Shown here one piece after another: positions 1 through 64,000 of a DNA stretch of 64,000 bases. The notes beneath the pieces are model-generated. The model saw only the letters and a program-made list of their open reading frames with translations. It ran no database searches and was not told where the DNA came from. The DNA is taken from positions 6,882,001 to 6,946,000 of the forward strand of contig NZ_JAFQ01000004.1 in NCBI RefSeq assembly GCF_000526215.1, given 5' to 3'. This DNA comes from Nocardia sp. BMG51109 (lineage in GTDB: Bacteria > Actinomycetota > Actinomycetes > Mycobacteriales > Mycobacteriaceae). Positions within the stretch are counted from its first letter, which is position 1; each line of letters opens with the position of its first letter. Position numbers and translations under genes: made by a program.

Positions 1-302
1 ATCGACAGCGACACGTCCATCACCAACATCACGGTGGCGCGGTTGCGGGGCACCTTCTTGGCGGCCTGCGGGCCGGCCGCCGCGATCGTCAGCAGCACCA
101 GGCCGACCAATATCAACGCCACCGGCACGTGCCGGAAGCCGCTGGGCCGCTTGGGCGCGACCCGCTCCAGCGTCTCCATATTCGCGAACCGGAGCAGATG
201 CTGCTTGCGCCGGCGCTGCACCACCACGTAGAGCAGTGCGATCGCGGCGACGACGAGCAGGAACGCCAGCCAGGCGGCGGCGGTGAAATGCGAAATACTC
301 AC
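1..302 (-). CDS. VWA domain membrane protein, 3' end beyond window
   Basis: Only the N-terminal ~100 residues are in the window. A GTG start overlaps the stop of the DUF58 gene by four bases (GTGA), so the two are translationally coupled. The visible protein has a first membrane segment at about residues 8-28, a short basic loop, a second segment at about 58-75, and then reaches the start of a von Willebrand A domain, with the MIDAS motif beginning as DVSLS at the edge. This two-helix plus VWA layout, directly after MoxR and DUF58, matches Rv1481-like (BatA-like) proteins, thought to assist assembly or folding of envelope complexes. Specific substrates are unknown. Confidence 0.88.
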   Translation of the reverse strand, partial: MSISHFTAAAWLAFLLVVAAIALLYVVVQRRRKQHLLRFANMETLERVAPKRPSGFRHVPVALILVGLVLLTIAAAGPQAAKKVPRNRATVMLVMDVSLS

Positions 303-1305
303 TGTCGAGGGACCTGACCGGACGGGGCGCCGAAGGTGTGGCGCCGGGTGGACACGAACCGGACGACGTCGGCGATCCAATCCCGGTCGGTGCGCAGCGT
401 CAGCACCGGGGCTCCGCTGCTGCGCAGCGCCTGCTCGACCTGACCGCGGTGCCGCCGCGCCGCGCGGGTGAAATCGCTACGCAGCGTGGGGGTTACGGTG
501 AACTCCCGGGTGCGGCCGGTCTCGGGATCGTGCAGCACCACGTCACCCACGTCGGGCAGTTCCAGATCCAGCGGATCCAGCACCTCCACCCCGAGCAGAT
601 CGTGGCGGCCGGAGATGGCGCGCAACGACCGTTGCCAGTCGATGTCGCCGAGGAAGTCCGAAATCACCACGGCCAGACCGCGTTTGCGCTGCGGGCGGCG
701 CAGCGACTCGATCGCGCCGCGCAGGTCGCCGCGCACGCCGTCGGCCGCGTGCGGGGTGGTGGCGATGTCACGCAACATCGCCTGAGCATGAACCCGCCCG
801 CTGCGGGCGGGAATCCGGAACAGCCGCTCGCCGTTGGCGACGACGGCGCCGATCCGGTTGCCGCCGCCGCTGGTGAGGTAGGTGACCGCGGCCGCAGCGG
901 CGACCACCAGATCCCGCTTCTGGCACAGCGCGGTGCCGAAGTCGAGGCTGGCGGACAGGTCGACCACGAGCCAGGTCTCCAGCTCCCGGTCGGCGATCAT
1001 CTGCCGCACGTGCGGATGGGTGGTGCGGGCCGTGACCGACCAGTCCATCTGGCGCACGTCGTCGCCCGGCTGATACAGCCGGGCCTCACCGGGTTCGGAC
1101 CCCGGGCCCGGGATCAGGCCCTGGTGGTCGCCGTGCAGCACGCCGTCCAGGCGCCGGCGCACGGTCAGTTCGAGGGTCTTCAGCGCGGCCGACAACCGCG
1201 GATCGTTCAGATTGCCGGAGCGGAACGAGGGCGGGGCCGCACTGTGCTTCGTCGGTGGGACCTTCGGTGAATTCGTCACTGGCGCAACCGAATCCGACGC
1301 TCCGG

Positions 1306-1309
<4 letters not shown>
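299..1309 (-). CDS. DUF58 domain-containing protein
   Basis: 336-residue protein of the DUF58 family, partner of MoxR ATPases. The hallmark PGDDVRQMDWSVTART segment lies about a quarter of the way in, followed by a degenerate VWA-like fold (VVDLSASLDFG, then VISDFLGDI). A longer open frame exists upstream, but the GTG at 1309 overlaps the moxR stop as GTGA and the extra N-terminal sequence is low-complexity Arg/Ala, so I chose the coupled start. It lies between moxR and the VWA gene in one operon, like Rv1480. Known role of the family: probable adaptor in MoxR-dependent maturation; molecular function undefined. Confidence 0.93.
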
Positions 1310-2505
<1,196 letters not shown>

Positions 2506-2761
2506 AAAAATCCCCGCTTTCGCCTAGTCCGGCCTCGTGAGGCTCGCCGCTGCATCTGTAGTTCACCGCCCGGTGGCATCGTCGCCGCCTCCGCGGCCGA
2601 TCCGACCCACCCGGCGTGTTCCCCACCACTATTCCAGGTCCGGCATTCTCCCCCAACGCCGCCAGGGGATTCCGACACGCCGCGCGCCGCGCAGTACACG
2701 CCACAAGTTCGAACCCTAACGCACGCGACGTCGTCGGCACCTGAGAGGACACTGGGAGTCG

Positions 2762-4174
2762 TCAGGTCAGCAGCCGGACCGCGTACGGCATGATGCCCCC
2801 CTCGCGCACCGGCGAAACCTTCACCACGTCGCCGGATTCGGGCGCCTCCACCATCTTGCCGTCACCCAGGTACATCGCCACGTGCTCGCTGCCGCCCGAA
2901 CCCCAGAACAGCATGTCGCCGCGTTCCCGCTCGGCCACCGGAACCTGGGTGCCCATCGTGTACTGGTAACCGCTGTAGTGCGGCAACGAGATCCCGACGC
3001 CGGCGAACGCGTAGATCATCAGGCCGGAACAGTCGAAGCCGACCTTGTCGAAGTCGCCGTGACTGTCGGCGACTCCGCCGTCGCGGATGCCCAGGGTCGC
3101 GCCGCTCTCGTCGCCGCCGCCCCAGGCGTAGGTCACGCCCAGTTGCGACATCGCCCGGTCGACCACGGTCTCGATCAGTTCGGACCGGTCACCGGCCGGG
3201 CGATTCGGGGTCGGCATCGAGGCGTGCGGCGCGGGCGCGTTGTCCAGCTGGGTGTGCGGGCGCTTCCCCGCGCCCAGCTGCGCGGCCCGGTCCTGAGCCG
3301 TCCGGTCGGCGGATGCCCGCTGCGACGCCTGCTCGGCGGCGGCCTGCGCGGCCGCCTCCTCGGCCTGCCGCTGCCGGTCCCACGACAGGAATGCCTCGCG
3401 CTGCCCCTGCAGCCCCGCGACCCGATGCCGGGCCTCGTCGAGCCGCTGCTGCGCCGAATCCCGTTGCTGCATCAGTGCGTTGCGCTGCGCGGCCTGCTGT
3501 TCCTGCGCGGCCTTGGCGGCCACCACCGCCTGCTCCGCCTCCGCCTTCTTCTGCTCGGCGGCGGCCGCGGCGGCGTCGGCGACCTGTTTGGCCTGCCGCA
3601 CGGCCGAATCCCGGTTGGCCTGTTCGATCTGCGTGCGGCGGAGCCGCTCCAGCGCGTCCTGTCTGCTCTTGGACGCCAGCTCGAGCAGCTGCGCGCGGTC
3701 CAGCGCGGCCGCCGGGTCGTCCCCGCCCAGCACGTTGACCAGCGAGCCCGTGCCGGGCCGGGTGTACGCCTCGACGGCGAACCGGTCGAAGTCGGCGCGG
3801 GCCCGGTCCACCTGGGCGCCCGCCGCGTCCAGATCGCGGCGGCTCGCCGCTACCGCGGCCGCCGCCGCGTCGGCCTGGGCCCGGGCGGCCTGCAGGTCGA
3901 CCAGCGCCTTGTTCACCGACTCGCGCTTGCGGGCCACCTCGGTGTCGAGCTGCTGCAACTGCTGTTCGGCCGCGGCAACCTCGTTGATCAGCCCGCCCAC
4001 CTGGGCGACGCCGGTGTCCACCTGCCCGTTGGCGTCGGCGATATCGCCTTCGCTCGGATTGGGTGGTGGCGGCGGCGCCGCATCCACCGCCGGCCCCCTC
4101 GCCGTCAGGGCGACGGCGCAGACGAGCAATCCGAGAGCGACCCTGACCGAGGCCCCCTGCCGCCTCCCCGGCAC
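2762..4174 (-). CDS. ripA: RipA-like NlpC/P60 peptidoglycan endopeptidase
   Basis: Secreted D,L-endopeptidase expected to cut peptide stems of peptidoglycan during cell separation. I place the start at GTG 4174, eight bases after GGAGG; an ATG at 4273 would add a non-signal-like extension. With this start the protein has 470 residues and its catalytic residues fall at C382 (FDCSGLM), H431 (SEHVAMYL) and E443 (MVEAPESG), almost the same numbers as in M. tuberculosis RipA. Order: signal peptide (about 10-35), a long Ala/Gln-rich coiled coil (about 60-290) which in RipA blocks the active site, a Pro-rich linker, then the NlpC/P60 domain. Only one such gene is present here, where mycobacteria have ripA and ripB. 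Confidence 0.93.
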   Translation of the reverse strand: MPGRRQGASVRVALGLLVCAVALTARGPAVDAAPPPPPNPSEGDIADANGQVDTGVAQVGGLINEVAAAEQQLQQLDTEVARKRESVNKALVDLQAARAQADAAAAAVAASRRDLDAAGAQVDRARADFDRFAVEAYTRPGTGSLVNVLGGDDPAAALDRAQLLELASKSRQDALERLRRTQIEQANRDSAVRQAKQVADAAAAAAEQKKAEAEQAVVAAKAAQEQQAAQRNALMQQRDSAQQRLDEARHRVAGLQGQREAFLSWDRQRQAEEAAAQAAAEQASQRASADRTAQDRAAQLGAGKRPHTQLDNAPAPHASMPTPNRPAGDRSELIETVVDRAMSQLGVTYAWGGGDESGATLGIRDGGVADSHGDFDKVGFDCSGLMIYAFAGVGISLPHYSGYQYTMGTQVPVAERERGDMLFWGSGGSEHVAMYLGDGKMVEAPESGDVVKVSPVREGGIMPYAVRLLT

Positions 4175-4312
4175 CCGCACCACCTCCCTGGATCCCGCTC
4201 CGGCCTCCGATGCAACGGCGTTCCATCGGAACTGCGCCGGCCGATCGGTGCAGCGGTCTCGCGCCACGAGCATCGGTCGGCCCCTGCAACCCTCCAGCCA
4301 CTAGAAGCGCAT

Positions 4313-4339
4313 ATGACACTTCTTCCCCATCCGTGTCAT
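4313..4339 (-). promoter_or_regulatory. Inverted repeat in the leader of the NlpC/P60 gene
   Basis: A perfect 7-bp inverted repeat (ATGACAC / GTGTCAT, 13-base loop) lies about 140 bases upstream of the chosen ripA-like start. It could be a dyad operator or an mRNA hairpin. In mycobacteria MtrA controls ripA from this region, but I do not see a clean MtrA direct repeat. Confidence 0.35.
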
Positions 4340-4395
4340 TTGAAACCGTACGTCACATTGTCCACGGGGAAAACAAGGGCAACGGAATGCCAGGG

Positions 4396-4408
4396 CTGTA
4401 ATTTACAG
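4396..4408. promoter_or_regulatory. 13-bp AT-rich palindrome upstream of ripA-like gene
   Basis: CTGTAATTTACAG is a perfect palindrome with one central base. It is strikingly AT-rich for this genome and lies in the 460-bp gap between the endopeptidase start and the preceding membrane-protein gene. A repressor or activator site, or part of the promoter, is plausible; the binding protein is unknown. The rest of this gap shows no convincing gene. Confidence 0.3.
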
Positions 4409-4638
4409 ATAGCTCGCGGATAACCATAGGGCGACACGGATATACCCCGCAGAAACAGACCGAATATCCGGTCGCAGCGCGCCGACCCGGACGCGCCGCA
4501 CCCCGGCCGGCCGACGCGGGGCCGACCCCGGCGCGCGGCCGCGCGCCCTACTCCACCGGAATGCCGCAATCAGGCGGCGAACGGCAATCGCGGTGCGAAT
4601 CACCGGGAACCCGGCACCCCCGGCACCGGGACGACCGT

Positions 4639-5193
4639 CTAGGAGGCGTGCGCCTCGGAACCCTCCGGCGCCGTGGCCGGACCGCGCCGCGCCTTGACCC
4701 AGTACAGCCCGCCGATCACCAGCAGCGCCAGCACCAGCAGCGCGGCGGTCACGACGGTGGGCGACACCTGCTGCGGCGCCTCGAGCCGATCGACGAATAT
4801 CCGTGCCGCCGTATCGGAATGCCCGACCTTCTGCCCCTTCGCCGGATCCTCGGCCCACTCCAGCCGCGCGCGCGGGATGGCATCGCTGTAGGTCCCGACC
4901 ATGTCGTCGCTGAACACCGCGACCGTGCCGTGTTCCTGCTTGCCGACGGTCGTGGCCAGGTCGCGCATGTCCTCCTCGCGCCCCTTGTTGCCCTGCACCA
5001 CCACGACGGTCAGCGGGATGCCGTGATCGCGGGCGTCGTCGACGATCGCCGCCAGCGCGCCTTCCTTGTCCTTCTGCCCCTTGGGCGTGGCGACGTGGTT
5101 GTCGGCCAGGTCCGCCAGGATCACGTCCAGGTCGGTATCGGGCGGTAGCGCCGCGGCTTCGGGTGTAAGAACCGAGGTGTCAAAGACGGTCAT
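4639..5193 (-). CDS. Small C-terminally anchored membrane protein, Rv1476-like
   Basis: 184 residues starting at ATG 5193. The first ~135 residues form an alpha/beta domain with alternating hydrophobic strands (LTVVVVQGN, GTVAVFSDDM), then one transmembrane helix (about 142-162) and a short basic C-terminal tail (WVKARRG). This matches the small membrane protein Rv1476, which lies between acn and ripA in mycobacteria. Function is unknown; gene order suggests it belongs to the envelope operon that continues with the endopeptidase and moxR. It is divergent from acn, sharing the intergenic region with the AcnR operator. Confidence 0.85.
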   Translation of the reverse strand: MTVFDTSVLTPEAAALPPDTDLDVILADLADNHVATPKGQKDKEGALAAIVDDARDHGIPLTVVVVQGNKGREEDMRDLATTVGKQEHGTVAVFSDDMVGTYSDAIPRARLEWAEDPAKGQKVGHSDTAARIFVDRLEAPQQVSPTVVTAALLVLALLVIGGLYWVKARRGPATAPEGSEAHAS

Positions 5194-5370
5194 CTTCCAT
5201 CCGGTCTGTCGAGCCGCCCAGCGGGCGACGGGCATCCAACACTGTCCAGGCGATCAGCTTGCTGACGACGGCGCCGCCGGACCGACTACCCGACGGGCTC
5301 GAGAGCACAGTACGCGACAGGAGGATGATGGTTACCGGCACGCCACGCGTTATGTGCCCCGCGCGTTTCA

Positions 5371-5386
5371 TAGGACAAGCGTACTG
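5371..5386 (+). promoter_or_regulatory. AcnR operator upstream of acn
   Basis: TAGGACAAGCGTACTG agrees with the published corynebacterial AcnR operator CAGNACnnncGTACTG at all fixed positions but the first. It lies about 180 bp upstream of the acn ATG, in the intergenic region shared with the divergent membrane-protein gene, where a promoter is expected. The cognate repressor gene acnR is just downstream of acn, so negative control of aconitase by AcnR is well supported by context. Binding here is inferred. Confidence 0.75.
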
Positions 5387-5465
5387 TTAGAGTTGGCAGC
5401 ACGAGGCGCACAGCCCCGAGACTGCGCCCTCGACCGAACCGCCGGCACAGCCCTGCCGGCGGTGA

Positions 5466-8381
<2,916 letters not shown>

Positions 8382-8403
8382 TACAGCTACAGCTCTGCAC
8401 GAT

Positions 8404-8435
8404 GCCCCGGCGCCGGATCCTCTCCGGGCCGGGGC
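8404..8435 (+). terminator. GC-rich hairpin after acn
   Basis: GCCCCGGC and GCCGGGGC form a perfect 8-bp stem with a 16-base loop, 22 bases after the acn stop. There is no T-tract, as is common for actinobacterial terminators. It may separate acn from acnR or cause partial read-through. Confidence 0.6.
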
Positions 8436-8603
8436 GCCACTGCTCACCGCTGGTGTCGGACGTGGTCTCGTCGTTCCGGCGAACGTCGGGATCGAGTAGC
8501 GAGGTTCGGCACGAACGTTGCGTCTCCGTCTCGGTCCCGGCCTTCACCGGGATGACCGCGCGAGGCGCGGTCAGTTTCGCCGCACACCCCGCTTGGAGGA
8601 GCC

Positions 8604-9170
8604 ATGCCCAAGGTCAGTGACGACCACCTCGCCGCCCGGCGCAGCCAGATCCTGGACGGGGCGCGGCGCTGCTTCGCCGAATTCGGCTACGAGGGTGCGA
8701 CGGTGCGCCGGCTCGAGGACGCCATCGGGCTGTCCCGCGGCGCGATATTCCATCATTTCCGGGACAAGGACGCCTTGTTCCTGGCGCTGGCCCACGAGGA
8801 TGCCGCGCGCATGGCCGAGGTCGCGGCCAACCAGGGCCTGGTGCAGGTGATGCGCGACATGCTCGCGCGGCCCGAGGACTTCGACTGGCTCGGCACCCGG
8901 CTCGAGATCGCGCGGCGGCTGCGCACCGACGCCGAGTTCCGCGCCCACTGGGAACAGCGGTCCGAGGAGCTGACCGCGGCGACCATCGCCCGTCTGGAAC
9001 GCCGCAAGGCCGCCGGGGCGCTGCGCGACGACGTGCCGACCGATGTGCTGCTCGGCTATCTCGATCTGGTGCTGGACGGCCTGATCGCCCGCATCGCGTC
9101 CGGGCACGCGAACGACAACCTCTCCGCCGTGCTCGATCTGGTGGAGGCCTCCGTCCGCCGCAAGCAGTGA
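8604..9170 (+). CDS. acnR: TetR-family aconitase repressor AcnR
   Basis: 188 residues with a typical TetR N-terminal helix-turn-helix (about 12-58: ILDGARRCFAEFGYEGATVR, LSRGAIFHHFRDKDALF) and a helical ligand/dimer domain. A GGAGG sequence precedes the ATG. Position directly downstream of acn is conserved from Corynebacterium to Mycobacterium (Rv1474c), and a matching operator lies upstream of acn. In C. glutamicum AcnR represses acn and responds to citrate-Mg; I infer the same role here. Confidence 0.93.
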   Translation: MPKVSDDHLAARRSQILDGARRCFAEFGYEGATVRRLEDAIGLSRGAIFHHFRDKDALFLALAHEDAARMAEVAANQGLVQVMRDMLARPEDFDWLGTRLEIARRLRTDAEFRAHWEQRSEELTAATIARLERRKAAGALRDDVPTDVLLGYLDLVLDGLIARIASGHANDNLSAVLDLVEASVRRKQ

Positions 9171-9351
9171 GACGGGCGCGGGACCGCCGGAAATGACATC
9201 GCGTGCAGATATGCACGCAATGCCGGGCGGCATTCCATGCGAGTCCGCACGGAATGCGGGATCCGTAGCCGCCCAAGAACGTCCGGCAGCCGTGACACAG
9301 ACCACGGACGGAGCGGAAATAGACGGGCATGTGCTGCCGGTTCGCCGGGGT

Positions 9352-9768
9352 ATGACCTTTTCCGTGCCCGTCACCGTTCGCGGCTACGAAACCGATGTGA
9401 ACGGCCATCTCAATCAGGCCGTCTACCACCAGTACGCGGAGCACGCGCGGTGGGAGGTGATGCGCGCCGCCGGGATCGTGCCGGAGAAGTTGCGGCCGGC
9501 GGGCGTCGGGCCGGTGGTCCTGGAATCGACCGTCCGGCACCTGCGCGAACTGCATCTCGGCGACGAGGTGTCGGTCACCTGCACGGTCGAATGGGGCGAG
9601 GGCAAGGCCTTCCGGATGCATCAGCAGATCGTCAAGCTGGACGGCACGGTGTCGGCCGAGTTCCGCGTCGTGCTCGGCCTGATGGATCTCACCGCCCGCC
9701 GGCTCGTGCCGAATCCCGTCGACCGGTTCCTGGAGCTCGCCGACTCCCGAGAGCTGTTGAATCTGTGA
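9352..9768 (+). CDS. Acyl-CoA thioesterase, 4HBT hotdog-fold
   Basis: 138 residues from the chosen ATG; the open frame extends back to 9193, but the homologous part begins here with SVPVTVRGYETDVNGHLNQA. The hotdog signature is clear: D-x-N-G-H-L-N-x-A-x-Y near the N-terminus supplies the catalytic/substrate-binding Asp and Asn region, followed by HARWE and the long central strands. Such enzymes hydrolyse acyl-CoA thioesters. No start has a good ribosome-binding site, so the N-terminus is uncertain. Neighbours give no pathway. Confidence 0.85.
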   Translation: MTFSVPVTVRGYETDVNGHLNQAVYHQYAEHARWEVMRAAGIVPEKLRPAGVGPVVLESTVRHLRELHLGDEVSVTCTVEWGEGKAFRMHQQIVKLDGTVSAEFRVVLGLMDLTARRLVPNPVDRFLELADSRELLNL

Positions 9769-9959
9769 CCGCCGGCGCCCCGCCACGGCGTTGACCGCTC
9801 AACTGAAAATCTTTCGGCGATAGCGTTTTACAGTCGGGGGCCGTCTCCCCGGGCACCCGTAATTCTTCCGATGTGAACCGGCCGGCGCGACCACCGAGCT
9901 ATGATCCAGGTCACGCTCGGCTTCCGTGGCAAACCGCGAGCAGATCGGAGACCAGCTCG

Positions 9960-10460
9960 ATGACCGAAACTCTTCGCCCGTTCATCCCTGCCGCCGGATC
10001 GGCTCCGGACGATCGGGATCTCGTTCCCCCGTTGTCCGGCTATCTGACGGCAGAGTCCGAGCACACCGTCAGCGTCCGGGTCGGCGAGGGCACGTGGACC
10101 TTCGACCGGGCAGACATCTTGCGTCTCGATGTGCCGGAGTCCGGCCGATCCGACGGGGGCCGGCCCGAAGCTCCCGGCAGACCATCGGCCGACCGTCCGG
10201 TGCGGGTATGGGTCCGCCCCGGCGCCACAGCGGATTTCACGCAGCGCCGGCGCATCGACCTCGTCGACCGCCCGATGACGCTCGCCCGGCCGCACTCCCC
10301 GGCCCGCGGCGACGACCTGCTGCGCCGCCTGACCGAGGTGTGGGCCCGCCGCCTGCGGCTGCCCGGCACTCCCGGCATCGGCGGGGCCACCTTCACCTAC
10401 TGCCAGACGCGAACTTCCGCGCGCAGCGACGACGGCACGGCCTGCGACAGTCTGGACTGA
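9960..10460 (+). CDS. Hypothetical protein, candidate graspetide precursor
   Basis: 166 residues, starting at an ATG with GGAG about ten bases upstream; no family recognised. The N-terminal half looks folded (strands around VSVRVGEGTWTFDRADILRL); the middle is Pro/Arg-rich. The last ~25 residues change character: they are rich in Thr, Ser and Asp (TRTSARSDD, then CDSLD at the very end), resembling core peptides in which an ATP-grasp ligase joins Thr/Ser or Lys side chains to Asp/Glu. The stop is 12 bases before the ATP-grasp ligase gene, so they form one operon. At 166 aa it is longer than usual graspetide precursors. The function is an inference from the partner gene. Confidence 0.7.
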   Translation: MTETLRPFIPAAGSAPDDRDLVPPLSGYLTAESEHTVSVRVGEGTWTFDRADILRLDVPESGRSDGGRPEAPGRPSADRPVRVWVRPGATADFTQRRRIDLVDRPMTLARPHSPARGDDLLRRLTEVWARRLRLPGTPGIGGATFTYCQTRTSARSDDGTACDSLD

Positions 10461-10472
10461 GGTCCCCATTCG

Positions 10473-11435
10473 ATGGCCGCCCACCCGGCAGGTTCGGTCC
10501 TGATCGTCACCGAAACCGACGATCTGCACGCCGAGGCGATGGCGGCCACGCTGCGAAAACACCATCGACTCAACCCGATTCGCCTCGACATGCGCGAATT
10601 TCCGCGTGCCGGAGGCAGTTTCCGCCTCGATCGAGCGGGCACGGCGCGATCGCTGTCGCATCTGACCGGGCTGGACGACGTCACCTCGGTCTGGTGGCGG
10701 CGCCCGCACCGCTGCGCCGTTCCCACGAGCACACAGGGCGCCGACGACGACTACCGCCAGGCCGAATGCGACGGGTTTCTGCAGGGCCTGCTCTGGTCGA
10801 TCCCTGCGGTATGGGTCAACGACCCCGGCGCCGACCGCACCGCCACGCGCAAGATCGTGCAGTTGGAGACGGCGCAGCGCAGCGGATTCGCGATCCCCGA
10901 GACGCTCATCACCAACGATCCGGACGAGGCCCGCAGCTTCGTCGACTCCCGCCGCGGCGCCGTGGTCTACAAGCGCACCGGGACCGGGCGCGCCGAATTC
11001 TCCGAGACCCGTCTGGTCGCACCCGCCGACCTCGACCGGCTGGGCACCATCCGCTCGGCGCCCACCACCTTCCAGGACTACATCGATGCCGAATGCGATC
11101 TGCGGGTGGTGTGGATCGACGGCATCGAATGGGCGGTGCGCATCGACTCGCAAGCCGGTGTGGGACGGGTGGATTCGCGCCTGGACACCTCGGTGGGTTT
11201 CGGCACCGCCCGCCTGCCGGCCGCGGTGAGCAAGTCGCTGGCCACACTGATGGGCGCGCTCGGTCTCACGTTCGGGGTCCTCGACATCCGGCTCGGCGTG
11301 GATGGCGAGTATTACTTCCTCGAGGTGAATCCCCAGGGCCAGTTCGCCTATCTGGAAATCAAGACCGGTCTGCCCATTTTCCGGAGCCTCGCCCATTACC
11401 TCGTGCACGGTGACGCCACCGTGCCGGGGTACTGA
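10473..11435 (+). CDS. MvdD/PgnI-like ATP-grasp peptide ligase
   Basis: 320 residues, the usual length for graspetide (omega-ester/amide peptide) ligases. A Rossmann-like pre-ATP-grasp part (VLIVTETDDLHAEAMAATL) and a conserved SVWWRRP motif precede the ATP-grasp fold: a nucleotide-binding lysine in VVYKRTGTGR, then the metal-binding C-terminal segment DIRL...FLEVNPQGQFAYLE. These enzymes phosphorylate Asp/Glu side chains of a precursor peptide and form macrolactone or macrolactam links. It is preceded at 12 bp by the candidate precursor. No methyltransferase, protease or transporter gene is adjacent, so the locus is minimal. Confidence 0.88.
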   Translation: MAAHPAGSVLIVTETDDLHAEAMAATLRKHHRLNPIRLDMREFPRAGGSFRLDRAGTARSLSHLTGLDDVTSVWWRRPHRCAVPTSTQGADDDYRQAECDGFLQGLLWSIPAVWVNDPGADRTATRKIVQLETAQRSGFAIPETLITNDPDEARSFVDSRRGAVVYKRTGTGRAEFSETRLVAPADLDRLGTIRSAPTTFQDYIDAECDLRVVWIDGIEWAVRIDSQAGVGRVDSRLDTSVGFGTARLPAAVSKSLATLMGALGLTFGVLDIRLGVDGEYYFLEVNPQGQFAYLEIKTGLPIFRSLAHYLVHGDATVPGY

Positions 11436-11487
11436 GTCACTGTCCCGCCCCGGGACACGCGGTCACTGTCCCGCCCCGGGACACGCG
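11436..11487 (+). terminator. Tandem 26-bp repeats, each a hairpin
   Basis: Two identical 26-bp units (11436-11461 and 11462-11487) start immediately at the stop of the ATP-grasp ligase gene. Each contains the inverted repeat TGTCCC-GCCCC-GGGACA. Two consecutive hairpins right after an operon are best read as a double terminator, or as a duplicated one. Confidence 0.6.
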
Positions 11488-11563
11488 CCGACGCGAGACG
11501 TGCGCCCACATCCCGCGAGACACGTTGCCACGCAACGAGACTCGCGGCATGCGAGAGCAACGC

Positions 11564-11803
11564 CTACTTGCTGGCGGACTTGCGCCGATTCGCCCCACCC
11601 CGGCTGCGGAGTTGCACATGCGACTCCACCAGGACGTTGTGGATGAACCCGTACGAGCGCCCGGTCTCCCGGGCCAGCGAGCGGATGCTCGCACCGGCCT
11701 CGTACTGCTTCTTCAACTGGGATTGCAAGCGGTCTCGGGACTTTCCGGTGACGCGCGTGCCCTTACCCAACGTGGACTTCCCTTGTGCGGGCCTGTCACT
11801 CAT
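11564..11803 (-). CDS. Small helix-turn-helix protein
   Basis: 79 residues with an excellent ribosome-binding site (GGAGGAAGCC before ATG). After a basic N-terminus (GKGTRVTGKSRDRLQSQLKK) comes a compact HTH (YEAGASIRSLARETGRSYGF, then IHNVLVESHV) and a basic tail with RSRGGANRRK. Proteins of this length and pattern are widespread in actinobacteria and annotated as HTH domain proteins. It is likely a nucleoid-type or regulatory DNA-binding protein; the targets are unknown. It is convergent with the ATP-grasp operon. Confidence 0.85.
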   Translation of the reverse strand: MSDRPAQGKSTLGKGTRVTGKSRDRLQSQLKKQYEAGASIRSLARETGRSYGFIHNVLVESHVQLRSRGGANRRKSASK

Positions 11804-11982
11804 GGCTTCCTCCGGTCGCCGTGCAGCCTCATTCCAGGCTAGACATTCGACTGTCGGTGATCAACGCCTCTTTGTGATTTAGCTCACCGATTTCGGTAAT
11901 TGTCCAGGCCGGGCGACGATTTTCCACCCTGGGCGCCGTCCACAGGTACGACAACCACCCACTCGAACACCCGGGAGAACCC

Positions 11983-12591
11983 ATGCGCAAGATCACCGCA
12001 GGACTGTTCATCGCCCTCGACGGCGTCGTCGAGGACCCGCAGGACTGGCATTTTCCGTACTACAACGCCGAGATGGGCGCCGCCGTCGACGCGCAACTCG
12101 GCGCCGCCGACACCCTGCTGCTCGGCCGCGTGACCTACGACGGTTTCGCCGACGCCTGGCCGGACCGCGAGGACGCCGGCGGCGAGGATGCCGCCTTCGC
12201 GAAGAAGCTCGGCGATGCCCGCAAGATCGTGGTGACACATCAGGAACCCGCCTTCACCTGGCGCAACTCCGAGGTACTGAAAGGCGAACTGCTGGAAGCG
12301 GTCACGGCACTCAAGCGGGAGCCCGGCGGCGACATCGGCATGAGCGGATCGGTATCCGTGGTGCGTCAACTGCTCGGCGCCGGATTGATCGACGAACTGC
12401 ATCTCCTCGTGCACCCGATCGCGATTCGCAAGGGCCTGCGCCTGTTCGAACCCGCCGACACCACTCTGCCGCTGACGCTGCTGCGCTCCACCCCGTTCGA
12501 GACCGGCGTCGTGCACCAGGTCTACGGCCCGGGCGAACATCTGAGCGGCGGCTACGAGGATGCCGAACAGCATCTCGCACAAGACGACTGA
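11983..12591 (+). CDS. Dihydrofolate reductase/RibD C-terminal domain protein
   Basis: 202 residues. The fold signature of RibD-C/DHFR-like reductases is present: KITAGLFIALDGVVEDPQDWHF at the N-terminus (NADPH-binding strand and loop), LLLGRVTYDGFADAWP, then the late GGDIGMSGSVSVVRQLLGAGLIDEL segment followed by HPIAI. Such stand-alone proteins are presumed NADPH-dependent reductases; substrates are mostly unknown. GGGAG six bases upstream of the ATG supports the start. It is monocistronic, convergent with the ABC-F gene. Confidence 0.88.
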   Translation: MRKITAGLFIALDGVVEDPQDWHFPYYNAEMGAAVDAQLGAADTLLLGRVTYDGFADAWPDREDAGGEDAAFAKKLGDARKIVVTHQEPAFTWRNSEVLKGELLEAVTALKREPGGDIGMSGSVSVVRQLLGAGLIDELHLLVHPIAIRKGLRLFEPADTTLPLTLLRSTPFETGVVHQVYGPGEHLSGGYEDAEQHLAQDD

Positions 12592-12612
12592 CGCCCCCGG
12601 CGCCGGCGACGC

Positions 12613-14244
12613 TCAGGCCAGCTGGATGAGCTCCAGGTAATCCTGCGACCAGTGGTCCTCGGTGCCGTCGGGCAGCATGATCACCCGCTCCGGGTTCAGC
12701 GCCTCCGCCGCGCCCGGGTCGTGGGTCACCAGCACCACCGCGCCCGCATAGCTGCGCAGCGCGTCCAGCACCTGCTCGCGCGAGATCGGGTCCAGGTTGT
12801 TGGTCGGCTCGTCGAGCAACAGCACGTTCGCCGCCGAGGACACCAGCCCGGCCAGCGCGAGGCGGGTCTTCTCGCCGCCGGACAGGGTGCCGGCGGGCTG
12901 CTCCAGCTGCGGCCCGGAGAACATGAACGCGCCCAGCAGTCCGCGCAGATCCTGCTCGCCCGCATCGGGGGCGGCGTGGCGGATGTTGTCCCACACCGTC
13001 GCCGTATCGTCGAGAGTGTCGTGTTCCTGGGCGAAATAGCCGACCTTCAGGCCGTATCCGGGCACCAGCTCGCCCTGGGTGGGCTGTTCCACCCCGGCGA
13101 GCAGCCGCAGCAGCGTGGTCTTGCCGGCGCCGTTGAGCCCCAGCACCACGACCCGGCTGCCGCGGTCGATGGCCAGATCGACGCCGGTGAAGATCTCCAG
13201 CGAGCCGTACAGCTTGGTCAGATTCTCCGCCATCAGCGGCGTCCTGCCGCAGGCGGCGGGCTCCGGGAACTTGATCCGCGCCGCCTTGTCGGCCACGCGC
13301 ACCTCGTCGGCCTCGGCCAGCATGCGATCGGCGCGCTTGACCATGTTCTGTGCCGCAACGGCTTTGGTGGCCTTGGCGCCGAGCTTGGCGGCCTGCGCCT
13401 TGAGCGCGGCGGCCTTCTTCTCGGCGTTGGCGCGCTCGCGGCGGCGGCGCTGTTCGTCGGTGGCGCGGGCGTCGAGGTACTTCTTCCAGCCCATGTTGTA
13501 GAGGTCGGCCTCGCCGCGCACCGCGTCGAGGAACCACACCTTGTTCACCACGGCCTCGAGCAGTTCGACGTCGTGGCTGATCACGATCAGGCCGCCGTCG
13601 TGGTTCTGCAGGAAGCCGCGCAACCAGGTGATGGAGTCGGCGTCGAGGTGGTTGGTCGGCTCGTCCAGCAGCAGCGTGGTGTCGGACTTGCCACCGCTGC
13701 CGTCGGAGGCGGCGAACAGGATGCGCGCCAGCTCGATGCGGCGGCGCTGGCCGCCGGACAGCGTGCGCAGCGACTGGCCCAGCACCCGGTCGGGCAGGCC
13801 CAGGCTGTGGCAGATGCGCGCGGCGTCGCTCTCGGCGACGTAGCCGCCGAGCGAGGAGAAACGCTCCTCCAGGCGGCCGTACTTGCGCACCGCCCTCTCC
13901 CGTTCGGCGTCGTCGGCGACCTCGGCCATCAGCGCCTGCTGCTTCTCCATCTGCCGGATCAGCGCGTCCAGGCCGCGGGCCGACAGCACCCGGTCGCGGG
14001 CGAGCACGTCGAGATCGCCCTCGCGGGGATCCTGCGGCAGGTAGCCGAGCTCACCCGACCGGATCACCCGGCCCGCGTACGGCTCGCCCTCGCCGGCGAG
14101 GATGCGCAGCGTGGTGGTCTTACCGGCGCCGTTGCGCCCGACCAGCCCGATCCGGTCGCCGGCCTGCACCCGCAGCGCCGAACCCGGCGCCGTCAGCAGC
14201 GTGCGGATTCCGGCCCGGACCTCCAGGTCGGTCGCGGTGATCAC
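12613..14244 (-). CDS. ABC-F family ATPase (macrolide-type ribosome protection)
   Basis: 543 residues starting at GTG 14244, seven bases after GAGGAG. Two ABC domains without membrane segments: Walker A GRNGAGKTT and GLNGAGKTT, two LSGGxxxR signatures (LSGGQRRRIELA, LSGGEKTRLALA), Walker B LLLDEPTNHLD and LLLDEPTNNLD, and a charged linker of about 80 residues between them. ABC-F proteins bind the ribosomal E site and either tune translation or displace antibiotics. Position two genes away from acnR resembles Rv1473. Whether it confers macrolide resistance cannot be told from sequence. Confidence 0.95.
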   Translation of the reverse strand: MITATDLEVRAGIRTLLTAPGSALRVQAGDRIGLVGRNGAGKTTTLRILAGEGEPYAGRVIRSGELGYLPQDPREGDLDVLARDRVLSARGLDALIRQMEKQQALMAEVADDAERERAVRKYGRLEERFSSLGGYVAESDAARICHSLGLPDRVLGQSLRTLSGGQRRRIELARILFAASDGSGGKSDTTLLLDEPTNHLDADSITWLRGFLQNHDGGLIVISHDVELLEAVVNKVWFLDAVRGEADLYNMGWKKYLDARATDEQRRRRERANAEKKAAALKAQAAKLGAKATKAVAAQNMVKRADRMLAEADEVRVADKAARIKFPEPAACGRTPLMAENLTKLYGSLEIFTGVDLAIDRGSRVVVLGLNGAGKTTLLRLLAGVEQPTQGELVPGYGLKVGYFAQEHDTLDDTATVWDNIRHAAPDAGEQDLRGLLGAFMFSGPQLEQPAGTLSGGEKTRLALAGLVSSAANVLLLDEPTNNLDPISREQVLDALRSYAGAVVLVTHDPGAAEALNPERVIMLPDGTEDHWSQDYLELIQLA

Positions 14245-14873
14245 AGATATCTCCTCGGCAGGTCGGGGGCGGGTCGGCGGGCAACGACTCGAGTGTGCAA
14301 CCGGAGGACACACAAGAACACCGATTTTACCCGTTACCGAGAGGCCCCCGGGTTCGTGGGCCGGTGGCCCGCCCGGCTACCGGCCCGGATTCCTCCCTTG
14401 CTCCGACCTCCGCCGGGTGCACGTGCCGACCTGGGACGATGCAGGCCCCGGTCGATATCCCCCGGGCCGTCTGCCTGTCACCGGCACGCCGCGAGTCGCC
14501 GGTCGTCCCGGCGACGTGAGCGGCCACCGTGTCCCGGAAGTGCCGAACGTCACCCCTTCGAACCCCTCTCTCGGCGCGGACCCGGACCAGAACCTGTCCG
14601 GCCGTGCAGGGGCCGGCATGGCGCCCTGTCCGGATTGGCCGGCCGGGTCCTCCTCGGGCTCCGGTCCACCACATCCACTTCCAGGCCCGCAGAGCGATGG
14701 CCCTTGCCTCACAACACTTCCCGACCGCATGTCACGCTCGACCGCCGGGGTCGGCCGACATTTCTCGCGCTGTTCGGCCCGACAGCCGCGCACGCCTCAC
14801 CGTCCGGCCGCTCATCCGATGCGCACTTGTCGAACGCCTGCCTTATCGGCGCTCGACCACCGGCGCCGGGACG
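14245..14873. other. Intergenic region without a recognisable gene
   Basis: About 630 bp between the aldolase stop and the ABC-F start, both on the minus strand. Open frames here have Pro/Arg-rich translations that look like chance. Because ABC-F genes often have long regulatory leaders with attenuators, the part just upstream of 14244 could be a 5' leader, but I could not define a structure. Confidence 0.4.
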
Positions 14874-15923
14874 TCAGCGCTGCTTCGCCGCCCGCAGGTC
14901 CAGGGCGATATCGGTGATCAGGTCCTCCTGCCCGCCGACCAGCCGGCGCTCGCCGACGGCCAGCAGGATCTCGCGCGTGTCCAGCCCGTACTCCTTCGCC
15001 GCGGCCTCGGCGTGCCGCAGGAAGCTGGAGTACACGCCCGCGAACCCGAGGGTCAGCGTCTCCCGGTCGACCTGCACCGGGCGGTCCTGCAGCGGGCGCA
15101 CGATGTCGTCGGCGGCGTCCTGCAGGGCGAACAGGTCGCAGTTGTGCTTCCAGCCGGAATGGTCCGCGACCGCGACGAACGGCTCGATCGGGCAGTTGCC
15201 CGCGCCCGCGCCGTGCCCGGCCAGCGAGGCGTCGACCCGGGTCACCCCTTCCTCGACCGCGACCACCGAGTTCGCCACCGACAGCGACAGGTTCTGGTGC
15301 GCGTGGATCCCGATCTGCGTCCCGGGGTCGAGCAGGTCGCGGTAGGCGCGCACCCGGTCGCGGACACCGTTCATGGTCAGCCGGCCGCCGGAGTCGGTGA
15401 CGTAAACACAGTGCGCCCCATACGATTCCATCAGTTTCGCCTGCTGGGCCAGCTCGGCCGCTTCGGACAGGTGCGACATCATCAGGAAGCCGCTGACGTC
15501 CATGCCGAGTTCGCGGGCGGTACCGATGTGCTGGGCGGCGACGTCGGCCTCGGTGCAGTGGGTCGCCACTCGCACGGAGGTCACCCCGAGCGCGAAGGCC
15601 TCCTTCAGGTGGGCGACGGTGCCGACCCCGGGCAGCAGCAGGGTGGTCAGCTTCGCGCGGTGGACCACCGCGGCGGCCGCCTCGATCCATTCCCGGTCGG
15701 TGTTGCTGCCCGGGCCGTAGGTGAGGCTGTGACCGGCCAGGCCGTCGCCGTGGGTGACCTCGAGGGCGTCGACGCCGGCGGCGTCGAGCGCGGCGGCGAT
15801 CGCCGCCACGTTCTCCGGGCTGATCCGGTGCCGCATGGCGTGCATGCCGTCGCGCAGGGTGACGTCCTGGATGTACAGCGGGGCGCCGTCGGTGACGTTC
15901 GGGCGGGTGGTCGTCGCGGTCAT
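14874..15923 (-). CDS. 4-hydroxy-2-oxovalerate aldolase
   Basis: 349 residues, normal length for the DmpG/HsaF/MhpE aldolase that splits 4-hydroxy-2-oxoacids to pyruvate and an aldehyde at the end of meta-cleavage pathways. Visible HMGL-like features: [13 protein letters not shown] at the N-terminus (metal and catalytic residues), VTDSGGRLT, and the metal-binding [14 protein letters not shown]. It overlaps the upstream acetaldehyde dehydrogenase gene by ATGA; the two enzymes normally form a channelling complex passing the aldehyde. No hydratase (MhpD/HsaE type) gene is adjacent. Confidence 0.95.
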
Positions 15924-16867
15924 CGGGCCGTCTCCAGGAGCATGTTGTCGGCGATCCGCTCGGCGACCTGCAGTGCCGCGGAGGTCATGATGTCGAGGTT
16001 GCCGGCGTAGGCGGGCAGGTAGTGCGCGGCGCCCTCGACCTCGAGGAACACCGACACCTTCCACAGGCCGGGTCCCCTGTCGACGCCGCCGGTGAGGGTG
16101 GCGACCGACTCGGCGTCGTCCAGCTTCGTGAACTGCACGTCCTGCTTGAGCCGGTACCCCGGGACGTACTCCGACACCGCGGCGACCATGTCCCGCACCG
16201 ACTTTCGGATCGCCTCCCGGTCCGGGTCGGTGACCAGGGCGAGCACGGTGTCGCGCATGATCAGCGGCGGCTCGGCGGGGTTGAGCACGATGATGGCCTT
16301 GCCGTTCTCGGCTCCCCCGACCCGCACGATCGCCTCGGAGGTGGTCTCGGTGAACTCGTCGATGTTCGCCCGCGTTCCCGGGCCCGCGGATTTCGAGGCG
16401 ATGGAGGCCACGATCTCCGCGTAGTACACGGGGGTGACCGCGGAGACGGCGGCGACGATCGGAATCGTCGCCTGTCCCCCACACGTCACCATGTTCACGA
16501 CCGGGGCGTCCAGGTGCTCGTCCAGGTTGACGGTCGGCACCACGAACGGGCCGATGGCCGCGGGGGTGAGGTCGATGAGCCGCTTGCCGTAGGGCCGCAG
16601 CGCCTCCTCGTTGGCCCGGTGCGCCTTGGCCGAGGTGGAGTCGAAGACGATGCGGATGTCGTCGAAGTCCGGGTGCGCGATCAGTCCCCGCACGCCGGTG
16701 TCGACGGTGTCGACGCCCAGCCTGCGGGCGCGCGCGAGCCCGTCGGAGTCCGGGTCGATGCCGACCAGCGCGGCGATCTCGACGTGCTGCGCGACGCGGA
16801 GAAGTTTGATGAGGAGGTCGGTGCCGATGTTGCCCGACCCGATGACCGCGGCCTTGATCCGGCTCAT
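15920..16867 (-). CDS. Acylating acetaldehyde dehydrogenase
   Basis: 315 residues. NAD-binding [14 protein letters not shown] near residue 11, catalytic cysteine in [12 protein letters not shown] at about residue 130, and the C-terminal [14 protein letters not shown] dimer segment identify the DmpF/HsaG/MhpF family, which converts acetaldehyde or propanal plus CoA and NAD to the acyl-CoA. It is translationally coupled to the aldolase downstream. A divergent IclR regulator lies 67 bp away, suggesting an inducible aromatic or steroid side-pathway unit. Confidence 0.95.
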
Positions 16868-16897
16868 GGTGTCCTGCTTTCAGTCATGCCGTGCACG

Positions 16898-16924
16898 CTA
16901 TTCCCGGCGATCCGCCACGAATAG
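16898..16924. promoter_or_regulatory. Inverted repeat between the aldehyde dehydrogenase and iclR-type gene
   Basis: CTATTC and GAATAG form a 6-bp dyad with a 15-base spacer in the 67-bp divergent promoter region, ending 10 bases before the regulator ATG. It is a candidate operator for the IclR-type regulator or overlapping -10 elements of the two promoters. Confidence 0.35.
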
Positions 16925-16934
16925 GATGTGTCCC

Positions 16935-17717
16935 ATGAAACGGGACGATCTGTCGCTGTTGCAGCGCTCCGCGCTGGTACTCGACGCCTTCCCCGGTGGC
17001 ACAGCACTGTCGCTGGCCGAGGTGACCGCCCGCACCGGGTTGCCCCGATCGACCACGCATCGGGTGCTGACCGGCCTCGTCGACCTCGGGTGGCTGGCCC
17101 GCACCGGCAGCAGGTTCGAACTCGGCCTGGCCCTGTTCGAGCTCGGCGAGCGCGTCGGCCTGAAGTACCGGTTGCGTTCGGCGGCGCTGCCGTTCATGCA
17201 GGACCTCTACGCGGTGACCGGACAGACCGTGCACCTGGCGGTCCGCGACGGCAGAGACGCCGTCTACGTCGAGAAGATCCACGGGCACGCCGCACTGCCG
17301 CTGCCCTCGCAGATCGGCGGCCGGCTCCCCCTGACCTGCACCGCCGTCGGTAAGGCGCTGCTGGCGCCGGAGGAGGCGGACGTCCACGACCACGTGCTGG
17401 GCATGCCGCTGCGCAGCTACACCCGCAATTCCATCACCGACCCGGCACGCCTGGCCCGCGAGCTCGACGCCGTGCGGCGCACCGGCACCGCGATCGAGCG
17501 CGAGGAGTCGGTCCTCGGCGGCTGCTGCCTGGCCTCGCCGGTGCTGCTGGCCGGGCGCCCGATCGCGGCGCTGTCGGTGTCGGTGCCCACGGCAAGCTTC
17601 GAACCCGAGTTGCTCGCCCCCGCCGTGCGCACCGCGGCACTGGCCCTGGGCCGCACCCTTTCGCGTGCCCCAGCCGAACGCACGGAAACCCCGGGCCGTG
17701 CGAAGGCCGCGCCGTAG
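16935..17717 (+). CDS. IclR-family transcriptional regulator
   Basis: 260 residues. N-terminal winged helix (LLQRSALVLDAF, LSLAEVTARTGLPRSTTHRV), then the IclR effector domain with the characteristic VYVEKIHG, GRLPLTCTAVGKALLA and, near the end, a REESVLGGCCLASPV segment. It is divergent from the aldolase/dehydrogenase pair and probably controls it in response to a pathway intermediate. There is no obvious ribosome-binding site; the transcript may be leaderless. Confidence 0.92.
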   Translation: MKRDDLSLLQRSALVLDAFPGGTALSLAEVTARTGLPRSTTHRVLTGLVDLGWLARTGSRFELGLALFELGERVGLKYRLRSAALPFMQDLYAVTGQTVHLAVRDGRDAVYVEKIHGHAALPLPSQIGGRLPLTCTAVGKALLAPEEADVHDHVLGMPLRSYTRNSITDPARLARELDAVRRTGTAIEREESVLGGCCLASPVLLAGRPIAALSVSVPTASFEPELLAPAVRTAALALGRTLSRAPAERTETPGRAKAAP

Positions 17718-17829
17718 CGCGAGCCACCGTGCCGTGCCGGCAGCCCGGATCCGGGCGTCGACGCCCCGCCCGGCGCGGCCCGACATGCGGGCGACCACTC
17801 GCCGCCGCCGATGGGCTACCGTGCGGTGC

Positions 17830-18593
17830 ATGAGCGAGTTGAAGGACAAGGCGGCCCTGGTCACGGGCGCCAGCCGGGGTATCGGTAAGGCGGTGGCGGC
17901 CGAACTGCTGGCGCGCGGCGCGCGCACGTGCTGATCACCGCGCGGAAGCCGGAGGCCCTGGAGGAGGCGGCGGCCGAGGCGCGCGCACTCGGACATCCCG
18001 GCACAGTGGTTGCCCTGGCGGGGAACTCGGGCGACGAGTCCGCCCGGGCCGAGGCCGTCGCCCGGGCCGTCGGCGAGTTCGGTTCACTCGACATCCTGAT
18101 CAACAACACCGGCATCAATCCGGTGTACGGGTCGCTGATGGAGGCCGACCTGGGCGCCGTCCGCAAGATCTTCGACGTCAATGTCGTTGCGGCGCTGGGC
18201 TATGTGCAGGAGGCATATCGGGCGTGGATGCGCGACAACGGCGGGGCCGTCGTCAATGTCGCCAGCGTCGCGGGCCTGCGCTCGACCGGCGTGATCGCCG
18301 CCTACGGCGCCTCGAAGGCCGCGCTGATCCGGCTCACCGAGGAACTGGCCTGGCAGCTCGGACCGGGTATCCGGGTGAACGCCGTCGCGCCGGGCGTGGT
18401 GAAGACCAAGTTCGCCGACGCGCTGTACTCGTCCGGCGAGGAGGCCGCCGCGCAGGGCTATCCGATGAAGCGCCTCGGTACGCCGGAGGATGTCGCCGCG
18501 CTGATCGGATTCCTCGTCTCCGACCAGGCCGGCTGGATCACCGGCGAGGTCGTGCGGGTGGACGGCGGGCTGCTGGCCACGGGCGCGCTCTGA
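17830..18593 (+). pseudogene. SDR family oxidoreductase, frameshifted
   Basis: A short-chain dehydrogenase in two frames. The N-terminus from ATG 17830 has the cofactor motif TGASRGIG, but the frame stops at 17934 inside the GC-repeat GGCGCGCGCACGTG. The other frame resumes immediately with HVLITARKPE-like sequence and runs to 18593, containing INNTG, the active-site YGASK and the C-terminal ITGEVVRVDGG. Together they make a normal ~253-residue enzyme, so one base is missing or two are extra near 17926. This may be a sequencing error in a GC-dinucleotide run or a real mutation. Substrate unknown. Confidence 0.85.
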
Positions 18594-18716
18594 CCACCCG
18601 GGCCGACCGTCACCACCGAAAACCCTTGTGACAACGTTCAATTGATATCCGCCGACGACGACTGAAATCACCCGAACAGCCGGTCCGGGAGTGTGATCCG
18701 TGTCATAGTTTTTGCC

Positions 18717-19703
18717 ATGAAGGACCCGACACGGGTGAAAGACCCGAACGGACAACGCGCCCGCCGGCTGGGCAGGATCGCCGCCGCGGCGGCCCTGACC
18801 GCCGCGCTGCACGGCGGGCTCGCCGCGACCACGCACGCCGATCCCGCACCGGTACCGCCCTATCCGGTTCCCCACCAGTTCCTCCTCGACGCCACGCTGG
18901 CGGCGCTGCAAGGCGGCGGCGGCAGCCCGCCGGGCACCAACGACTGGTCGTGCAAGCCCTCCGCGGCCCACCCCGAGCCCGTGATCCTCATCCACGGATT
19001 CCTCGCCAACCGCAACGACAACTGGCAGACCTACGGACCGCTGCTGGCCAACAACGGCTACTGCGTGTTCGCACTCACCTACGGCTCACCCGACGCGAAC
19101 CCCGACGCCCTGCTCGGCGGACTGACGCCGATGCAGGGCAGCGCCGCGACCCTCGACGCATTCGTCGACCGGGTACGACAGGCCACCGGAGCGCCCGAGG
19201 TCGCCCTCGTCGGACATTCCGAGGGCGCCACCATGCCCTACTGGTACCTCAAATTCGGCGGCGGCGCCGCCAAGGTCGCCACGATGATCGGCCTCGCCCC
19301 CGTCGTGCACGGCCTCGGCGGCCGGGACCTCGCCGCCACCGGCATCGACACCGGCTCGGCGGACGCGCCCTCCGCGTTCCAGTTCCTCGCCACCTCGGAG
19401 TTCACGCGCGAGCTGACCGAGGGCGGGGTCACCGTGCCCGGCGTCGCCTACACGCAGATCGTCACCCGCTACGACGACCTCGTCATCCCGTACACCGCCG
19501 GTATCGTCGACGAACCGGGTTCCACCAACTACGTCGTTCAGGACCTGTGCCACCAGGACTACGCCGACCACCTGTCCATCAACTCCGACCCCGCCACCGC
19601 CCGCCTCGTCCTCAACGCCCTCGACCCCGAGCACGCCCAACCGGTCGAGTGCACCCTGGTGCTGCCCGCCATCGGGGTCCTGCCCAGCGGTTCCGGCGGA
19701 TAA
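18717..19703 (+). CDS. Secreted triacylglycerol lipase/esterase
   Basis: 328 residues from ATG 18717 (an in-frame start at 18693 is possible). A signal peptide with a basic start and Ala/Leu-rich core ends near ATTHADPAP. The alpha/beta-hydrolase core has the oxyanion region ILIHGF, nucleophile elbow GHSEG, acid region VTRYDDLVIPY and a histidine in YADHLSI. This arrangement matches actinobacterial class I/II secreted lipases. It is monocistronic. Confidence 0.9.
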   Translation: MKDPTRVKDPNGQRARRLGRIAAAAALTAALHGGLAATTHADPAPVPPYPVPHQFLLDATLAALQGGGGSPPGTNDWSCKPSAAHPEPVILIHGFLANRNDNWQTYGPLLANNGYCVFALTYGSPDANPDALLGGLTPMQGSAATLDAFVDRVRQATGAPEVALVGHSEGATMPYWYLKFGGGAAKVATMIGLAPVVHGLGGRDLAATGIDTGSADAPSAFQFLATSEFTRELTEGGVTVPGVAYTQIVTRYDDLVIPYTAGIVDEPGSTNYVVQDLCHQDYADHLSINSDPATARLVLNALDPEHAQPVECTLVLPAIGVLPSGSGG

Positions 19704-19848
19704 CCGGCTGACGCGGACACACTGCCGCGGCTCGCGGCCGATCGGGAGCATCCGGGCGAATACCGCAGTGTCCGGGCGAACACCGCCGGCACGGCCCCGC
19801 CCACCGGGTGAGCGGAGCACCGGCCCTCGATCTGATGCAATCGTCTCC

Positions 19849-20982
19849 GTGACCACCGACCTCATCGTGTGCGGGCTCGGGCCCGCCGGGCGCGCCCTCG
19901 CGCACCGCGCTCTGGCACAGGGACTGGCGGTGACCGCGGTCGATCCGGTTCCCGGCCGGCGCTGGACCGCGACCTACGCGGCATGGGCGGACGATCTGCC
20001 CGGCTGGATCGCCCCGGCGGCCCTCGCGGCGACGGTGCGACGCCCGATCGCCTGGGGCACGCGGCGGTTCGAGATCGATCGCCCGTATGTCGTTTTCGAC
20101 GGTGCGGCACTCCAGGATTCGCTCGATGTGAGCGGGGCCCGCGTGATCGCCGACCGGGCCGTCGAGATTTCCCGGCCCCGAGGTCGGCCGGGAGGCACGG
20201 AGTCGGTGCGGCTGTCGTCCGGGCAGGTGCTCACCGCCCGCCGGGTGATCGATGCCCGCGGCGTCGGCCGTTCGCCGCGCCGTGCCGAGCAGACCGCCTA
20301 CGGCCTGCTGGTGCCGGAGGAGCGCTGGGACGAGCCGTTGTTCATGGACTGGCGGCCGGACAACGGCGCGGATCCCGGTGAGGCGCCCTCGTTCCTGTAC
20401 GCGATTCCCCTGGGCGGCAACACTTTTCTGCTCGAGGAAACCTGCCTGGCCGGACGCCCGGCGGTCCCCGGTGCACGGCTGCGGCAACGTTTGCTGACTC
20501 GCCTGCGGCACCGCGGAGTCGAACTCACCGGCACCGAGCGGGTCGAGCATGTCCGATTTCCGGTCGAGGGCGGGCGGCCCGGCGCACGCCGCTTCGGCGC
20601 CGCCGGGGCATTGCTGCATCCCGCCTCCGGTTACAGCGTCGCGGCGTCGCTGGCCGCCGCCGACGCCCTCGCGACGGGCTCATCGCTTCGCCCGATCTCG
20701 GCGCAGGCGGTGCACGCGTTGCGCACGGCGGGCCTGCGCTCCCTGCTCGCCCTCGACCCCGCCGACGCCCCGCGCTTCTTCGACGCCTTCTTCGGCCTCC
20801 CGCCCGCCCTGCAGCGCGCCTATCTCTCCGGGCGTACCGACGTAGGCGGAACGGCCACCGCCATGACCACTCTGTTCCGCGCGCTACCTCGGCGGCTGCG
20901 CGGCACCCTCGCCGCTGCCACCGTCGGCCTGCCGCAGCGTCACCGTCGGCCTGCCACGGCGACCGTGCCGCCCCACCGGTGA
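19849..20982 (+). CDS. Lycopene cyclase-family FAD protein
   Basis: 377 residues starting at GTG. The N-terminus has the dinucleotide-binding VCGLGPAGRALAHRA, followed by DPVPGRRWTATYAAW and DDLPGW; the middle has RVIDARGVGR and FMDWRP; the late segment reads GAAGALLHPASGYSVAASL. These are hallmarks of CrtL/CrtY-type lycopene cyclases, which cyclise the ends of lycopene in a redox-neutral FAD-dependent reaction. No other carotenoid genes are nearby, so the natural substrate and partners must lie elsewhere. Confidence 0.85.
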   Translation: MTTDLIVCGLGPAGRALAHRALAQGLAVTAVDPVPGRRWTATYAAWADDLPGWIAPAALAATVRRPIAWGTRRFEIDRPYVVFDGAALQDSLDVSGARVIADRAVEISRPRGRPGGTESVRLSSGQVLTARRVIDARGVGRSPRRAEQTAYGLLVPEERWDEPLFMDWRPDNGADPGEAPSFLYAIPLGGNTFLLEETCLAGRPAVPGARLRQRLLTRLRHRGVELTGTERVEHVRFPVEGGRPGARRFGAAGALLHPASGYSVAASLAAADALATGSSLRPISAQAVHALRTAGLRSLLALDPADAPRFFDAFFGLPPALQRAYLSGRTDVGGTATAMTTLFRALPRRLRGTLAAATVGLPQRHRRPATATVPPHR

Positions 20983-21112
20983 GCACATCACCACCGGACT
21001 CGTCACACCGCTGAGCAGCGCGTCCAACGACCGAGCCGGTGAGCGACACCTTCGCCACGCCGATGAACGGTGCTCGCCACGCGCCCCTGCACGTCTGTGG
21101 CCGGGGCCGGAC

Positions 21113-21850
21113 TCAGCGGCAGTCGACCACGAGGGCGGTGGTGTTGTCGGTGCCGCCGGACTGTAACGCCTTGTTGACCAAGGCTTCCGCCGCCTGGTCC
21201 GGCGTCCGGTCGGAGGCGAGGATCTCCTTGATCTCCGCGATCGACAGCCGCTTGTGCACGCCGTCGGTGCTCAGCAGCAGCCGGCCCGTGCTGGTGCCGG
21301 TGAAGCCGTGGCCGAAGTCCGCGGCGGTCGCGGTGCGCACGGTGGTGTAGACCATGTGGTTCATGCGTTCGGCGGGGTCGATCCCCTTGTTGCGCAGATA
21401 TTCGGCGACGGTGTGGTCGGTGGTGATCTGGTGCAGGACCCGCCCGTTCCACCGGTAGGCGCGGCAGTCCCCGACCCAGCCGACCTCGCAGACCCCGTCG
21501 GACCGGTCGCCGGGCAGCACCGCGACCACCAGCACGGCGTCGGCGCCCGGTTGCGGGAACTCGCGCAGCAGCTCCCGCTGCGCGGCCAGGATCCCGGATT
21601 GCGGCCCGTGCACCGCGCCCTCGCGCGCGACGACCGCGGCGGCCGTCCGCGCCGCTCGTGCGGCCAGCAGATGATCACCGATGCCGTCGGCCACCACGAA
21701 GGCGGTGCGGCCGGTCGCCGGGTCGGCGTGACCGGCGACCGCGTCCGCGTTGATGGACCGCGCGCCGCGCCTGCTCACCGACTGGCCCGTGATACCGGTG
21801 AGCCGGATCTGCTCGCGGCGGGTGGTTGCGGTGGTGAGTGCAGGGTCCAC
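21113..21850 (-). CDS. PP2C-type protein phosphatase
   Basis: 245 residues from a GTG preceded by GAGG. PP2C motifs in order: RGARSINADAVAG, the metal-binding VVADGIGDH (usually DGxGGH, here D replaces a Gly), VGWVGDCRAYRW, LLLSTDGVHK and GGTDNTTALVV. These cytosolic metal-dependent enzymes dephosphorylate Ser/Thr, often opposing PknA/B-type kinases. No kinase gene is adjacent. Confidence 0.9.
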   Translation of the reverse strand: MDPALTTATTRREQIRLTGITGQSVSRRGARSINADAVAGHADPATGRTAFVVADGIGDHLLAARAARTAAAVVAREGAVHGPQSGILAAQRELLREFPQPGADAVLVVAVLPGDRSDGVCEVGWVGDCRAYRWNGRVLHQITTDHTVAEYLRNKGIDPAERMNHMVYTTVRTATAADFGHGFTGTSTGRLLLSTDGVHKRLSIAEIKEILASDRTPDQAAEALVNKALQSGGTDNTTALVVDCR

Positions 21851-22311
21851 GCACTGGCCTCCTCGGACTGGCCCGCGTGTGCTGTCGATCAGCACAAGTC
21901 CAGTAAACGCCGACAATCCAAGAGTCAACCGTGCTCGACCTGTGAAAGGGGACACGGCCAGATCACGATTCGGTAGCGGGAGGAGCGGGCCGGGGCGCCG
22001 GCCGGCAGGGTGTCGAGGCCACCGCGGACCAGCCCGTTCCATTGTCGCAGGCGTGCGGCCATGCCTGGACGGGCATCATCGAAACAACGCTGGCACTCTC
22101 GACGAATGCCGGTGCACGTGCCGGACGTTTGCCTGTCCCGACCCGCGCGAGGCCACGCTGGGGCGCAGTGCGATCCGCCGCGACCGGACGGGACAACTCA
22201 TGATCGGTAGCACCGCGAATTGCCCGGCGGCCCAATACTTCCGCGCGATCCGATGTCGAAGCGTGCACCGCCCGACATACTCGGCGCCACCGGTCCCCGT
22301 CTTTCCACGGC
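21851..22311. other. Intergenic region without a recognisable gene
   Basis: About 460 bp upstream of the phosphatase and before the dehydrogenase relic. Frames on both strands look like chance translations. The minus-strand promoter of the phosphatase should lie near 21860-21930, where the sequence is locally AT-richer. Confidence 0.35.
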
Positions 22312-22622
22312 GGCGCGAAGGCCGGTAACCCCGCCGACGCGGCAACAGCGGTGCTGGGCGTGCCGCTGTCCGGTGCCCGGGTGGCGAGCGGGCTACGGTG
22401 CCGTGGGATGGCGCTGCCGCCGAGCGGTTTCGTGAACGGGGCGCCACCGTCGTCGCCGTGTCCACCGCGCACGGCACCCTGCACGACCCGGCCGGACTCC
22501 GTCTCGGTGCCCTCGCCCGGGCGCGGGCGATGCAGGACAGGCCCTCGCACGGCGGGCCGTCGGGGACGGACAGCACACGGCTCCCGATCGGTTCCGGCCC
22601 ACGGTCATCGATTGCCCCATAG
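22312..22622 (+). pseudogene. Glu/Leu/Phe/Val dehydrogenase relic
   Basis: Three short frames in succession recreate part of the NAD-binding domain of a glutamate-type dehydrogenase: AVLGVPLSGARVA in one frame, GYGAVG in the next, then AAAERFRERGATVVAVSTAH and GTLHDPAGL in the third. Intact homologues read this as one continuous Rossmann segment. Both the catalytic N-terminal domain and the C-terminus are gone, so this is a decayed fragment with at least two frameshifts. Confidence 0.55.
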
Positions 22623-22710
22623 ACCGGTGGCTCCCCGACGACCGGCCTTCGCTCTAGGCTGGGGTCCACCTTGAACGTCGAACCTGGAACGCCGAATCCG
22701 AAGGAATGCC

Positions 22711-23262
22711 GTGTGCAGTGCGATGGTCGAGCAAGGCGGGGAAATCCACGGTGCGCTGTTGCGCGATGTGGTGCGTGACGTCGTAGCCGAGGTTGCGACG
22801 GAGGAACTTCCGTTGGTGACCGGCCTGGCCCGGTTCGACGACGACACGGTGTCACGGCGGTTCGCACGCCGGCGTGGACGTCGCGACCCGCTCGGCTTCG
22901 GGGTCGCGGAGGTCGCGGCGCTGGTGACACCCGTGGTGTGGCTGGCGGTGAACGAGGCCGCGACGAAGTTCGGCGCGGCTACCGGAGAGAATGCCGCCGC
23001 TGGCGCGAAGACGTTGCTGGGCAAGCTTTTTCGGCGGAAGTCCGCACCGGTGCGGGTGCCCGATCTGACCCGGGCGCAACTCGACGAGGTGTGGGAACGG
23101 GTGGTGGAGCAGTCCCTCGAGCGGGGGCTGGAGCAGGAGCGCGCGACGGCCGTGGCCGACGCGGTGCTGCGGCGGTTGGTATTGTCCGGTCCGGACAGTG
23201 AGAAGGACACTCCACCAACGGATTCCGATGACACGGGAAGTGCAGAACCCGGTCGCGAGTAA
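22711..23262 (+). CDS. Hypothetical protein coupled to M48 peptidase
   Basis: 183 residues, no family recognised. The N-terminal half is mixed, with a moderately hydrophobic stretch (AEVAALVTPVVWLAVNEAA, about 71-89). A basic segment (GKLFRRKSAP) and a charged helical region (LTRAQLDEVWERVVEQSLER) follow, and the C-terminus is acidic. The TAA stop overlaps the ATG of the next gene (TAATG), so the two are translated together. A role as partner or regulator of the membrane peptidase is inferred only from coupling. Confidence 0.75.
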   Translation: MCSAMVEQGGEIHGALLRDVVRDVVAEVATEELPLVTGLARFDDDTVSRRFARRRGRRDPLGFGVAEVAALVTPVVWLAVNEAATKFGAATGENAAAGAKTLLGKLFRRKSAPVRVPDLTRAQLDEVWERVVEQSLERGLEQERATAVADAVLRRLVLSGPDSEKDTPPTDSDDTGSAEPGRE

Positions 23263-26111
23263 TGTCCGGACTCGGAGAGCGCGTTCGGTCCGCTGACGGC
23301 GAGCGCGCACTCGGCGCGGGCACCACCGTGCGCTTCGCCCTGCTGGCGGTGCTGCTGGTGGTTGTCGGTGGCGCGATGATGTTCGATTCGATCGCGCTCG
23401 TCCTCATCCCGTCCGACTCCGAGTGCGAACTCGCCGCCGGCGCGAATCCCGGCGCGGGAACGGTGCAGGTGCTCCTCACCACCCAGGAGCAGTGGCGCCC
23501 GTACGGCGAGTGCACGGCCCGCCACGATCCGCGTCCACCCTGGTGGTTGCCGTGGCTGTGGCCGGCGATGCTGCCGGTCGGCGCCGGCGCCGCGTTCTTC
23601 GGCATCGCCGCCCGGAAAGGGCGGCGCGGGCGAGTGGTGCCCCTGGAGGAGATGGACGCCGGTCCGCGGCTGCGCGAGACGCTCTCGGACCTCGTGGCGG
23701 TCGCCGGTCTGCGGTCGGCCCCGCGGTTCGTGGTCGATCCGACGGCGACGTCGGCCGGGGCCGTCGTCTTCGGCCGGACGCGGCGGGCGACGGTCTGCCT
23801 GCACGGCGGCCTCGTCGCCGCCAGAAGTGCTCGGCCGGAACGATTTCGGGCGGTCGTGCTGCACGAGCTGGCTCACATCCGCAACGGCGACATCACCCTC
23901 ACCTACGCCACCGTCGCGATGTGGCGGGTGTTCCTGGTCGCGGTGCTGGCGCCGTACACGGTCCTGCACATCGCGGCGCTCGCCCAGCCGAACCTCGCCC
24001 CGGGCGAGACGCCCGCCCTGGTACGCAATCTCGCGCTCGCCGTATTCCTGGTACTCCTGGTCTACCTGGCGCGGTCGGATGTGCTGCGCAGCAGGGAGAT
24101 CTATGCCGACCTCGCCGCCGTGCAGTGGGGTGCCGACCCCCGCGGCTGGGTGCTCCCGGACCGGGAAGCTCCGACCGGCACGGTCGCGTGGGCGTGGGGG
24201 TCGTTCCTGGAACTCTGGCGCACGCATCCGCGGTGGGAGTTGCGTCGGGGCGCCATTGCCGAGCCGGCGGTGACGTTCGGCGTGCAGGGCCTGCCGTTCC
24301 TGCTGACCGGGGCCACGGCCTCGCTGATCAGCGCCCGGCTCGAGCTGTTCTCTCGGGGTGCCACCGTCGACGAGTGGGCGCGGCAGGCCATGGCCTTCAT
24401 TCCGGCCGCCCTCGTGACGGCGGTGGCCGGGTTCGCGCTGGCGCGGGCGGTGGCGTTCGCGAATCGGACGGATCGGACACCACCGTCGGGCGTGACTGCC
24501 GGGCTGTGGCTGGGTACCGGGCTGGTCGCCGGTGAACTGGTGAGCAACGGGATCACGGTCTTCGAGTGGTTGCCGCGCCGGCCCTGGATGCTGCTGCTGG
24601 TCCTCGCGGCGGGCACGGTCTACGCATGGTGGATTGCTCAGTGCACCGCGCTGTGGGTGCGGGCGTGGCCGGGCCGGCGCCTCCGCCCGATCGTGCTGTC
24701 CGTGCTCGCCGCGGCCTGCCTGATGTCGGCATGCTGGTTCCTGTGGTGGGGGCAGGGCGGCCGGGGGCTCTACACGCTCACGGGATTGTCGATCGATCCA
24801 GCTGGGGCACAACAGATCATGTTGCCCGAGGCCGAACCCGTGGCCGCCGCCCACGCGGCCGAATGGGCGGCAACCGGTCCGATCTATGCGGTGTTGCTGC
24901 CCTTGAACGACATGCCGCTTGCCGCACTCGCCGTCGCGCTCTTCTCGATCCTCCCCTTGCTGGCCTGGGTCGTGAAGCCGGCAGCGACGCCGGCTCCGTC
25001 CGCCCCGGCCCCGTTGCCGCCGATACGCCCCGTGTGGCGCTCGGCGCTGGCCGGAGGCGCGGCCGGGCTCGTCGCGATGGTGGCGGTTCAGGCGTACATG
25101 CACAGCTGGCAGCCGGCGATCGGCGGTGAGTTCGCCGGATACATCTTGATCTACCTGCTCTGGATCCTGGCCGCCCTGATGCTGGCAATGGTGGTGGCCG
25201 CGGTGGCCGCCGGGATCCGTCCGGGCCCGTATCACCTGGTGGCTACGGTGATCGCCGCCCAGACGGCGTTGGCGCTCGGTGTGGCGGCCTGCTGGGCGCT
25301 GATGGCGGTCGACGGGTGCGTCCGGCCGTTGAATACGCTCGGCCGATCCTGCGGGAGATCCGGGTCCATCACCTCGATGGTGCTGTCCGGCCTGCTCCCG
25401 GTGGCGATCGTCGGAAGTGGCTGCGCGGCGCTCGTCGCGGCGGCCACTCTCGTGGTTCATCGGCGGCGGAGCCGTCGCGGGCAGGACACGAACCGAGTGC
25501 GTGTGCGACCGATCGGAGCCCTCGCCGGCCGGCTGTGGTTGGTGGCGGCGACCGCTGCCGCGGCGGGACTGGTGGCGGCGTCGGCGGCCAACGCCGGGGA
25601 TGTCTCGGGCGACGACGATCCCGCACAGGCGACGGCGCTGCTCCGAGATGCGGACCGGCAGGCCGTCTCCGCCGATGTGGCGAGACGACAGATGGGTGCG
25701 TGGAGGCATATGGGCGGGGACGAGCTGTGGCAACGGGTGCGGCGGTTCGCCGAACGCCTGGTCGTCCTCGAGAACACGCTCGCGGACCCGTCCGGAAATA
25801 CCGACATCGCCGAGATCGGTTCCACATGCGGCGAACTCGACCGGATCGTCACCGATGCCCAAGCGTACTTCCGCATTCCGGATCCATCGGCCCAGGCTCA
25901 CTGGCAGCTGTTCATCGACCGGGGACGCACCGCGAGTGCCGCGTGCGGGCAAGCGGTACACGACCTGGCGGAGCCCCGGCAGCAGGACGCCGGGCCACAA
26001 CGATCCGAGGACCCCGCGGCAAGACTGGTGGACTCGCTCGACATGATCAACGGCGCCATGGACGAGTTCGTGCAGACCCTGCGATCGGTGCGAACCGTCC
26101 CGGATCCCTGA
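23262..26111 (+). CDS. Polytopic M48-type membrane metallopeptidase
   Basis: 949 residues, far longer than HtpX/Ste24 (about 300). A first membrane helix lies near 24-46, an exported loop with two Cys follows, a second helix near 90-112, then the peptidase domain with the zinc motif HELAHIRNGD (about 205-214) and a downstream SREIYADLAA that likely gives the third ligand. Many further hydrophobic segments follow up to about residue 780, and the last ~165 residues form a soluble, probably extracytoplasmic helical domain with Cys residues (GSTCGELD, SAACGQAVHD). It is translationally coupled to the 183-aa protein. The substrate is unknown; the size and tail are unusual. Confidence 0.82.
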   Translation: MSGLGERVRSADGERALGAGTTVRFALLAVLLVVVGGAMMFDSIALVLIPSDSECELAAGANPGAGTVQVLLTTQEQWRPYGECTARHDPRPPWWLPWLWPAMLPVGAGAAFFGIAARKGRRGRVVPLEEMDAGPRLRETLSDLVAVAGLRSAPRFVVDPTATSAGAVVFGRTRRATVCLHGGLVAARSARPERFRAVVLHELAHIRNGDITLTYATVAMWRVFLVAVLAPYTVLHIAALAQPNLAPGETPALVRNLALAVFLVLLVYLARSDVLRSREIYADLAAVQWGADPRGWVLPDREAPTGTVAWAWGSFLELWRTHPRWELRRGAIAEPAVTFGVQGLPFLLTGATASLISARLELFSRGATVDEWARQAMAFIPAALVTAVAGFALARAVAFANRTDRTPPSGVTAGLWLGTGLVAGELVSNGITVFEWLPRRPWMLLLVLAAGTVYAWWIAQCTALWVRAWPGRRLRPIVLSVLAAACLMSACWFLWWGQGGRGLYTLTGLSIDPAGAQQIMLPEAEPVAAAHAAEWAATGPIYAVLLPLNDMPLAALAVALFSILPLLAWVVKPAATPAPSAPAPLPPIRPVWRSALAGGAAGLVAMVAVQAYMHSWQPAIGGEFAGYILIYLLWILAALMLAMVVAAVAAGIRPGPYHLVATVIAAQTALALGVAACWALMAVDGCVRPLNTLGRSCGRSGSITSMVLSGLLPVAIVGSGCAALVAAATLVVHRRRSRRGQDTNRVRVRPIGALAGRLWLVAATAAAAGLVAASAANAGDVSGDDDPAQATALLRDADRQAVSADVARRQMGAWRHMGGDELWQRVRRFAERLVVLENTLADPSGNTDIAEIGSTCGELDRIVTDAQAYFRIPDPSAQAHWQLFIDRGRTASAACGQAVHDLAEPRQQDAGPQRSEDPAARLVDSLDMINGAMDEFVQTLRSVRTVPDP

Positions 26112-26651
26112 CGGAAGACAGGTCCGGCCGCAGCACCCACGGTCCTGCCCGAACGATCCAGCGTCGATACTCCGCTGTCTCGATCGATGCCGGGGACGGC
26201 AGGAAGGCTTTCCGAGTCCGGCCGGTTCAGGCGAGACCGTACGGCTTCGGGCCGGTGCACCCGGAATGCACCGTGACGAGCGACTTCGTCGGTACCTGCC
26301 AACGTGATCCGGGATGCGGGAACCTTCATGATGAGACTTCCTCAACTGCTGAGCTTTTCGGGACATTCGATCCGATGACCCCAGCAGAAACCATGCCGTC
26401 GGGGCACGGTCAGGTCCGGCGCCTACCGAGATCTCCACCCCGCCACAGACTCTGGGTATTTCCCGCACGGAAGCCTCGATGCCGGTCGGCTTGCCTAGCC
26501 GTCACCGACCCAGCTCGGCACCGCCCCGGCCATCGACCTCGAGCTTCGGCGCACAGTCCACCAGCCCCGAGGCGCTCCGACCCTGCATGAAACGCGCTGA
26601 TACCCAGCGATTCCCGTCCGCCACCGTCCGCGCACGACGCTGCCGCTGTTC
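26112..26651. other. Intergenic region without a recognisable gene
   Basis: 540 bp between two convergent genes (the M48 peptidase and the PanE-like reductase). No frame gives a protein-like sequence and no clear terminator hairpin was identified. Confidence 0.4.
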
Positions 26652-27545
26652 CTAGCCGGGTCCGTCGCCGGCGGCCGCCAGCAGTGGCACGACCAGATCG
26701 CTGATCGGCGTGGGGATGCCGCGAGATCGCCCGCGTCGCAGCACGACTCCGTTCCGGCTGTCCCATTCGAGGGGTCGGCCGGCTTGCCGGTCGGCGAGGA
26801 TGGAGGTGCCCAAGTCGGCCGGTGAACCACGGAATCCGTCGACGATCGCCTGCGGCACGTCGTCGCCCAGTGTCGCGCCCTCCGCACGAGCAACCTCGAG
26901 ACATTCCCGCAGGTAGGCCAGAGACAGCTCGGTGACGTCGGCCCGGGCGAACATGCCGGCACGGCGGCCCGTCAGGGCCATCAGCCCCGCGACCGCGTTC
27001 TGTAGCAGCTTTCGCCACGCGACGGACGTGAAATCCGCCGCTACGTCGACCGAGCACCGTGTGCCGCGCAGAGCCGCGACCACCACGCCGGTCGCCGGCG
27101 TGTCCGGCAAGGTGAGGCGCGCTTCGCCGCGTAGCCACACCGAGCCGTCCGGTTCGCGTTGAGCGGGAAACCACACCACCGAGGGCAGCACCGGGCCGCC
27201 GGACGAGTACGGCTCGACGAGCGCTTTCTGCTCGACGCCGTTCTGCAGCACGCAGACAACGGTCTTCGCACCACACAATGCGGAAAGCCACGGCGCCGCC
27301 GTCTCCACCTGTGTCGACTTGACCGCTAGGAAAACCAGGTCGACCGTGTTCTCGACCTCGGCCGGGTCGATCCGCACGGGCCCCGGCACGACGACACGAC
27401 CGCGGTCGTCGCGCAGTTCCAGGCGCTCGCGCGCCGAGCGGCCGCACATCGTGGGCGTGCGCCCGACCTCATGCAGCGCCGCCGCTATGGTCGTGCCGAT
27501 CGCCCCGGGGCCGATGAGGGCCACGGTGGGATTGTCAGACGTCAT
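26652..27545 (-). CDS. 2-dehydropantoate 2-reductase family protein (PanE/ApbA)
   Basis: 297 residues. NAD(P)-binding ALIGPGAIGTTIAAALHEVG at the N-terminus, LVFLAVKSTQ and VVCVLQNGVEQ in the Rossmann domain, and the catalytic-lysine helix AWRKLLQNAVAGLMALTGR. Family members reduce ketopantoate with NADPH in pantothenate synthesis, but many actinobacterial paralogues act on other 2-ketoacids. Three consecutive ATGs are possible starts; I chose the third, six bases after GGACAGG. It is downstream of a collapsed SDR gene on the same strand. Confidence 0.88.
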   Translation of the reverse strand: MTSDNPTVALIGPGAIGTTIAAALHEVGRTPTMCGRSARERLELRDDRGRVVVPGPVRIDPAEVENTVDLVFLAVKSTQVETAAPWLSALCGAKTVVCVLQNGVEQKALVEPYSSGGPVLPSVVWFPAQREPDGSVWLRGEARLTLPDTPATGVVVAALRGTRCSVDVAADFTSVAWRKLLQNAVAGLMALTGRRAGMFARADVTELSLAYLRECLEVARAEGATLGDDVPQAIVDGFRGSPADLGTSILADRQAGRPLEWDSRNGVVLRRGRSRGIPTPISDLVVPLLAAAGDGPG

Positions 27546-27610
27546 CATCATCCTGTCCTGATTGCCATGTGCCGCCCGGACAGCCGCGCAGCTCCGGTCG
27601 GCCGGGAGGG

Positions 27611-27820
27611 TCACCGCAGATACGACGCACCGTTCACGTCGAGAACGCTGCCGGAACTCCACACCGCCTCCGGCGACGCGAGATAACGTACGGCCGTGGC
27701 GATCTCGGCGGGTTCGGCCACTCGATGGAAGGGGCTTTGCGCCCGCACCTCCGCAAACGCAACCGCGACCGCGCGCCCGATTCCCCGGGACGCACCCGTC
27801 ACCAGCACACCGCGACTCAC
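27611..27820 (-). pseudogene. SDR gene with large in-frame internal deletion
   Basis: The first ~25 residues are an SDR N-terminus (GVLVTGASRGIGRAVAVAFAE), joined directly to an SDR C-terminus (FHRVAEPAEIATAVRYLASP, GSVLDVNGASYLR). About 150 residues that would hold NNAG, Ser and the YxxxK catalytic residues are missing without loss of frame. The product would be ~69 residues and cannot be catalytic. It lies just upstream of the PanE-like gene on the same strand. Confidence 0.75.
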
Positions 27821-28035
27821 CAACCATCCCCAATCGCCTTCTCGCCGGTGACGCTTGCACCGGATCACCACTCCTCAGCCGACGGCTAGGACCGGCACCC
27901 ACGCTACAACCGGCAGTTCGGGCCTGGTCCACGAGTATGTGACGCCGATCGACTACCGCCTCGGCGCCGCACACGAAAGCACCCGGCTCCAGGCCGACAG
28001 CTCCTGTCGTCTGCTGCCGGCCCGACGACCGGGCC

Positions 28036-28767
28036 TTACTTCAGGTGCCGGGCGAAGAACCGGTTCGCCTCGTCCCCCGCGAACTGCGGGACGCCGGTGT
28101 GCCCGCCCATGTTGGCGTGCAGCGTCTTCTCCTTGGAGGCGAAGGCGTCGAACAGGTCCAGGGCCATTTGCCGGTCGTTTCCTTCGTCGTCCCACTGCAG
28201 CAGCACATGCAGCGGAATGCCGACCTGCCGGGCCTCCTCGAGGATGGTGCGGGGCACGAAACTCCCCGCGAACAGAACGGCGGCCGCAATGCGCGGCTCG
28301 ACCACCGCCAGCCGGACGCCGATGGAGATCACCCCTCCCGAATATCCGACCGGGTCGCCGATCTCCGGCAGCGCGAGAAGAGCGTCCAGGGCGGCCCGCC
28401 ATTCCGGGACCGCCTTGTCGACCAGCGGGAGGACGAGCCGGTCGACGATCTCGTCGTCGACCGGCCCGCCGGCCTCGATCGCCCGGCGCAGGTCGGCGCG
28501 CGCCTGCTCGGCGGCGGCGGAACGAGGCCGGTCACCGCTCCCGGGGAGTTCGATGGTGGCCGCGGCGTAGCCCTCCGCCGCGGCGTGCCCGGCCCGGGCC
28601 ACCAATCGCGGGTACATCTTCTGCAGTCCGCCGGGGTGGCCGACCAGGATCAGCGGCACCGGTGCGGAGGCGGATCCGGGCGTCCACAGGATGCCGGGGA
28701 TCTCACCGAGGGTGAATTCGCGTTCGAGGACGCCGTCGTCGAGGTGCTGTTCGGAAGTGAAGTGCAT
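28036..28767 (-). CDS. Alpha/beta hydrolase (dienelactone hydrolase-like)
   Basis: 243 residues. LILVGHPGG early in the protein is the oxyanion-hole strand-turn, VGYSGGVIS (about residue 140) is the nucleophile elbow, IPLHVLLQWDDEG carries the acid residue and MGGHTGVP the catalytic histidine. This four-part pattern fits the dienelactone hydrolase-type branch. No signal peptide, so cytosolic. Natural substrate unknown. Confidence 0.88.
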   Translation of the reverse strand: MHFTSEQHLDDGVLEREFTLGEIPGILWTPGSASAPVPLILVGHPGGLQKMYPRLVARAGHAAAEGYAAATIELPGSGDRPRSAAAEQARADLRRAIEAGGPVDDEIVDRLVLPLVDKAVPEWRAALDALLALPEIGDPVGYSGGVISIGVRLAVVEPRIAAAVLFAGSFVPRTILEEARQVGIPLHVLLQWDDEGNDRQMALDLFDAFASKEKTLHANMGGHTGVPQFAGDEANRFFARHLK

Positions 28768-29131
28768 GGTCGTGCCTTTCGGGAGTGCTCTCGAGCGGCG
28801 CTCCCGGACGACCTATCGCCCGACCGTGACCCCGGAGGGGAGCACCCATGTCGATACTGTGTACACGGGTACCACCTCCTCGTTCTCTCGCACGGCCTCC
28901 AGAAAAGTAGCAGTGGTCGCCGTTGGTCGGCCAACAGGTTTTCGCGGAGGCCGAGGTTCACCCTGAGCCCGATCCGCGTGAGTTCGCAATCGTCTCGCAC
29001 GCGCACTCCTCACGAATCGCCGGAGTCCCCCCGGCGGCCCGGGCGTGAACGAAACCGGAACGGCCGCAGGCGAGGGCCGAGCCGGCACCGGTCGCTCTCT
29101 CACCGGTTCCACGGCAGTAGTGCCACTCGGT
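28768..29131. other. Intergenic region without a convincing gene
   Basis: 364 bp. A minus-strand frame ending at 28813 finishes in a plausible-looking stretch (TFLEAVRENEEVVPVYTV), but the upstream part is Pro/Arg-rich and no start with a ribosome-binding site is present, so I do not call it. Confidence 0.35.
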
Positions 29132-30019
29132 CTAAGCGTCACCACGATCCAGCGCGTTGAACGCGGTTTCCAGTGGCGCCCATCCGTTGGTCGTGTCGTG
29201 CGGTGTGCCCTCGCTCGCGTTCCAGTAGCGCAGGTTGTACTCGCCGCCCCCGGGCGCGAGCGTGCGCATGTTGGTGTGGGAGAGGTCGTGCTTCTCGTCG
29301 GACAGGTAACGGTATTTGTGCTGGGCCGGCCGGTCCTTGTCGATACCGGAATCGCCGTTCACCGTTTTGTCCTCGTCGGACCCGACGAAACTCCAGTCGA
29401 CACCCTGCGCCCAGTTCTGGTCGAGCCTGTTCTCGGGCGCTTGGAGCACCTCCAGGAATTTCGAACCCGGCACCATCGAGTCCCACTGCACGCTGTGGTA
29501 CTTGGACTTCTCGATGATTCCCTGGTGCGGAGTGGCGAGCGTGACGACATCGCCGACCTTCAGCTTCGCCGGAAAACCCTCCCAGCCCATGGCCGAGCCC
29601 AGCAACGCCACTCGGGTCACGAGCCCGCCCATGGAGTGCGCGACGATATCGACCGACCGGCCCGTGCGCGTGTTGGTGTTGTAGATGTGGTTGGCGAGTG
29701 CCGCGGCCACATCCTTGATCCGCGTGTTGGTGTCGGCGTCGCCGAGGTCGACGTCGCAGTTGCTGTCACCCGCGTAATATCCGACGGTGTGAATCGACGA
29801 TTTGTCCATTCCCTTGGACGTGAAGTAGTCGATCGCATTGCCCCACAACGATGCACAGTCAGAATGACCGGAATCGTTGTAGCCGTGGACCAAATAGACG
29901 GGATCGCCCCCGTTCGCGGCCGGGGCGGCACTCGCAGTCGGCGCCACCGCTGCGATCGACGCTCCCAAGCTGACGGCGGCCATAAGGGTGACCACTGCGC
30001 GAATTCGCCTCGTGACCAT
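29132..30019 (-). CDS. Secreted lipase/esterase
   Basis: 295 residues starting at ATG 30019, six bases after AGAGGAG. A clear signal peptide (RRIRAVVTLMAAVSLGAS...TASA) is followed by VYLVHGYNDSG (oxyanion region) and VDIVAHSMGGLV with the nucleophile Ser. Downstream are VVTLATPHQG and a late KHDLSHTNM with the likely catalytic His. Overall this is the secreted alpha/beta-hydrolase type related to Streptomyces and Bacillus LipA-like lipases. Six or so Cys residues could form disulfides. Confidence 0.9.
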   Translation of the reverse strand: MVTRRIRAVVTLMAAVSLGASIAAVAPTASAAPAANGGDPVYLVHGYNDSGHSDCASLWGNAIDYFTSKGMDKSSIHTVGYYAGDSNCDVDLGDADTNTRIKDVAAALANHIYNTNTRTGRSVDIVAHSMGGLVTRVALLGSAMGWEGFPAKLKVGDVVTLATPHQGIIEKSKYHSVQWDSMVPGSKFLEVLQAPENRLDQNWAQGVDWSFVGSDEDKTVNGDSGIDKDRPAQHKYRYLSDEKHDLSHTNMRTLAPGGGEYNLRYWNASEGTPHDTTNGWAPLETAFNALDRGDA

Positions 30020-30580
30020 GTATTCTCCTCTCACCAGCGTTCCTCACACGCTGGTCTTCTCAAATCTCCGGGATCGTATACCAAGGGGCCGATCCGCGAA
30101 GTCCCGGACGTCTGCCCCGACAATCCGCGCACCTCGCCGACAACACCCGCCACACAGACCGTCTCCAACGGCACTCCCCTGGCCCGGGCCAGAATCCCAG
30201 GCCGCCTACAGGCCGTCACAAAAGTCCGCCAACGCCACCAATCAACACCCGAGAACAACCCAAAACCCCAGGTCATGGCGGAACCGCTGCGGTGGAGGCG
30301 GGGTCGAACGTACAGTATCGATATGCGGTCCTTGTGGATCGCCGTATCGCCGTAGAATCGGGAAAATTCTACTCACCTGCCACTATTGGCCATAGAGCGC
30401 AGATCAGGCGCCATTTTGCAGGCGTCCCGACGTAGTGATGGCGTCATATATCTGCAGATCTCTAGTCCGACCAAATATCCAGGCCGTCTACAGGCAGCCT
30501 CACCGGACAGGAGCTGGCCGAACTGATTCCGGACGCCGACCGTTCCTCCGCTCGAGCGATCCGTAGAGCTGGACCGCTAG
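30020..30580. other. Intergenic region between lipase and tRNA
   Basis: 560 bp, locally AT-richer than the surroundings. The lipase promoter should lie just above 30020. I see no gene and no repeat of the tRNA 3' end that would indicate an integrated element. Confidence 0.4.
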
Positions 30581-30654
30581 TAACGGGGACAGGATTCGAA
30601 CCTGCGACCTCTGGGTTATGAGCCCAGCGAGCTACCGAGCTGCTCCACCCCGCG
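30581..30654 (-). tRNA. tRNA-fMet (CAT), initiator
   Basis: The reverse strand folds into a full cloverleaf: 5' CGCGGGG acceptor strand, D-arm with AGCTCGGTAGCT, anticodon CAT in the loop, T-arm with GGTTCGAATCC, and 3' CCCCGTTA. The anticodon stem has three consecutive G-C pairs and position 1-72 is a mismatch (C-T), the two identity marks of initiator tRNA. CCA is not encoded. Length is 74 bases. Confidence 0.95.
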
Positions 30655-30833
30655 TCGGGCAGGGACAACCTTATATTCGGGGCCGCAGCACCAAAATGGA
30701 CGCGCAGGGCGCTTCGATCGGCCCGATCCGGTCCGGTCGCCCATGCGGCTCGGCACGGAGACGACGACGGCTGTTACTCTGGTCGGCGCAGCGACTACCG
30801 GTTTGCTGCGGAGACCGAAGGGAAGGTGAGTTG

Positions 30834-30902
30834 ATGATTGTCGCGGAGGCCGCTGCCGTGCGCAGTGCCCAGATCATCCTCACCTCGCAGGCCTCGTCCT
30901 GA
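30834..30902 (+). CDS. Possible 22-aa leader ORF
   Basis: ATG preceded by GAAGGTGA opens a 22-codon frame with a mostly small/hydrophobic product (AAAVRSAQIILTSQASS). It ends 80 bases before the methyltransferase start and may be its leader peptide or a chance ORF. Confidence 0.25.
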   Translation: MIVAEAAAVRSAQIILTSQASS

Positions 30903-30981
30903 CTCGCATCCGCCTTTCTCCCCAGCGGGAGTTCTCGGTCGCATGCGCCGGTCCGGACGGCCCCTACCAAGGAATTCGGTC

Positions 30982-31729
30982 ATGGACCTTCCCCGTATCT
31001 TCACCATCCGCGAGAGCGGCCACCGCATCCACAACCCACTGACTCCCGCCAAACTCGCCACCCTGGGCCGGGCATTGCACCTGTCCCCCCCGGACGCACA
31101 TGCTCGACCTGGCCAGCGGCTCGGGCGAGATGCTGTGCACCTGGGCACGTGACCTGGGCTGCACGGGCACAGGCGTGGACATCAGTACCGTCTTCACCGC
31201 CCAGGCCCGGGCCCGCGCATTCGAGCTCGGCGTCGCCGACCGGGCAGAATTCGTCCACGACGACGCCTCCGGCTATGTCGCGGACGCGCCTGTCGATCTC
31301 GCCGCCTGCGTCGGCGCCACATGGATCGGCGACGGCGTCGCCGGCACGGTCGAACTGCTGGGCCGCAGCCTTCGCCCCGGGGGCCTGATGCTGATCGGCG
31401 AGCCCTACTGGCGTCGGACTCCACCGGACCGGGAAACCGCCCGGGCCTGCGACACCACCAGCCTGGCCGACTTCCTGCCGCTACCCGAGCTGATCGAGCA
31501 GTTCGGCACCCTCGGATACGACGTCGTGGAAATGGTGCTGGCCGATCAGGACAGCTGGGATCGGTACGCCGCGGCCCAGTGGCTCACCATGCGTCGCTGG
31601 CTCGACCGCAACCCGGACGACGAACAGACGCCCGAGGTACGGGCCGAACTCACCACCGAGCCGGCACGCTACGCGCGCTATACGCGGGAGTATCTCGGCT
31701 GGGGTGTCTTCGCCCTGATCCAGCGCTGA
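30982..31729 (+). pseudogene. Class I SAM-dependent methyltransferase, frameshift at a C tract
   Basis: The gene starts at ATG 30982 (AAGGA eight bases upstream) with MDLPRIFTIRESGHRIHNPL, then a run of seven C at about 31085-31091 shifts the frame. With six C the protein continues as MLDLASGSGEMLCTWARD, the SAM-binding motif I, followed by acidic motif GTGVDIS and GLMLIGEPYWRR, to 31729, about 249 residues in all. The downstream frame could also start at ATG 31100 but would lack the N-terminal helices. The homopolymer suggests either a sequencing error or a contingency-type switch. Substrate unknown. Confidence 0.85.
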
Positions 31730-31942
31730 TCATCGCACCCGCGGGGCCGGGCCGCACGCCGTCCGGCCCCGCGCGGCACTGAGAACACCGGCCTCGGCCG
31801 GGACCGCCGAAGCGCCGAGCAGCCGGATATCCCCGGGCCCGGCGCGCATTCCACTCATCCGGCGGATGCCACATCCGCTCGCCCGGCGCAGGCGAATCGA
31901 CTGTCTTCGCCGTGGACGAAGCCGACCGCCACCGCTAAGCAC

Positions 31943-32135
31943 AATGCCGTTTTCGACGGGGGTGAACTACCCGAATCGAAGCGCATCGCCCTCGTCATCA
32001 GGGTATTGGTCCACGACACCAGCGCCAGTCACAGTCTGCTCGCGCAGCTTGGGATCAAAGACAGCCTCAGATGGGCAGACAGCGCTCCGGTCATCGATCG
32101 CGATCCGAACATCGTCGCTCGTAGTCCCGGTCTGA
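31943..32135 (+). pseudogene. ORF fragment cut by ISL3 remnant
   Basis: This stretch reads as protein without a stop (FDGGELPESKRIALVIRVLV, then LLAQLGIKDSLRWADSAP), runs straight into the transposase relic and ends. It has no start with a ribosome-binding site. It looks like the interior of a conserved but unnamed protein truncated by the insertion. I do not recognise a family. Confidence 0.35.
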
Positions 32136-32742
32136 CGACCATGGGGCGTCGGTGCGGGCGGCAAGCCAGGTCTTGAACACCTGCTTGGAGCGGCTCTCGA
32201 CCATGTCGAGCAGCCGTGCCGGGCCGGTGCCGTTACGGATCGTCGTGAGGTCGATGATGACCGTGACGTACTTGTCACCCCTCTTGGCGTGTGGCGCCAG
32301 ACGTGCTCATCCACGGCGACGCCGTCGAAGCGGGCGGGGTCGTCGATCAGGACCCGCTTGCCCTCGGCGAGCACGGCGTCGTTGGCGATGTTCCACGCGA
32401 CCCCGAGCCCTTCGGCGACCCGGGCGACGGTGAGGTGTCCGACCACGATCTCTTCTAGCGCCCACCGCATCGGTACCGGCGGATCGTGACCAGCAGCGTC
32501 GTGGGCCGCCGGCCGAGCGGCTCGTGGGCCAGGCGCCGGGTCACGGTGTCCCGCGGGATCCCTTCACAGCCGCAGCGGTGACACCAACGGTCGGGTGCGA
32601 CGACCCGGCACGCGAGGACTGCGCGCTCGGGCTCGAGGCGCTGGCCGGTGACGACGAGCCCGAGCTCGTCGAGGCGGCAGAAGGTTGTCAGATCGGGGTG
32701 GGCGAACGCATCTATGCGCTCACCGACGGTGGCGTCGGGCAC
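32125..32742 (-). pseudogene. ISL3-family transposase remnant
   Basis: From the N-terminus: the zinc-finger part DRWCHRCGCEGIPRDTVTRR and LLVTIRRYRC, then an internal deletion and frame change to RWALEEIVVGHLTVARVAEG and the DDE-domain start DEHVWRHT. After another frameshift comes KYVTVIIDLTTIRNGTGPAR and LLDMVESRSKQ. The C-terminal half with the remaining catalytic residues is absent. At least three lesions make it non-functional. Confidence 0.8.
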
Positions 32743-32812
32743 GTGGCGGTTCTTTCAGGATGAGCGTGCAGGAGCCTTCCCTCTGGAAACCTCGACATCC
32801 ATCCGGGACCGC

Positions 32813-32850
32813 CGCGCCAGCTACACCCTCATCTGGCGAAGAGCTGCTCT
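32813..32850 (-). repeat. ISL3-like terminal inverted repeat (copy A)
   Basis: Upstream of the transposase remnant lies a sequence which on the minus strand reads GAGCAGCTCTTCGCCAGATG followed by AGGGTGTAGC, the look of an ISL3-type terminus. An 18-bp part (CAGCTACACCCTCATCTG on the plus strand) recurs at 35196-35213. Confidence 0.5.
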
Positions 32851-32905
32851 AGCCGCGACTACACCCCAGTCCCTGGGAGTAGGTCATCTGTCGAGGGATC
32901 CGCGA

Positions 32906-33382
32906 TCACGGCCGATGGCGGAAACTGATGCGCATCAGCCGACTGTCAGCCCAGTCTTCGAGCCGAGTCGGCCGGATGGTGCCGGGGTCGTGGGGCTGAT
33001 TGAGATCCGCGACGATCTCCGCCAGCACGGCCTGGCGTTCAGCTGGGTCGGTGACAGGCGTGGCCCGTGCAGGCAGATCTGCACGGATCCCGTTCTCGAG
33101 GTGGAAGGTGAAGTTGGGATTGGCGAGAAGGTTCGCATGCCAGTCGGTCGCGGCCCCGCCGGCGCCGCTGCACAGGTAGGTTGCGCCCGCAGCTCGGTAG
33201 AAGAAGATCTCGATGCGGCGTGCTCGGCCGGTACGGCGTCCCAGCGTCGTGATGTCGATGATCCGTTCTCTGGTGCCCGCGGCGGGTGTGATCTCGATGG
33301 CTCGTCGGATGTGGTTGGCCAGGTGGGATAAAGACGCGTCCCGTGCGGAGTCGTTCGACCCGGTCGTGTCCGGAGTGCTCAT
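32906..33382 (-). CDS. F420-type nitroreductase/quinone reductase family protein
   Basis: 158 residues. The flavin/deazaflavin-dependent nitroreductase (Ddn-like) signature is seen: IDITTLGRRTGRARRIEIFF, a YLCSGAGGAATDWHANLLAN segment, and a C-terminal RLMRISFRHR strand. These small split-barrel proteins use F420H2 or bind flavins. Its ATG overlaps the stop of the upstream SDR (ATGA), so the two are co-translated and probably work on the same kind of substrate. Confidence 0.85.
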   Translation of the reverse strand: MSTPDTTGSNDSARDASLSHLANHIRRAIEITPAAGTRERIIDITTLGRRTGRARRIEIFFYRAAGATYLCSGAGGAATDWHANLLANPNFTFHLENGIRADLPARATPVTDPAERQAVLAEIVADLNQPHDPGTIRPTRLEDWADSRLMRISFRHRP

Positions 33383-34158
33383 GCGGTCTCCGCCTGGAGG
33401 GCGGGGCCGAGGAGGAGCCCACCGTCGATGACGTACTCCGACCCCGTGATGAACGACGCGTCCGATGACGTGAGGAACAGGAGAAGCCGGGTGACGTCGG
33501 TCGGCTCCCCGAGCCGGGGGATGGCGAACGGCGCGGGTGAGTAGAAGTCGGCGATTGCCGCGGTGGCGCCGGCTGCTGGTTCGTGGATGAAGGGGGTCGC
33601 GATCACGCCGGGGTGGATGGTGTTCACCCGGATGTTGTCGCGGCCGAGCTCGAGTGCTGCCGTTTGGGTGAGTCCTCGCACGGCCCACTTGCTGGCGACG
33701 TACGGCGCGTAGTGTGCCGTGCCGCCCAGGGCCATGGTCGAGGCGATGTTGACGATGGCTCCACCTGCCGCCCGGCGCAGAGCGGGAGCGGCGACCTTGA
33801 TCCCGAGGAAGGTCCCGCTGACGTTGACGTCGAGGATGCGCGACCACGTGGCCTGGTCCGTGTTCTCGATCAGCGTCGGCGGGTTCTGGACGCCGGCGTT
33901 GTTGACGAGCACGTTCAGGGCGCCGAAGGCGCTCTCGGCGGCTTGCACAGCGGCGGACCACGAGCTTTCGTCCCTGACGTCGAGGTGGGTGAAGCGAGCA
34001 CGAGTCCCGAGCTCGTCGACCAGAGCGGCGCCACGTTCGGCGTCGATGCCTCCGATTACCACGTTCGCCCCCTCCGCGTAGAAGGCGCGTACGTGACTCG
34101 AGCCCTGACCGCCGGTCCCGCCGGTCACGAGCACGGTCCGATTGTCGAAGCGGGTCAT
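33379..34158 (-). CDS. SDR family oxidoreductase
   Basis: 259 residues from an ATG preceded by GGAGGAAC. Classical SDR motifs: TGGTGGQGSSH (cofactor), NNAG, IASTM with the catalytic Ser, YVASKWA (YxxxK) and the C-terminal ITGSEYVIDGG. NAD(P)-dependent alcohol/ketone oxidoreductase, substrate unknown. It is divergent from a TetR gene 139 bp away with a dyad between them, and is coupled to the nitroreductase-like gene. Confidence 0.93.
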   Translation of the reverse strand: MTRFDNRTVLVTGGTGGQGSSHVRAFYAEGANVVIGGIDAERGAALVDELGTRARFTHLDVRDESSWSAAVQAAESAFGALNVLVNNAGVQNPPTLIENTDQATWSRILDVNVSGTFLGIKVAAPALRRAAGGAIVNIASTMALGGTAHYAPYVASKWAVRGLTQTAALELGRDNIRVNTIHPGVIATPFIHEPAAGATAAIADFYSPAPFAIPRLGEPTDVTRLLLFLTSSDASFITGSEYVIDGGLLLGPALQAETA

Positions 34159-34213
34159 CCGAGGTTCCTCCGTGAAGTGGTGACTGACCGGAACCATCAG
34201 CGATGAACACCCC

Positions 34214-34239
34214 GGTGGTGAGCCAGGTGACTCACCACC
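34214..34239. promoter_or_regulatory. Candidate TetR operator, 9-bp perfect inverted repeat
   Basis: GGTGGTGAG and CTCACCACC form a perfect dyad with an 8-base spacer in the divergent region between the SDR and TetR genes. A weaker related dyad (GAGTCAAGCCACTC) sits nearer the tetR start. The spacing and position are as expected for autoregulation and repression of the SDR operon. Confidence 0.6.
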
Positions 34240-34297
34240 ATCGACACTAGGTCGGCGAAGATAGCGAGTCAAGCCACTCACCTCGTATGCTCCACCC

Positions 34298-34942
34298 ATG
34301 AGCAGCGTCCTGTCGGCGTACCACCAGCGTGTCGCCCAGGAGAAGCGCGCGCTGATCGTGACGGCGGCGACCGCACTGTTCCTCGAGCTGGGCTACGACC
34401 GGACGTCGCTGGCGCGGATCGCGGAGCGCTCGGGCGTTTCTCGGGCCACCTTGTTCAAGCAGTTCCCGAGCAAGGCCGCCCTATTCGACGCCATCGTCAC
34501 CGAGTCCTGGTCCACCGCGGACGAGGACGATCCTCCGCCAGCAGGCAACGTCGTCGACGGCCTCACCACCATCGGTCGCCGTTACGCCGCGCTGTTGAGC
34601 CGCCCTCAGATGACCGACCTCTTCCGGATCGTCATCGCCGAGCTGCCGCGCTTCCCCGAGCTGGCCCATGCGCAGTTCTCACAAGGGAAGATGCCCTACT
34701 TCGAGTCCGTGCGCGGCTACCTGCTAGCCGAGCACGAGGCAGGAACAGTGCGGGTCGAGGACGTGGACCTCGCGGCCACCCAGTTCCTGGGCATGATCTC
34801 CAACTACGTCTTCTGGCCGAAACTGCTCGTGCCGGGCTGGGAGGTAAGCGCCGAACGCGTCGCTCAGGTAGTCGACGAGGCCGTCCGCACCATCGCCGCC
34901 CGGTACGCCGCGACGGGACCAGGGGCGTCCACCAACGACTGA
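34298..34942 (+). CDS. TetR/AcrR-family regulator
   Basis: 214 residues with an N-terminal HTH (LIVTAATALFLELGYDRTSL, then SGVSRATLFKQFPSKAALF) and a TetR_C-like helical domain including FRIVIAELPRFPELA. It is divergent from the SDR/nitroreductase operon, which it most likely represses through the inverted repeat at 34214-34239. Confidence 0.92.
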   Translation: MSSVLSAYHQRVAQEKRALIVTAATALFLELGYDRTSLARIAERSGVSRATLFKQFPSKAALFDAIVTESWSTADEDDPPPAGNVVDGLTTIGRRYAALLSRPQMTDLFRIVIAELPRFPELAHAQFSQGKMPYFESVRGYLLAEHEAGTVRVEDVDLAATQFLGMISNYVFWPKLLVPGWEVSAERVAQVVDEAVRTIAARYAATGPGASTND

Positions 34943-35195
34943 GTCCCGCCGCCACCAAAGGAGCTGATGCCTAAGCAATCGAGGCCGTCGGCACCAAGGG
35001 CGTTCGCGGGGCATCCCGGGGCGGACACCGAAGGAGGGAGTGTCGATGTGTTGACCCACCTCGATCAGCCTGGCATCAGCACGGCCTGACAAGAGGTCTC
35101 AGCAGCGGGCCCAAACGTGCGAGGCTGCCCTCTCGGGGTGGAAACCTCCAACGACAGCAAGAGGGGTGGCCCAAGACCCGCAAGCCCAGCCCCCG

Positions 35196-35232
35196 CAGCT
35201 ACACCCTCATCTGTGAACAGCCGATTTCAGTA
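35196..35232 (-). repeat. ISL3-like terminal repeat (copy B)
   Basis: On the minus strand GGCTGTTCACAGATG followed by AGGGTGTAGCTG resembles an ISL3-family end and shares 18 identical bases with copy A, in the same orientation. No transposase accompanies it. Together the two copies bracket the nitroreductase/SDR/TetR cassette as direct repeats. The rest of 34943-35290 holds no gene I can support. Confidence 0.5.
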
Positions 35233-35290
35233 ATGGGCGATGAAGCCATGAGCAGTAGGTCGCAGGCGGAGCAGAGACAAGAGAGTAGAA

Positions 35291-35778
35291 ATGAACGGCA
35301 AGGCAGGATTCAGTGCGGGCGGTCATGAGGTCATCGACCTCGATCGTGCTCAGGCTCTGGGACTATTGGCGAGTACCGACTATGGGCGAATTGTGTTCAG
35401 CCGGGCTGCTCTACCTGCCATTCGACCGGTTAATCACCTCGTCGACGGTGATGAGATCATCGTCTGCGCCCTGGTCATTTCACCGTCGGAAACGCGGTGT
35501 CCGTACGCAACCTCGGAACCGTAGTCGCCTACGAGGTCGACAATTTCGATCCGGTCCACCACACCGGATGGAGCGTGACGGTTGTCGGCCTGGCACGGGC
35601 GGTCACCGCTCCGGACAGAGTCGAGCGCTACACACGGACTTTGTGCCGCTGGATTGGTCCTACCGAAGACACCGTCGTCGGCATCGAACCCCGGATCGTC
35701 ACCGGGATCCGGCTCGCGCTGAACAAGAGATGCACGTACGAGCCGGACGCATACCAACTGGAAAGAGGCCGGTCATGA
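35291..35778 (+). pseudogene. Pyridoxamine 5'-phosphate oxidase-like protein, frameshifted
   Basis: The first frame gives [20 protein letters not shown] and [19 protein letters not shown], a normal start of a small PPOX-like (split-barrel) flavin/F420 protein. At about 35462 one base is missing; in the next frame the sequence continues [24 protein letters not shown] and GWSVTVVGLARAV to 35778, giving a complete ~162-residue family member if repaired. The stop overlaps the next ATG (ATGA). Confidence 0.8.
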
Positions 35779-36368
35779 CCAGCCGCACCCGCTCGCTGCA
35801 ACTCGGCGGCCGCTACCTCGCCGCGTCGATTCTCATCGACCCGGCACACCCTGATCAGGCGACTGCACCGATCACCGCGCAGTTCGGCTCCGAATGCGAC
35901 GCCCTGACCTGACGTGGCAGCCGTTCCGAAGAATCGGTCGACGCTCCACCGGACCCGGCGCGCGAAGCGGTGGCGGCACTGGACCGGGTACTCGATGAAG
36001 GACTGGCCGTGGAGTTCACCGACCCTGCGGAACCACGTCGAATCATGGTCGTCGAAATGGTCGATCGCGAATGGGCGGCCGTCGAATACCGACGCGACGC
36101 CCCTTCGGAAACGGGTCGGCTCCGACGAATCGGTCCTGTCGGACTGTGTCACTATGCGCGAGTCACCGACCTGCTGGACGACCTCGCACTCGGTGCCCCG
36201 TACCGCAGCGACGACCGCATCGGCCGGCACCTACCACCCGTGACGGTGCCGCCGAAGGTCCGACAACGCCTCACTGCACTGCAAAGACGCATCGAAACAC
36301 TCACGGCGACAGCCCGGCACTACGCCTGCGGCAATCCCGAGTCCCTGCATATTCGGCCCCCGAAATAA
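35775..36368 (+). pseudogene. Hypothetical gene split by an in-frame TGA
   Basis: A 45-codon frame from ATG 35775 (overlapping the PPOX stop) ends at TGA 35910-35912. The same frame then stays open for 152 codons: EESVDAPPDPAREAVAALDR, then LAVEFTDPAEPRRIMVVEMV and a C-terminal VPPKVRQRLTALQRRIETLT. GTG 35970 could restart translation of a 132-residue protein. Either a single ~197-residue gene with a nonsense change, or two small genes. No family recognised. Confidence 0.5.
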
Positions 36369-36550
36369 GGCACCGATCAGTAACCACGGATACCCAAAAG
36401 TCTATTATCCGGATTCCAACCGGTTTCCTTCAGACCTGGCCGCTCGAGAGGCCGTACGTTGCGTGGCGAAATAGAACACGCGGATTTGCGATGTCAATAC
36501 CCCTGCGGATTTGTAGTCGGTCGGTCGATGGGTGGCTACAATTCGGCAGT

Positions 36551-39169
36551 ATGTCGGCGTCGCGCCGAGGGCGTCGTGGGGACGTTGCAGCGGCTACGGA
36601 TCGGTTTGTGGGCCGGGAGCTGGAGCAGGACAGGATCAGTGTTCTGCTGCTGAGTTCGGCCCGGTTGATCACGGTGGTCGGCCCGGGTGGGATCGGGAAG
36701 ACCCGGCTTGCGGCCGAGACTTTGCGCCGATTCCGCAAAGCCACGGATACTCCCGTGTTTTGGGCGCGGCTGGCGCGGTTGCCCAAGGACTCCGATGTGG
36801 CTGCGGTCGAGGAGGAGGTCGCGCATTCGGTGGTCGAGGCCGATTTCTCCGGCCGGTCGGCCTGGGACAGTTTTGTCGGCACGCTGACCAGGACCGACGG
36901 GACGGGGCGCAGTCTGCAAACGGTGCTGGTGATGGACAACTGTGAGCACGTACTGCTCGGCGCCGGTCGGGTGATCGCGGAGTTGCTGGATGCGGTACCG
37001 GGGTTGACCATCCTGGCGACCAGCCGCGAGGCGGTGGGGTGGTCCGACGAGCATTTGGTGCACGCTACGCCGCTGGCCCCGCCGCAGGCATTGACGTTGT
37101 TCCGGCAGCGCGCCGAACTCACCGGCCGCCCGGTTGCCGACGGAGAGCAGGCGGTACTCGCCGAGGCGATTTGTCGTCACGTGCACGGCAATCCGTTGTA
37201 TGTCCGGTTGGCGGCGGCGCGGCTGTTGCGGCAGCCGCTGGCGGGAGTTTTGGCCGAGCTCAGTGGTGAACCGACCGATAAGCGGATGGGGTGGTCACAC
37301 GGGCCGCGGGTGGGTGCGGAGGAGCGGCATCAAGGGGTGCGTGACGTTATCGCCTGGTCCTATGACTTGTGCAGTGACAAGGAACAGGTTCTGCTGGAGC
37401 GGATGTCGGTGTTCGCCGCAGGGTATGACACCCTCTCAGAGGACGACAGCGTCTCCGCTCGGGACGTGGGTGCCGATCTGGAGGCCATCGAGGCGGTCTG
37501 CGCCGACGATGATCGAGGCGACACCCCCGGCGTTCGACTGGCCGGACACGAGGTCGAGCGATTGCTGGAGCGTCTGGCGGACCAGTCGATGGTGACCGTG
37601 CACATCACACCGACCGCGGTGCGGTACTCCCTGCTGGAAAGCATCCGGCTGTTCGCCCGGCACAAACTGGCCGAACGCTCCACCGGTGAGGTGGACGAAC
37701 CGGCACGGCTGGCCGACCGCCACCGCCGCTACTATCGAGACAAAGTTGTTCGCGCGCAGTGCGAATGGTTCGGTCCCGCCGATCGGGATCTCCTGATCTG
37801 GGCACGCGCGGCGTGGGACAACATCGTGACCGCGATCGAGTCGAGCCTCACCGTCGGCGACCCCACACTCGGACTGCAAATCACCGTCGGTCTGGCGTCT
37901 TTGGAGGTCTTCAGAGGCTCACTTAGAGAGATCCGCTGGCGCACCGAGCGCACCCTGCAGGCCACCCGCACGCTGAGCCCGCAGCCTGTCGAACTCCAGA
38001 CAGCTGCAATGGCGGCGATCGTCTGGCTGGCCCTGTGGCAGGGCTTGCAGAAGGATGCCGAACGGATGCTCGAGGACTGCGTCGATACTTGCCTCGGCGA
38101 TCGAGAGGTCGGACAGAACTGGCGGCAAACGCCCGAAAGCGACATCGGACTACCTCCCCCTGTCGAATTCGCATGGGGGGCGGAACTGTTCATAATCCGG
38201 CGAGATCCGCGGGCCGTCACGGTCTTGGCTCGTGCAAAGCGCAAGTACGGTGCGCTCGGTGACCGCACCGGTGAGGCGAAGAGCAGATTTTACGAGGTTT
38301 GGACGGCCAGCTTCATCGGATCACCACAGCAGGCAACGGAAGTTGCACGGCGCTATCTGGATGATGCCACCGCGTCGGGAATCGAGTGGGCGAAATCGTG
38401 GGCCGAGGTGGTGTGGGCGACCGCGTTGACCAGACACGGTGACCCTGCGGAGGCGGTGACGGTTGGCCGCAGAATATTGGCGAGTCCGGCCGCCGCACGT
38501 ACCCGGTCACTCGGGGCGGTGGGGGTGCACCTGCGGATATGGTCGTTGGCGCGGATCATCACCAATTCGATCGAGGGTGGTAACGCCGACAAGGCAGAGC
38601 TCAGGGTCTTGGCCACCGAACTCGCTCACCTCGCGGGAGGAGCCAGACGCGAGTGGGAGGAGTTGGGTGTGAGTTTCGACGGTCTGAGACTTTTTGCCGA
38701 CGAGACGACTATGGCGAGCGATGTTGCCCGCCGCGTGCTGGGCCGCGAGGCGTATGCAGCCGCGGAGAAGCGAGGCGCTCTGCTGTGTCCCAAGCTGCGC
38801 GAGGTGCAGCGCCTGGCACTGGGCACGCTGCCGGCCGACAGACTGGCGGCAGGTCATTCCGGCAAACCGGACCAGTCCACCGTGAAAAGGACCGTGCCCT
38901 CATTGTGGGGCGAGCTGTCCGGCGCCGAGCGGCAGGTGGCGATCCTGGCAGCCGCGGGGTGGGCGAACTCCGCGATCGCGGCCCGGCGGGGCAGTTCCGC
39001 CAGGACCGTCGATGCGCAGATGGCGGCGATCCTGCAGAAACTGATGCTCTCCTCGCGTGAAGAGATCATCGGGCTCGTCCCCAAGAACCACATCGATCAA
39101 ATCCGGGCGGAAGCTGCCCGACAACCACGCCGCCCCGGTGAACGGCCACGTAAACCACGACCATCGTGA
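36551..39169 (+). CDS. Large LuxR-family regulator with N-terminal NTPase
   Basis: 872 residues. Walker A GPGGIGKTRLA (about 44-54), Walker B VLVMDNCEHV, then LTILATSREAVGWSDEHLV, the STAND/AfsR-like NTPase pattern of actinobacterial transcription factors. A long helical, repeat-like middle follows. The C-terminal ~65 residues are a LuxR-type HTH (LSGAERQVAILAAAGWANSA, then IAARRGSSARTVDAQMAAIL). No ligand-sensing domain precedes the NTPase. The start is uncertain: the frame is open further upstream and no good ribosome-binding site is seen. Target genes unknown; the convergent secreted-protein gene is the nearest neighbour. Confidence 0.87.
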   Translation: MSASRRGRRGDVAAATDRFVGRELEQDRISVLLLSSARLITVVGPGGIGKTRLAAETLRRFRKATDTPVFWARLARLPKDSDVAAVEEEVAHSVVEADFSGRSAWDSFVGTLTRTDGTGRSLQTVLVMDNCEHVLLGAGRVIAELLDAVPGLTILATSREAVGWSDEHLVHATPLAPPQALTLFRQRAELTGRPVADGEQAVLAEAICRHVHGNPLYVRLAAARLLRQPLAGVLAELSGEPTDKRMGWSHGPRVGAEERHQGVRDVIAWSYDLCSDKEQVLLERMSVFAAGYDTLSEDDSVSARDVGADLEAIEAVCADDDRGDTPGVRLAGHEVERLLERLADQSMVTVHITPTAVRYSLLESIRLFARHKLAERSTGEVDEPARLADRHRRYYRDKVVRAQCEWFGPADRDLLIWARAAWDNIVTAIESSLTVGDPTLGLQITVGLASLEVFRGSLREIRWRTERTLQATRTLSPQPVELQTAAMAAIVWLALWQGLQKDAERMLEDCVDTCLGDREVGQNWRQTPESDIGLPPPVEFAWGAELFIIRRDPRAVTVLARAKRKYGALGDRTGEAKSRFYEVWTASFIGSPQQATEVARRYLDDATASGIEWAKSWAEVVWATALTRHGDPAEAVTVGRRILASPAAARTRSLGAVGVHLRIWSLARIITNSIEGGNADKAELRVLATELAHLAGGARREWEELGVSFDGLRLFADETTMASDVARRVLGREAYAAAEKRGALLCPKLREVQRLALGTLPADRLAAGHSGKPDQSTVKRTVPSLWGELSGAERQVAILAAAGWANSAIAARRGSSARTVDAQMAAILQKLMLSSREEIIGLVPKNHIDQIRAEAARQPRRPGERPRKPRPS

Positions 39170-39240
39170 CAGTCGACAGAATGAACGAAACGATAACCCG
39201 CACAACCGATGCCGCTGTCCGCCCACCGGAATTTCGACCC

Positions 39241-40551
39241 CTACCCCGTGCCACAGTCAACCGGGAATCGGTTCGGCTGCTGGGACGCGCCCCTGGCGGC
39301 GGTCACGACCGGTGTGGCCAGTGTTGCGGCATGGTCGAGCGATCGGGCTATGCCGAGATAGGTTGCCAGCTGCGGTGTCGGCTGTTGCGCCACACGCACA
39401 TCGGCGTCGTCGAGCGGGTTGTCGCCGGCCCGGATCAGCTGTTCGAGCCCGTCGGCTCCATACGCGACGACGGCCGTTTCGAGTGAGTAGATCGGAATCG
39501 AGGTGGCACCCAGAGCTCGGGCGAGTCGCACGTCGTCGACGAGGGTGTTCAGGTTCTCGTAGCTGCCCTCGCCGGCCAGGCCGAGAGAGGGCTGTCCGCG
39601 GCCGGCACCGACGAACCGTTGTGCCTGCCTTACATAGTGGGCGACTAACGCCGGTCCGGGATCGGCGCCCGCTATCGTGGCCGCGCTGCTGCGGTAGGCC
39701 TGGAAGTACAGGTCGTGTGTCGTCGGTGGAAGTCCCCAGAAACTGAGGGCATTTTGCAGGGCGAGATCGCCGTTGGCCAGATCGTCGAGGGCGAACGTCC
39801 AGGTGGAGCCCACGACCTGCGCGAAATGTTCTCGCGCCGTCTCGTATACGAGGCGGTACTGCTCAATCGCGCGGCACTGCGCGGCCGGGTCGATCGAACG
39901 CGCCTGCTCGCTCAGGACACCCAAGGCGTTCAGGTCATACCGCCCTGATGCCGCCGCAGCCAGCGCCGTGCCGGTTGTGATGGGCGGTTCCCAGTCGTAG
40001 ACGATTCCGGCGACGTCGAGGTGGTTGTCACGAACCCAACCGTCCAGCGAGGTGGTGACAGCCGCCATCACGGGTGCGTTGTCCTGTGTCGCCCAGTAGC
40101 CGTCCTCGTACGGCACGGCGACCCAGGCGAATACCGGAATCGCGAGCTCGTTGGCTTTCCGCAGGATCGGCAGTGCATCGCCGTCGAGTTGTCCGTCCGG
40201 CGGTGGGGTGCCGAAATCGCGTCCATAGCGCAGGTGGAACTGGATCGGTACTCGGTACCGCTGCAACACATCCCACACCTGCGGCGTCCACGTGTCGAAG
40301 ACACGATCGGCCCAGTAAGCGGCCGGATCCGCCGGATAACCCGTAAACGGCACACCGTCCACGAGATACCGCTCGCCCGCGGCGAACCCGACTACAGCAG
40401 GAACGATCGGCGATGTACCCCGCCGGGACGCCAACTCGGCCGACGCCACGGGGAACGCTGTCGAGGCTGCCGACAAGGCATACACCAAGAGCATCACCGG
40501 AACGCACATTCGCCTGCTGCGGATCGCCGCGTACCACCGATCGAACTTCAC
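39241..40551 (-). CDS. Secreted protein of unknown function, glycosidase-like layout
   Basis: 436 residues starting at GTG, six bases after GAGG. A signal peptide spans about residues 15-40. The mature part alternates predicted strands and helices (PIQFHLRYGRDFG, AIPVFAWVAVPYEDGYW, DVAGIVYDWEPP, STWTFALDDL, TSIPIYSLETAV) in a way reminiscent of TIM-barrel glycoside hydrolases, with acidic residues at strand ends (YDWEP). I do not recognise a defined family, so the enzymatic role is a guess. The 345 bp upstream are AT-rich and gene-free up to the IS256 remnant. Confidence 0.72.
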   Translation of the reverse strand: MKFDRWYAAIRSRRMCVPVMLLVYALSAASTAFPVASAELASRRGTSPIVPAVVGFAAGERYLVDGVPFTGYPADPAAYWADRVFDTWTPQVWDVLQRYRVPIQFHLRYGRDFGTPPPDGQLDGDALPILRKANELAIPVFAWVAVPYEDGYWATQDNAPVMAAVTTSLDGWVRDNHLDVAGIVYDWEPPITTGTALAAAASGRYDLNALGVLSEQARSIDPAAQCRAIEQYRLVYETAREHFAQVVGSTWTFALDDLANGDLALQNALSFWGLPPTTHDLYFQAYRSSAATIAGADPGPALVAHYVRQAQRFVGAGRGQPSLGLAGEGSYENLNTLVDDVRLARALGATSIPIYSLETAVVAYGADGLEQLIRAGDNPLDDADVRVAQQPTPQLATYLGIARSLDHAATLATPVVTAARGASQQPNRFPVDCGTG

Positions 40552-40896
40552 GATTCGCCTCTGCCATCGAACGTATTGGAACGCCTATATTTATTCCCAA
40601 GTCCCGATATCCCTCAGTGTATACAAAACTTCGAGGGTGCACACATAAACAGTTGATCCACTCGGTCACACGACTGCAACCAACTCGGCGTGGCAAATTC
40701 CCTGAATAGTATGTCATACCCGCCGTAGAGTTTGCGACCTCACAACAAGGTTTACCCCGTCGATGAACGATGGGGTGGGGCTATCAATGTGAGTACTTCG
40801 AACTGGTTCGACGGCACAGAACTCGAATCCTCTTGCATCGGGCCACCACCGTCTCACTGCGAGCGATCAGCCACCGCGCCACGTGCCAGCGCAGGC
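40552..40896. other. AT-rich intergenic region
   Basis: 345 bp upstream of the secreted protein gene and before the IS256 remnant. Composition is clearly less GC-rich than the neighbours; no frame is convincing. It presumably contains the promoter of the secreted-protein gene. Confidence 0.4.
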
Positions 40897-41817
40897 GAGA
40901 TATTGTCAATACCTGTGGATGAGGGATTTCAGGCGACCTCCTCTGCTGGGGCTGGAGGCGCAGGTGGATCCAATGTTCGGCCGGGCAGCGGTAGAACTCG
41001 AGCAGCACGTCGGCGTGGTCGATGATCTTGGCGACCGCTTTCGGCTACTTCGCGGCGTAGTCGATCTCGAACGCCTTGATCGCGACCCGCACTTCGTCGA
41101 TGTCTTCGGCCATGTATATGTCCTTCAACGCCGCGAGCACGCCGGGATGGGCCTATTTCGGCAGCGCGGCAAGCACGTTCGCCTGGCCGTGGAACCAGCA
41201 GCGCTGCTGGCGGGTGGTGGGAAACATCTCTCGCAGCGCTTTCCAGAATCCGAGCGCCCAGTCACCGACCGCCAGCACCGGGGTGGTCAGGCTGCTGCGG
41301 CGGCAGTCGCGCAACAGATCAGCCCACGATTCGGAGGATTCGCGGTAGCCGTCGGTCAACGCGACCAGTTCCTTGCGTCCGTCCACGCGGACCCCGATCA
41401 TCACCAGCAGGCACAGTTTCTGCTAGTCGAGGCGCACTTGAGGTGGATGCCGTCGACCCACAAATAGACGTAGTCGGTGCCCGAGAGGTCCTGCTGCCCG
41501 AAGGTTTTGGCTTTGTTCTGCCACTGCGTCGTGAGCCGGGTGATCGACGCGGCCGACAGGCCCGCGCCGGTGCCGAGGAACTGCTCCAACGCCGGCCCGA
41601 AGTCGCCCGAGGACAGCCCGTGCAGGTACAGCAGCGGCAGCACCTCGGTCATCCGCGGCGACTTGCGCGCCCAGGCGGGCAGGACCGCCGAGGAGAACCG
41701 TTGCCGTTCAACGGTGTTCGTGTCGACACGCTTGTCATTGACGCGTGGTGCCTGCACCGTCACCGCACCCGCCGCCGTGAGTACCTCGCGCTCGGCGTGG
41801 TAGCCGTGGCGGACCAA
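40897..41817 (-). mobile_element. Decayed IS256-family element, truncated
   Basis: The terminal repeat at 40897 (GAGATATTGTCAATACCTGT) and the transposase remains match the intact copy at 45159-46608. From the 5' end the relic lacks the first ~60 codons, then reads VLTAAGAVTVQAPRVNDKRV and LSGTDYVYLWVDGIHLK. A frame change follows, then VMIGVRVDGRKELVALTDGY and QQRCWFHGQANVLAALPK, a stop, and later FYRCPAEHWIHLR. There it jumps directly to the last codons, having lost about 80 codons including the catalytic Glu region. It interrupts a flavin monooxygenase relic. Confidence 0.88.
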
Positions 41818-42110
41818 ACTTGTTCTCGCCGGAGAGCTCGCGCGGGCGGGCGGCGACCCTGAGCGTGCCTTTCCCGCCTACGAGCGCGCGATGGCAGAGC
41901 ATGTCCACGGGTAGCCGCGTGGCCGCGCTGAGCGAAGCGAAGACGCTGATTCCCTCGTTCCGACTCGGGGTGACCGGACTGCTTCAGGCCACTCGCCTGC
42001 TCTCCGTCCTGCCGGCGACCCAGCCGCGCGCTACTCCGCCTCACGACGAAGAGCGCGCGCCTCTACAACTCCATGTCCGTCGACGACTACCCGGTCGCCG
42101 CCGCGCTCAG
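41815..42110 (+). pseudogene. FAD-dependent monooxygenase C-terminal relic
   Basis: Directly abutting the IS256 relic: LVLAGELARAGGDPERAFPA and YERAMAEHVHG match the C-terminal helix of TetX/PHBH-like monooxygenases. After a frame change comes EAKTLIPSFRLGVTGLLQAT with RLLSVLPA, and after another ARLYNSMSVDDYPV. Three frames within 290 bp show decay. The FAD-binding part was lost at the IS junction. Confidence 0.5.
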
Positions 42111-42628
42111 CGACGGGCCGCACGACGTAGTGCGTCGATCGAGGTTTCCGGACCGGTGTTGAAGCAGAACGTTATTCCGGGCGTCGTGTCGTTCAGAGTG
42201 TTGACGATGCGCTCCAGCAGGACCGTGTGCTCCGCGGCCAGGCGGACACCCCCGCCGATCATCGCCACGCCGAACGGCCGCCCGGCCATGCATTCCCGGA
42301 GTTGCCGCTCCGCCTCGTCCGGAATGGCGGAGACCGCGCAAGGAACCGCGTCGAAGCCCGCGTCGCGGATTGCCGCTTGTGCGGCTTCGATTCGTTTCAT
42401 CAGAGTGGCCTCGTCGAACCCCGGATTCTTCCGGTAGTCGACGGCGTCCGGGCGCAGTCCAATCGTGAGGGCCGCCCGGGACCTGGCTGTCGGACGCTCA
42501 GCGGGCGTGTCACCGGATGAGCCGGAATCGGCCATGACGTAGCCGCCTGCGCCCGCGCCGGTGATAAGCGCAATCGCGGCGGCGGCCAGGCCGAGGGCCA
42601 TCCGCCGGGAGACTCTCAACTTGTTCAT
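42107..42628 (-). CDS. Secreted or lipid-anchored protein of unknown function
   Basis: 173 residues. Basic start and hydrophobic core (RRMALGLAAAAIALITGAGA) give a signal peptide or anchor. The mature part has a regular pattern (DEATLMKRIEAAQAAIRDAG, AFGVAMIGGGV-like GRPFGVAMIGGGVRL, ERIVNTLNDTTPGITFCFNT) and two Cys. No named family recognised. It is last of four minus-strand genes led by a MarR regulator. Confidence 0.78.
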   Translation of the reverse strand: MNKLRVSRRMALGLAAAAIALITGAGAGGYVMADSGSSGDTPAERPTARSRAALTIGLRPDAVDYRKNPGFDEATLMKRIEAAQAAIRDAGFDAVPCAVSAIPDEAERQLRECMAGRPFGVAMIGGGVRLAAEHTVLLERIVNTLNDTTPGITFCFNTGPETSIDALRRAARR

Positions 42629-42650
42629 GTGCTTTCCTGCTTTCGTGTGT

Positions 42651-43259
42651 TCAGCGGCCGGAGAGATTTACGGCAGCTCTGGCATGGGTGTGGTTCTCGG
42701 CCAAATCGAGGAGTGTCGCCGCAGCGTCGGCTCGAGTCATCGCGGACGGTTTGTCGATCAGATCCCGGCTGACGGTCAGGCCGCCGCGTGCGGGCGCGTC
42801 GCGCAGTCTGTTCAGCCGTGCGATGGTCCAGTCCAGCCGGCTGCCCGACACGACGTGCTCCATCGCCCTTGCGTCGGCGTAGGAAGCTTTGAACATGATG
42901 CGCAACAACGTCAATGGCAGCCGGGGTGTGGTTCCGACGAGGGGATACGCACTGGTGAACACCAACCGCGAGACGCCCGCTTCAACCATTGCCCCGACAA
43001 TGACGCCGGCGGCTTCGGCGGCATGGTGCGGACCGGATCGGGTGGCTGCCGAGACGATCGCGATCACCGCATCGGCGTCGCGGATCGCCTCAGTCACTGC
43101 GTTCGGGTCGCGCGCGTCACCGACAACGACTCGGTCCGGCCGCTCGATCAGGGTGTCGGGGCGCCGGGTGAATGCCGTGATCAGGTGGCCGCGTCGGTGT
43201 CCCGACTCCAGGACGTGTCTTCCGGTGCGGCCCGTGGCGCCGAAGAGCGTGATTCTCAT
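42651..43259 (-). CDS. NAD(P)H-binding protein (NmrA/atypical SDR)
   Basis: 202 residues from ATG 43259. Begins MRITLFGATGRTGRHVLESG, the GxxGxxG of atypical SDRs, followed by VVVGDARDP and a VSRLVFTSAYPL segment; it lacks the usual YxxxK. Such proteins act as NAD(P)-dependent reductases or redox sensors. The ATG overlaps the stop of the upstream membrane-protein gene (ATGA), placing it in the MarR-led operon. Confidence 0.88.
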   Translation of the reverse strand: MRITLFGATGRTGRHVLESGHRRGHLITAFTRRPDTLIERPDRVVVGDARDPNAVTEAIRDADAVIAIVSAATRSGPHHAAEAAGVIVGAMVEAGVSRLVFTSAYPLVGTTPRLPLTLLRIMFKASYADARAMEHVVSGSRLDWTIARLNRLRDAPARGGLTVSRDLIDKPSAMTRADAAATLLDLAENHTHARAAVNLSGR

Positions 43260-43774
43260 GTTGTTTTGCCACACCTTGCGAATTCTGTCGATCGGGTCAG
43301 CACCCGGTCGAGTAGGTAGACGATCGCGAACGCTTCAGCGAACGCGCAGACAGCCCAGAACGACCACGCCAGAACGGAAATCCGCAGTGGCTGGTGCAGG
43401 GTGTTGAACGGGCCCATGAACTCGGCGAACACGGTTGCCGTCCATACGATCAGGCCCAGACGCCACGCCCGCCGAGATATCGATGGGGGCCATGCAGGCG
43501 CGACCGACCGATAGAGGAACGCGCCCGCGATGCCGAACAGCAACATCCCGACGAAGATGACTATGGGTGTCTCGATTATCCGGGGAAGAGGTTCGATTTC
43601 CTTCCACACCGCGATGACCTTGGGATGCTGGGTGTCCGGGTCGAACAGCACGCCTTCCGAGCCTCTCGAGGAGCCACCGAACAGGCGGAAAGTGACAGCG
43701 GTGCCCGCGATGAACGCGACGCCGCCACCGACGCCCGCGAGGACGGTCTGCGCGACAGTGGGTTTCAGGGACAT
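43256..43774 (-). CDS. Four-helix integral membrane protein
   Basis: 172 residues with four hydrophobic segments: about 7-32, 68-90, 105-124 and 135-157. The first loop is extracytoplasmic-sized and charged. No conserved family named. It is coupled by ATGA overlaps to the MarR gene upstream and to the NmrA-like gene downstream, so it probably takes part in the same inducible response. Confidence 0.82.
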   Translation of the reverse strand: MSLKPTVAQTVLAGVGGGVAFIAGTAVTFRLFGGSSRGSEGVLFDPDTQHPKVIAVWKEIEPLPRIIETPIVIFVGMLLFGIAGAFLYRSVAPAWPPSISRRAWRLGLIVWTATVFAEFMGPFNTLHQPLRISVLAWSFWAVCAFAEAFAIVYLLDRVLTRSTEFARCGKTT

Positions 43775-44265
43775 CATGGTCCTTCCGGTGGTTGAGCTGC
43801 TGCGGCATCACCGATGGTGTGCCGCAGCAGAATTCGCAGTTCCTCCTGCAGGCGGAGGCTGCGTTCGCTGTCGACCCCGCCCAGCGGAAGCAGGTGCTCG
43901 GTCTGGAGATCTTGGGTGATCGCACGTGCGGCGGACACAACCTCGGCGCCGCGGTCGGTGATCGTCAACGCCACGGCGCGGGTGTCGGCGGGATTGGTCG
44001 ATCGTTTCACCAGCCCCCGCTTCTCCAGCAGGCGAACGAGTTTCGAGACATACATGGGCTCCAAGCTGCTGGAGTCCGCCAGCTCGCGCTGGCTGGGCTG
44101 ACGACCACCTCGGGTGAGCCCGTAGAGCGAGGCCAGCAGCGCGTAGTGAGTAGCAGTCAAGTCCAATGGCGCCAGCGCCCGGTCCATGCGAGCTCGCCAT
44201 TTCATCGACAGGTGCCAGACCAGGAAGCCGATCGAGGGCGGCGGGACGTCCGAGGGATAGGCCAT
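43774..44265 (-). CDS. MarR-family regulator
   Basis: 163 residues with the winged HTH (THYALLASLYGLTRGGRQPS, QRELADSSSLEPMYVSKLVR, then the wing NPADTRAVALTITDRG). First gene of a tightly overlapping operon with a membrane protein and an NmrA-like protein, which it probably autoregulates. A cluster of CATGG half-sites lies just upstream. Confidence 0.92.
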   Translation of the reverse strand: MAYPSDVPPPSIGFLVWHLSMKWRARMDRALAPLDLTATHYALLASLYGLTRGGRQPSQRELADSSSLEPMYVSKLVRLLEKRGLVKRSTNPADTRAVALTITDRGAEVVSAARAITQDLQTEHLLPLGGVDSERSLRLQEELRILLRHTIGDAAAAQPPEGP

Positions 44266-44270
44266 GCCGA

Positions 44271-44306
44271 TACTTTACATGGCATCCATATACATGGCTA
44301 CTATCT
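44271..44306. promoter_or_regulatory. Promoter/operator of the marR operon
   Basis: An AT-rich stretch with repeated ACATGG elements, including the dyad CCAT-ATAC-ATGG and TACTTTACATGG, immediately upstream of the MarR start. The density of half-sites and local AT-richness fit an autoregulatory MarR operator. Confidence 0.45.
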
Positions 44307-44309
44307 GGA

Positions 44310-44915
44310 GCGGCGCGGCCTCCGCCAGCCGTCGTGACCACTGTCCGCGGCACCGGAACTGATGGCTATGGTGACGCCGCGGAAGGCAGTGTGGATGAGC
44401 CGAAGTATTAGGCTGTCGAGTTCGGGATCATTGCCGGTGGTGGCGGCAATTTCGCAGATCTGGGCGATTTGGTGGGACGGGATGGCGTAGCGCTGCGAAT
44501 GGTTCCGGGCGGGAACCGGCACCTTGCGAGCTGGGTTCTCTGCCTTGCCTATCCAGCCGTTGTCCTCGGCATGCTTATAGACGCTGCGGACCGCGCTGAC
44601 GAAGTGCACAGCCGCTGAGGTTCCGCCGCGAGAAGCCCGGTTGGTCCGGGCGGTCTTCTGGATAGCTGCGGCCATGTCGCGGAGTTCGGTAGCCGTGGGT
44701 TCGTCGAGTCGTCGGTTTGGCCACTCGCGCAGCATCAGGTCAAAATGGGTGCCATAGGTGCGTGCAGTGCCGTCTGTCAATGCGGCGCGGACCTTCGGTA
44801 TCACCTCCGCGAATGTGGGTGTCGGTGCAGTGGTGGTGAGCAGGTCGGCGGGGGTGATGCCCATCTGGGCCAGCAGGAGGCGCGCGGCTGCGACTGTGTC
44901 GTCTGATCTGCTCAT
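44310..44915 (-). pseudogene. Tyrosine recombinase (integrase), C-terminally truncated
   Basis: From ATG 44915 the SAM-like core-binding domain is recognisable: FAEVIPKVRAALTDGTARTY, EWPNRRLDEPTATELRDMAA, SAVRSVYKHAEDNGWIGKAE NPARKVP. It reaches LILRLIHTAFRG, where the first catalytic Arg is expected, and then loses homology. The catalytic H-x-x-R and Tyr are absent, so it cannot recombine DNA. It overlaps the small upstream gene by ATGA. It probably marks the edge of a former integrated element. Confidence 0.75.
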
Positions 44916-45109
44916 TGCTCGGCCGCCAGGAGTTGGGTCGTCGCGCTGAGATAGGAACCGACGGACGACGGCGGATGCACGGCCAGTCGGCCTGTCGGAA
45001 GATCGGCGACGAGAAGCACGCGGTCGCCGATGTTCAGGTGGACACGACGGCGCTGGCTGAGGACACAAAAACGGCACGTCTGCCAAGAAATGCCGCAGGT
45101 CAGAGTCAT
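44912..45109 (-). CDS. Small protein upstream of integrase
   Basis: 65 residues from an ATG with GGAGG eleven bases upstream. The N-terminus carries three Cys (CGISWQTCRFC) and a basic stretch (SQRRR); then HLNIGDRVLLVADLPTGRLA. No family recognised. It is coupled to the truncated integrase by ATGA, and its ribosome-binding site touches a perfect 30-bp palindrome. Confidence 0.5.
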   Translation of the reverse strand: MTLTCGISWQTCRFCVLSQRRRVHLNIGDRVLLVADLPTGRLAVHPPSSVGSYLSATTQLLAAEQ

Positions 45110-45124
45110 CGACACTGGTCGCCT

Positions 45125-45154
45125 CCGTGTGTTCGAGTGCACTCGAACACACGG
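45125..45154. promoter_or_regulatory. Perfect 30-bp palindrome
   Basis: CCGTGTGTTCGAGT, a GC centre and its exact complement make 15 bp per arm without mismatch. It overlaps the Shine-Dalgarno of the 65-aa gene and ends five bases from the IS256 terminus. It could be a repressor operator, an mRNA hairpin hiding the ribosome-binding site, or a structure favouring IS insertion. Confidence 0.6.
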
Positions 45155-45158
45155 CACG

Positions 45159-46608
45159 GAGATATTGTCAAGACCTGTAGATGAGGAGTTCAGGCGACCT
45201 CCTCCGCTGGGGTTGATGATGTGGCGGGTGGGATCTTGTTCGTGATGTCGGTCGGTCGTTCCAGCAGTTTGCCCTTGTGGAAGGTCGCTCCAGCACGGAC
45301 GAGGGCGACCAGGTGGGGCGCGTTGACCGCCCGCCACCGGGTTTGAGCGGCTTCGATCAGCTTGTAGGCCATCGCCATCCCGGCCGCGCGGGACCCAGGC
45401 CCCTTGGTGACCTTCGTGCGCAAACGCACGGTGGCGAAGGTGGATTCGATCGGGTTTGTGGTACGCAGGTGGATCCAGTGCTCGGCAGGGTAACGGTAGA
45501 ACTCGAGTAGCACGTCGGCGTGGTCGACGATCTTCGCGACCGCTTTCGGGTACTTCGCGCCGTAGTCGATCTCGAACGCTCTGATCGCCACCTGCGCCTT
45601 GTCGATGTCTTCGGCCATGTAGATATCCTTCAACGCCGACAACGCGCCGGGATGCGCCGACTTCGGCAGCGCGGCAAGAACATTGGCTTGGACATGGAAC
45701 CAGCAGCGCTGCTCCTTGGTGGTGGGGAACACCTCCCGCAACGCTTTCCAGAACCCGAGTGCCCCGTCACCGACCGCCAAGACCGGGGCGGTCATGCCGC
45801 GGCGGCGGCAGTCCCGCAGCAAATCGGCCCACGACTCCGACGACTCCCGGTAGCCGTCGGTCAACGCGACCAGTTCCTTGCGGCCGTCGGCGCGGACCCC
45901 GATCATCACCAACAGGCACAGTTTCTGCTGGTCGAGCCGCACCTTCAGGTGGATCCCGTCGACCCACAGATACACGTAGTCGGTGCCCGACAGGTCCCGC
46001 TGCCCGAACGCCTTGGCCTCGTCCTGCCACTGCGTCGTGAGCCGGGTGATCACCGAGGCGGACAGGCCCGCGCCGGTGCCCAGGAACTTCTCCAGGGCAG
46101 GACCGAAGTCGCCGCTGGACAACCCGTGCAGATACAGCAACGGCAGCACCTCGGTCATCTGCGGCGACTTACGCGCCCACGCGGGCAGGATCGCCGAGGA
46201 GAACCGCTGCCGCTCACCGGTTTCCGGATCCACCCGCTTGTCGTTGACGCGCGGAGCCTTCACCGTGACCGCGCCCGCGGCCGTCAACACCGCCCGCTCC
46301 TCGCGGTAGCCGTTGCGGACCACCAGCCGGTGCCCGTTCTCGTCGACCAGGTCGGTGTGCTGGGCAACATAGGCGGCGACCTCGGCCTTCAACGCCGCAG
46401 CCAGCATCTGGCGGGCACCATCGCGGACGATCCCATCGAGCAACGACCCGGCCCCATCGTCGTCGGACTGCGAGTTCTGAACTACCGTAAGCACGGACGT
46501 ACCTTCCCGACCGGCGTTGGCGCGTCGGCGCGATCAAGACCAATGGACTTCGTAGATCATCCGGGAAGGTACGTCCTTCCCGCCATCCACAGGTCTTGAC
46601 TATTGCTC
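45159..46608 (-). mobile_element. Intact IS256-family insertion sequence
   Basis: About 1450 bp bounded by imperfect 25-bp terminal inverted repeats (GAGATATTGTCAAGACCTGT... against GAGCAATAGTCAAGACCTGT..., four mismatches). It contains one full-length transposase. No exact target duplication is seen (ACGGCACG on the left, ACGGGGTG on the right), so the flanks may have changed or the ends are a few bases off. A degenerate second copy in the same orientation lies 3.3 kb away. Confidence 0.88.
45190..46494 (-). CDS. IS256 (mutator-type) transposase
   Basis: 434 residues, full family length. The DDE triad is identifiable: Asp in YVYLWVDGIHLKV, Asp in PVLAVGDGALGFWKAL, and Glu in RTTNPIESTFATVRLR, with the C/D-H-type QRCWFHVQANVLAALPKS motif between them. 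An N-terminal DNA-binding part begins DGIVRDGARQMLAAALKAEV. No lesion is seen, so it may be active. Confidence 0.96.
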   Translation of the reverse strand: MLTVVQNSQSDDDGAGSLLDGIVRDGARQMLAAALKAEVAAYVAQHTDLVDENGHRLVVRNGYREERAVLTAAGAVTVKAPRVNDKRVDPETGERQRFSSAILPAWARKSPQMTEVLPLLYLHGLSSGDFGPALEKFLGTGAGLSASVITRLTTQWQDEAKAFGQRDLSGTDYVYLWVDGIHLKVRLDQQKLCLLVMIGVRADGRKELVALTDGYRESSESWADLLRDCRRRGMTAPVLAVGDGALGFWKALREVFPTTKEQRCWFHVQANVLAALPKSAHPGALSALKDIYMAEDIDKAQVAIRAFEIDYGAKYPKAVAKIVDHADVLLEFYRYPAEHWIHLRTTNPIESTFATVRLRTKVTKGPGSRAAGMAMAYKLIEAAQTRWRAVNAPHLVALVRAGATFHKGKLLERPTDITNKIPPATSSTPAEEVA

Positions 46609-46760
46609 ACGGGGTGAACTCGTCGAGCCAGTGGCCATTGCCCACCTCGACGCCGATCGAATTTGCAGGGCGGTCGCAGACAAGATCAACGCTCAAGGCC
46701 GCGTGGTTACGGGCAGAGTTCCTTGTAGCCGCCGGAACCGGTGCCGGATGCGCCACCGCG

Positions 46761-46776
46761 CCCCTCCAGCGAGGGG
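46761..46776 (-). terminator. Hairpin after the amyloid-motif gene
   Basis: CCCCTC-cagc-GAGGGG, a perfect 6-bp GC stem with a 4-base loop, 23 bases beyond the stop of the minus-strand gene at 46799. Confidence 0.5.
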
Positions 46777-46798
46777 CTGGTGTCACAATCGTCGCAGG

Positions 46799-47173
46799 TC
46801 ATCCGAAACTGTTGTGCTGAGTGCCGTGGTCACCGATCTGCACCCCCTGGGCATGACGCAGATCAATACTGGTGCGCGCGTGGTTGACTCGATCCGACGG
46901 CAACCGCGACAACAAAGTCTCCGCAGCCGACCGCAGTTCATTGCCGTCGGCCGAACCACGGAGCCGCAGCGCGTCCTCGAGTTCGCCGATATTGCCACCC
47001 GGCGCTGCCTCGTTCGCCTCGATCACCACGGCCGTGGCGGAATCGTCGCCACCACCGGTGAGCCGATCACGCAATGCGGTATACGCGTCACGAACGGCCG
47101 CTGCCGCGGCATCCTGACCCCCGGCAGCAGCCCCCGCGACCAACGCCGTCGTGATAGTGGTCAACAGATCCAT
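46799..47173 (-). CDS. Small protein with C-terminal RHIM-like amyloid motif
   Basis: 124 residues, start ATG 47173 behind GGGAGGAG. The N-terminus (LLTTITTALVAGAAAGGQDA, AVRDAYTALRDRL) is a helical bundle of the type seen in many short actinobacterial proteins. A GNIGELEDALRLRG segment and a second helix follow. The last residues read GVQIGDHGTQHNSFG, closely resembling bacterial amyloid signalling motifs of the RHIM-like (BASS3) type, usually GxQxGDxNTQxN; here the central Asn is Gly. Such motifs relay prion-like signals between NLR/STAND receptors and effectors. No NLR gene is adjacent; a divergent pentapeptide-repeat membrane protein is. Confidence 0.75.
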   Translation of the reverse strand: MDLLTTITTALVAGAAAGGQDAAAAAVRDAYTALRDRLTGGGDDSATAVVIEANEAAPGGNIGELEDALRLRGSADGNELRSAAETLLSRLPSDRVNHARTSIDLRHAQGVQIGDHGTQHNSFG

Positions 47174-47461
47174 ACGTGCTCCTCCCAAACACTGTCCAGG
47201 AAACATAACACAACCACTCGTTCGCATACGTTCTCTGTAACTGAATTACAGTGCTGGACAACGTAAGTCAGACAAAATGCTGGACCGGTATACGGTCGGC
47301 GCGGCGAGGGTCGCGCTCGTCATACGACTCGGCCCGCGCTCCGCTCACTCCTCCGGACCATCCGCGAGATCACCGGACCACGGACCACCGACAAGTCAGC
47401 GTCAGTCGACACCGCCACTTTTTACGGATACAACCTCCCTTGCTGGAGGAGCGGGTTTCGT

Positions 47462-48565
47462 TTGTATGAATCAAGCAGCCGTGCCGAATGCCTCCTGCCG
47501 ATGATGCCGAGCCCGGACACCGTGGCGGTCGCCCTGCTGATGGCCACCGGCGTCGCGCTGGTGGGACTCGGTGGATACTGGCCTGCGATGGTCGTGCCGC
47601 TCATCGCTGTCGCCGGGGGGATCTGGTGGGCCCAGGACCGCGACCGGCTCAACGCCGAACGCCGCGCCACCCACCAGCGAGACGCCGAACGGATCAGGAC
47701 ATACCGGCGCAGGATCGCTGTCCGGGCCGCCGAGCAGCGCCTCGCCACCGTTCTCAGCCAGCCGTCCGGCAGCGACCTGCGGGCAGCCGATCTGTGTGAG
47801 GCCAATCTGATCGGTGCACGCCTGGCCGGCAGGAACATGGACAGCTGCTATCTCCGCAAAGCGAACCTCTACTCCGCAGACCTGTCCGGCGCGAACCTGT
47901 TCAGCTCCGACCTGTCCCAAGCGGACCTGACCAGCGCGGACTTGTCACGGGCAGACCTGACCAACGCCAGTCTGGCCGGTGCCCGCCTCGCCGGGACCGA
48001 CCTGTCGTGGGCCCGGTTGACCGGCGTCAACATGTCCACAGCGATCCTCGGGCGAGCCGACCTGACCGGCGCGGACCTGTCCGGCGCCATCCTGTCGGGA
48101 GCAGACTTCTCCGGCGCCGACCTGTCGGGCGCCATCCTCGCCGGCGCGCACCTGTCCCGCGTGCACATGCACGGCACCAACCTCGCCGGTGCCATACTCC
48201 ATCGAGCGAACCTCCACCGCGCCTACCTGCACCGCGCCAACCTGTCCCGAGCCGACCTGCGCGACGCCGACCTGCGCGACGCCGTACTCACCCGCGCGAT
48301 CCTGATCGACACCGACCTGACCGGCGCGGACCTCGGCGACGTCGACGACCTGCGAGAAATCACCTGGTCCAAACGAACCAGATGGGGCCGCTACTACCCC
48401 GACGTCCTGCCACGATCGACCCCGCTCGGCCGCGGCCGCTTCAAACTGAACCCCTCCTCCGACCAAACCATCCGCGTCTACGACTCCCCACCACCCAACA
48501 GACAGGCGACACCGGGCGGCCGGATATCCGGCTACTGCGGCTCATCATCGGTCGCGCCGCAATAG
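47462..48565 (+). CDS. Pentapeptide-repeat membrane protein
   Basis: 367 residues if translation starts at TTG 47462 (GGAGGAG ten bases upstream); ATG 47501 is the alternative. Two hydrophobic segments (about 18-33 and 38-55) form a hairpin anchor, followed by a basic cytoplasmic linker (RRATHQRDAERIRTYRRR). From about residue 103 to 295 come roughly 38 A(D/N)LxX pentapeptides (ADLSGANLFSSDLSQADL and similar), predicting a right-handed beta-helix. A Pro/Arg-rich tail ends the protein. Function of membrane-tethered pentapeptide proteins is largely unknown. It is divergent from the amyloid-motif gene. Confidence 0.88.
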   Translation: MYESSSRAECLLPMMPSPDTVAVALLMATGVALVGLGGYWPAMVVPLIAVAGGIWWAQDRDRLNAERRATHQRDAERIRTYRRRIAVRAAEQRLATVLSQPSGSDLRAADLCEANLIGARLAGRNMDSCYLRKANLYSADLSGANLFSSDLSQADLTSADLSRADLTNASLAGARLAGTDLSWARLTGVNMSTAILGRADLTGADLSGAILSGADFSGADLSGAILAGAHLSRVHMHGTNLAGAILHRANLHRAYLHRANLSRADLRDADLRDAVLTRAILIDTDLTGADLGDVDDLREITWSKRTRWGRYYPDVLPRSTPLGRGRFKLNPSSDQTIRVYDSPPPNRQATPGGRISGYCGSSSVAPQ

Positions 48566-48787
48566 CGGCGGCCTACCGTGCGCGCCACCCAGCGCCGTCG
48601 TGCCGCCGAACCGCCACACGGACAGAGCGGCGAGGGACATTCCCCACGCCGCCGGGCAAGGCTGGATGGAAGGATATACTCAACACGCTCGCCCTGTTCT
48701 ACGGTGAGCGGATAACCGGAGAATAATTGACGCGGTCATCGCTTCACCCACAAAATCCGGACAGGCTCCACTTGCGGGTTCGGGTGC

Positions 48788-49222
48788 TCAGCTGCGCTGG
48801 CCGAAGCGGAGTAGGTTGTTGTTCGGGTCCATGAGTGCGAATTCCCGGATCTCCCAGGGTTTGTCTTCGGGTGGAGTGATTCGGGCAAGCCCTTCGCTGG
48901 TGTGCCAGCGGCGATGCAGCTCGGCATCGGTGCAGGGCGGATCGTTCGTGTCGGTCCGCCATACCCCTGCGGCGACAAACGCGGCATGCAGCCGGTCGAC
49001 ATCGTCGACGGGTATGTAGGCCATTCCCGCGCTGCGCCACGGGTCGTGTTCGGGGGTGGATGTGAAGTGCAGCTCGATCGCGTGCCGCTCTGCGAAACCG
49101 TAGTCCGCATCGTAGGGTTCGGTGTCGAACCCGAGCCGGTTGAAGAAGGCCAGTGTGGCTGCCAGGTCGCGAGCAGGCAGGATCGGCACTGCGGGACCTT
49201 CGGATTGGTTGTCGTTCGGCAC
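48788..49222 (-). CDS. VOC family protein (glyoxalase/bleomycin resistance type)
   Basis: 144 residues from GTG 49222. Paired beta-alpha-beta-beta-beta units: AVPILPARDLAATLAFFNRL, AIELHFTS, AYIPVDDVDRLHAAFVAAGV, and the final EIREFALMDPNNNLLRFGQ strand with the metal/ligand-position Glu. The sequence resembles bleomycin-binding or glyoxalase-like proteins, which bind or modify small molecules. Resistance function is not provable from sequence. Confidence 0.9.
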   Translation of the reverse strand: MPNDNQSEGPAVPILPARDLAATLAFFNRLGFDTEPYDADYGFAERHAIELHFTSTPEHDPWRSAGMAYIPVDDVDRLHAAFVAAGVWRTDTNDPPCTDAELHRRWHTSEGLARITPPEDKPWEIREFALMDPNNNLLRFGQRS

Positions 49223-49284
49223 GAACCGATGGTAGTCCGTGCGGCGGCGGTCTGCGGCGCGGTCGGTGCTGATAGATCTCGTGT

Positions 49285-50578
49285 GTGGTGCTGGATCATG
49301 TTGTGGCCGAGTTGGATTCGTTGATGTCGCGGATCGGGGGCCGGTTCGCGCGGTCGGAGCCGCGGGCTCGGGTGCGTGAGTACGTGTCGGGGCTGTCGGC
49401 GGGTTTGGAACGCAAGAACGGGTGGACACTGGCCGAGCGTGCGGGTGAGGCGGGCCCGGAGGGAATGCGGCGGCTGCTGCGTAAGGCGGACTGGGATGTC
49501 GATGGTGTCCGCGATGACGTGCGCGCCTACGTGGTAGAGCATCTCGGCGATCCCGAGGCGGTGGTGGCCGTCGATGAGACCGGGTTTTGAAGAAGGGCGT
49601 GAAATCGGCTGGGGTGCAACGCCAGTACTCGGGTACCGCCGGACGGACGGAGAACTGCCAGATTGGGGTGTTTCTGGCGTACGCGTCCCGGCATGGGCAC
49701 GCTCTGATCGACCGGGAACTCTATGTTCCCGGGTCATGGACGGGTGATCAGGACCGCTGCCGGGCCGCGGGAATCCCGGACGAGGTGGAGTTCGCCACCA
49801 AACCTCGGCAGGTGATCGCCATGCTCGAGCGGGTGCTGGCCGCGGCGGTTCCGTTCGCGTGGTTCACTGCCGACGAAGCCTATGGCCAAGCTGGTTATCT
49901 GCGTGACTGGCTCGAACACCGCGACGTGTTCTACGTGCTGGCTACTCGCTGCGACCAGCGGGTGAGTACCCGCGGCGACCGCACAGCCGGCGCCGACGAG
50001 CTGATCGCCGAACAACCCGCCACCTCGTGGCAGCGTTTGTCGGTCGGCGCGGGCGCGCACGGTCCACGCGAATACGACTGGGCACGACGGCCGATCGAGG
50101 GCAGTTGGGCTCGCGGTCGCGGGCACTGGCTGCTGGCGCGGCGCAGCATCAGCGACCCCACCGAGATCGCCTACTACCTCTGCTACGGACCGCACTCGGC
50201 CCAGCTGGTCGATCTGGCCTGGACCGCCGGATCCCGCTGGCACATCGAAGAAGCATTCCAGCAGGCCAAGAACGAGGCCGGGCTCGACCACTACCAGGTC
50301 CGCACCTGGCGCGCATGGTATGCCCACATCACCTTGTCCATGCTCGCCCTGGCCTGGCTGGCGACGTCGAAAACCATTGCTGCAAAGGGGGAATCGTCGA
50401 CACTACCGACGACATGATCGCTCTCACGCTGCCGGAGATCCGCCGCCTTCTCATCGCCTTCGTGCTCACCCGTCACCACCAGGCCGACCACATCTGGGCA
50501 TGGTCGCGATTGCGACGCCGCCGACAACACCAAGCCCGCCTATCCCACTGCCGGCGCCCGCGGACACCCACTCACCTG
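49285..50578 (+). pseudogene. IS701-family transposase in three frames
   Basis: Frame one: ARVREYVSGLSAGLERKNGW, LRKADWDVDGVRDDVRAYVV and VVAVDETGF, ending at a TGA. The next frame (-1) continues KKGVKSAGVQRQYSGTAGRT, the Asp of WFTADEAYGQ, and RWHIEEAFQQAKNEAGLDHY with the catalytic Glu. A second shift in a run of five G near 50388 leads to MIALTLPEIRRLLIAFVLTR and the end. A missing T at TTTT (49587) and one G change explain both. Terminal repeats were not identified with confidence. Confidence 0.85.
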
Positions 50579-50593
50579 AGTGTCGTTGCAGTA

Positions 50594-50821
50594 TCAGGGG
50601 TGCGGGACGCCGAGGGCGGTGAGGATGTCGGTGGTGTCCGGGTGGATCGGGTCGGCGGCGAGGTGGGAGTGCCCGGCGATGATGACGGTGATCTCTTGGA
50701 GTGGTCGCAGGGTCCGGACGAGCCGTTGGATGCTGTGGCCGGTGGTTTGTTGTAGGAAGCGGGCGACGGCGAGGGCGGTGAACACGATCGTCAGGGCCTG
50801 CCACGGCGTGAGATCCTTCAC
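50594..50821 (-). pseudogene. Transposase C-terminal fragment (IS1634-like)
   Basis: 75 codons: LTPWQALTIVFTALAVARFL, QQTTGHSIQRLVRTLRPLQE, then HLAADPIHPDTTDILTALGV. This resembles the C-terminal end of IS1634/IS1380-type transposases, where the QxxTGxSIxxLVRTLRPL segment is typical. The catalytic part is missing; the fragment abuts the IS701 relic. Confidence 0.6.
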
Positions 50822-50888
50822 CGGGCCATAGCCGATTGAGCGTCGCTGGACGGTGCAGCAGGCGCCACGATGACTCCGGTCCGGCCGT

Positions 50889-51737
50889 TCAGCCGACGAT
50901 GTCGGCGAGCCTGGTGACCTCGTCGAGGTCGTCGGTGGCGGGGACGAAGATGATCTCGTCGATGCCGAGGTCGGTGTAATCGGCGATGACCTGCTCGATC
51001 ATGGTCGTGGTGCTGCATAGCAGGACGTTGCCGACGATGGTCGCGGGAGCCAGCCGGTAGAAGTCGTGGATGTTCGCCTGTCCGGTCTCGGTGTCGCCCA
51101 GTGCGAAGTAGGCGAGCACGACGAGTTTCGGGGATCCCTGGCGGTCTGCCTGCTGCCAGGCTCGTTTCGCGGCGTCGAAGCTGGGTGCTGTCATGGCCGG
51201 CGGTAGCGAGCCGCCGAGGTAGCCCTCTCCCCAGCGCACCATGCGGTCGAGTGTGGGCGCGGAGTATCCGCCGAACAGCAGGGGGACCTGCCGGGTTCCC
51301 GACGGCACGGCCGGGTTCGGTCCGTTGCCGACCGGGTTGCCGTCCCACACGTCGCGGTAGGTTTCCAGGTCGGACTCCAACCGCGTACCGCGACCAGCGA
51401 GTCCGAGCCCGGGCACGGTGAATTCGTCCTCGCGTGATCCGACCCCGATGCCGAGGGTGAGGCGACCGCCGGAGATGCCGTCGATGCCCGCGATTTCCTT
51501 GGCCAGCAAGGCACTTGGCCATGCCGGGGCCAGTAGGACCGCGCTGAGCAAGCCGATCGTGGTGGTTGCCCCCGCTGCGGCCGCGAGTGCGACGGTGTCG
51601 CTCACCCCCGGGTACGCGTAGCGCCCGGTCGTGGCAAGTGTGGAGAACCCGGCTTCCTCGGCCCGCGCCGCCCAGCGCGGGATGATCGACGGGGTGAGGT
51701 TGCGTACCTGGTTCGGAAGTCCGATGCCGATTCGCAC
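50889..51737 (-). CDS. LLM class flavin-dependent oxidoreductase
   Basis: 282 residues from a GTG with GAAAGGAA seven bases upstream. Luciferase-like TIM-barrel motifs: RIGIGLPNQVRNLTPSIIPR, AARAEEAGFSTLATTGRYAY, KEIAGIDGISGGRLTLGIGV, VPLLFGGYSAPTLDRMVRWG. Uses reduced FMN or F420 to oxidise an unknown small molecule. A relic of an epoxide-hydrolase-like gene is immediately upstream on the same strand, and a MarR gene is divergent beyond it. Confidence 0.92.
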   Translation of the reverse strand: MRIGIGLPNQVRNLTPSIIPRWAARAEEAGFSTLATTGRYAYPGVSDTVALAAAAGATTTIGLLSAVLLAPAWPSALLAKEIAGIDGISGGRLTLGIGVGSREDEFTVPGLGLAGRGTRLESDLETYRDVWDGNPVGNGPNPAVPSGTRQVPLLFGGYSAPTLDRMVRWGEGYLGGSLPPAMTAPSFDAAKRAWQQADRQGSPKLVVLAYFALGDTETGQANIHDFYRLAPATIVGNVLLCSTTTMIEQVIADYTDLGIDEIIFVPATDDLDEVTRLADIVG

Positions 51738-51772
51738 TAGCGATTCCTTTCTGCGGCTGGGTAATTCGTGGG

Positions 51773-51907
51773 TCACAGCGGATCCGGCACGGAACGGAAG
51801 AACTCCCGGATGTCGGTAGTGAGCTGCTGCGGTGCTTGTAATGCGGGGAAGTGCCCGCCGCGGTCGTAGTCCCGCCAGCGCGTGACCGCGTGGGACAGCC
51901 GGAGTGG
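51773..51907 (-). pseudogene. Epoxide hydrolase-type alpha/beta hydrolase, C-terminal relic
   Basis: About 44 codons in frame: VTRWRDYDRGGHFPALQAPQ then LTTDIREFFRSVPDPL and a stop. YDRGGHFPALQ is the C-terminal catalytic-His segment of epoxide hydrolase-like enzymes. The N-terminal ~250 residues are absent. It ends 36 bases before the LLM oxidoreductase start, so it was probably the first gene of that operon before deletion. Confidence 0.65.
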
Positions 51908-52017
51908 GCGGGGTGCGGAGGGTGTTCGGTTCTTCTGGCTCGGAGCGCACTTCGTTGACTGCTCGAACGCTACGAGCTCAGATAGTTTGAGTCAAGATGA
52001 TTGGAGATGAACTTATC

Positions 52018-52035
52018 CGAACTTGGCCTAGTTCG
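52018..52035. promoter_or_regulatory. Candidate MarR operator
   Basis: CGAACT-tggcct-AGTTCG, a perfect 6-bp dyad with a 6-base spacer, 23 bases upstream of the MarR ATG in an AT-richer intergenic stretch shared with the divergent hydrolase relic/LLM genes. Confidence 0.5.
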
Positions 52036-52058
52036 TCGAACGGGATAGCATCCTCGGA

Positions 52059-52547
52059 ATGGAGACTTCACAACCGCCCGATGCCCCGGAGCGCGGTCAG
52101 GTCTCCGACACGAGCACCCGCCCGAACGATCTCGCCTTCCTGCTGCACGCGGCGAACGCGCGCATGGCAGACCATCTCGACCGCGCCGCGACCGAAATCG
52201 GGTTGAAGGACATGCGGGACTGGCTCGTGCTCGCCGCACTCGCCGACGGCGAGCAGGCGAACCAGCTCGCACTGAGCCGCATCGTGTGCGTCGACAAGTC
52301 GACGCTGATCAGCGTGCTAGACCGTCTCGAGCGGCGGCAACTCGTCACCCGCACTGTCGCCCCGGCGGACCGGCGCGTGCGGATCCCCCGCATCACGGCC
52401 ACGGGTAAGCGCGTCCACGCCAGGTTCGCCGTGGCCCGCGACGCCGCCGAGGCCCGCGCATTCGATGGGGTACCGGATTCGCAACGCAAGCTTGTGCTGA
52501 GCATTCTGGCGCGGGTTGCCGAGAGCGACGGGCTGAGGTCCAGCTGA
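52059..52547 (+). CDS. MarR-family regulator
   Basis: 162 residues. A winged-helix region is clear: LKDMRDWLVLAALADGEQAN, QLALSRIVCVDKSTLISVLD, RRQLVTRTVAPADRRVRIPR. It is divergent from the LLM oxidoreductase and the hydrolase relic and presumably regulated them through the dyad at 52018-52035. A single Cys in the recognition region (IVCVDK) could be redox-sensitive, but this is speculative. Confidence 0.92.
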   Translation: METSQPPDAPERGQVSDTSTRPNDLAFLLHAANARMADHLDRAATEIGLKDMRDWLVLAALADGEQANQLALSRIVCVDKSTLISVLDRLERRQLVTRTVAPADRRVRIPRITATGKRVHARFAVARDAAEARAFDGVPDSQRKLVLSILARVAESDGLRSS

Positions 52548-52927
52548 ATTGACCACGAGCGTGGTTGACAGCGCGCATGTGGGCCCGACGTCCGTTCGTG
52601 GCAGCGATTCCCCCATTTGCTACGCGCGTCGAAATCATCGATGTTCGGCGGCGCCGACTCACCAGCTCGGAAAGCAAATCTTGTTGTGCGACTGACCACC
52701 CGGCAGGTCGATCGCGGAAATTGACCCGTGCTCGGGGGAGGCAATGAGTGCGTCTTTTCGGCGGTCTCATGTAGTGGCGCAGTATCGCGAGTTCCTCCTC
52801 AGCCAACATTGACCAGGCGGTCGACCCGCCCCGGATTCGGTGCGCGTCAGCGTAATTCGCGCGTACTCCGACGACCGTACATCCCGTATCCATGGGCGAG
52901 CCTGGCGCAGGGAGCCGTGGGCGCGTG

Positions 52928-53555
52928 TCACTTTGGGTGTGTCGGTCCGGTCTGGTGGGTTCCGGTGAGCAGGGTTTCGGCGTGTTTTCGGAACGCGGTG
53001 ACCAGGCGGCTGCGGTCGCCTGCGCGCGAGGCGAGCACGACCTGGCTGGGTTCGACTCCCTCCAAAGGGACGGTCGTGAGGCTGGGATGCAGGCCGGTCG
53101 CGTAGTCGAGGAGCGGTCCGATGGCCACGGCCTGCCCGGCGGCGATGAGTTCGTGTTTGTCCTCGAGGGCTTCGACCATGGGGCCGTCGGGTGCGGGCTG
53201 CCCGTCAGGCCGGGGATCGAGCCGCCAATAGGCGTTCGATATCGGGTCGGATTGTCGTACGTGGGGGATCGGCTCGTCGGCGATGTCGTCGAGCGTGACC
53301 GACTCCTTGCCGGCCAGACGATGGTCCAGTGGCACGACCAATACTCGCGGCTCGTCATAGAGGACGGTGACTCGTAGCTGATCGGTGGGAAACGGCAGGC
53401 GCGTGACCACCGCGTCGACGCGGTGCTCCAGCAGCGCCGCGCGCGAGTCGTTCCAGGCGAGCAGGCGGGTGTGGACCTCGGCATCGGGATTATCGTCACG
53501 CAGCGCACGCACTGCGGGGGTGATGATCAGCCCCTTGCTGTACCCGATGTGAGTT
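52928..53555 (-). pseudogene. LysR-type regulator lacking its HTH
   Basis: The effector-binding domain is intact for about 205 residues: HIGYSKGLIITPAVRALRDD, LLAWNDSRAALLEHRVDAVV, VLYDEPRVLVVPLDHRLAGK and EPSQVVLASRAGDRSRLVTA. The N-terminal winged HTH and linker helix are missing; the frame upstream belongs to unrelated debris and the intron reverse-transcriptase relic. It cannot bind DNA and is non-functional as a regulator. Confidence 0.82.
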
Positions 53556-53689
53556 CGCTGTGCGCTCGTGGCGCCCGGACTCTGCATTTCGCAGGGGCCG
53601 GGCGCCATTGTCGCTGGTGATGAAAACGATCCGACCCGAGTATTCGTTCGAGACCTCCTCAGACGGCAGACCATCCGGCCCGGTAGTTG

Positions 53690-54257
53690 GCCATGAATCG
53701 ACGCTGTCGAAGAACTTCTGGTCGGTCTTCCAGCACCATTGCTGGCATACCTTGACCGCGTCCAGGGCCGAGCGGTTCGGCCGGTAGCCGTAAGAATCCG
53801 GATGGAAGATCGGTTCGACCTTCGCCTCCAGCCTGCGTGCCACCACCGTTTGCGCGACTCTGTCCGAAATCGTCGGCACCCCAAGCGTTCTCACACCACC
53901 GCCATGCGGCGTCGGTATCTCCACTGCCATCACCGGAGGCGGGAAGTAATTACCCGAGGACATCCGATTCCAGATCTTGTACAGGTTGCCCTTCAGATCG
54001 GTTTCGAACTCTTCGAGGGTCACCCCGCTCGCTCCCGGCGCGCCCCGATTGGCTTTGGCCTGCCGATACGCCTCCCATACTTCCCACTTCGAAATCTCGA
54101 ACCGTTTACTTGACGGCTTCAGCGCGTCCACGCGACTCCTCCCGAAACATGTTGTCCCGGTTGATCGGACGATGACCCGGCCCCTTCGCTCCACCTTCAC
54201 CGCGCCCAGCAGAGGCTTCACCGCTACTACGAACCGGTCCGCCGGCGAACCCTGCAA
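53690..54257 (-). pseudogene. Group II intron reverse transcriptase, N-terminal fragment
   Basis: Reads FEISKWEVWEAYRQAKANRG, then GVTLEEFETDLKGNLYKIWN RMSSGNYFPPP, GGGVRTLGVPTISDRVAQTV and PIFHPDSYGYRPNRSALDAV, which are RT domains 0-2 of a group II intron-encoded protein. After CWKTD about seven residues are missing (usually WVIDLDI), FFDSVD follows, and homology then ends before the catalytic YADD box. Maturase and endonuclease domains are absent. The start is uncertain. Confidence 0.88.
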
Positions 54258-54730
54258 GGGTACTCACTGCCTCGCGGTTCAGCCGCTCGGCAGGTTCCCT
54301 GTCGCCCTCCGTGAACACGCGAAAAGCGGTGTCGGGGAACGCCTTCCCACGTTCCGCGCAGAAGCAGCAGACCGGACTCACGTCGCCTACACGCCGGGCA
54401 CCACCCGACCTGTCAGCGGTTCTCCTGCCAGGGCCTTATCCCTGGGCGTTCCTACTGCGGCTCGGTTTCGATGCCACCTATTGAGCTACGACACGTCGAC
54501 AGCGATCCCCGAAAACGAGGACTGCGCACCGTCTTTTCGATCCCCACCTGACGCATACCCTGCGCCTTTTCCACATCGCTCACCACGACGGTCTTCAGCC
54601 AACGCAGCATGTGGTGGTTTGAAGCCTCTCACCGCAGGGCGACTCCGAAGGGCCAAACCTTCATCTCCTGCACAGCACCATATCAAGAAGCTCGACCTAT
54701 ACGAACTCCTCTCTGTGTTCGTGGTACACG
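54140..54730 (-). other. 5' RNA part of the group II intron (relic)
   Basis: Upstream of the RT fragment on the same strand is ~590 bp with the appearance of intron domain I-IV leader rather than coding sequence: short complementary blocks, and GGGAACCTGCCGAGCGGCTG followed by AACCGCGAGGCAGTGAGTAC, a sequence common in this intron class. The 3' half with domains V and VI is gone. The exact 5' splice site was not resolved. Confidence 0.5.
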
Positions 54731-54732
54731 TA

Positions 54733-54772
54733 GGGTCTCAGAACTCGTGTCGGAATCTCAGAATGAGTGTCG
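54733..54772. repeat. Two imperfect 20-bp tandem repeats
   Basis: GGGTCTCAGAACTCGTGTC and GGAATCTCAGAATGAGTGTC stand side by side between the intron leader and a transposase-like relic. They look like fused termini of an insertion sequence. Confidence 0.4.
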
Positions 54773-54784
54773 GTGACGTGGCGG

Positions 54785-54980
54785 ATCCGTCATAGTTTTG
54801 AGATCCGGCTCCCGTTGCGGGCTGATTGGTGGACGATCGTCGCCAGTTAGCTTCCGCGGCAGGAGGTTTCGAGTTGGCGGGCATGGGCGTGCCGGGCTCT
54901 CGGCGATTGGTCGGTGTAGATGCTGTCGACCCGAGCGAATACTGAACCCGCCGGGCGTGGTAGTATTTGTCGAACTCGTG
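54785..54980 (-). pseudogene. Possible IS3/IS481-type transposase C-terminal relic
   Basis: A minus-strand frame reads HEFDKYYHARRVQYSLGSTA then STPTNRREPGTPMPANS, reminiscent of the C-terminal end of IS3/IS481-like integrase domains (YYNxxRVHxSLxGxTP). The sequence after it matches no family. Short and uncertain. Confidence 0.35.
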
Positions 54981-55176
54981 CGTGCCGCCGTCGGCGATAG
55001 CGCTTCCGCTGCTTGGGGTTTCGATGATGAGTCGATTCTTGTGCGTCGGATGCTGGGCAAGTTCCAAATGTCCTCGAATTCCGGATTCTCACTATCCGGA
55101 ACCCGCATTGCCAAGCCCAGTTGTCCGCAACTTTGCTAGACTTGCTTTGCGACGTGATCAATGAATTGGAGGGATA

Positions 55177-55659
55177 ATGGCAGCGATCAGCGAGGGAACG
55201 GCGACCGGAAATCTCACCATCGACAAGAAGGCATGGCTCCTCGGTGGCGCCCACGAAGACACACCGTTTTTGCGGGTTTCAGGTACCGTCCAAGGCTTTG
55301 GAGGAAGTCAAGGCTACCTAGAGGTCAGCGGGTACAGCATGTTCAATCAAGCGCACGCGGAAGTACCTTGCAGTGAAAACAACGCCACACCAAAAGAATT
55401 TGATTATCTGTCCATTCCCTTTGACGGAAAAGTTTACCGGTGGTCGATAATTCTCGATGTCGGCGACGGTAGCTGGCAGGTCGCAGAGACTCACGGCGAA
55501 GACTGGGTGACGACCATCCAGGCGTCTTTTCGTGACGCCGAGGAGGAGATAGAAGTGACCGAGGCCGAGTGCGTCGTCCAGATGGAACGCGATCAGTCCG
55601 TGAAGTCGAAAAACGATATCTCAAGAAATACCTGTAACTGCGAACTGTTCCCAGTGTAA
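55177..55659 (+). CDS. Hypothetical protein in low-GC context
   Basis: 160 residues with an ideal ribosome-binding site (GGAGGGATA before ATG). The protein is rich in beta-prone, acidic and aromatic residues (FLRVSGTVQGFGGSQGYLEV, DYLSIPFDGKVYRWSIILDV, GSWQVAETHGEDWVTTIQ), suggesting a small beta-sandwich. It has no signal peptide or membrane segment. Codon use is clearly less GC-rich than the flanking genes, and both flanks are mobile-element debris, so recent transfer is likely. No family recognised. Confidence 0.75.
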   Translation: MAAISEGTATGNLTIDKKAWLLGGAHEDTPFLRVSGTVQGFGGSQGYLEVSGYSMFNQAHAEVPCSENNATPKEFDYLSIPFDGKVYRWSIILDVGDGSWQVAETHGEDWVTTIQASFRDAEEEIEVTEAECVVQMERDQSVKSKNDISRNTCNCELFPV

Positions 55660-56345
55660 CCGAATGCGCGTGGGGCTAGTGTTCCGCGCCTGAAATCCGT
55701 TCGACGACGTCCAGTCCGAGCATTCTTGGCCGACGCCATCTGTCACCTGTCGTCCAGCTAGGCGGCAGATGAACCTGCACCATCGACGCGGGAAATGCAC
55801 GATAATGCCGCCTTCCGGTCGTTCGGGTCGGGTCTGTCAGCCAGCGAACAGCGGGAGAACCGGTTCTACTTCTGCGCTCTCGACCGTGGTCCCACGACTG
55901 GCAACGCGGTGGTCCCTTGACGCCGGCAATCGACAGGTCATCACTTGTGGTCGGGTTCTCACTTTCAAATCGCTGGGAACCGTGGACCCGCCGAACCACC
56001 CCGAGCCGGAACGACCGCAGCGGTTGCGGGAACGCTGGTGTCGGGGACTGTCCGCCCTTGTATTCACAGTCCGGTTGCTGCAGTGGGTGGACCCGGGATT
56101 CCGATGGAGCAAAGTCGCCCGGGTGGCCCCGAGGGCATCATCTCGGGCTGGGCGAGGCTCGGCACTGTTCGCCAGCTCATCGGTCGTGACGCCGATCAGC
56201 GATGCCACCACTGGGTCGGTGAGGATACGGGGAGCAGCTCGGCTGAAGGGGTCGGGGTACTGATGCGGGCGGCGTCGTGCCGGGGGTGGTGGCTGCGGCC
56301 GCCGGGTGGCGGCCGCAGCGGGCGTGGTGTCCCGGAGGAGGGGTT
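55660..56345. other. Region without a supported gene
   Basis: About 690 bp. A long minus-strand frame ending near 55837 contains a short protein-like piece (LTDPVVASLIGVTTDELAN), but the rest is Arg/Pro/Ser-rich and it has no recognisable family or start. It may be a decayed gene left between the mobile debris and the ABC/MFS operon. Confidence 0.35.
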
Positions 56346-57266
56346 TCAGGAGGACAGCGCTCGGTTGTCGACCAGTTTCTTGAAGTCGGAACCGCTGTCG
56401 ATCAGGCCCCATTTGAGTAGCCAGCGGTAGGTCTGGTCGAACTGTTCCGGGGCGTAGGGCTGCGGATCGGCGAAGCGCAGGCGCCACGGGCTGATGTCGG
56501 TCTCGTCGAGAGTTCCGAGTTCCTCGGGCACTTCTTCGGTGAAGTAGTGCAGGTAGGGGCGGACATCGGTGTTGATGTCGGCGACCGCTCGCCGGACCGC
56601 GCGATCGATCGCGGCGTAGATCGCGGGATCGACTTTCTCGTCGGCTATTTCGGCTCCGGTGTAGAAGGCCTCGGCGACCAGTCGATACCCTTGTTTGAGC
56701 GCCAGGCTGATGTAGGGCTCCATCAGCGCCACCGCGTCGACGGTACTGTCCCGCAGGGCTTTGAAGCGGTCGGCGGGGCCGCCGACGTGGACCACCTTGA
56801 GCTCGTCGGGTTCGATGAAACCTTCCAGGGTCTGGATCGCAAGATAGTGCGAGCCGTGATGGAAGTTGACGGCAACCTGCTTGTTGCGCAGGCTCTGTGG
56901 GTGGTAGACGTCCGAATCGGCGCGGACGAATATCGCCTGGCTGGCGATAGCGGCGCGCTGGGTGATGATCCGGCCGCCCCGGCCGGAGTCCTGTGCGCGC
57001 CGGACCTGGCCCCATTCGCATGCCCGGTACAGCGAGACCTCGCCGTCCTCGAATCCGCGCGACAATCCGCCGAAGGAACTGACGAGGTGATGATCCTCGA
57101 TCGGCTTCAGGCTGGCGTTGTACGCACCGGGCGCGACGAGCTCCAGATCGACGCCCTCGTCGATGAAGTAGTCCTTCTCGAGTCCGACGAGGTAGGGCAG
57201 TGTGAAGATGGCTCCGGTGCGGATGCTGGTTATCTTCGGCAGTGCGGCGGTGCTGTCGTTGCTCAT
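56346..57266 (-). CDS. Cytoplasmic SsuA/NMT1/DszB-fold protein
   Basis: 306 residues with GAAAGGAA upstream of the ATG. The sequence follows the two-lobed NMT1/SsuA fold: RTGAIFTLPYLVGLEKDYFI, DEGVDLELVAPG, SLRNKQVAVNFHHGSHYLAI and DRFKALRDSTVDAVALMEPY. There is no signal peptide, so it is not a normal binding protein. Cytosolic relatives include the sulfinate desulfinase DszB; H60 and R70 fall at matching positions, but DszB's catalytic Cys27 is Val here. It may be an enzyme of another type or an intracellular binding/regulatory protein. Last gene of the operon, overlapping the MFS gene by ATGA. Confidence 0.82.
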   Translation of the reverse strand: MSNDSTAALPKITSIRTGAIFTLPYLVGLEKDYFIDEGVDLELVAPGAYNASLKPIEDHHLVSSFGGLSRGFEDGEVSLYRACEWGQVRRAQDSGRGGRIITQRAAIASQAIFVRADSDVYHPQSLRNKQVAVNFHHGSHYLAIQTLEGFIEPDELKVVHVGGPADRFKALRDSTVDAVALMEPYISLALKQGYRLVAEAFYTGAEIADEKVDPAIYAAIDRAVRRAVADINTDVRPYLHYFTEEVPEELGTLDETDISPWRLRFADPQPYAPEQFDQTYRWLLKWGLIDSGSDFKKLVDNRALSS

Positions 57267-58711
57267 GACAATATTCCTTTCGGGGTGTTCGGCTCGGTAC
57301 CGACGGTGTCGATTTCGGTTCGGGCGGGGAAACATCGGTGCGCGCCTATCAGGCACACGACGGCCACGACGGCTGTCGCCGCGTACGCGATACGCATTCC
57401 CGAGGTGAAGTCGTCCGCGGTGACCGGTTCCGGTGCGGCCAGGGCACCGGCGACGGACACCACGACAGCGCCGAGTGCGGCGGTGCCGAGATTCATCCCG
57501 ATCTGCCGGGATGTGCTGGTGATCGCGCTTGCCGCCCCCGCGCGTTCGTTCGGAAGCGCGGCGACCGCGGACGACGTGGACGGCGGGTTCGCCATTCCCA
57601 TGCCGATGCCCAGCAGCCCGAATGCGATGAGTACCAGCACGATCGGCGCGGACACCGATGTCACGACGGCCAGCGTCGCCATCGCCGAGACGAGGAACAG
57701 ATAGGCGATCAGAATCGGGCGCCGCGCGCCCTGCCGGCCCAGCAGCCGGCCGGATACCTTGGCGGCGACCAGTGTTCCGAGGGTCAGCGGCAGCGCCATC
57801 AAACCCGCTTGCCAGGGCGTGAATCCTCGAACCTGCTGCAGGTACAGGGTATTCACGAAGTTCATTCCGGTCAGGCAGAAGTAGGACAAGCCCGCTGTCA
57901 TGACGGCACCGCGCAGCGCGGGGCTCCTGAACACGGTGAGGTCCAGGACGGGGTCGGCGGCCCTGCGTTCCACCGTCGCCGTCACCCACATCGCGATCGC
58001 GGCCGCGCCCAGCGCGGTCAGGGTCGGCACCGATGTCCATCCGTCCCGTGCCCCACCCGACAGGCCGAACGTCAGGAACAGAAGTACCGCGGCGATGGAC
58101 AGATGGCCCGCCACGTCGATCCGGCGGGAGACGCGCGGCCACGGCGACTCGGCAACCCAGTGCAGACTGATCAGCACGAACGCGGCGAACGGCAGGCAGA
58201 GCAGGAATACGCTCCGCCAGCCGACGGACGCCACGAGGGCGCCGCCGAGCACGGGGCCCAGCGCGGTGGACACGCCTGCGGCAGCGCTCCATGACCCCAG
58301 CGCACGGCCGCGCGACACCGGATCGCGAAATGTGCCGGTGAGCAACGAAATCGACGCCGGCGTCATCAGGGAACCGCCGATCCCCTGAAGCACACGCCAG
58401 AGCAGTAGTTCGCTGTATCCGGTCGAGAGAAAGCACAGCAGCGATGCGGTGCCGAACACGGCGACGCCGAGACGAAACACCGTGCGCGGACCGTACCGAT
58501 CGGCGAGCGAGCCCGCGAGGAACAACGTGCTTCCCCGCGCGAGCGCGTTCGCCACGACCACCCACTGCAGCCCCGCGACGTCCAAACCCAGATCGCGCTG
58601 CAACGCCGGCAAGGCGACGACCAGAGCGGAGGTGTCGAGGGAGGACAGAAACAGACTCGAGCAACAGGCGACGAGCGCGACCTGCGGGTGCCGGACGGGT
58701 GCGGAGGTCAT
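57263..58711 (-). CDS. MFS transporter, DHA2-type
   Basis: 482 residues with 13-14 hydrophobic segments. Motif A-like LAGSLADRYGPRTVFRLG follows the second helix, the DHA2 motif C-like GVSTALGPVLGGALVASVGW lies in helix five, and LDTSALVVALPAL is the family D-type start. Members export drugs or metabolites by proton antiport. It is embedded in an ABC-import operon between two binding-protein-like genes, suggesting uptake of one compound and export of a product or toxic analogue. Confidence 0.93.
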   Translation of the reverse strand: MTSAPVRHPQVALVACCSSLFLSSLDTSALVVALPALQRDLGLDVAGLQWVVVANALARGSTLFLAGSLADRYGPRTVFRLGVAVFGTASLLCFLSTGYSELLLWRVLQGIGGSLMTPASISLLTGTFRDPVSRGRALGSWSAAAGVSTALGPVLGGALVASVGWRSVFLLCLPFAAFVLISLHWVAESPWPRVSRRIDVAGHLSIAAVLLFLTFGLSGGARDGWTSVPTLTALGAAAIAMWVTATVERRAADPVLDLTVFRSPALRGAVMTAGLSYFCLTGMNFVNTLYLQQVRGFTPWQAGLMALPLTLGTLVAAKVSGRLLGRQGARRPILIAYLFLVSAMATLAVVTSVSAPIVLVLIAFGLLGIGMGMANPPSTSSAVAALPNERAGAASAITSTSRQIGMNLGTAALGAVVVSVAGALAAPEPVTADDFTSGMRIAYAATAVVAVVCLIGAHRCFPARTEIDTVGTEPNTPKGILS

Positions 58712-58717
58712 GACGGG

Positions 58718-59791
58718 TCAGACCAGTGCCTCGTAGACCGGTGTCTGCGCCCGCGACTTCAGCAGGCCGATATCCAGGGCCACCTGAATCTGTTTGTCCA
58801 TATTGGTGAACACGGACTCATCCCACGCCGACGGGTATATGCCCGCGAGGCGTTGCGGAAGGAGTTCGATCGCGGCTTCTTCGTTGGCCGGTATGCCGAA
58901 TGCCTCGGCATGCTTGCTCAGCAGCGTGGGATCCGCGGTGATCAACGAGTTGGCCTCGGTGCGCAGGGCGACGAACGCGGCGGCCGTGTCGCGGTTGTCC
59001 GCCAGCCAGGAACGCCGGAATGCCGCGCCGTTGAGGAACAACGGGCTGGCGTCACCGGTCCCCTTCTGCCACAGGTCCGACACGGTGGCGATCTGCCGGC
59101 TTCCCTGTGCGACCAGCCTCGTCGCGTTGGGTTCGATGGCGATGATCGCGTCGAGGTTGCCGCGCTCGTACAGTGCCAGGTTGGCGACCGGCTGCCCCGG
59201 GAAGATCTGGAACTGTCGTTCGAAGTCGATTCCGTTGACCGCCAGCGCGAGTGCCGCCGCCTTGTAGGTGTCGGAGCTCGCCGGCTGCACGCCGACTCGC
59301 TTGCCGCGCAGGTCCTCGACGCTGTCGATATCGCTGTCCTCGGGCACCAGCCACCGGCCGTGGTTCCACAGTTGCGGTCCCGCGATCACGATGTCGTGGC
59401 CTGCGTTGTTGGCCTCGGTGGCGCCGAGCGGACCGAAGGCGAACGTGTCGAGCAGGCCGGTGAGCAGGTTCTCCTGCCCGGTCCCGACTCCGCCGCCGCT
59501 GTCTCGAACGAGCTTCAGGCCGTGTGCGATGTCGAGCCCGGCCTCGGAGGTCACGGAGTCGACGACCGACCCGGCGGTGCCGGGCTGTACTACGCCGATC
59601 TTTATGCGGCGCAACGGGTTACCGTTCGCATCGAGGGTCGGGCCGGAGTCCGCCGCCCCGCACGCGGCCAGCAAGGCGCCGAGGCCGAGACCGCCGATCA
59701 ACGCACTACCTGCGCGCAGCGCCTGCCTGCGGCTGACAGCAGGCCCGAGTACTGCTTCGCGGGTGAAGATGTGGCCACGGGACGTAGGCAC
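58718..59791 (-). CDS. ABC transporter substrate-binding lipoprotein (SsuA-like)
   Basis: 357 residues from a GTG with GGGAG six bases upstream. The N-terminus has a twin-Arg (VSRRQALRAGS) and a lipobox (LLAACG), so it is probably Tat-exported and lipid-anchored. The mature part follows the SsuA/TauA fold: RIKIGVVQPGTAGSVVDSVT, DIDSVEDLRGKRVGVQPASS, ERGNLDAIIAIEPNATRLVA. Works with the ATPase and permease just upstream in the operon. Family substrates include sulfonates, taurine, nitrate and thiamine precursors. Confidence 0.92.
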   Translation of the reverse strand: MPTSRGHIFTREAVLGPAVSRRQALRAGSALIGGLGLGALLAACGAADSGPTLDANGNPLRRIKIGVVQPGTAGSVVDSVTSEAGLDIAHGLKLVRDSGGGVGTGQENLLTGLLDTFAFGPLGATEANNAGHDIVIAGPQLWNHGRWLVPEDSDIDSVEDLRGKRVGVQPASSDTYKAAALALAVNGIDFERQFQIFPGQPVANLALYERGNLDAIIAIEPNATRLVAQGSRQIATVSDLWQKGTGDASPLFLNGAAFRRSWLADNRDTAAAFVALRTEANSLITADPTLLSKHAEAFGIPANEEAAIELLPQRLAGIYPSAWDESVFTNMDKQIQVALDIGLLKSRAQTPVYEALV

Positions 59792-59825
59792 GGGTGACTC
59801 CCATTCTCGATCGATATCCGGAGTG

Positions 59826-60554
59826 TCAGCCGATGTGCGCGATGATGTCGCGGTGGAGCTCGAACAACGTCGCGTCTTCGGTGGAACGCGGCCGGGGCAT
59901 GTCGACCGGAATGTCGCGCACTATCCGGGCCGGACGATCGGCCAGCACCAGGACCCGGTCGGAGAGGAAGGCGGCTTCCAACGCGTTGTGCGTCACCATA
60001 AGTCCGGTGACCGAACGCTCGGTGAGCAAGGTCTGCAGCAGCAGGCGGAGCTTACGGCCGGTGAGTTCGTCCAGGGCGCTGAACGGTTCGTCGAACAGCA
60101 CGATGTCCGGATTCACCGAGAACGCGCGCGCGACCGCGACCCGTTGACGCTGGCCGCCGGACAGTACGGACGGATACGCGTCGGCGTATTCCGTCAGACC
60201 GACCGCTTCGAGCAGCTCGGGCACCGCGGACGTATCCTGCCCCGCGGATTTGGCGGCGATCTCCACGTTCTTGGTGACACTGAGCCAATCCAGCAGCCGA
60301 GGTTGCTGGAAGACCACGCCCGTGCGGACCGGTCGTTCCAGGGCGCCCACGCGCAGGGTGCCGGCGTCGGGCACCTCGAGTCCGGCGACGAGATGCAGCA
60401 GCGTCGTCTTCCCGGTACCGGAGGATCCGACGAGCGAAACCAGCTCTCCCGGAGCGACTTTCAGGGAGAAGTCATGGAAGATCGTCTGGACGGTGCCGTC
60501 GTTCTTGGCGACGAACGACTTCGATACCCGATCGAGTTCGATGAGCGTGCTCAT
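59826..60554 (-). CDS. ABC transporter ATP-binding protein (SsuB/TauB-like)
   Basis: 242 residues. Walker A GSSGTGKTT (about 43-51), Q-loop GVVFQQPRLLDWLSV, signature LSGGQRQRVAVARA, Walker B IVLFDEPFSALD and H-loop MVTHNALEA. The Q-loop wording is typical of sulfonate/nitrate/taurine importers. The ATG overlaps the permease stop (ATGA). Confidence 0.95.
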   Translation of the reverse strand: MSTLIELDRVSKSFVAKNDGTVQTIFHDFSLKVAPGELVSLVGSSGTGKTTLLHLVAGLEVPDAGTLRVGALERPVRTGVVFQQPRLLDWLSVTKNVEIAAKSAGQDTSAVPELLEAVGLTEYADAYPSVLSGGQRQRVAVARAFSVNPDIVLFDEPFSALDELTGRKLRLLLQTLLTERSVTGLMVTHNALEAAFLSDRVLVLADRPARIVRDIPVDMPRPRSTEDATLFELHRDIIAHIG

Positions 60555-61396
60555 ACCGCGGACTCCTTGCGCCAGCGCGAGACTCGACGTTCCAATGTCT
60601 GGAGAACGCCGTACTCGATGGCGGTCATCACGACGGCGAACGCCACGGTCCAGGCCAAGACGCCGGCCACGTTGTAGTTGGAGAACTCGAGGTTCAGCTG
60701 GTACCCGACTCCGCTTGCGAGACCGAAGATCTCGACGAGGACGATCACCTTCCACGACATCGCTATGCCCAGGCGTGCGCCGGTGAACAGCGAGGGTGCG
60801 AGTGCGGGCAACCAGATACGCGAGAAACGGGTCCAGGCGCTGAAACGGTAGACGTGGGCCATCTCGTGCAACTGCGGGTCGACACCGCGCACCCCCTGGA
60901 TGATGTTGACGATCAAGCCGGGCGCGGCGGCCAGTGCGACGGCAAGAATCGGATTGATCATGCTGATCCCGAACCAGATGACACACAGCAGCGCTTTGAC
61001 CAGCCCCGGTGTCGCCAACCCGAGCAGGACGGCCGGTTCGAAAAAGCGGTGTACGTAGACGTTTCGGCCCATGCCGATGCCCAGGACCACCGCCACGACG
61101 AAGGCCACCGCAAAACCCAGGAGCACGCGGGTCAGCGTGACCTCGAGGTTGGCCCACAGCGAACCGCTCTGTGCGAGCGCGCGCAGCGCGTCGGCGACGG
61201 CACCGAGGGGCGGGACCAGCGGGCTGTCCATTCGTGCTGCCATCACGTTCCACCCGACGGCAAGGATGACGATCAGTGCTGCCGGTGGAAGTGTCACCGC
61301 CAGAACGTGTTTCGTGCGTGAGCGGCTGGCGGTGCGTGGTGCGGGTGGGAGCCGGTCCTGCGTTCCGGCCGTGGGCTCGGCGCTCAGAGCGGTCAT
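60551..61396 (-). CDS. ABC transporter permease (SsuC/TauC-like)
   Basis: 281 residues with six hydrophobic segments. The EAA-type cytoplasmic loop is ARTR-like: EMAHVYRFSAWTRFSRIWLP ALAPSLFTGARLG. An N-terminal TM lies near residue 35-55, and the sequence SLWANLEVTLTRVLLGFAVA is typical for this family. GAAGGA upstream supports the start. First structural gene of the operon after the MarR gene. Confidence 0.93.
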   Translation of the reverse strand: MTALSAEPTAGTQDRLPPAPRTASRSRTKHVLAVTLPPAALIVILAVGWNVMAARMDSPLVPPLGAVADALRALAQSGSLWANLEVTLTRVLLGFAVAFVVAVVLGIGMGRNVYVHRFFEPAVLLGLATPGLVKALLCVIWFGISMINPILAVALAAAPGLIVNIIQGVRGVDPQLHEMAHVYRFSAWTRFSRIWLPALAPSLFTGARLGIAMSWKVIVLVEIFGLASGVGYQLNLEFSNYNVAGVLAWTVAFAVVMTAIEYGVLQTLERRVSRWRKESAV

Positions 61397-61520
61397 GCGT
61401 GTCCAGTCCTTCGGTCGCCGAGTCCGCAGGGGAACCGGCAGGGTATCGATGGGGAAGGGCGGGGAGATGTCCCCGTGATCACCGTTGTTCAGCTACAGGG
61501 CCGACGACGGGCGAGGTCCG

Positions 61521-61985
61521 TCAGACCGGCTTCGGCGCGGTCGCCGCAATCAGCAGTTCCAGACCCTCGCTCGCCGCGACGATCGCCTCGATCTGATCCG
61601 GCGGGAGTGCCGCGACCTTGTCGAGCACCACCTGGGTCAGTTCGCGCCGGCTGCGAAAGAACAGCCTCCGGCCCGACTCCGTGACCTCGATCAGGTTCAC
61701 CCGCGCGTCCGATTCCGCCGTGCGGCGCGCGATACTGCCCGCCTCCTCGAGTTTGCGGACGGTTCGTGACACGCTCGCGGGATCCACACCTTCGTGCGCG
61801 GCCAAGTCGCTCATCGACAGCGGCCCGTATTTGACGATCGCGGCCAACGCGCTCCGGGCGGACGGATTGATGCCCGCGCGATCGATCAGCCGAAGTTGCC
61901 GCGCGGCCTGGATGAGCGCGACCTGCATCCGCTCGAGTTCGGTCAGCAGCCGCTCGCCCGATCGGGTGGTCGCGGGAACAGCCAT
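61521..61985 (-). CDS. MarR-family regulator
   Basis: 154 residues. The winged helix reads ARSALAAIVKYGPLSMSDLA, AHEGVDPASVSRTVRKLEEA, RRTAESDARVNLIEVTESGR. It lies 124 bp upstream of the ABC/MFS operon on the same strand and is its likely regulator, perhaps responding to the transported compound. The ~35 bp upstream of its ATG carry no obvious ribosome-binding site. Confidence 0.92.
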   Translation of the reverse strand: MAVPATTRSGERLLTELERMQVALIQAARQLRLIDRAGINPSARSALAAIVKYGPLSMSDLAAHEGVDPASVSRTVRKLEEAGSIARRTAESDARVNLIEVTESGRRLFFRSRRELTQVVLDKVAALPPDQIEAIVAASEGLELLIAATAPKPV

Positions 61986-62646
61986 GAGCGCGGTCTCCCC
62001 TTCGAGGGTCTACGGGTGCGAGGTACCGAGCGGCGGCAGGCATCGCGTAGTACCTCCTTCCAGCGGAAACGAGCTTGCGGGCGAATGTCTTTGCGTCGCT
62101 GAAGGTTAACAACGGTCAAGCAAATCGTTCGCTGGATCGCAGCGCGCACCGCAACACTGCCGGGGAAACACCGGTATCGCGACCACAACCATCAACGCTG
62201 GTCACAGAGCAGATCCCGGCCACAGCCGACCCAACCGCCGCGCTTTCGAATCTCGATGATCCGAAGAACCGTGCCCTCGATTACCCTCGATGTGAGGTCC
62301 CCGTGAGGCCGGTCCGATCCGGCGATGCCGAAGCATGATTTTGTCAGTGTGTGGTGCCGCCGAAGTTGTGGTCGGAGGGTGGATTTCGGGCCCCGGTCCG
62401 GCGATCCTGTTGCAAGAATCGTCCTGTGAGTGACACCCGGTGAACACGATTGTCGACAAACGGTCGACACCGAGCTTGCGCCCAAGCAAGCGCTTGAGCA
62501 GTGGGGGCTGACGGCAATCACCGCGCCGCCGCGGCGGCTGCTCGGCACCGAAACGATAGTCATGCAAAGCCTCGTACAACGCGTTTGGCCGGTTTCGGTA
62601 TCCGTGTGCACAGGCGTGGAGCATGGGAAGCCGGTGGCGTCCGGTT
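61986..62646. other. Region without a supported gene
   Basis: 660 bp upstream of the marR gene and downstream of the F420-type fragment. Several frames on both strands around 62430-62620 look semi-protein-like but match nothing I recognise and shift frame quickly. It may be an old relic. The marR promoter probably lies in 62000-62120. Confidence 0.35.
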
Positions 62647-62868
62647 TCAGACGTGGAGAACGGCGGGGGCCAGGCGTTCGATGAGGTCGACGGTGGCGGG
62701 CAGATCGGGGGCGACGGGGTTGATCAGGATGTGGTCGGCTCCTGCGGTGAGGTGTTTGCGCAGGCGGGTGGCGATGGCCGATTCGTCGCCGTAGGCGATG
62801 ATGGCGTCGATGACCGTGGTGACCTGTTCGGCGGTGTAGCCGAGCCGGATCAGGTTGCGGCCGTAGGG
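62647..62868 (-). pseudogene. LLM F420-dependent oxidoreductase, C-terminal fragment
   Basis: About 73 codons: NLIRLGYTAEQVTTVIDAII, YGDESAIATRLRKHLTAGAD and HILINPVAPDLPATVDLIER, ending APAVLHV. This is the C-terminal helix-strand-helix of luciferase-like F420-dependent oxidoreductases (TIGR03620-type wording, where LxAGADHVxxx is typical). The N-terminal TIM-barrel body is missing upstream; the sequence there is unrelated. Confidence 0.7.
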
Positions 62869-63135
62869 TGAACCGGCGGCGCGCCTACGCCGAGGGCGTC
62901 GCGGCCAGAGCATCTCATGCTCTGCAGCCGGTGCCGTGCGGCGCACCGCGTCTGGCGCCGCGGCGCGCGTACCAGAGCCACGCGACGACGATTCCCGGCG
63001 CCGAGCAGCAAGAAAGAGGCAGCGGTCCCGCCCACGTATCGGACTGCCATTCCCGGCGCGCCCCCTGCGGGTGCGCCCCACGCATGGCTGCATGCGCGGG
63101 CTGCCGGCAACTCGGGGATCGTGGCCGCCTCTGAT

Positions 63136-63405
63136 TCAGGCCCCGGCTGGCTGGGTGTAGTCGAAATACCAGCCGTACCCCTTGTTGTCGAAGTTTCCTT
63201 CGCGGCACTCACTCACCGCTTTCAGCGGCCACGCGTGGTCGTGACCCTGCTGGCACAATTCGCGGCTCGGGTACGGTCCCTCGTGCACCAACTCGCCCGG
63301 GTAGGCCGCCGCCGTGACGGGCATTGCCAGGCCTATTGCAACAGTGAGGATTGCCGGCGCCGTAACGCGAAGGACAGCGGTCGTGCGGGCATTCGTGTTC
63401 GACAT
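63136..63405 (-). CDS. Small secreted protein
   Basis: 89 residues with GAAAGGA upstream of the ATG. The N-terminus is a signal peptide (VLRVTAPAILTVAIGLAMPV, cut after TAAA or nearby). The mature ~55 residues have two Cys (RELCQQGHDHAW, SECREGNFDNKGY), probably one disulfide, and many aromatics. Similar short secreted proteins occur in Nocardia and Mycobacterium; the function is unknown. Confidence 0.78.
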   Translation of the reverse strand: MSNTNARTTAVLRVTAPAILTVAIGLAMPVTAAAYPGELVHEGPYPSRELCQQGHDHAWPLKAVSECREGNFDNKGYGWYFDYTQPAGA

Positions 63406-63539
63406 CTGTGATGATCCTTTCGGGTTGTGTCGGACGGGCTCTGTGATCGGCTGAACGATCCGGTGACAGAGACGCAAATCGGTCCGCTTTCGGTTCGCCT
63501 GGCAATACCCGACGCGGGGAGGTTCTGCTGCGGCGGTGT

Positions 63540-64000
63540 TCATCGTGTGCTCGCGTCGGCGACGACTCTGGCGCTGTGACGGATGAGCATGACGGGGTCG
63601 CCTATCAGGGGGTCCATCGTGACCAGCAGATCGTCGCCAAGGACGGAGACTGTGGTGGTCGAACCGTTCTGGACACTCGGTACGCGGCGTGGTGTCCAGG
63701 TGATTCCGTCCGCGGACAGCCATAGTGCCGGGCCGGTGTGTGTGCGGTCCGACCATGATCCGGTAGCGGCGAATCCGCCGGGAACCGCGACGGGTGCCCC
63801 GATGGTTCGGCCTGGTTCCGCGCGCGCGACCTCGGTCCAGTCGGTCCCGTTATCCGAACGCAGCATGACATTTCGTCCCTCGGTTCGTGCGTTGACAACA
63901 ACGCTTGCTCCCGAGACCGCGCAGCCGCCGATGCTCCCGTCGCCCTCGGCGAGCGCACCGAGGTGGACACGGTGCCACCCTGTGGGCTGCGACCGCCACA
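63540..64000 (-). CDS. Asp-box/BNR-like repeat protein, 5' end beyond window
   Basis: The C-terminal 153 codons are visible and open to the window edge. Two repeats of the sialidase-type Asp-box pattern appear: LRSDNGTDWTEVARAEPG and LWLSADGITWTPRRVP, each preceded by a GG-containing strand (GAPVAVPGGFAATGSW). This suggests a beta-propeller. One Cys (IGGCAVSG). The N-terminus, and therefore secretion, cannot be judged. Confidence 0.65.
   Translation of the reverse strand, partial: WRSQPTGWHRVHLGALAEGDGSIGGCAVSGASVVVNARTEGRNVMLRSDNGTDWTEVARAEPGRTIGAPVAVPGGFAATGSWSDRTHTGPALWLSADGITWTPRRVPSVQNGSTTTVSVLGDDLLVTMDPLIGDPVMLIRHSARVVADASTR

Follow-up and report, generated by a model that had tools for sequence, protein, structure and literature searches.

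A gene pair widely conserved in Nocardia encodes a graspetide-branch ATP-grasp ligase and a candidate substrate with a predicted beta barrel and an invariant Asp-containing tail

Graspetides are regarded as natural products, known from scattered gene clusters; sporadic distribution is the rule for RiPP clusters. The accessible part of PMC8939145 states that all graspetides characterised by 2022 are protease inhibitors. ThfB closes nested stem-loop esters, as in fuscimiditide with its 10-aa loop, and is described in the available portion of PMC12291112 as accepting loops of up to 72 aa and even whole proteins. In the partner-dependent systems for rosaritide and corallotide, the synthetase is tied to a second conserved protein and long precursors are known (PMC13097080, partial text). 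Here, we describe a pair of Nocardia genes that shares with the microviridin (MdnA/MdnB–MdnC), AMdnB, plesiocin (PsnA–PsnB), CdnC and PruB systems a ligase branch, a predicted ligase fold, an intact E-x-N motif and a putative C-terminal core of Thr/Ser and Asp. It differs from them in its precursor, which is 137–176 aa long in most homologues and has a predicted beta barrel, in its T-x-T…D-x4-D-x2-D core and in its core-genome distribution, and its cross-links are predicted.

The pair lies in a window of 64,000 nucleotides, the whole stretch of DNA that was analysed, from Nocardia sp. BMG51109 (contig NZ_JAFQ01000004.1); the genome is 8.79 Mb in size and its nearest named protein relatives are from Nocardia. 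The candidate substrate or precursor, a 166-aa protein with a body predicted to fold and a C-terminal core tail, is encoded by an ATG ORF at 9960–10460 (+ strand). Twelve base pairs downstream and in the same reading frame, an ATG ORF at 10473–11435 (+ strand) encodes a 320-aa MvdC/MvdD/TIGR04187-like ATP-grasp ligase, so the ORF coordinates bear out the pairing given in a preliminary description of this DNA. Each protein has a single match in its own genome. The gene order is acnA (presumably aconitase, judging from the sequence of the gene), TetR, thioesterase, precursor, ligase, HTH_58 (opposite strand), RibD-like and ABC-type ATPase (opposite strand; by its architecture we take the last to be an ABC-F protein). 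In the window, no methyltransferase, acetyltransferase, protease or exporter gene with the strand and spacing of the pair adjoins it, as had been noted before; the nearest genes are those for TetR, thioesterase, HTH_58, RibD-like and ABC-type ATPase proteins.

The ligase scored 217 bits with the NCBIfam model TIGR04187, 171 with MvdC, 131 with MvdD, 60 with the grasp-with-spasm model and 20 with RimK. An MvdD-type label, as originally assigned, is therefore not specifically correct, the enzyme being closer to TIGR04187 and MvdC. Since its scores fall under the curated cut-offs of TIGR04187 (217 versus 350 bits), MvdC and MvdD, we do not claim a curated subfamily. The best-scoring model is named for a SAV_5884-type maturase; the actinobacterial systems that it covers are presumably those called TgmA/TgmB, with TIGR04186 as the precursor model. 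In contrast to these, the window precursor and four homologues searched against NCBIfam matched no model. Sequence searches of the PDB returned MdnB, PruB, AMdnB, CdnC, MdnC and PsnB (E 4e-30 to 3e-12), followed by two RimK chains at E about 1e-3, and with a profile built from 16 relatives of the ligase the same six macrocyclases alone passed 1e-5. A Foldseek search gave macrocyclases in rows 1–32 and then ArgX and RimK, with LysX also a next neighbour; the query was a fused precursor–ligase model whose ligase part is mostly confident. HMM bits, PDB sequence ranks and Foldseek ranks with the predicted structure thus all place the ligase in the graspetide branch and not with RimK or GshB, and do not bear out the possibility raised earlier that it might lie nearer to non-peptide ATP-grasp enzymes. 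Residues D271, E284, N286 and K167 are intact in the window ligase; on general ATP-grasp knowledge we take the first three to be metal binding and K167 to be nucleotide binding. E284-V-N286 constitutes the E-x-N motif of the ligase (11322–11330, + strand), and Asn occupies the position equivalent to N286 also in the five solved macrocyclases that were aligned.

A ligase match was found in 144 of 148 genomes of the genus Nocardia and a precursor in 134; four genomes have neither gene and ten have the ligase alone. Among the 144 ligase matches, two (G006 and G099) contain a stop and one (G063) is broken by an insert. The precursor is located upstream of the ligase in 80/80 loci (the best 80 of 170) and in 112/112 loci of another collection, some genomes being common to both. 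Considering that the precursor has 85 homologues beyond itself at E<=1, every named one from Nocardia, and that the genes are adjacent in all of these best 80 loci, the locus does not arise by chance. Within the available flanks of the same best 80 of 170 loci, TetR was present in 72, acnA in 69, HTH_58 in 77 and the ABC gene in 75. At the two non-Nocardia loci, from Phytomonospora and a Mycobacterium MAG, TetR, acnA, HTH_58 and ABC neighbours are missing and nothing is common to the surroundings of their pairs; in Phytomonospora, the opposite strand carries a GNAT acetyltransferase gene some 2.6 kb upstream of the precursor. In a draw of 396 genomes from the phylum, the ligase was detected at 1e-30 in 20, three of which are Nocardia, and the other 17 score far lower. 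Second, distinct ligases (31–34% identity, E<1e-16) occur in 3/148 Nocardia genomes (G022, G111 and G136), with weak matches near 1e-5 in two more. We read this pattern as that of a core locus of the genus that is kept vertically, unlike the usual RiPP cluster.

The tail of the window protein reads GGATFTYCQTRTSARSDDGTACDSLD. Homologues were compared using 207 proteins, which reduce to 152 distinct sequences over the last 110 residues. Asp is found at positions 158, 163 and 166 in 152/152 tails; position 146 is Thr in 135 and Ser in 17, and position 144 is Thr in 145, Ser in three and Ala in four. The spacings 144–146, 158–163 and 163–166 are constant and length varies in the loop between 146 and 158 alone, which measures 11 aa in 130 tails, 2 in 16, 8 in three, 10 in two and 26 in one. 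The putative core tail (residues 144–166; 10389–10457, + strand) can thus be written T144-x-T146, an 11-aa loop and D158-x4-D163-x2-D166. A rigid frame of donors and acceptors around a loop of free length matches what nested side-chain rings would need, and since position 144 is Ala in four tails, an outer ring would not be universal. The alignment across homologues that the preliminary description had called for therefore finds its tail residues conserved (T/S146 and the three Asp in 152/152, T/S144 in 148), and a graspetide-branch ligase with a long precursor bearing a Thr/Ser/Asp tail recurs wherever the pair was read. The microviridin-like T-x(5)-S-D-D spacing suggested at the outset, in contrast, does not describe the conserved core: the short-loop N. 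salmonicida/alba clade lacks both S156 and D157, and N. albiluteola has Leu in place of D157. C162 is kept in 150/152 tails, S164 in 147/152 (otherwise Cys or Asn) and L165 is nearly invariant, which is more conservation than rings alone would require. The longest loop belongs to N. alni (5391–5972 of its locus, L066), where S164 is replaced by Asn and all three Asp are retained. Five divergent homologues (P0211–P0215) retain T146, D158, D163 and D166, and three of them (P0211–P0213) extend two residues beyond D166. The genome of the window has a single CDSLD-stop terminus, that of the precursor gene, and none was found in the 14 precursor-less genomes scanned.

Pfam and NCBIfam searches with the 166-aa protein returned no family at E<=1, and among 63 homologues searched against Pfam no family was hit in more than six members (best E 0.0098). 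A profile search added four Nocardia proteins and the five divergent homologues, of which the two that are named come from Phytomonospora endophytica and the MAG labelled Mycobacterium. The predicted structure comprises a confident small beta barrel (about residues 21–60 and 81–100), a helix at 118–132 and a low-confidence tail. The barrel appears OB/SH3-like over residues 22–97 (10023–10250, + strand; strands 25–32, 36–41, 44–49, 53–57, 79–85 and 91–94), and fold searches with it gave weak matches at best. Invariant columns of the family include positions of the body. The amphipathic helix that precedes the core (10311–10355, + strand) is a candidate ligase-recognition leader on the basis of the predicted structure and of a loose motif, L..[LAQ]T..W...[LMI], found in 60/63 homologues. 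The leader motif Phhx(1,2)h, which the available part of PMC8939145 attributes to about half of known graspetide precursors, is present in a loose form in 39/63 homologues, at non-equivalent places. In N. wallacei, the protein (P0008) reaches 220 aa through an in-frame repeat expansion of the GLGTEGSATHGND type between barrel and helix, the tail being intact.

The best explanation, which we regard as probable, is that the graspetide-branch ligase ties the tail into nested ester rings that are retained on a predicted beta-barrel protein. Helix 118–132 would act as a built-in leader that docks on the ligase, which with ATP would activate the side chains of Asp residues in the tail and join them to Thr/Ser hydroxyls; Asp activation by phosphate transfer is general ATP-grasp chemistry. 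The most likely rings would be T146–D158 (inner) and T144–D163 (outer), and D166 would be a third acceptor. Long-loop members, including the window protein, would also have T150/T152 and D157 available for an extra ring. A mass of 18 Da would be lost per bond, hence at least 36 Da for the window protein. In the fused precursor–ligase model, residues 138–174 have a pLDDT below 50, the pTM is 0.69 and no confident docking is seen, which leaves substrate recognition without structural support. That the ligase cross-links the tail is, in our judgement, highly likely; that the product then remains bound to the protein is a less secure step that we still consider probable.

This second step depends on the neighbourhood and on the body. 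We scanned 30 of 57 ORFs located between the conserved flanking genes, at 13 of 14 Nocardia loci, and recorded cupin proteins, MarR and PadR regulators, RibD-like and thioesterase proteins, hydrolases and one S9 peptidase; neither an exporter nor a methyltransferase was seen among them. A cupin gene is near the pair in 6/13 scanned loci (L069, L087, L104, L126, L082 and L130), upstream or downstream, and is not present in the immediate surroundings scanned in the window. The absence of an exporter or recurrent protease among the scanned neighbours, together with the invariant body residues, suggests that the rings stay on the body. A macrocycle-tipped cytosolic protein of this kind would probably bind, and perhaps inhibit, a partner inside the cell, for example a protease. 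Alternatively, the locus may produce an ordinary graspetide, with the body serving as an oversized leader and a housekeeping protease cutting near the Gly-rich stretch before T144 to free a cyclic peptide. A GG, GA or GS pair does occur in the searched stretch ahead of the core in 50/63 homologues, the S9 peptidase gene (the sole peptidase among the neighbour ORFs scanned) lies upstream of the pair at one locus (L126), and alpha/beta hydrolases are encoded near two others (L079 and L130). Release is nonetheless unlikely, considering that the ligase and precursor are found in 144 and 134 of 148 genomes with common neighbours, as opposed to second ligases in 3/148, that invariance extends into the body and that no exporter was seen among the neighbour ORFs scanned. 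Of the two options left by the preliminary description, the one in which the ligase modifies a folded protein accordingly fits better, since the pair is retained across Nocardia, and a new group of peptide natural products fits less well.

Further evidence on the function of the tail comes from the ten ligase-only loci, which have no precursor ORF upstream, two of them retaining apparent first codons. In a comparison of 102 distinct ligases from 122 loci, position 286 is Asn in 92/92 ligases with a precursor and is altered in all ten distinct ligases without one (Asp in nine, Glu in one). D271, E284 or K167 is altered in three of these ten. A neighbour-gene tree (two genes, 76 loci, seven of the ten precursor-less loci) rejects a single clade for the precursor-less loci (AU p 1e-8) and requires 3–4 changes, and at least three losses of the precursor are independent. 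The change at N286 agrees with precursor loss in every independent pair, and since three or four events are too few, the coupling is short of significance (three pairs, sign test p 0.25). That a catalytic residue changes where the tail protein is lost would be expected of a ligase whose substrate is this tail.

Nine of the ten precursor-less ligases cluster on long branches in the ligase tree. The dN/dS of precursor-less ligases is 0.11–0.18 within the two clades for which close relatives exist (5/10 ligases), compared with a median of 0.16 for ligases with a precursor (453 pairs), and 0.22–0.67 between precursor-less clades; for one of them (L147), dN is about five times that of relatives. 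Considering the low ratios, the ligase seems to be kept there without its putative 166-aa substrate. The picture for these ligases (L143–L152) is one of a burst of change followed by renewed constraint, and the simplest guess is a repurposed pseudo-ligase with another role. The most far-reaching reading, which we advance tentatively, is that graspetide chemistry serves Nocardia as a housekeeping modification: a core ligase of the genus would permanently staple the C-terminal tail of a single folded cytosolic beta-barrel protein into nested ester rings about an exchangeable loop, no peptide being released, and after loss of its substrate would repeatedly become a protein that is conserved but catalytically dead and serves a different function.

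The same loci bear on the possibility that the true substrate is encoded elsewhere, the 166-aa protein serving the ligase as a partner or activator. MirC of the rosaritide system is a graspetide synthetase that depends on such a protein (PMC13097080, partial text), and some ligases appear constrained after precursor loss. Yet a partner would need no invariant acceptor Asp at fixed spacing about a variable loop, the Asn of the E-x-N motif is lost where the 166-aa gene is lost and the genome of the window has no second CDSLD terminus, all of which makes this account improbable. Slightly less probable still is a carrier-protein scheme, in which the ligase would load the small protein with an amino compound at its terminal Asp. 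LysW is a small carrier protein of this type that works with the LysX/ArgX ligases, and the Nocardia locus resembles that arrangement, and RimK, in its ATP-grasp fold and in having a small protein with an invariant acidic end beside the ligase as a possible substrate; ArgX, RimK and LysX are also the next structural neighbours of the enzyme. Sequence and fold similarity to these ligases is weaker, however, the macrocyclases ranking first by both, the acceptor is not always terminal (as in P0211–P0213), and the scheme leaves the internal frame of T/S146, D158 and D163 unexplained. Finally, the near invariance of S164, L165 and C162 beyond the need of rings would suit a plain binding motif or degron that is never modified, with the ligase acting elsewhere, but the tail gene adjoins a macrocyclase-branch ligase and its loss is coupled to change of the E-x-N Asn, and we consider this very improbable.

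If the tail is indeed stapled on its protein, a close parallel would be the fuscimiditide/graspimiditide system ThfA–ThfB, which has a nested Thr…Asp stem and a loop tolerating changes in length (PMC12291112, partial text). The Nocardia pair differs in the long body predicted to fold, in having no adjoining methyltransferase in the window, in its T-x-T / D-x4-D-x2-D pattern instead of T-x3-T / D-x3-D and in a natural loop of down to 2 residues. It differs from the rosaritide and corallotide systems in that the second protein itself bears the putative core. In the portions available of PMC8939145, PMC13097080, PMC12291112 and PMC13003496 and in related listings, we did not find this substrate architecture, core pattern or distribution. 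The cross-linking chemistry itself would be known, whereas the other three features appear, as far as these sources go, to be new. Were the proposal correct, graspetide chemistry would move into core physiology as a standing part of the cell, and the locus would offer a minimal natural system, a folded protein with a macrocyclic tip and a natural loop of 2–26 residues, as well as an enzyme with which protein termini could be stapled. Lineages without the precursor would provide a natural experiment on the fate of a macrocyclase without its substrate.

The DNA flanking the pair contains several further elements. Alignment columns upstream of the precursor define an element, GAAAATCTTTCGGCGATAGCG (9805–9825, + strand), that is partly conserved and a possible operator; its strict form, GAAANNNTTTCG, is present in 36/86 distinct Nocardia upstream regions, and the longer form occurs once in its own genome. 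Conserved columns also mark a TATGAT −10-like box, a 5′ leader and a GGAG ribosome-binding site (9900–9950, + strand). TATGATC is present in 68/86 of the upstream regions; a sigma-70 consensus scan found no site. Downstream of the ligase stop, the two tandem hairpins initially described as closing the pair are present as palindromes, TGTCCCGCCCCGGGACA (11441–11457 and 11467–11483, + strand), but a terminator scan found no site there and a terminator-type T-run is absent. The small HTH_58 protein encoded beyond them (11564–11803, − strand) has a weak match to the CRISPR-repeat-binding protein Cbp1 (NF040595, 36 bits against a cut-off of 140). Elsewhere in the window, a group II intron domain was matched at 54546–54662 on the − strand (RF01999, 97 bits).
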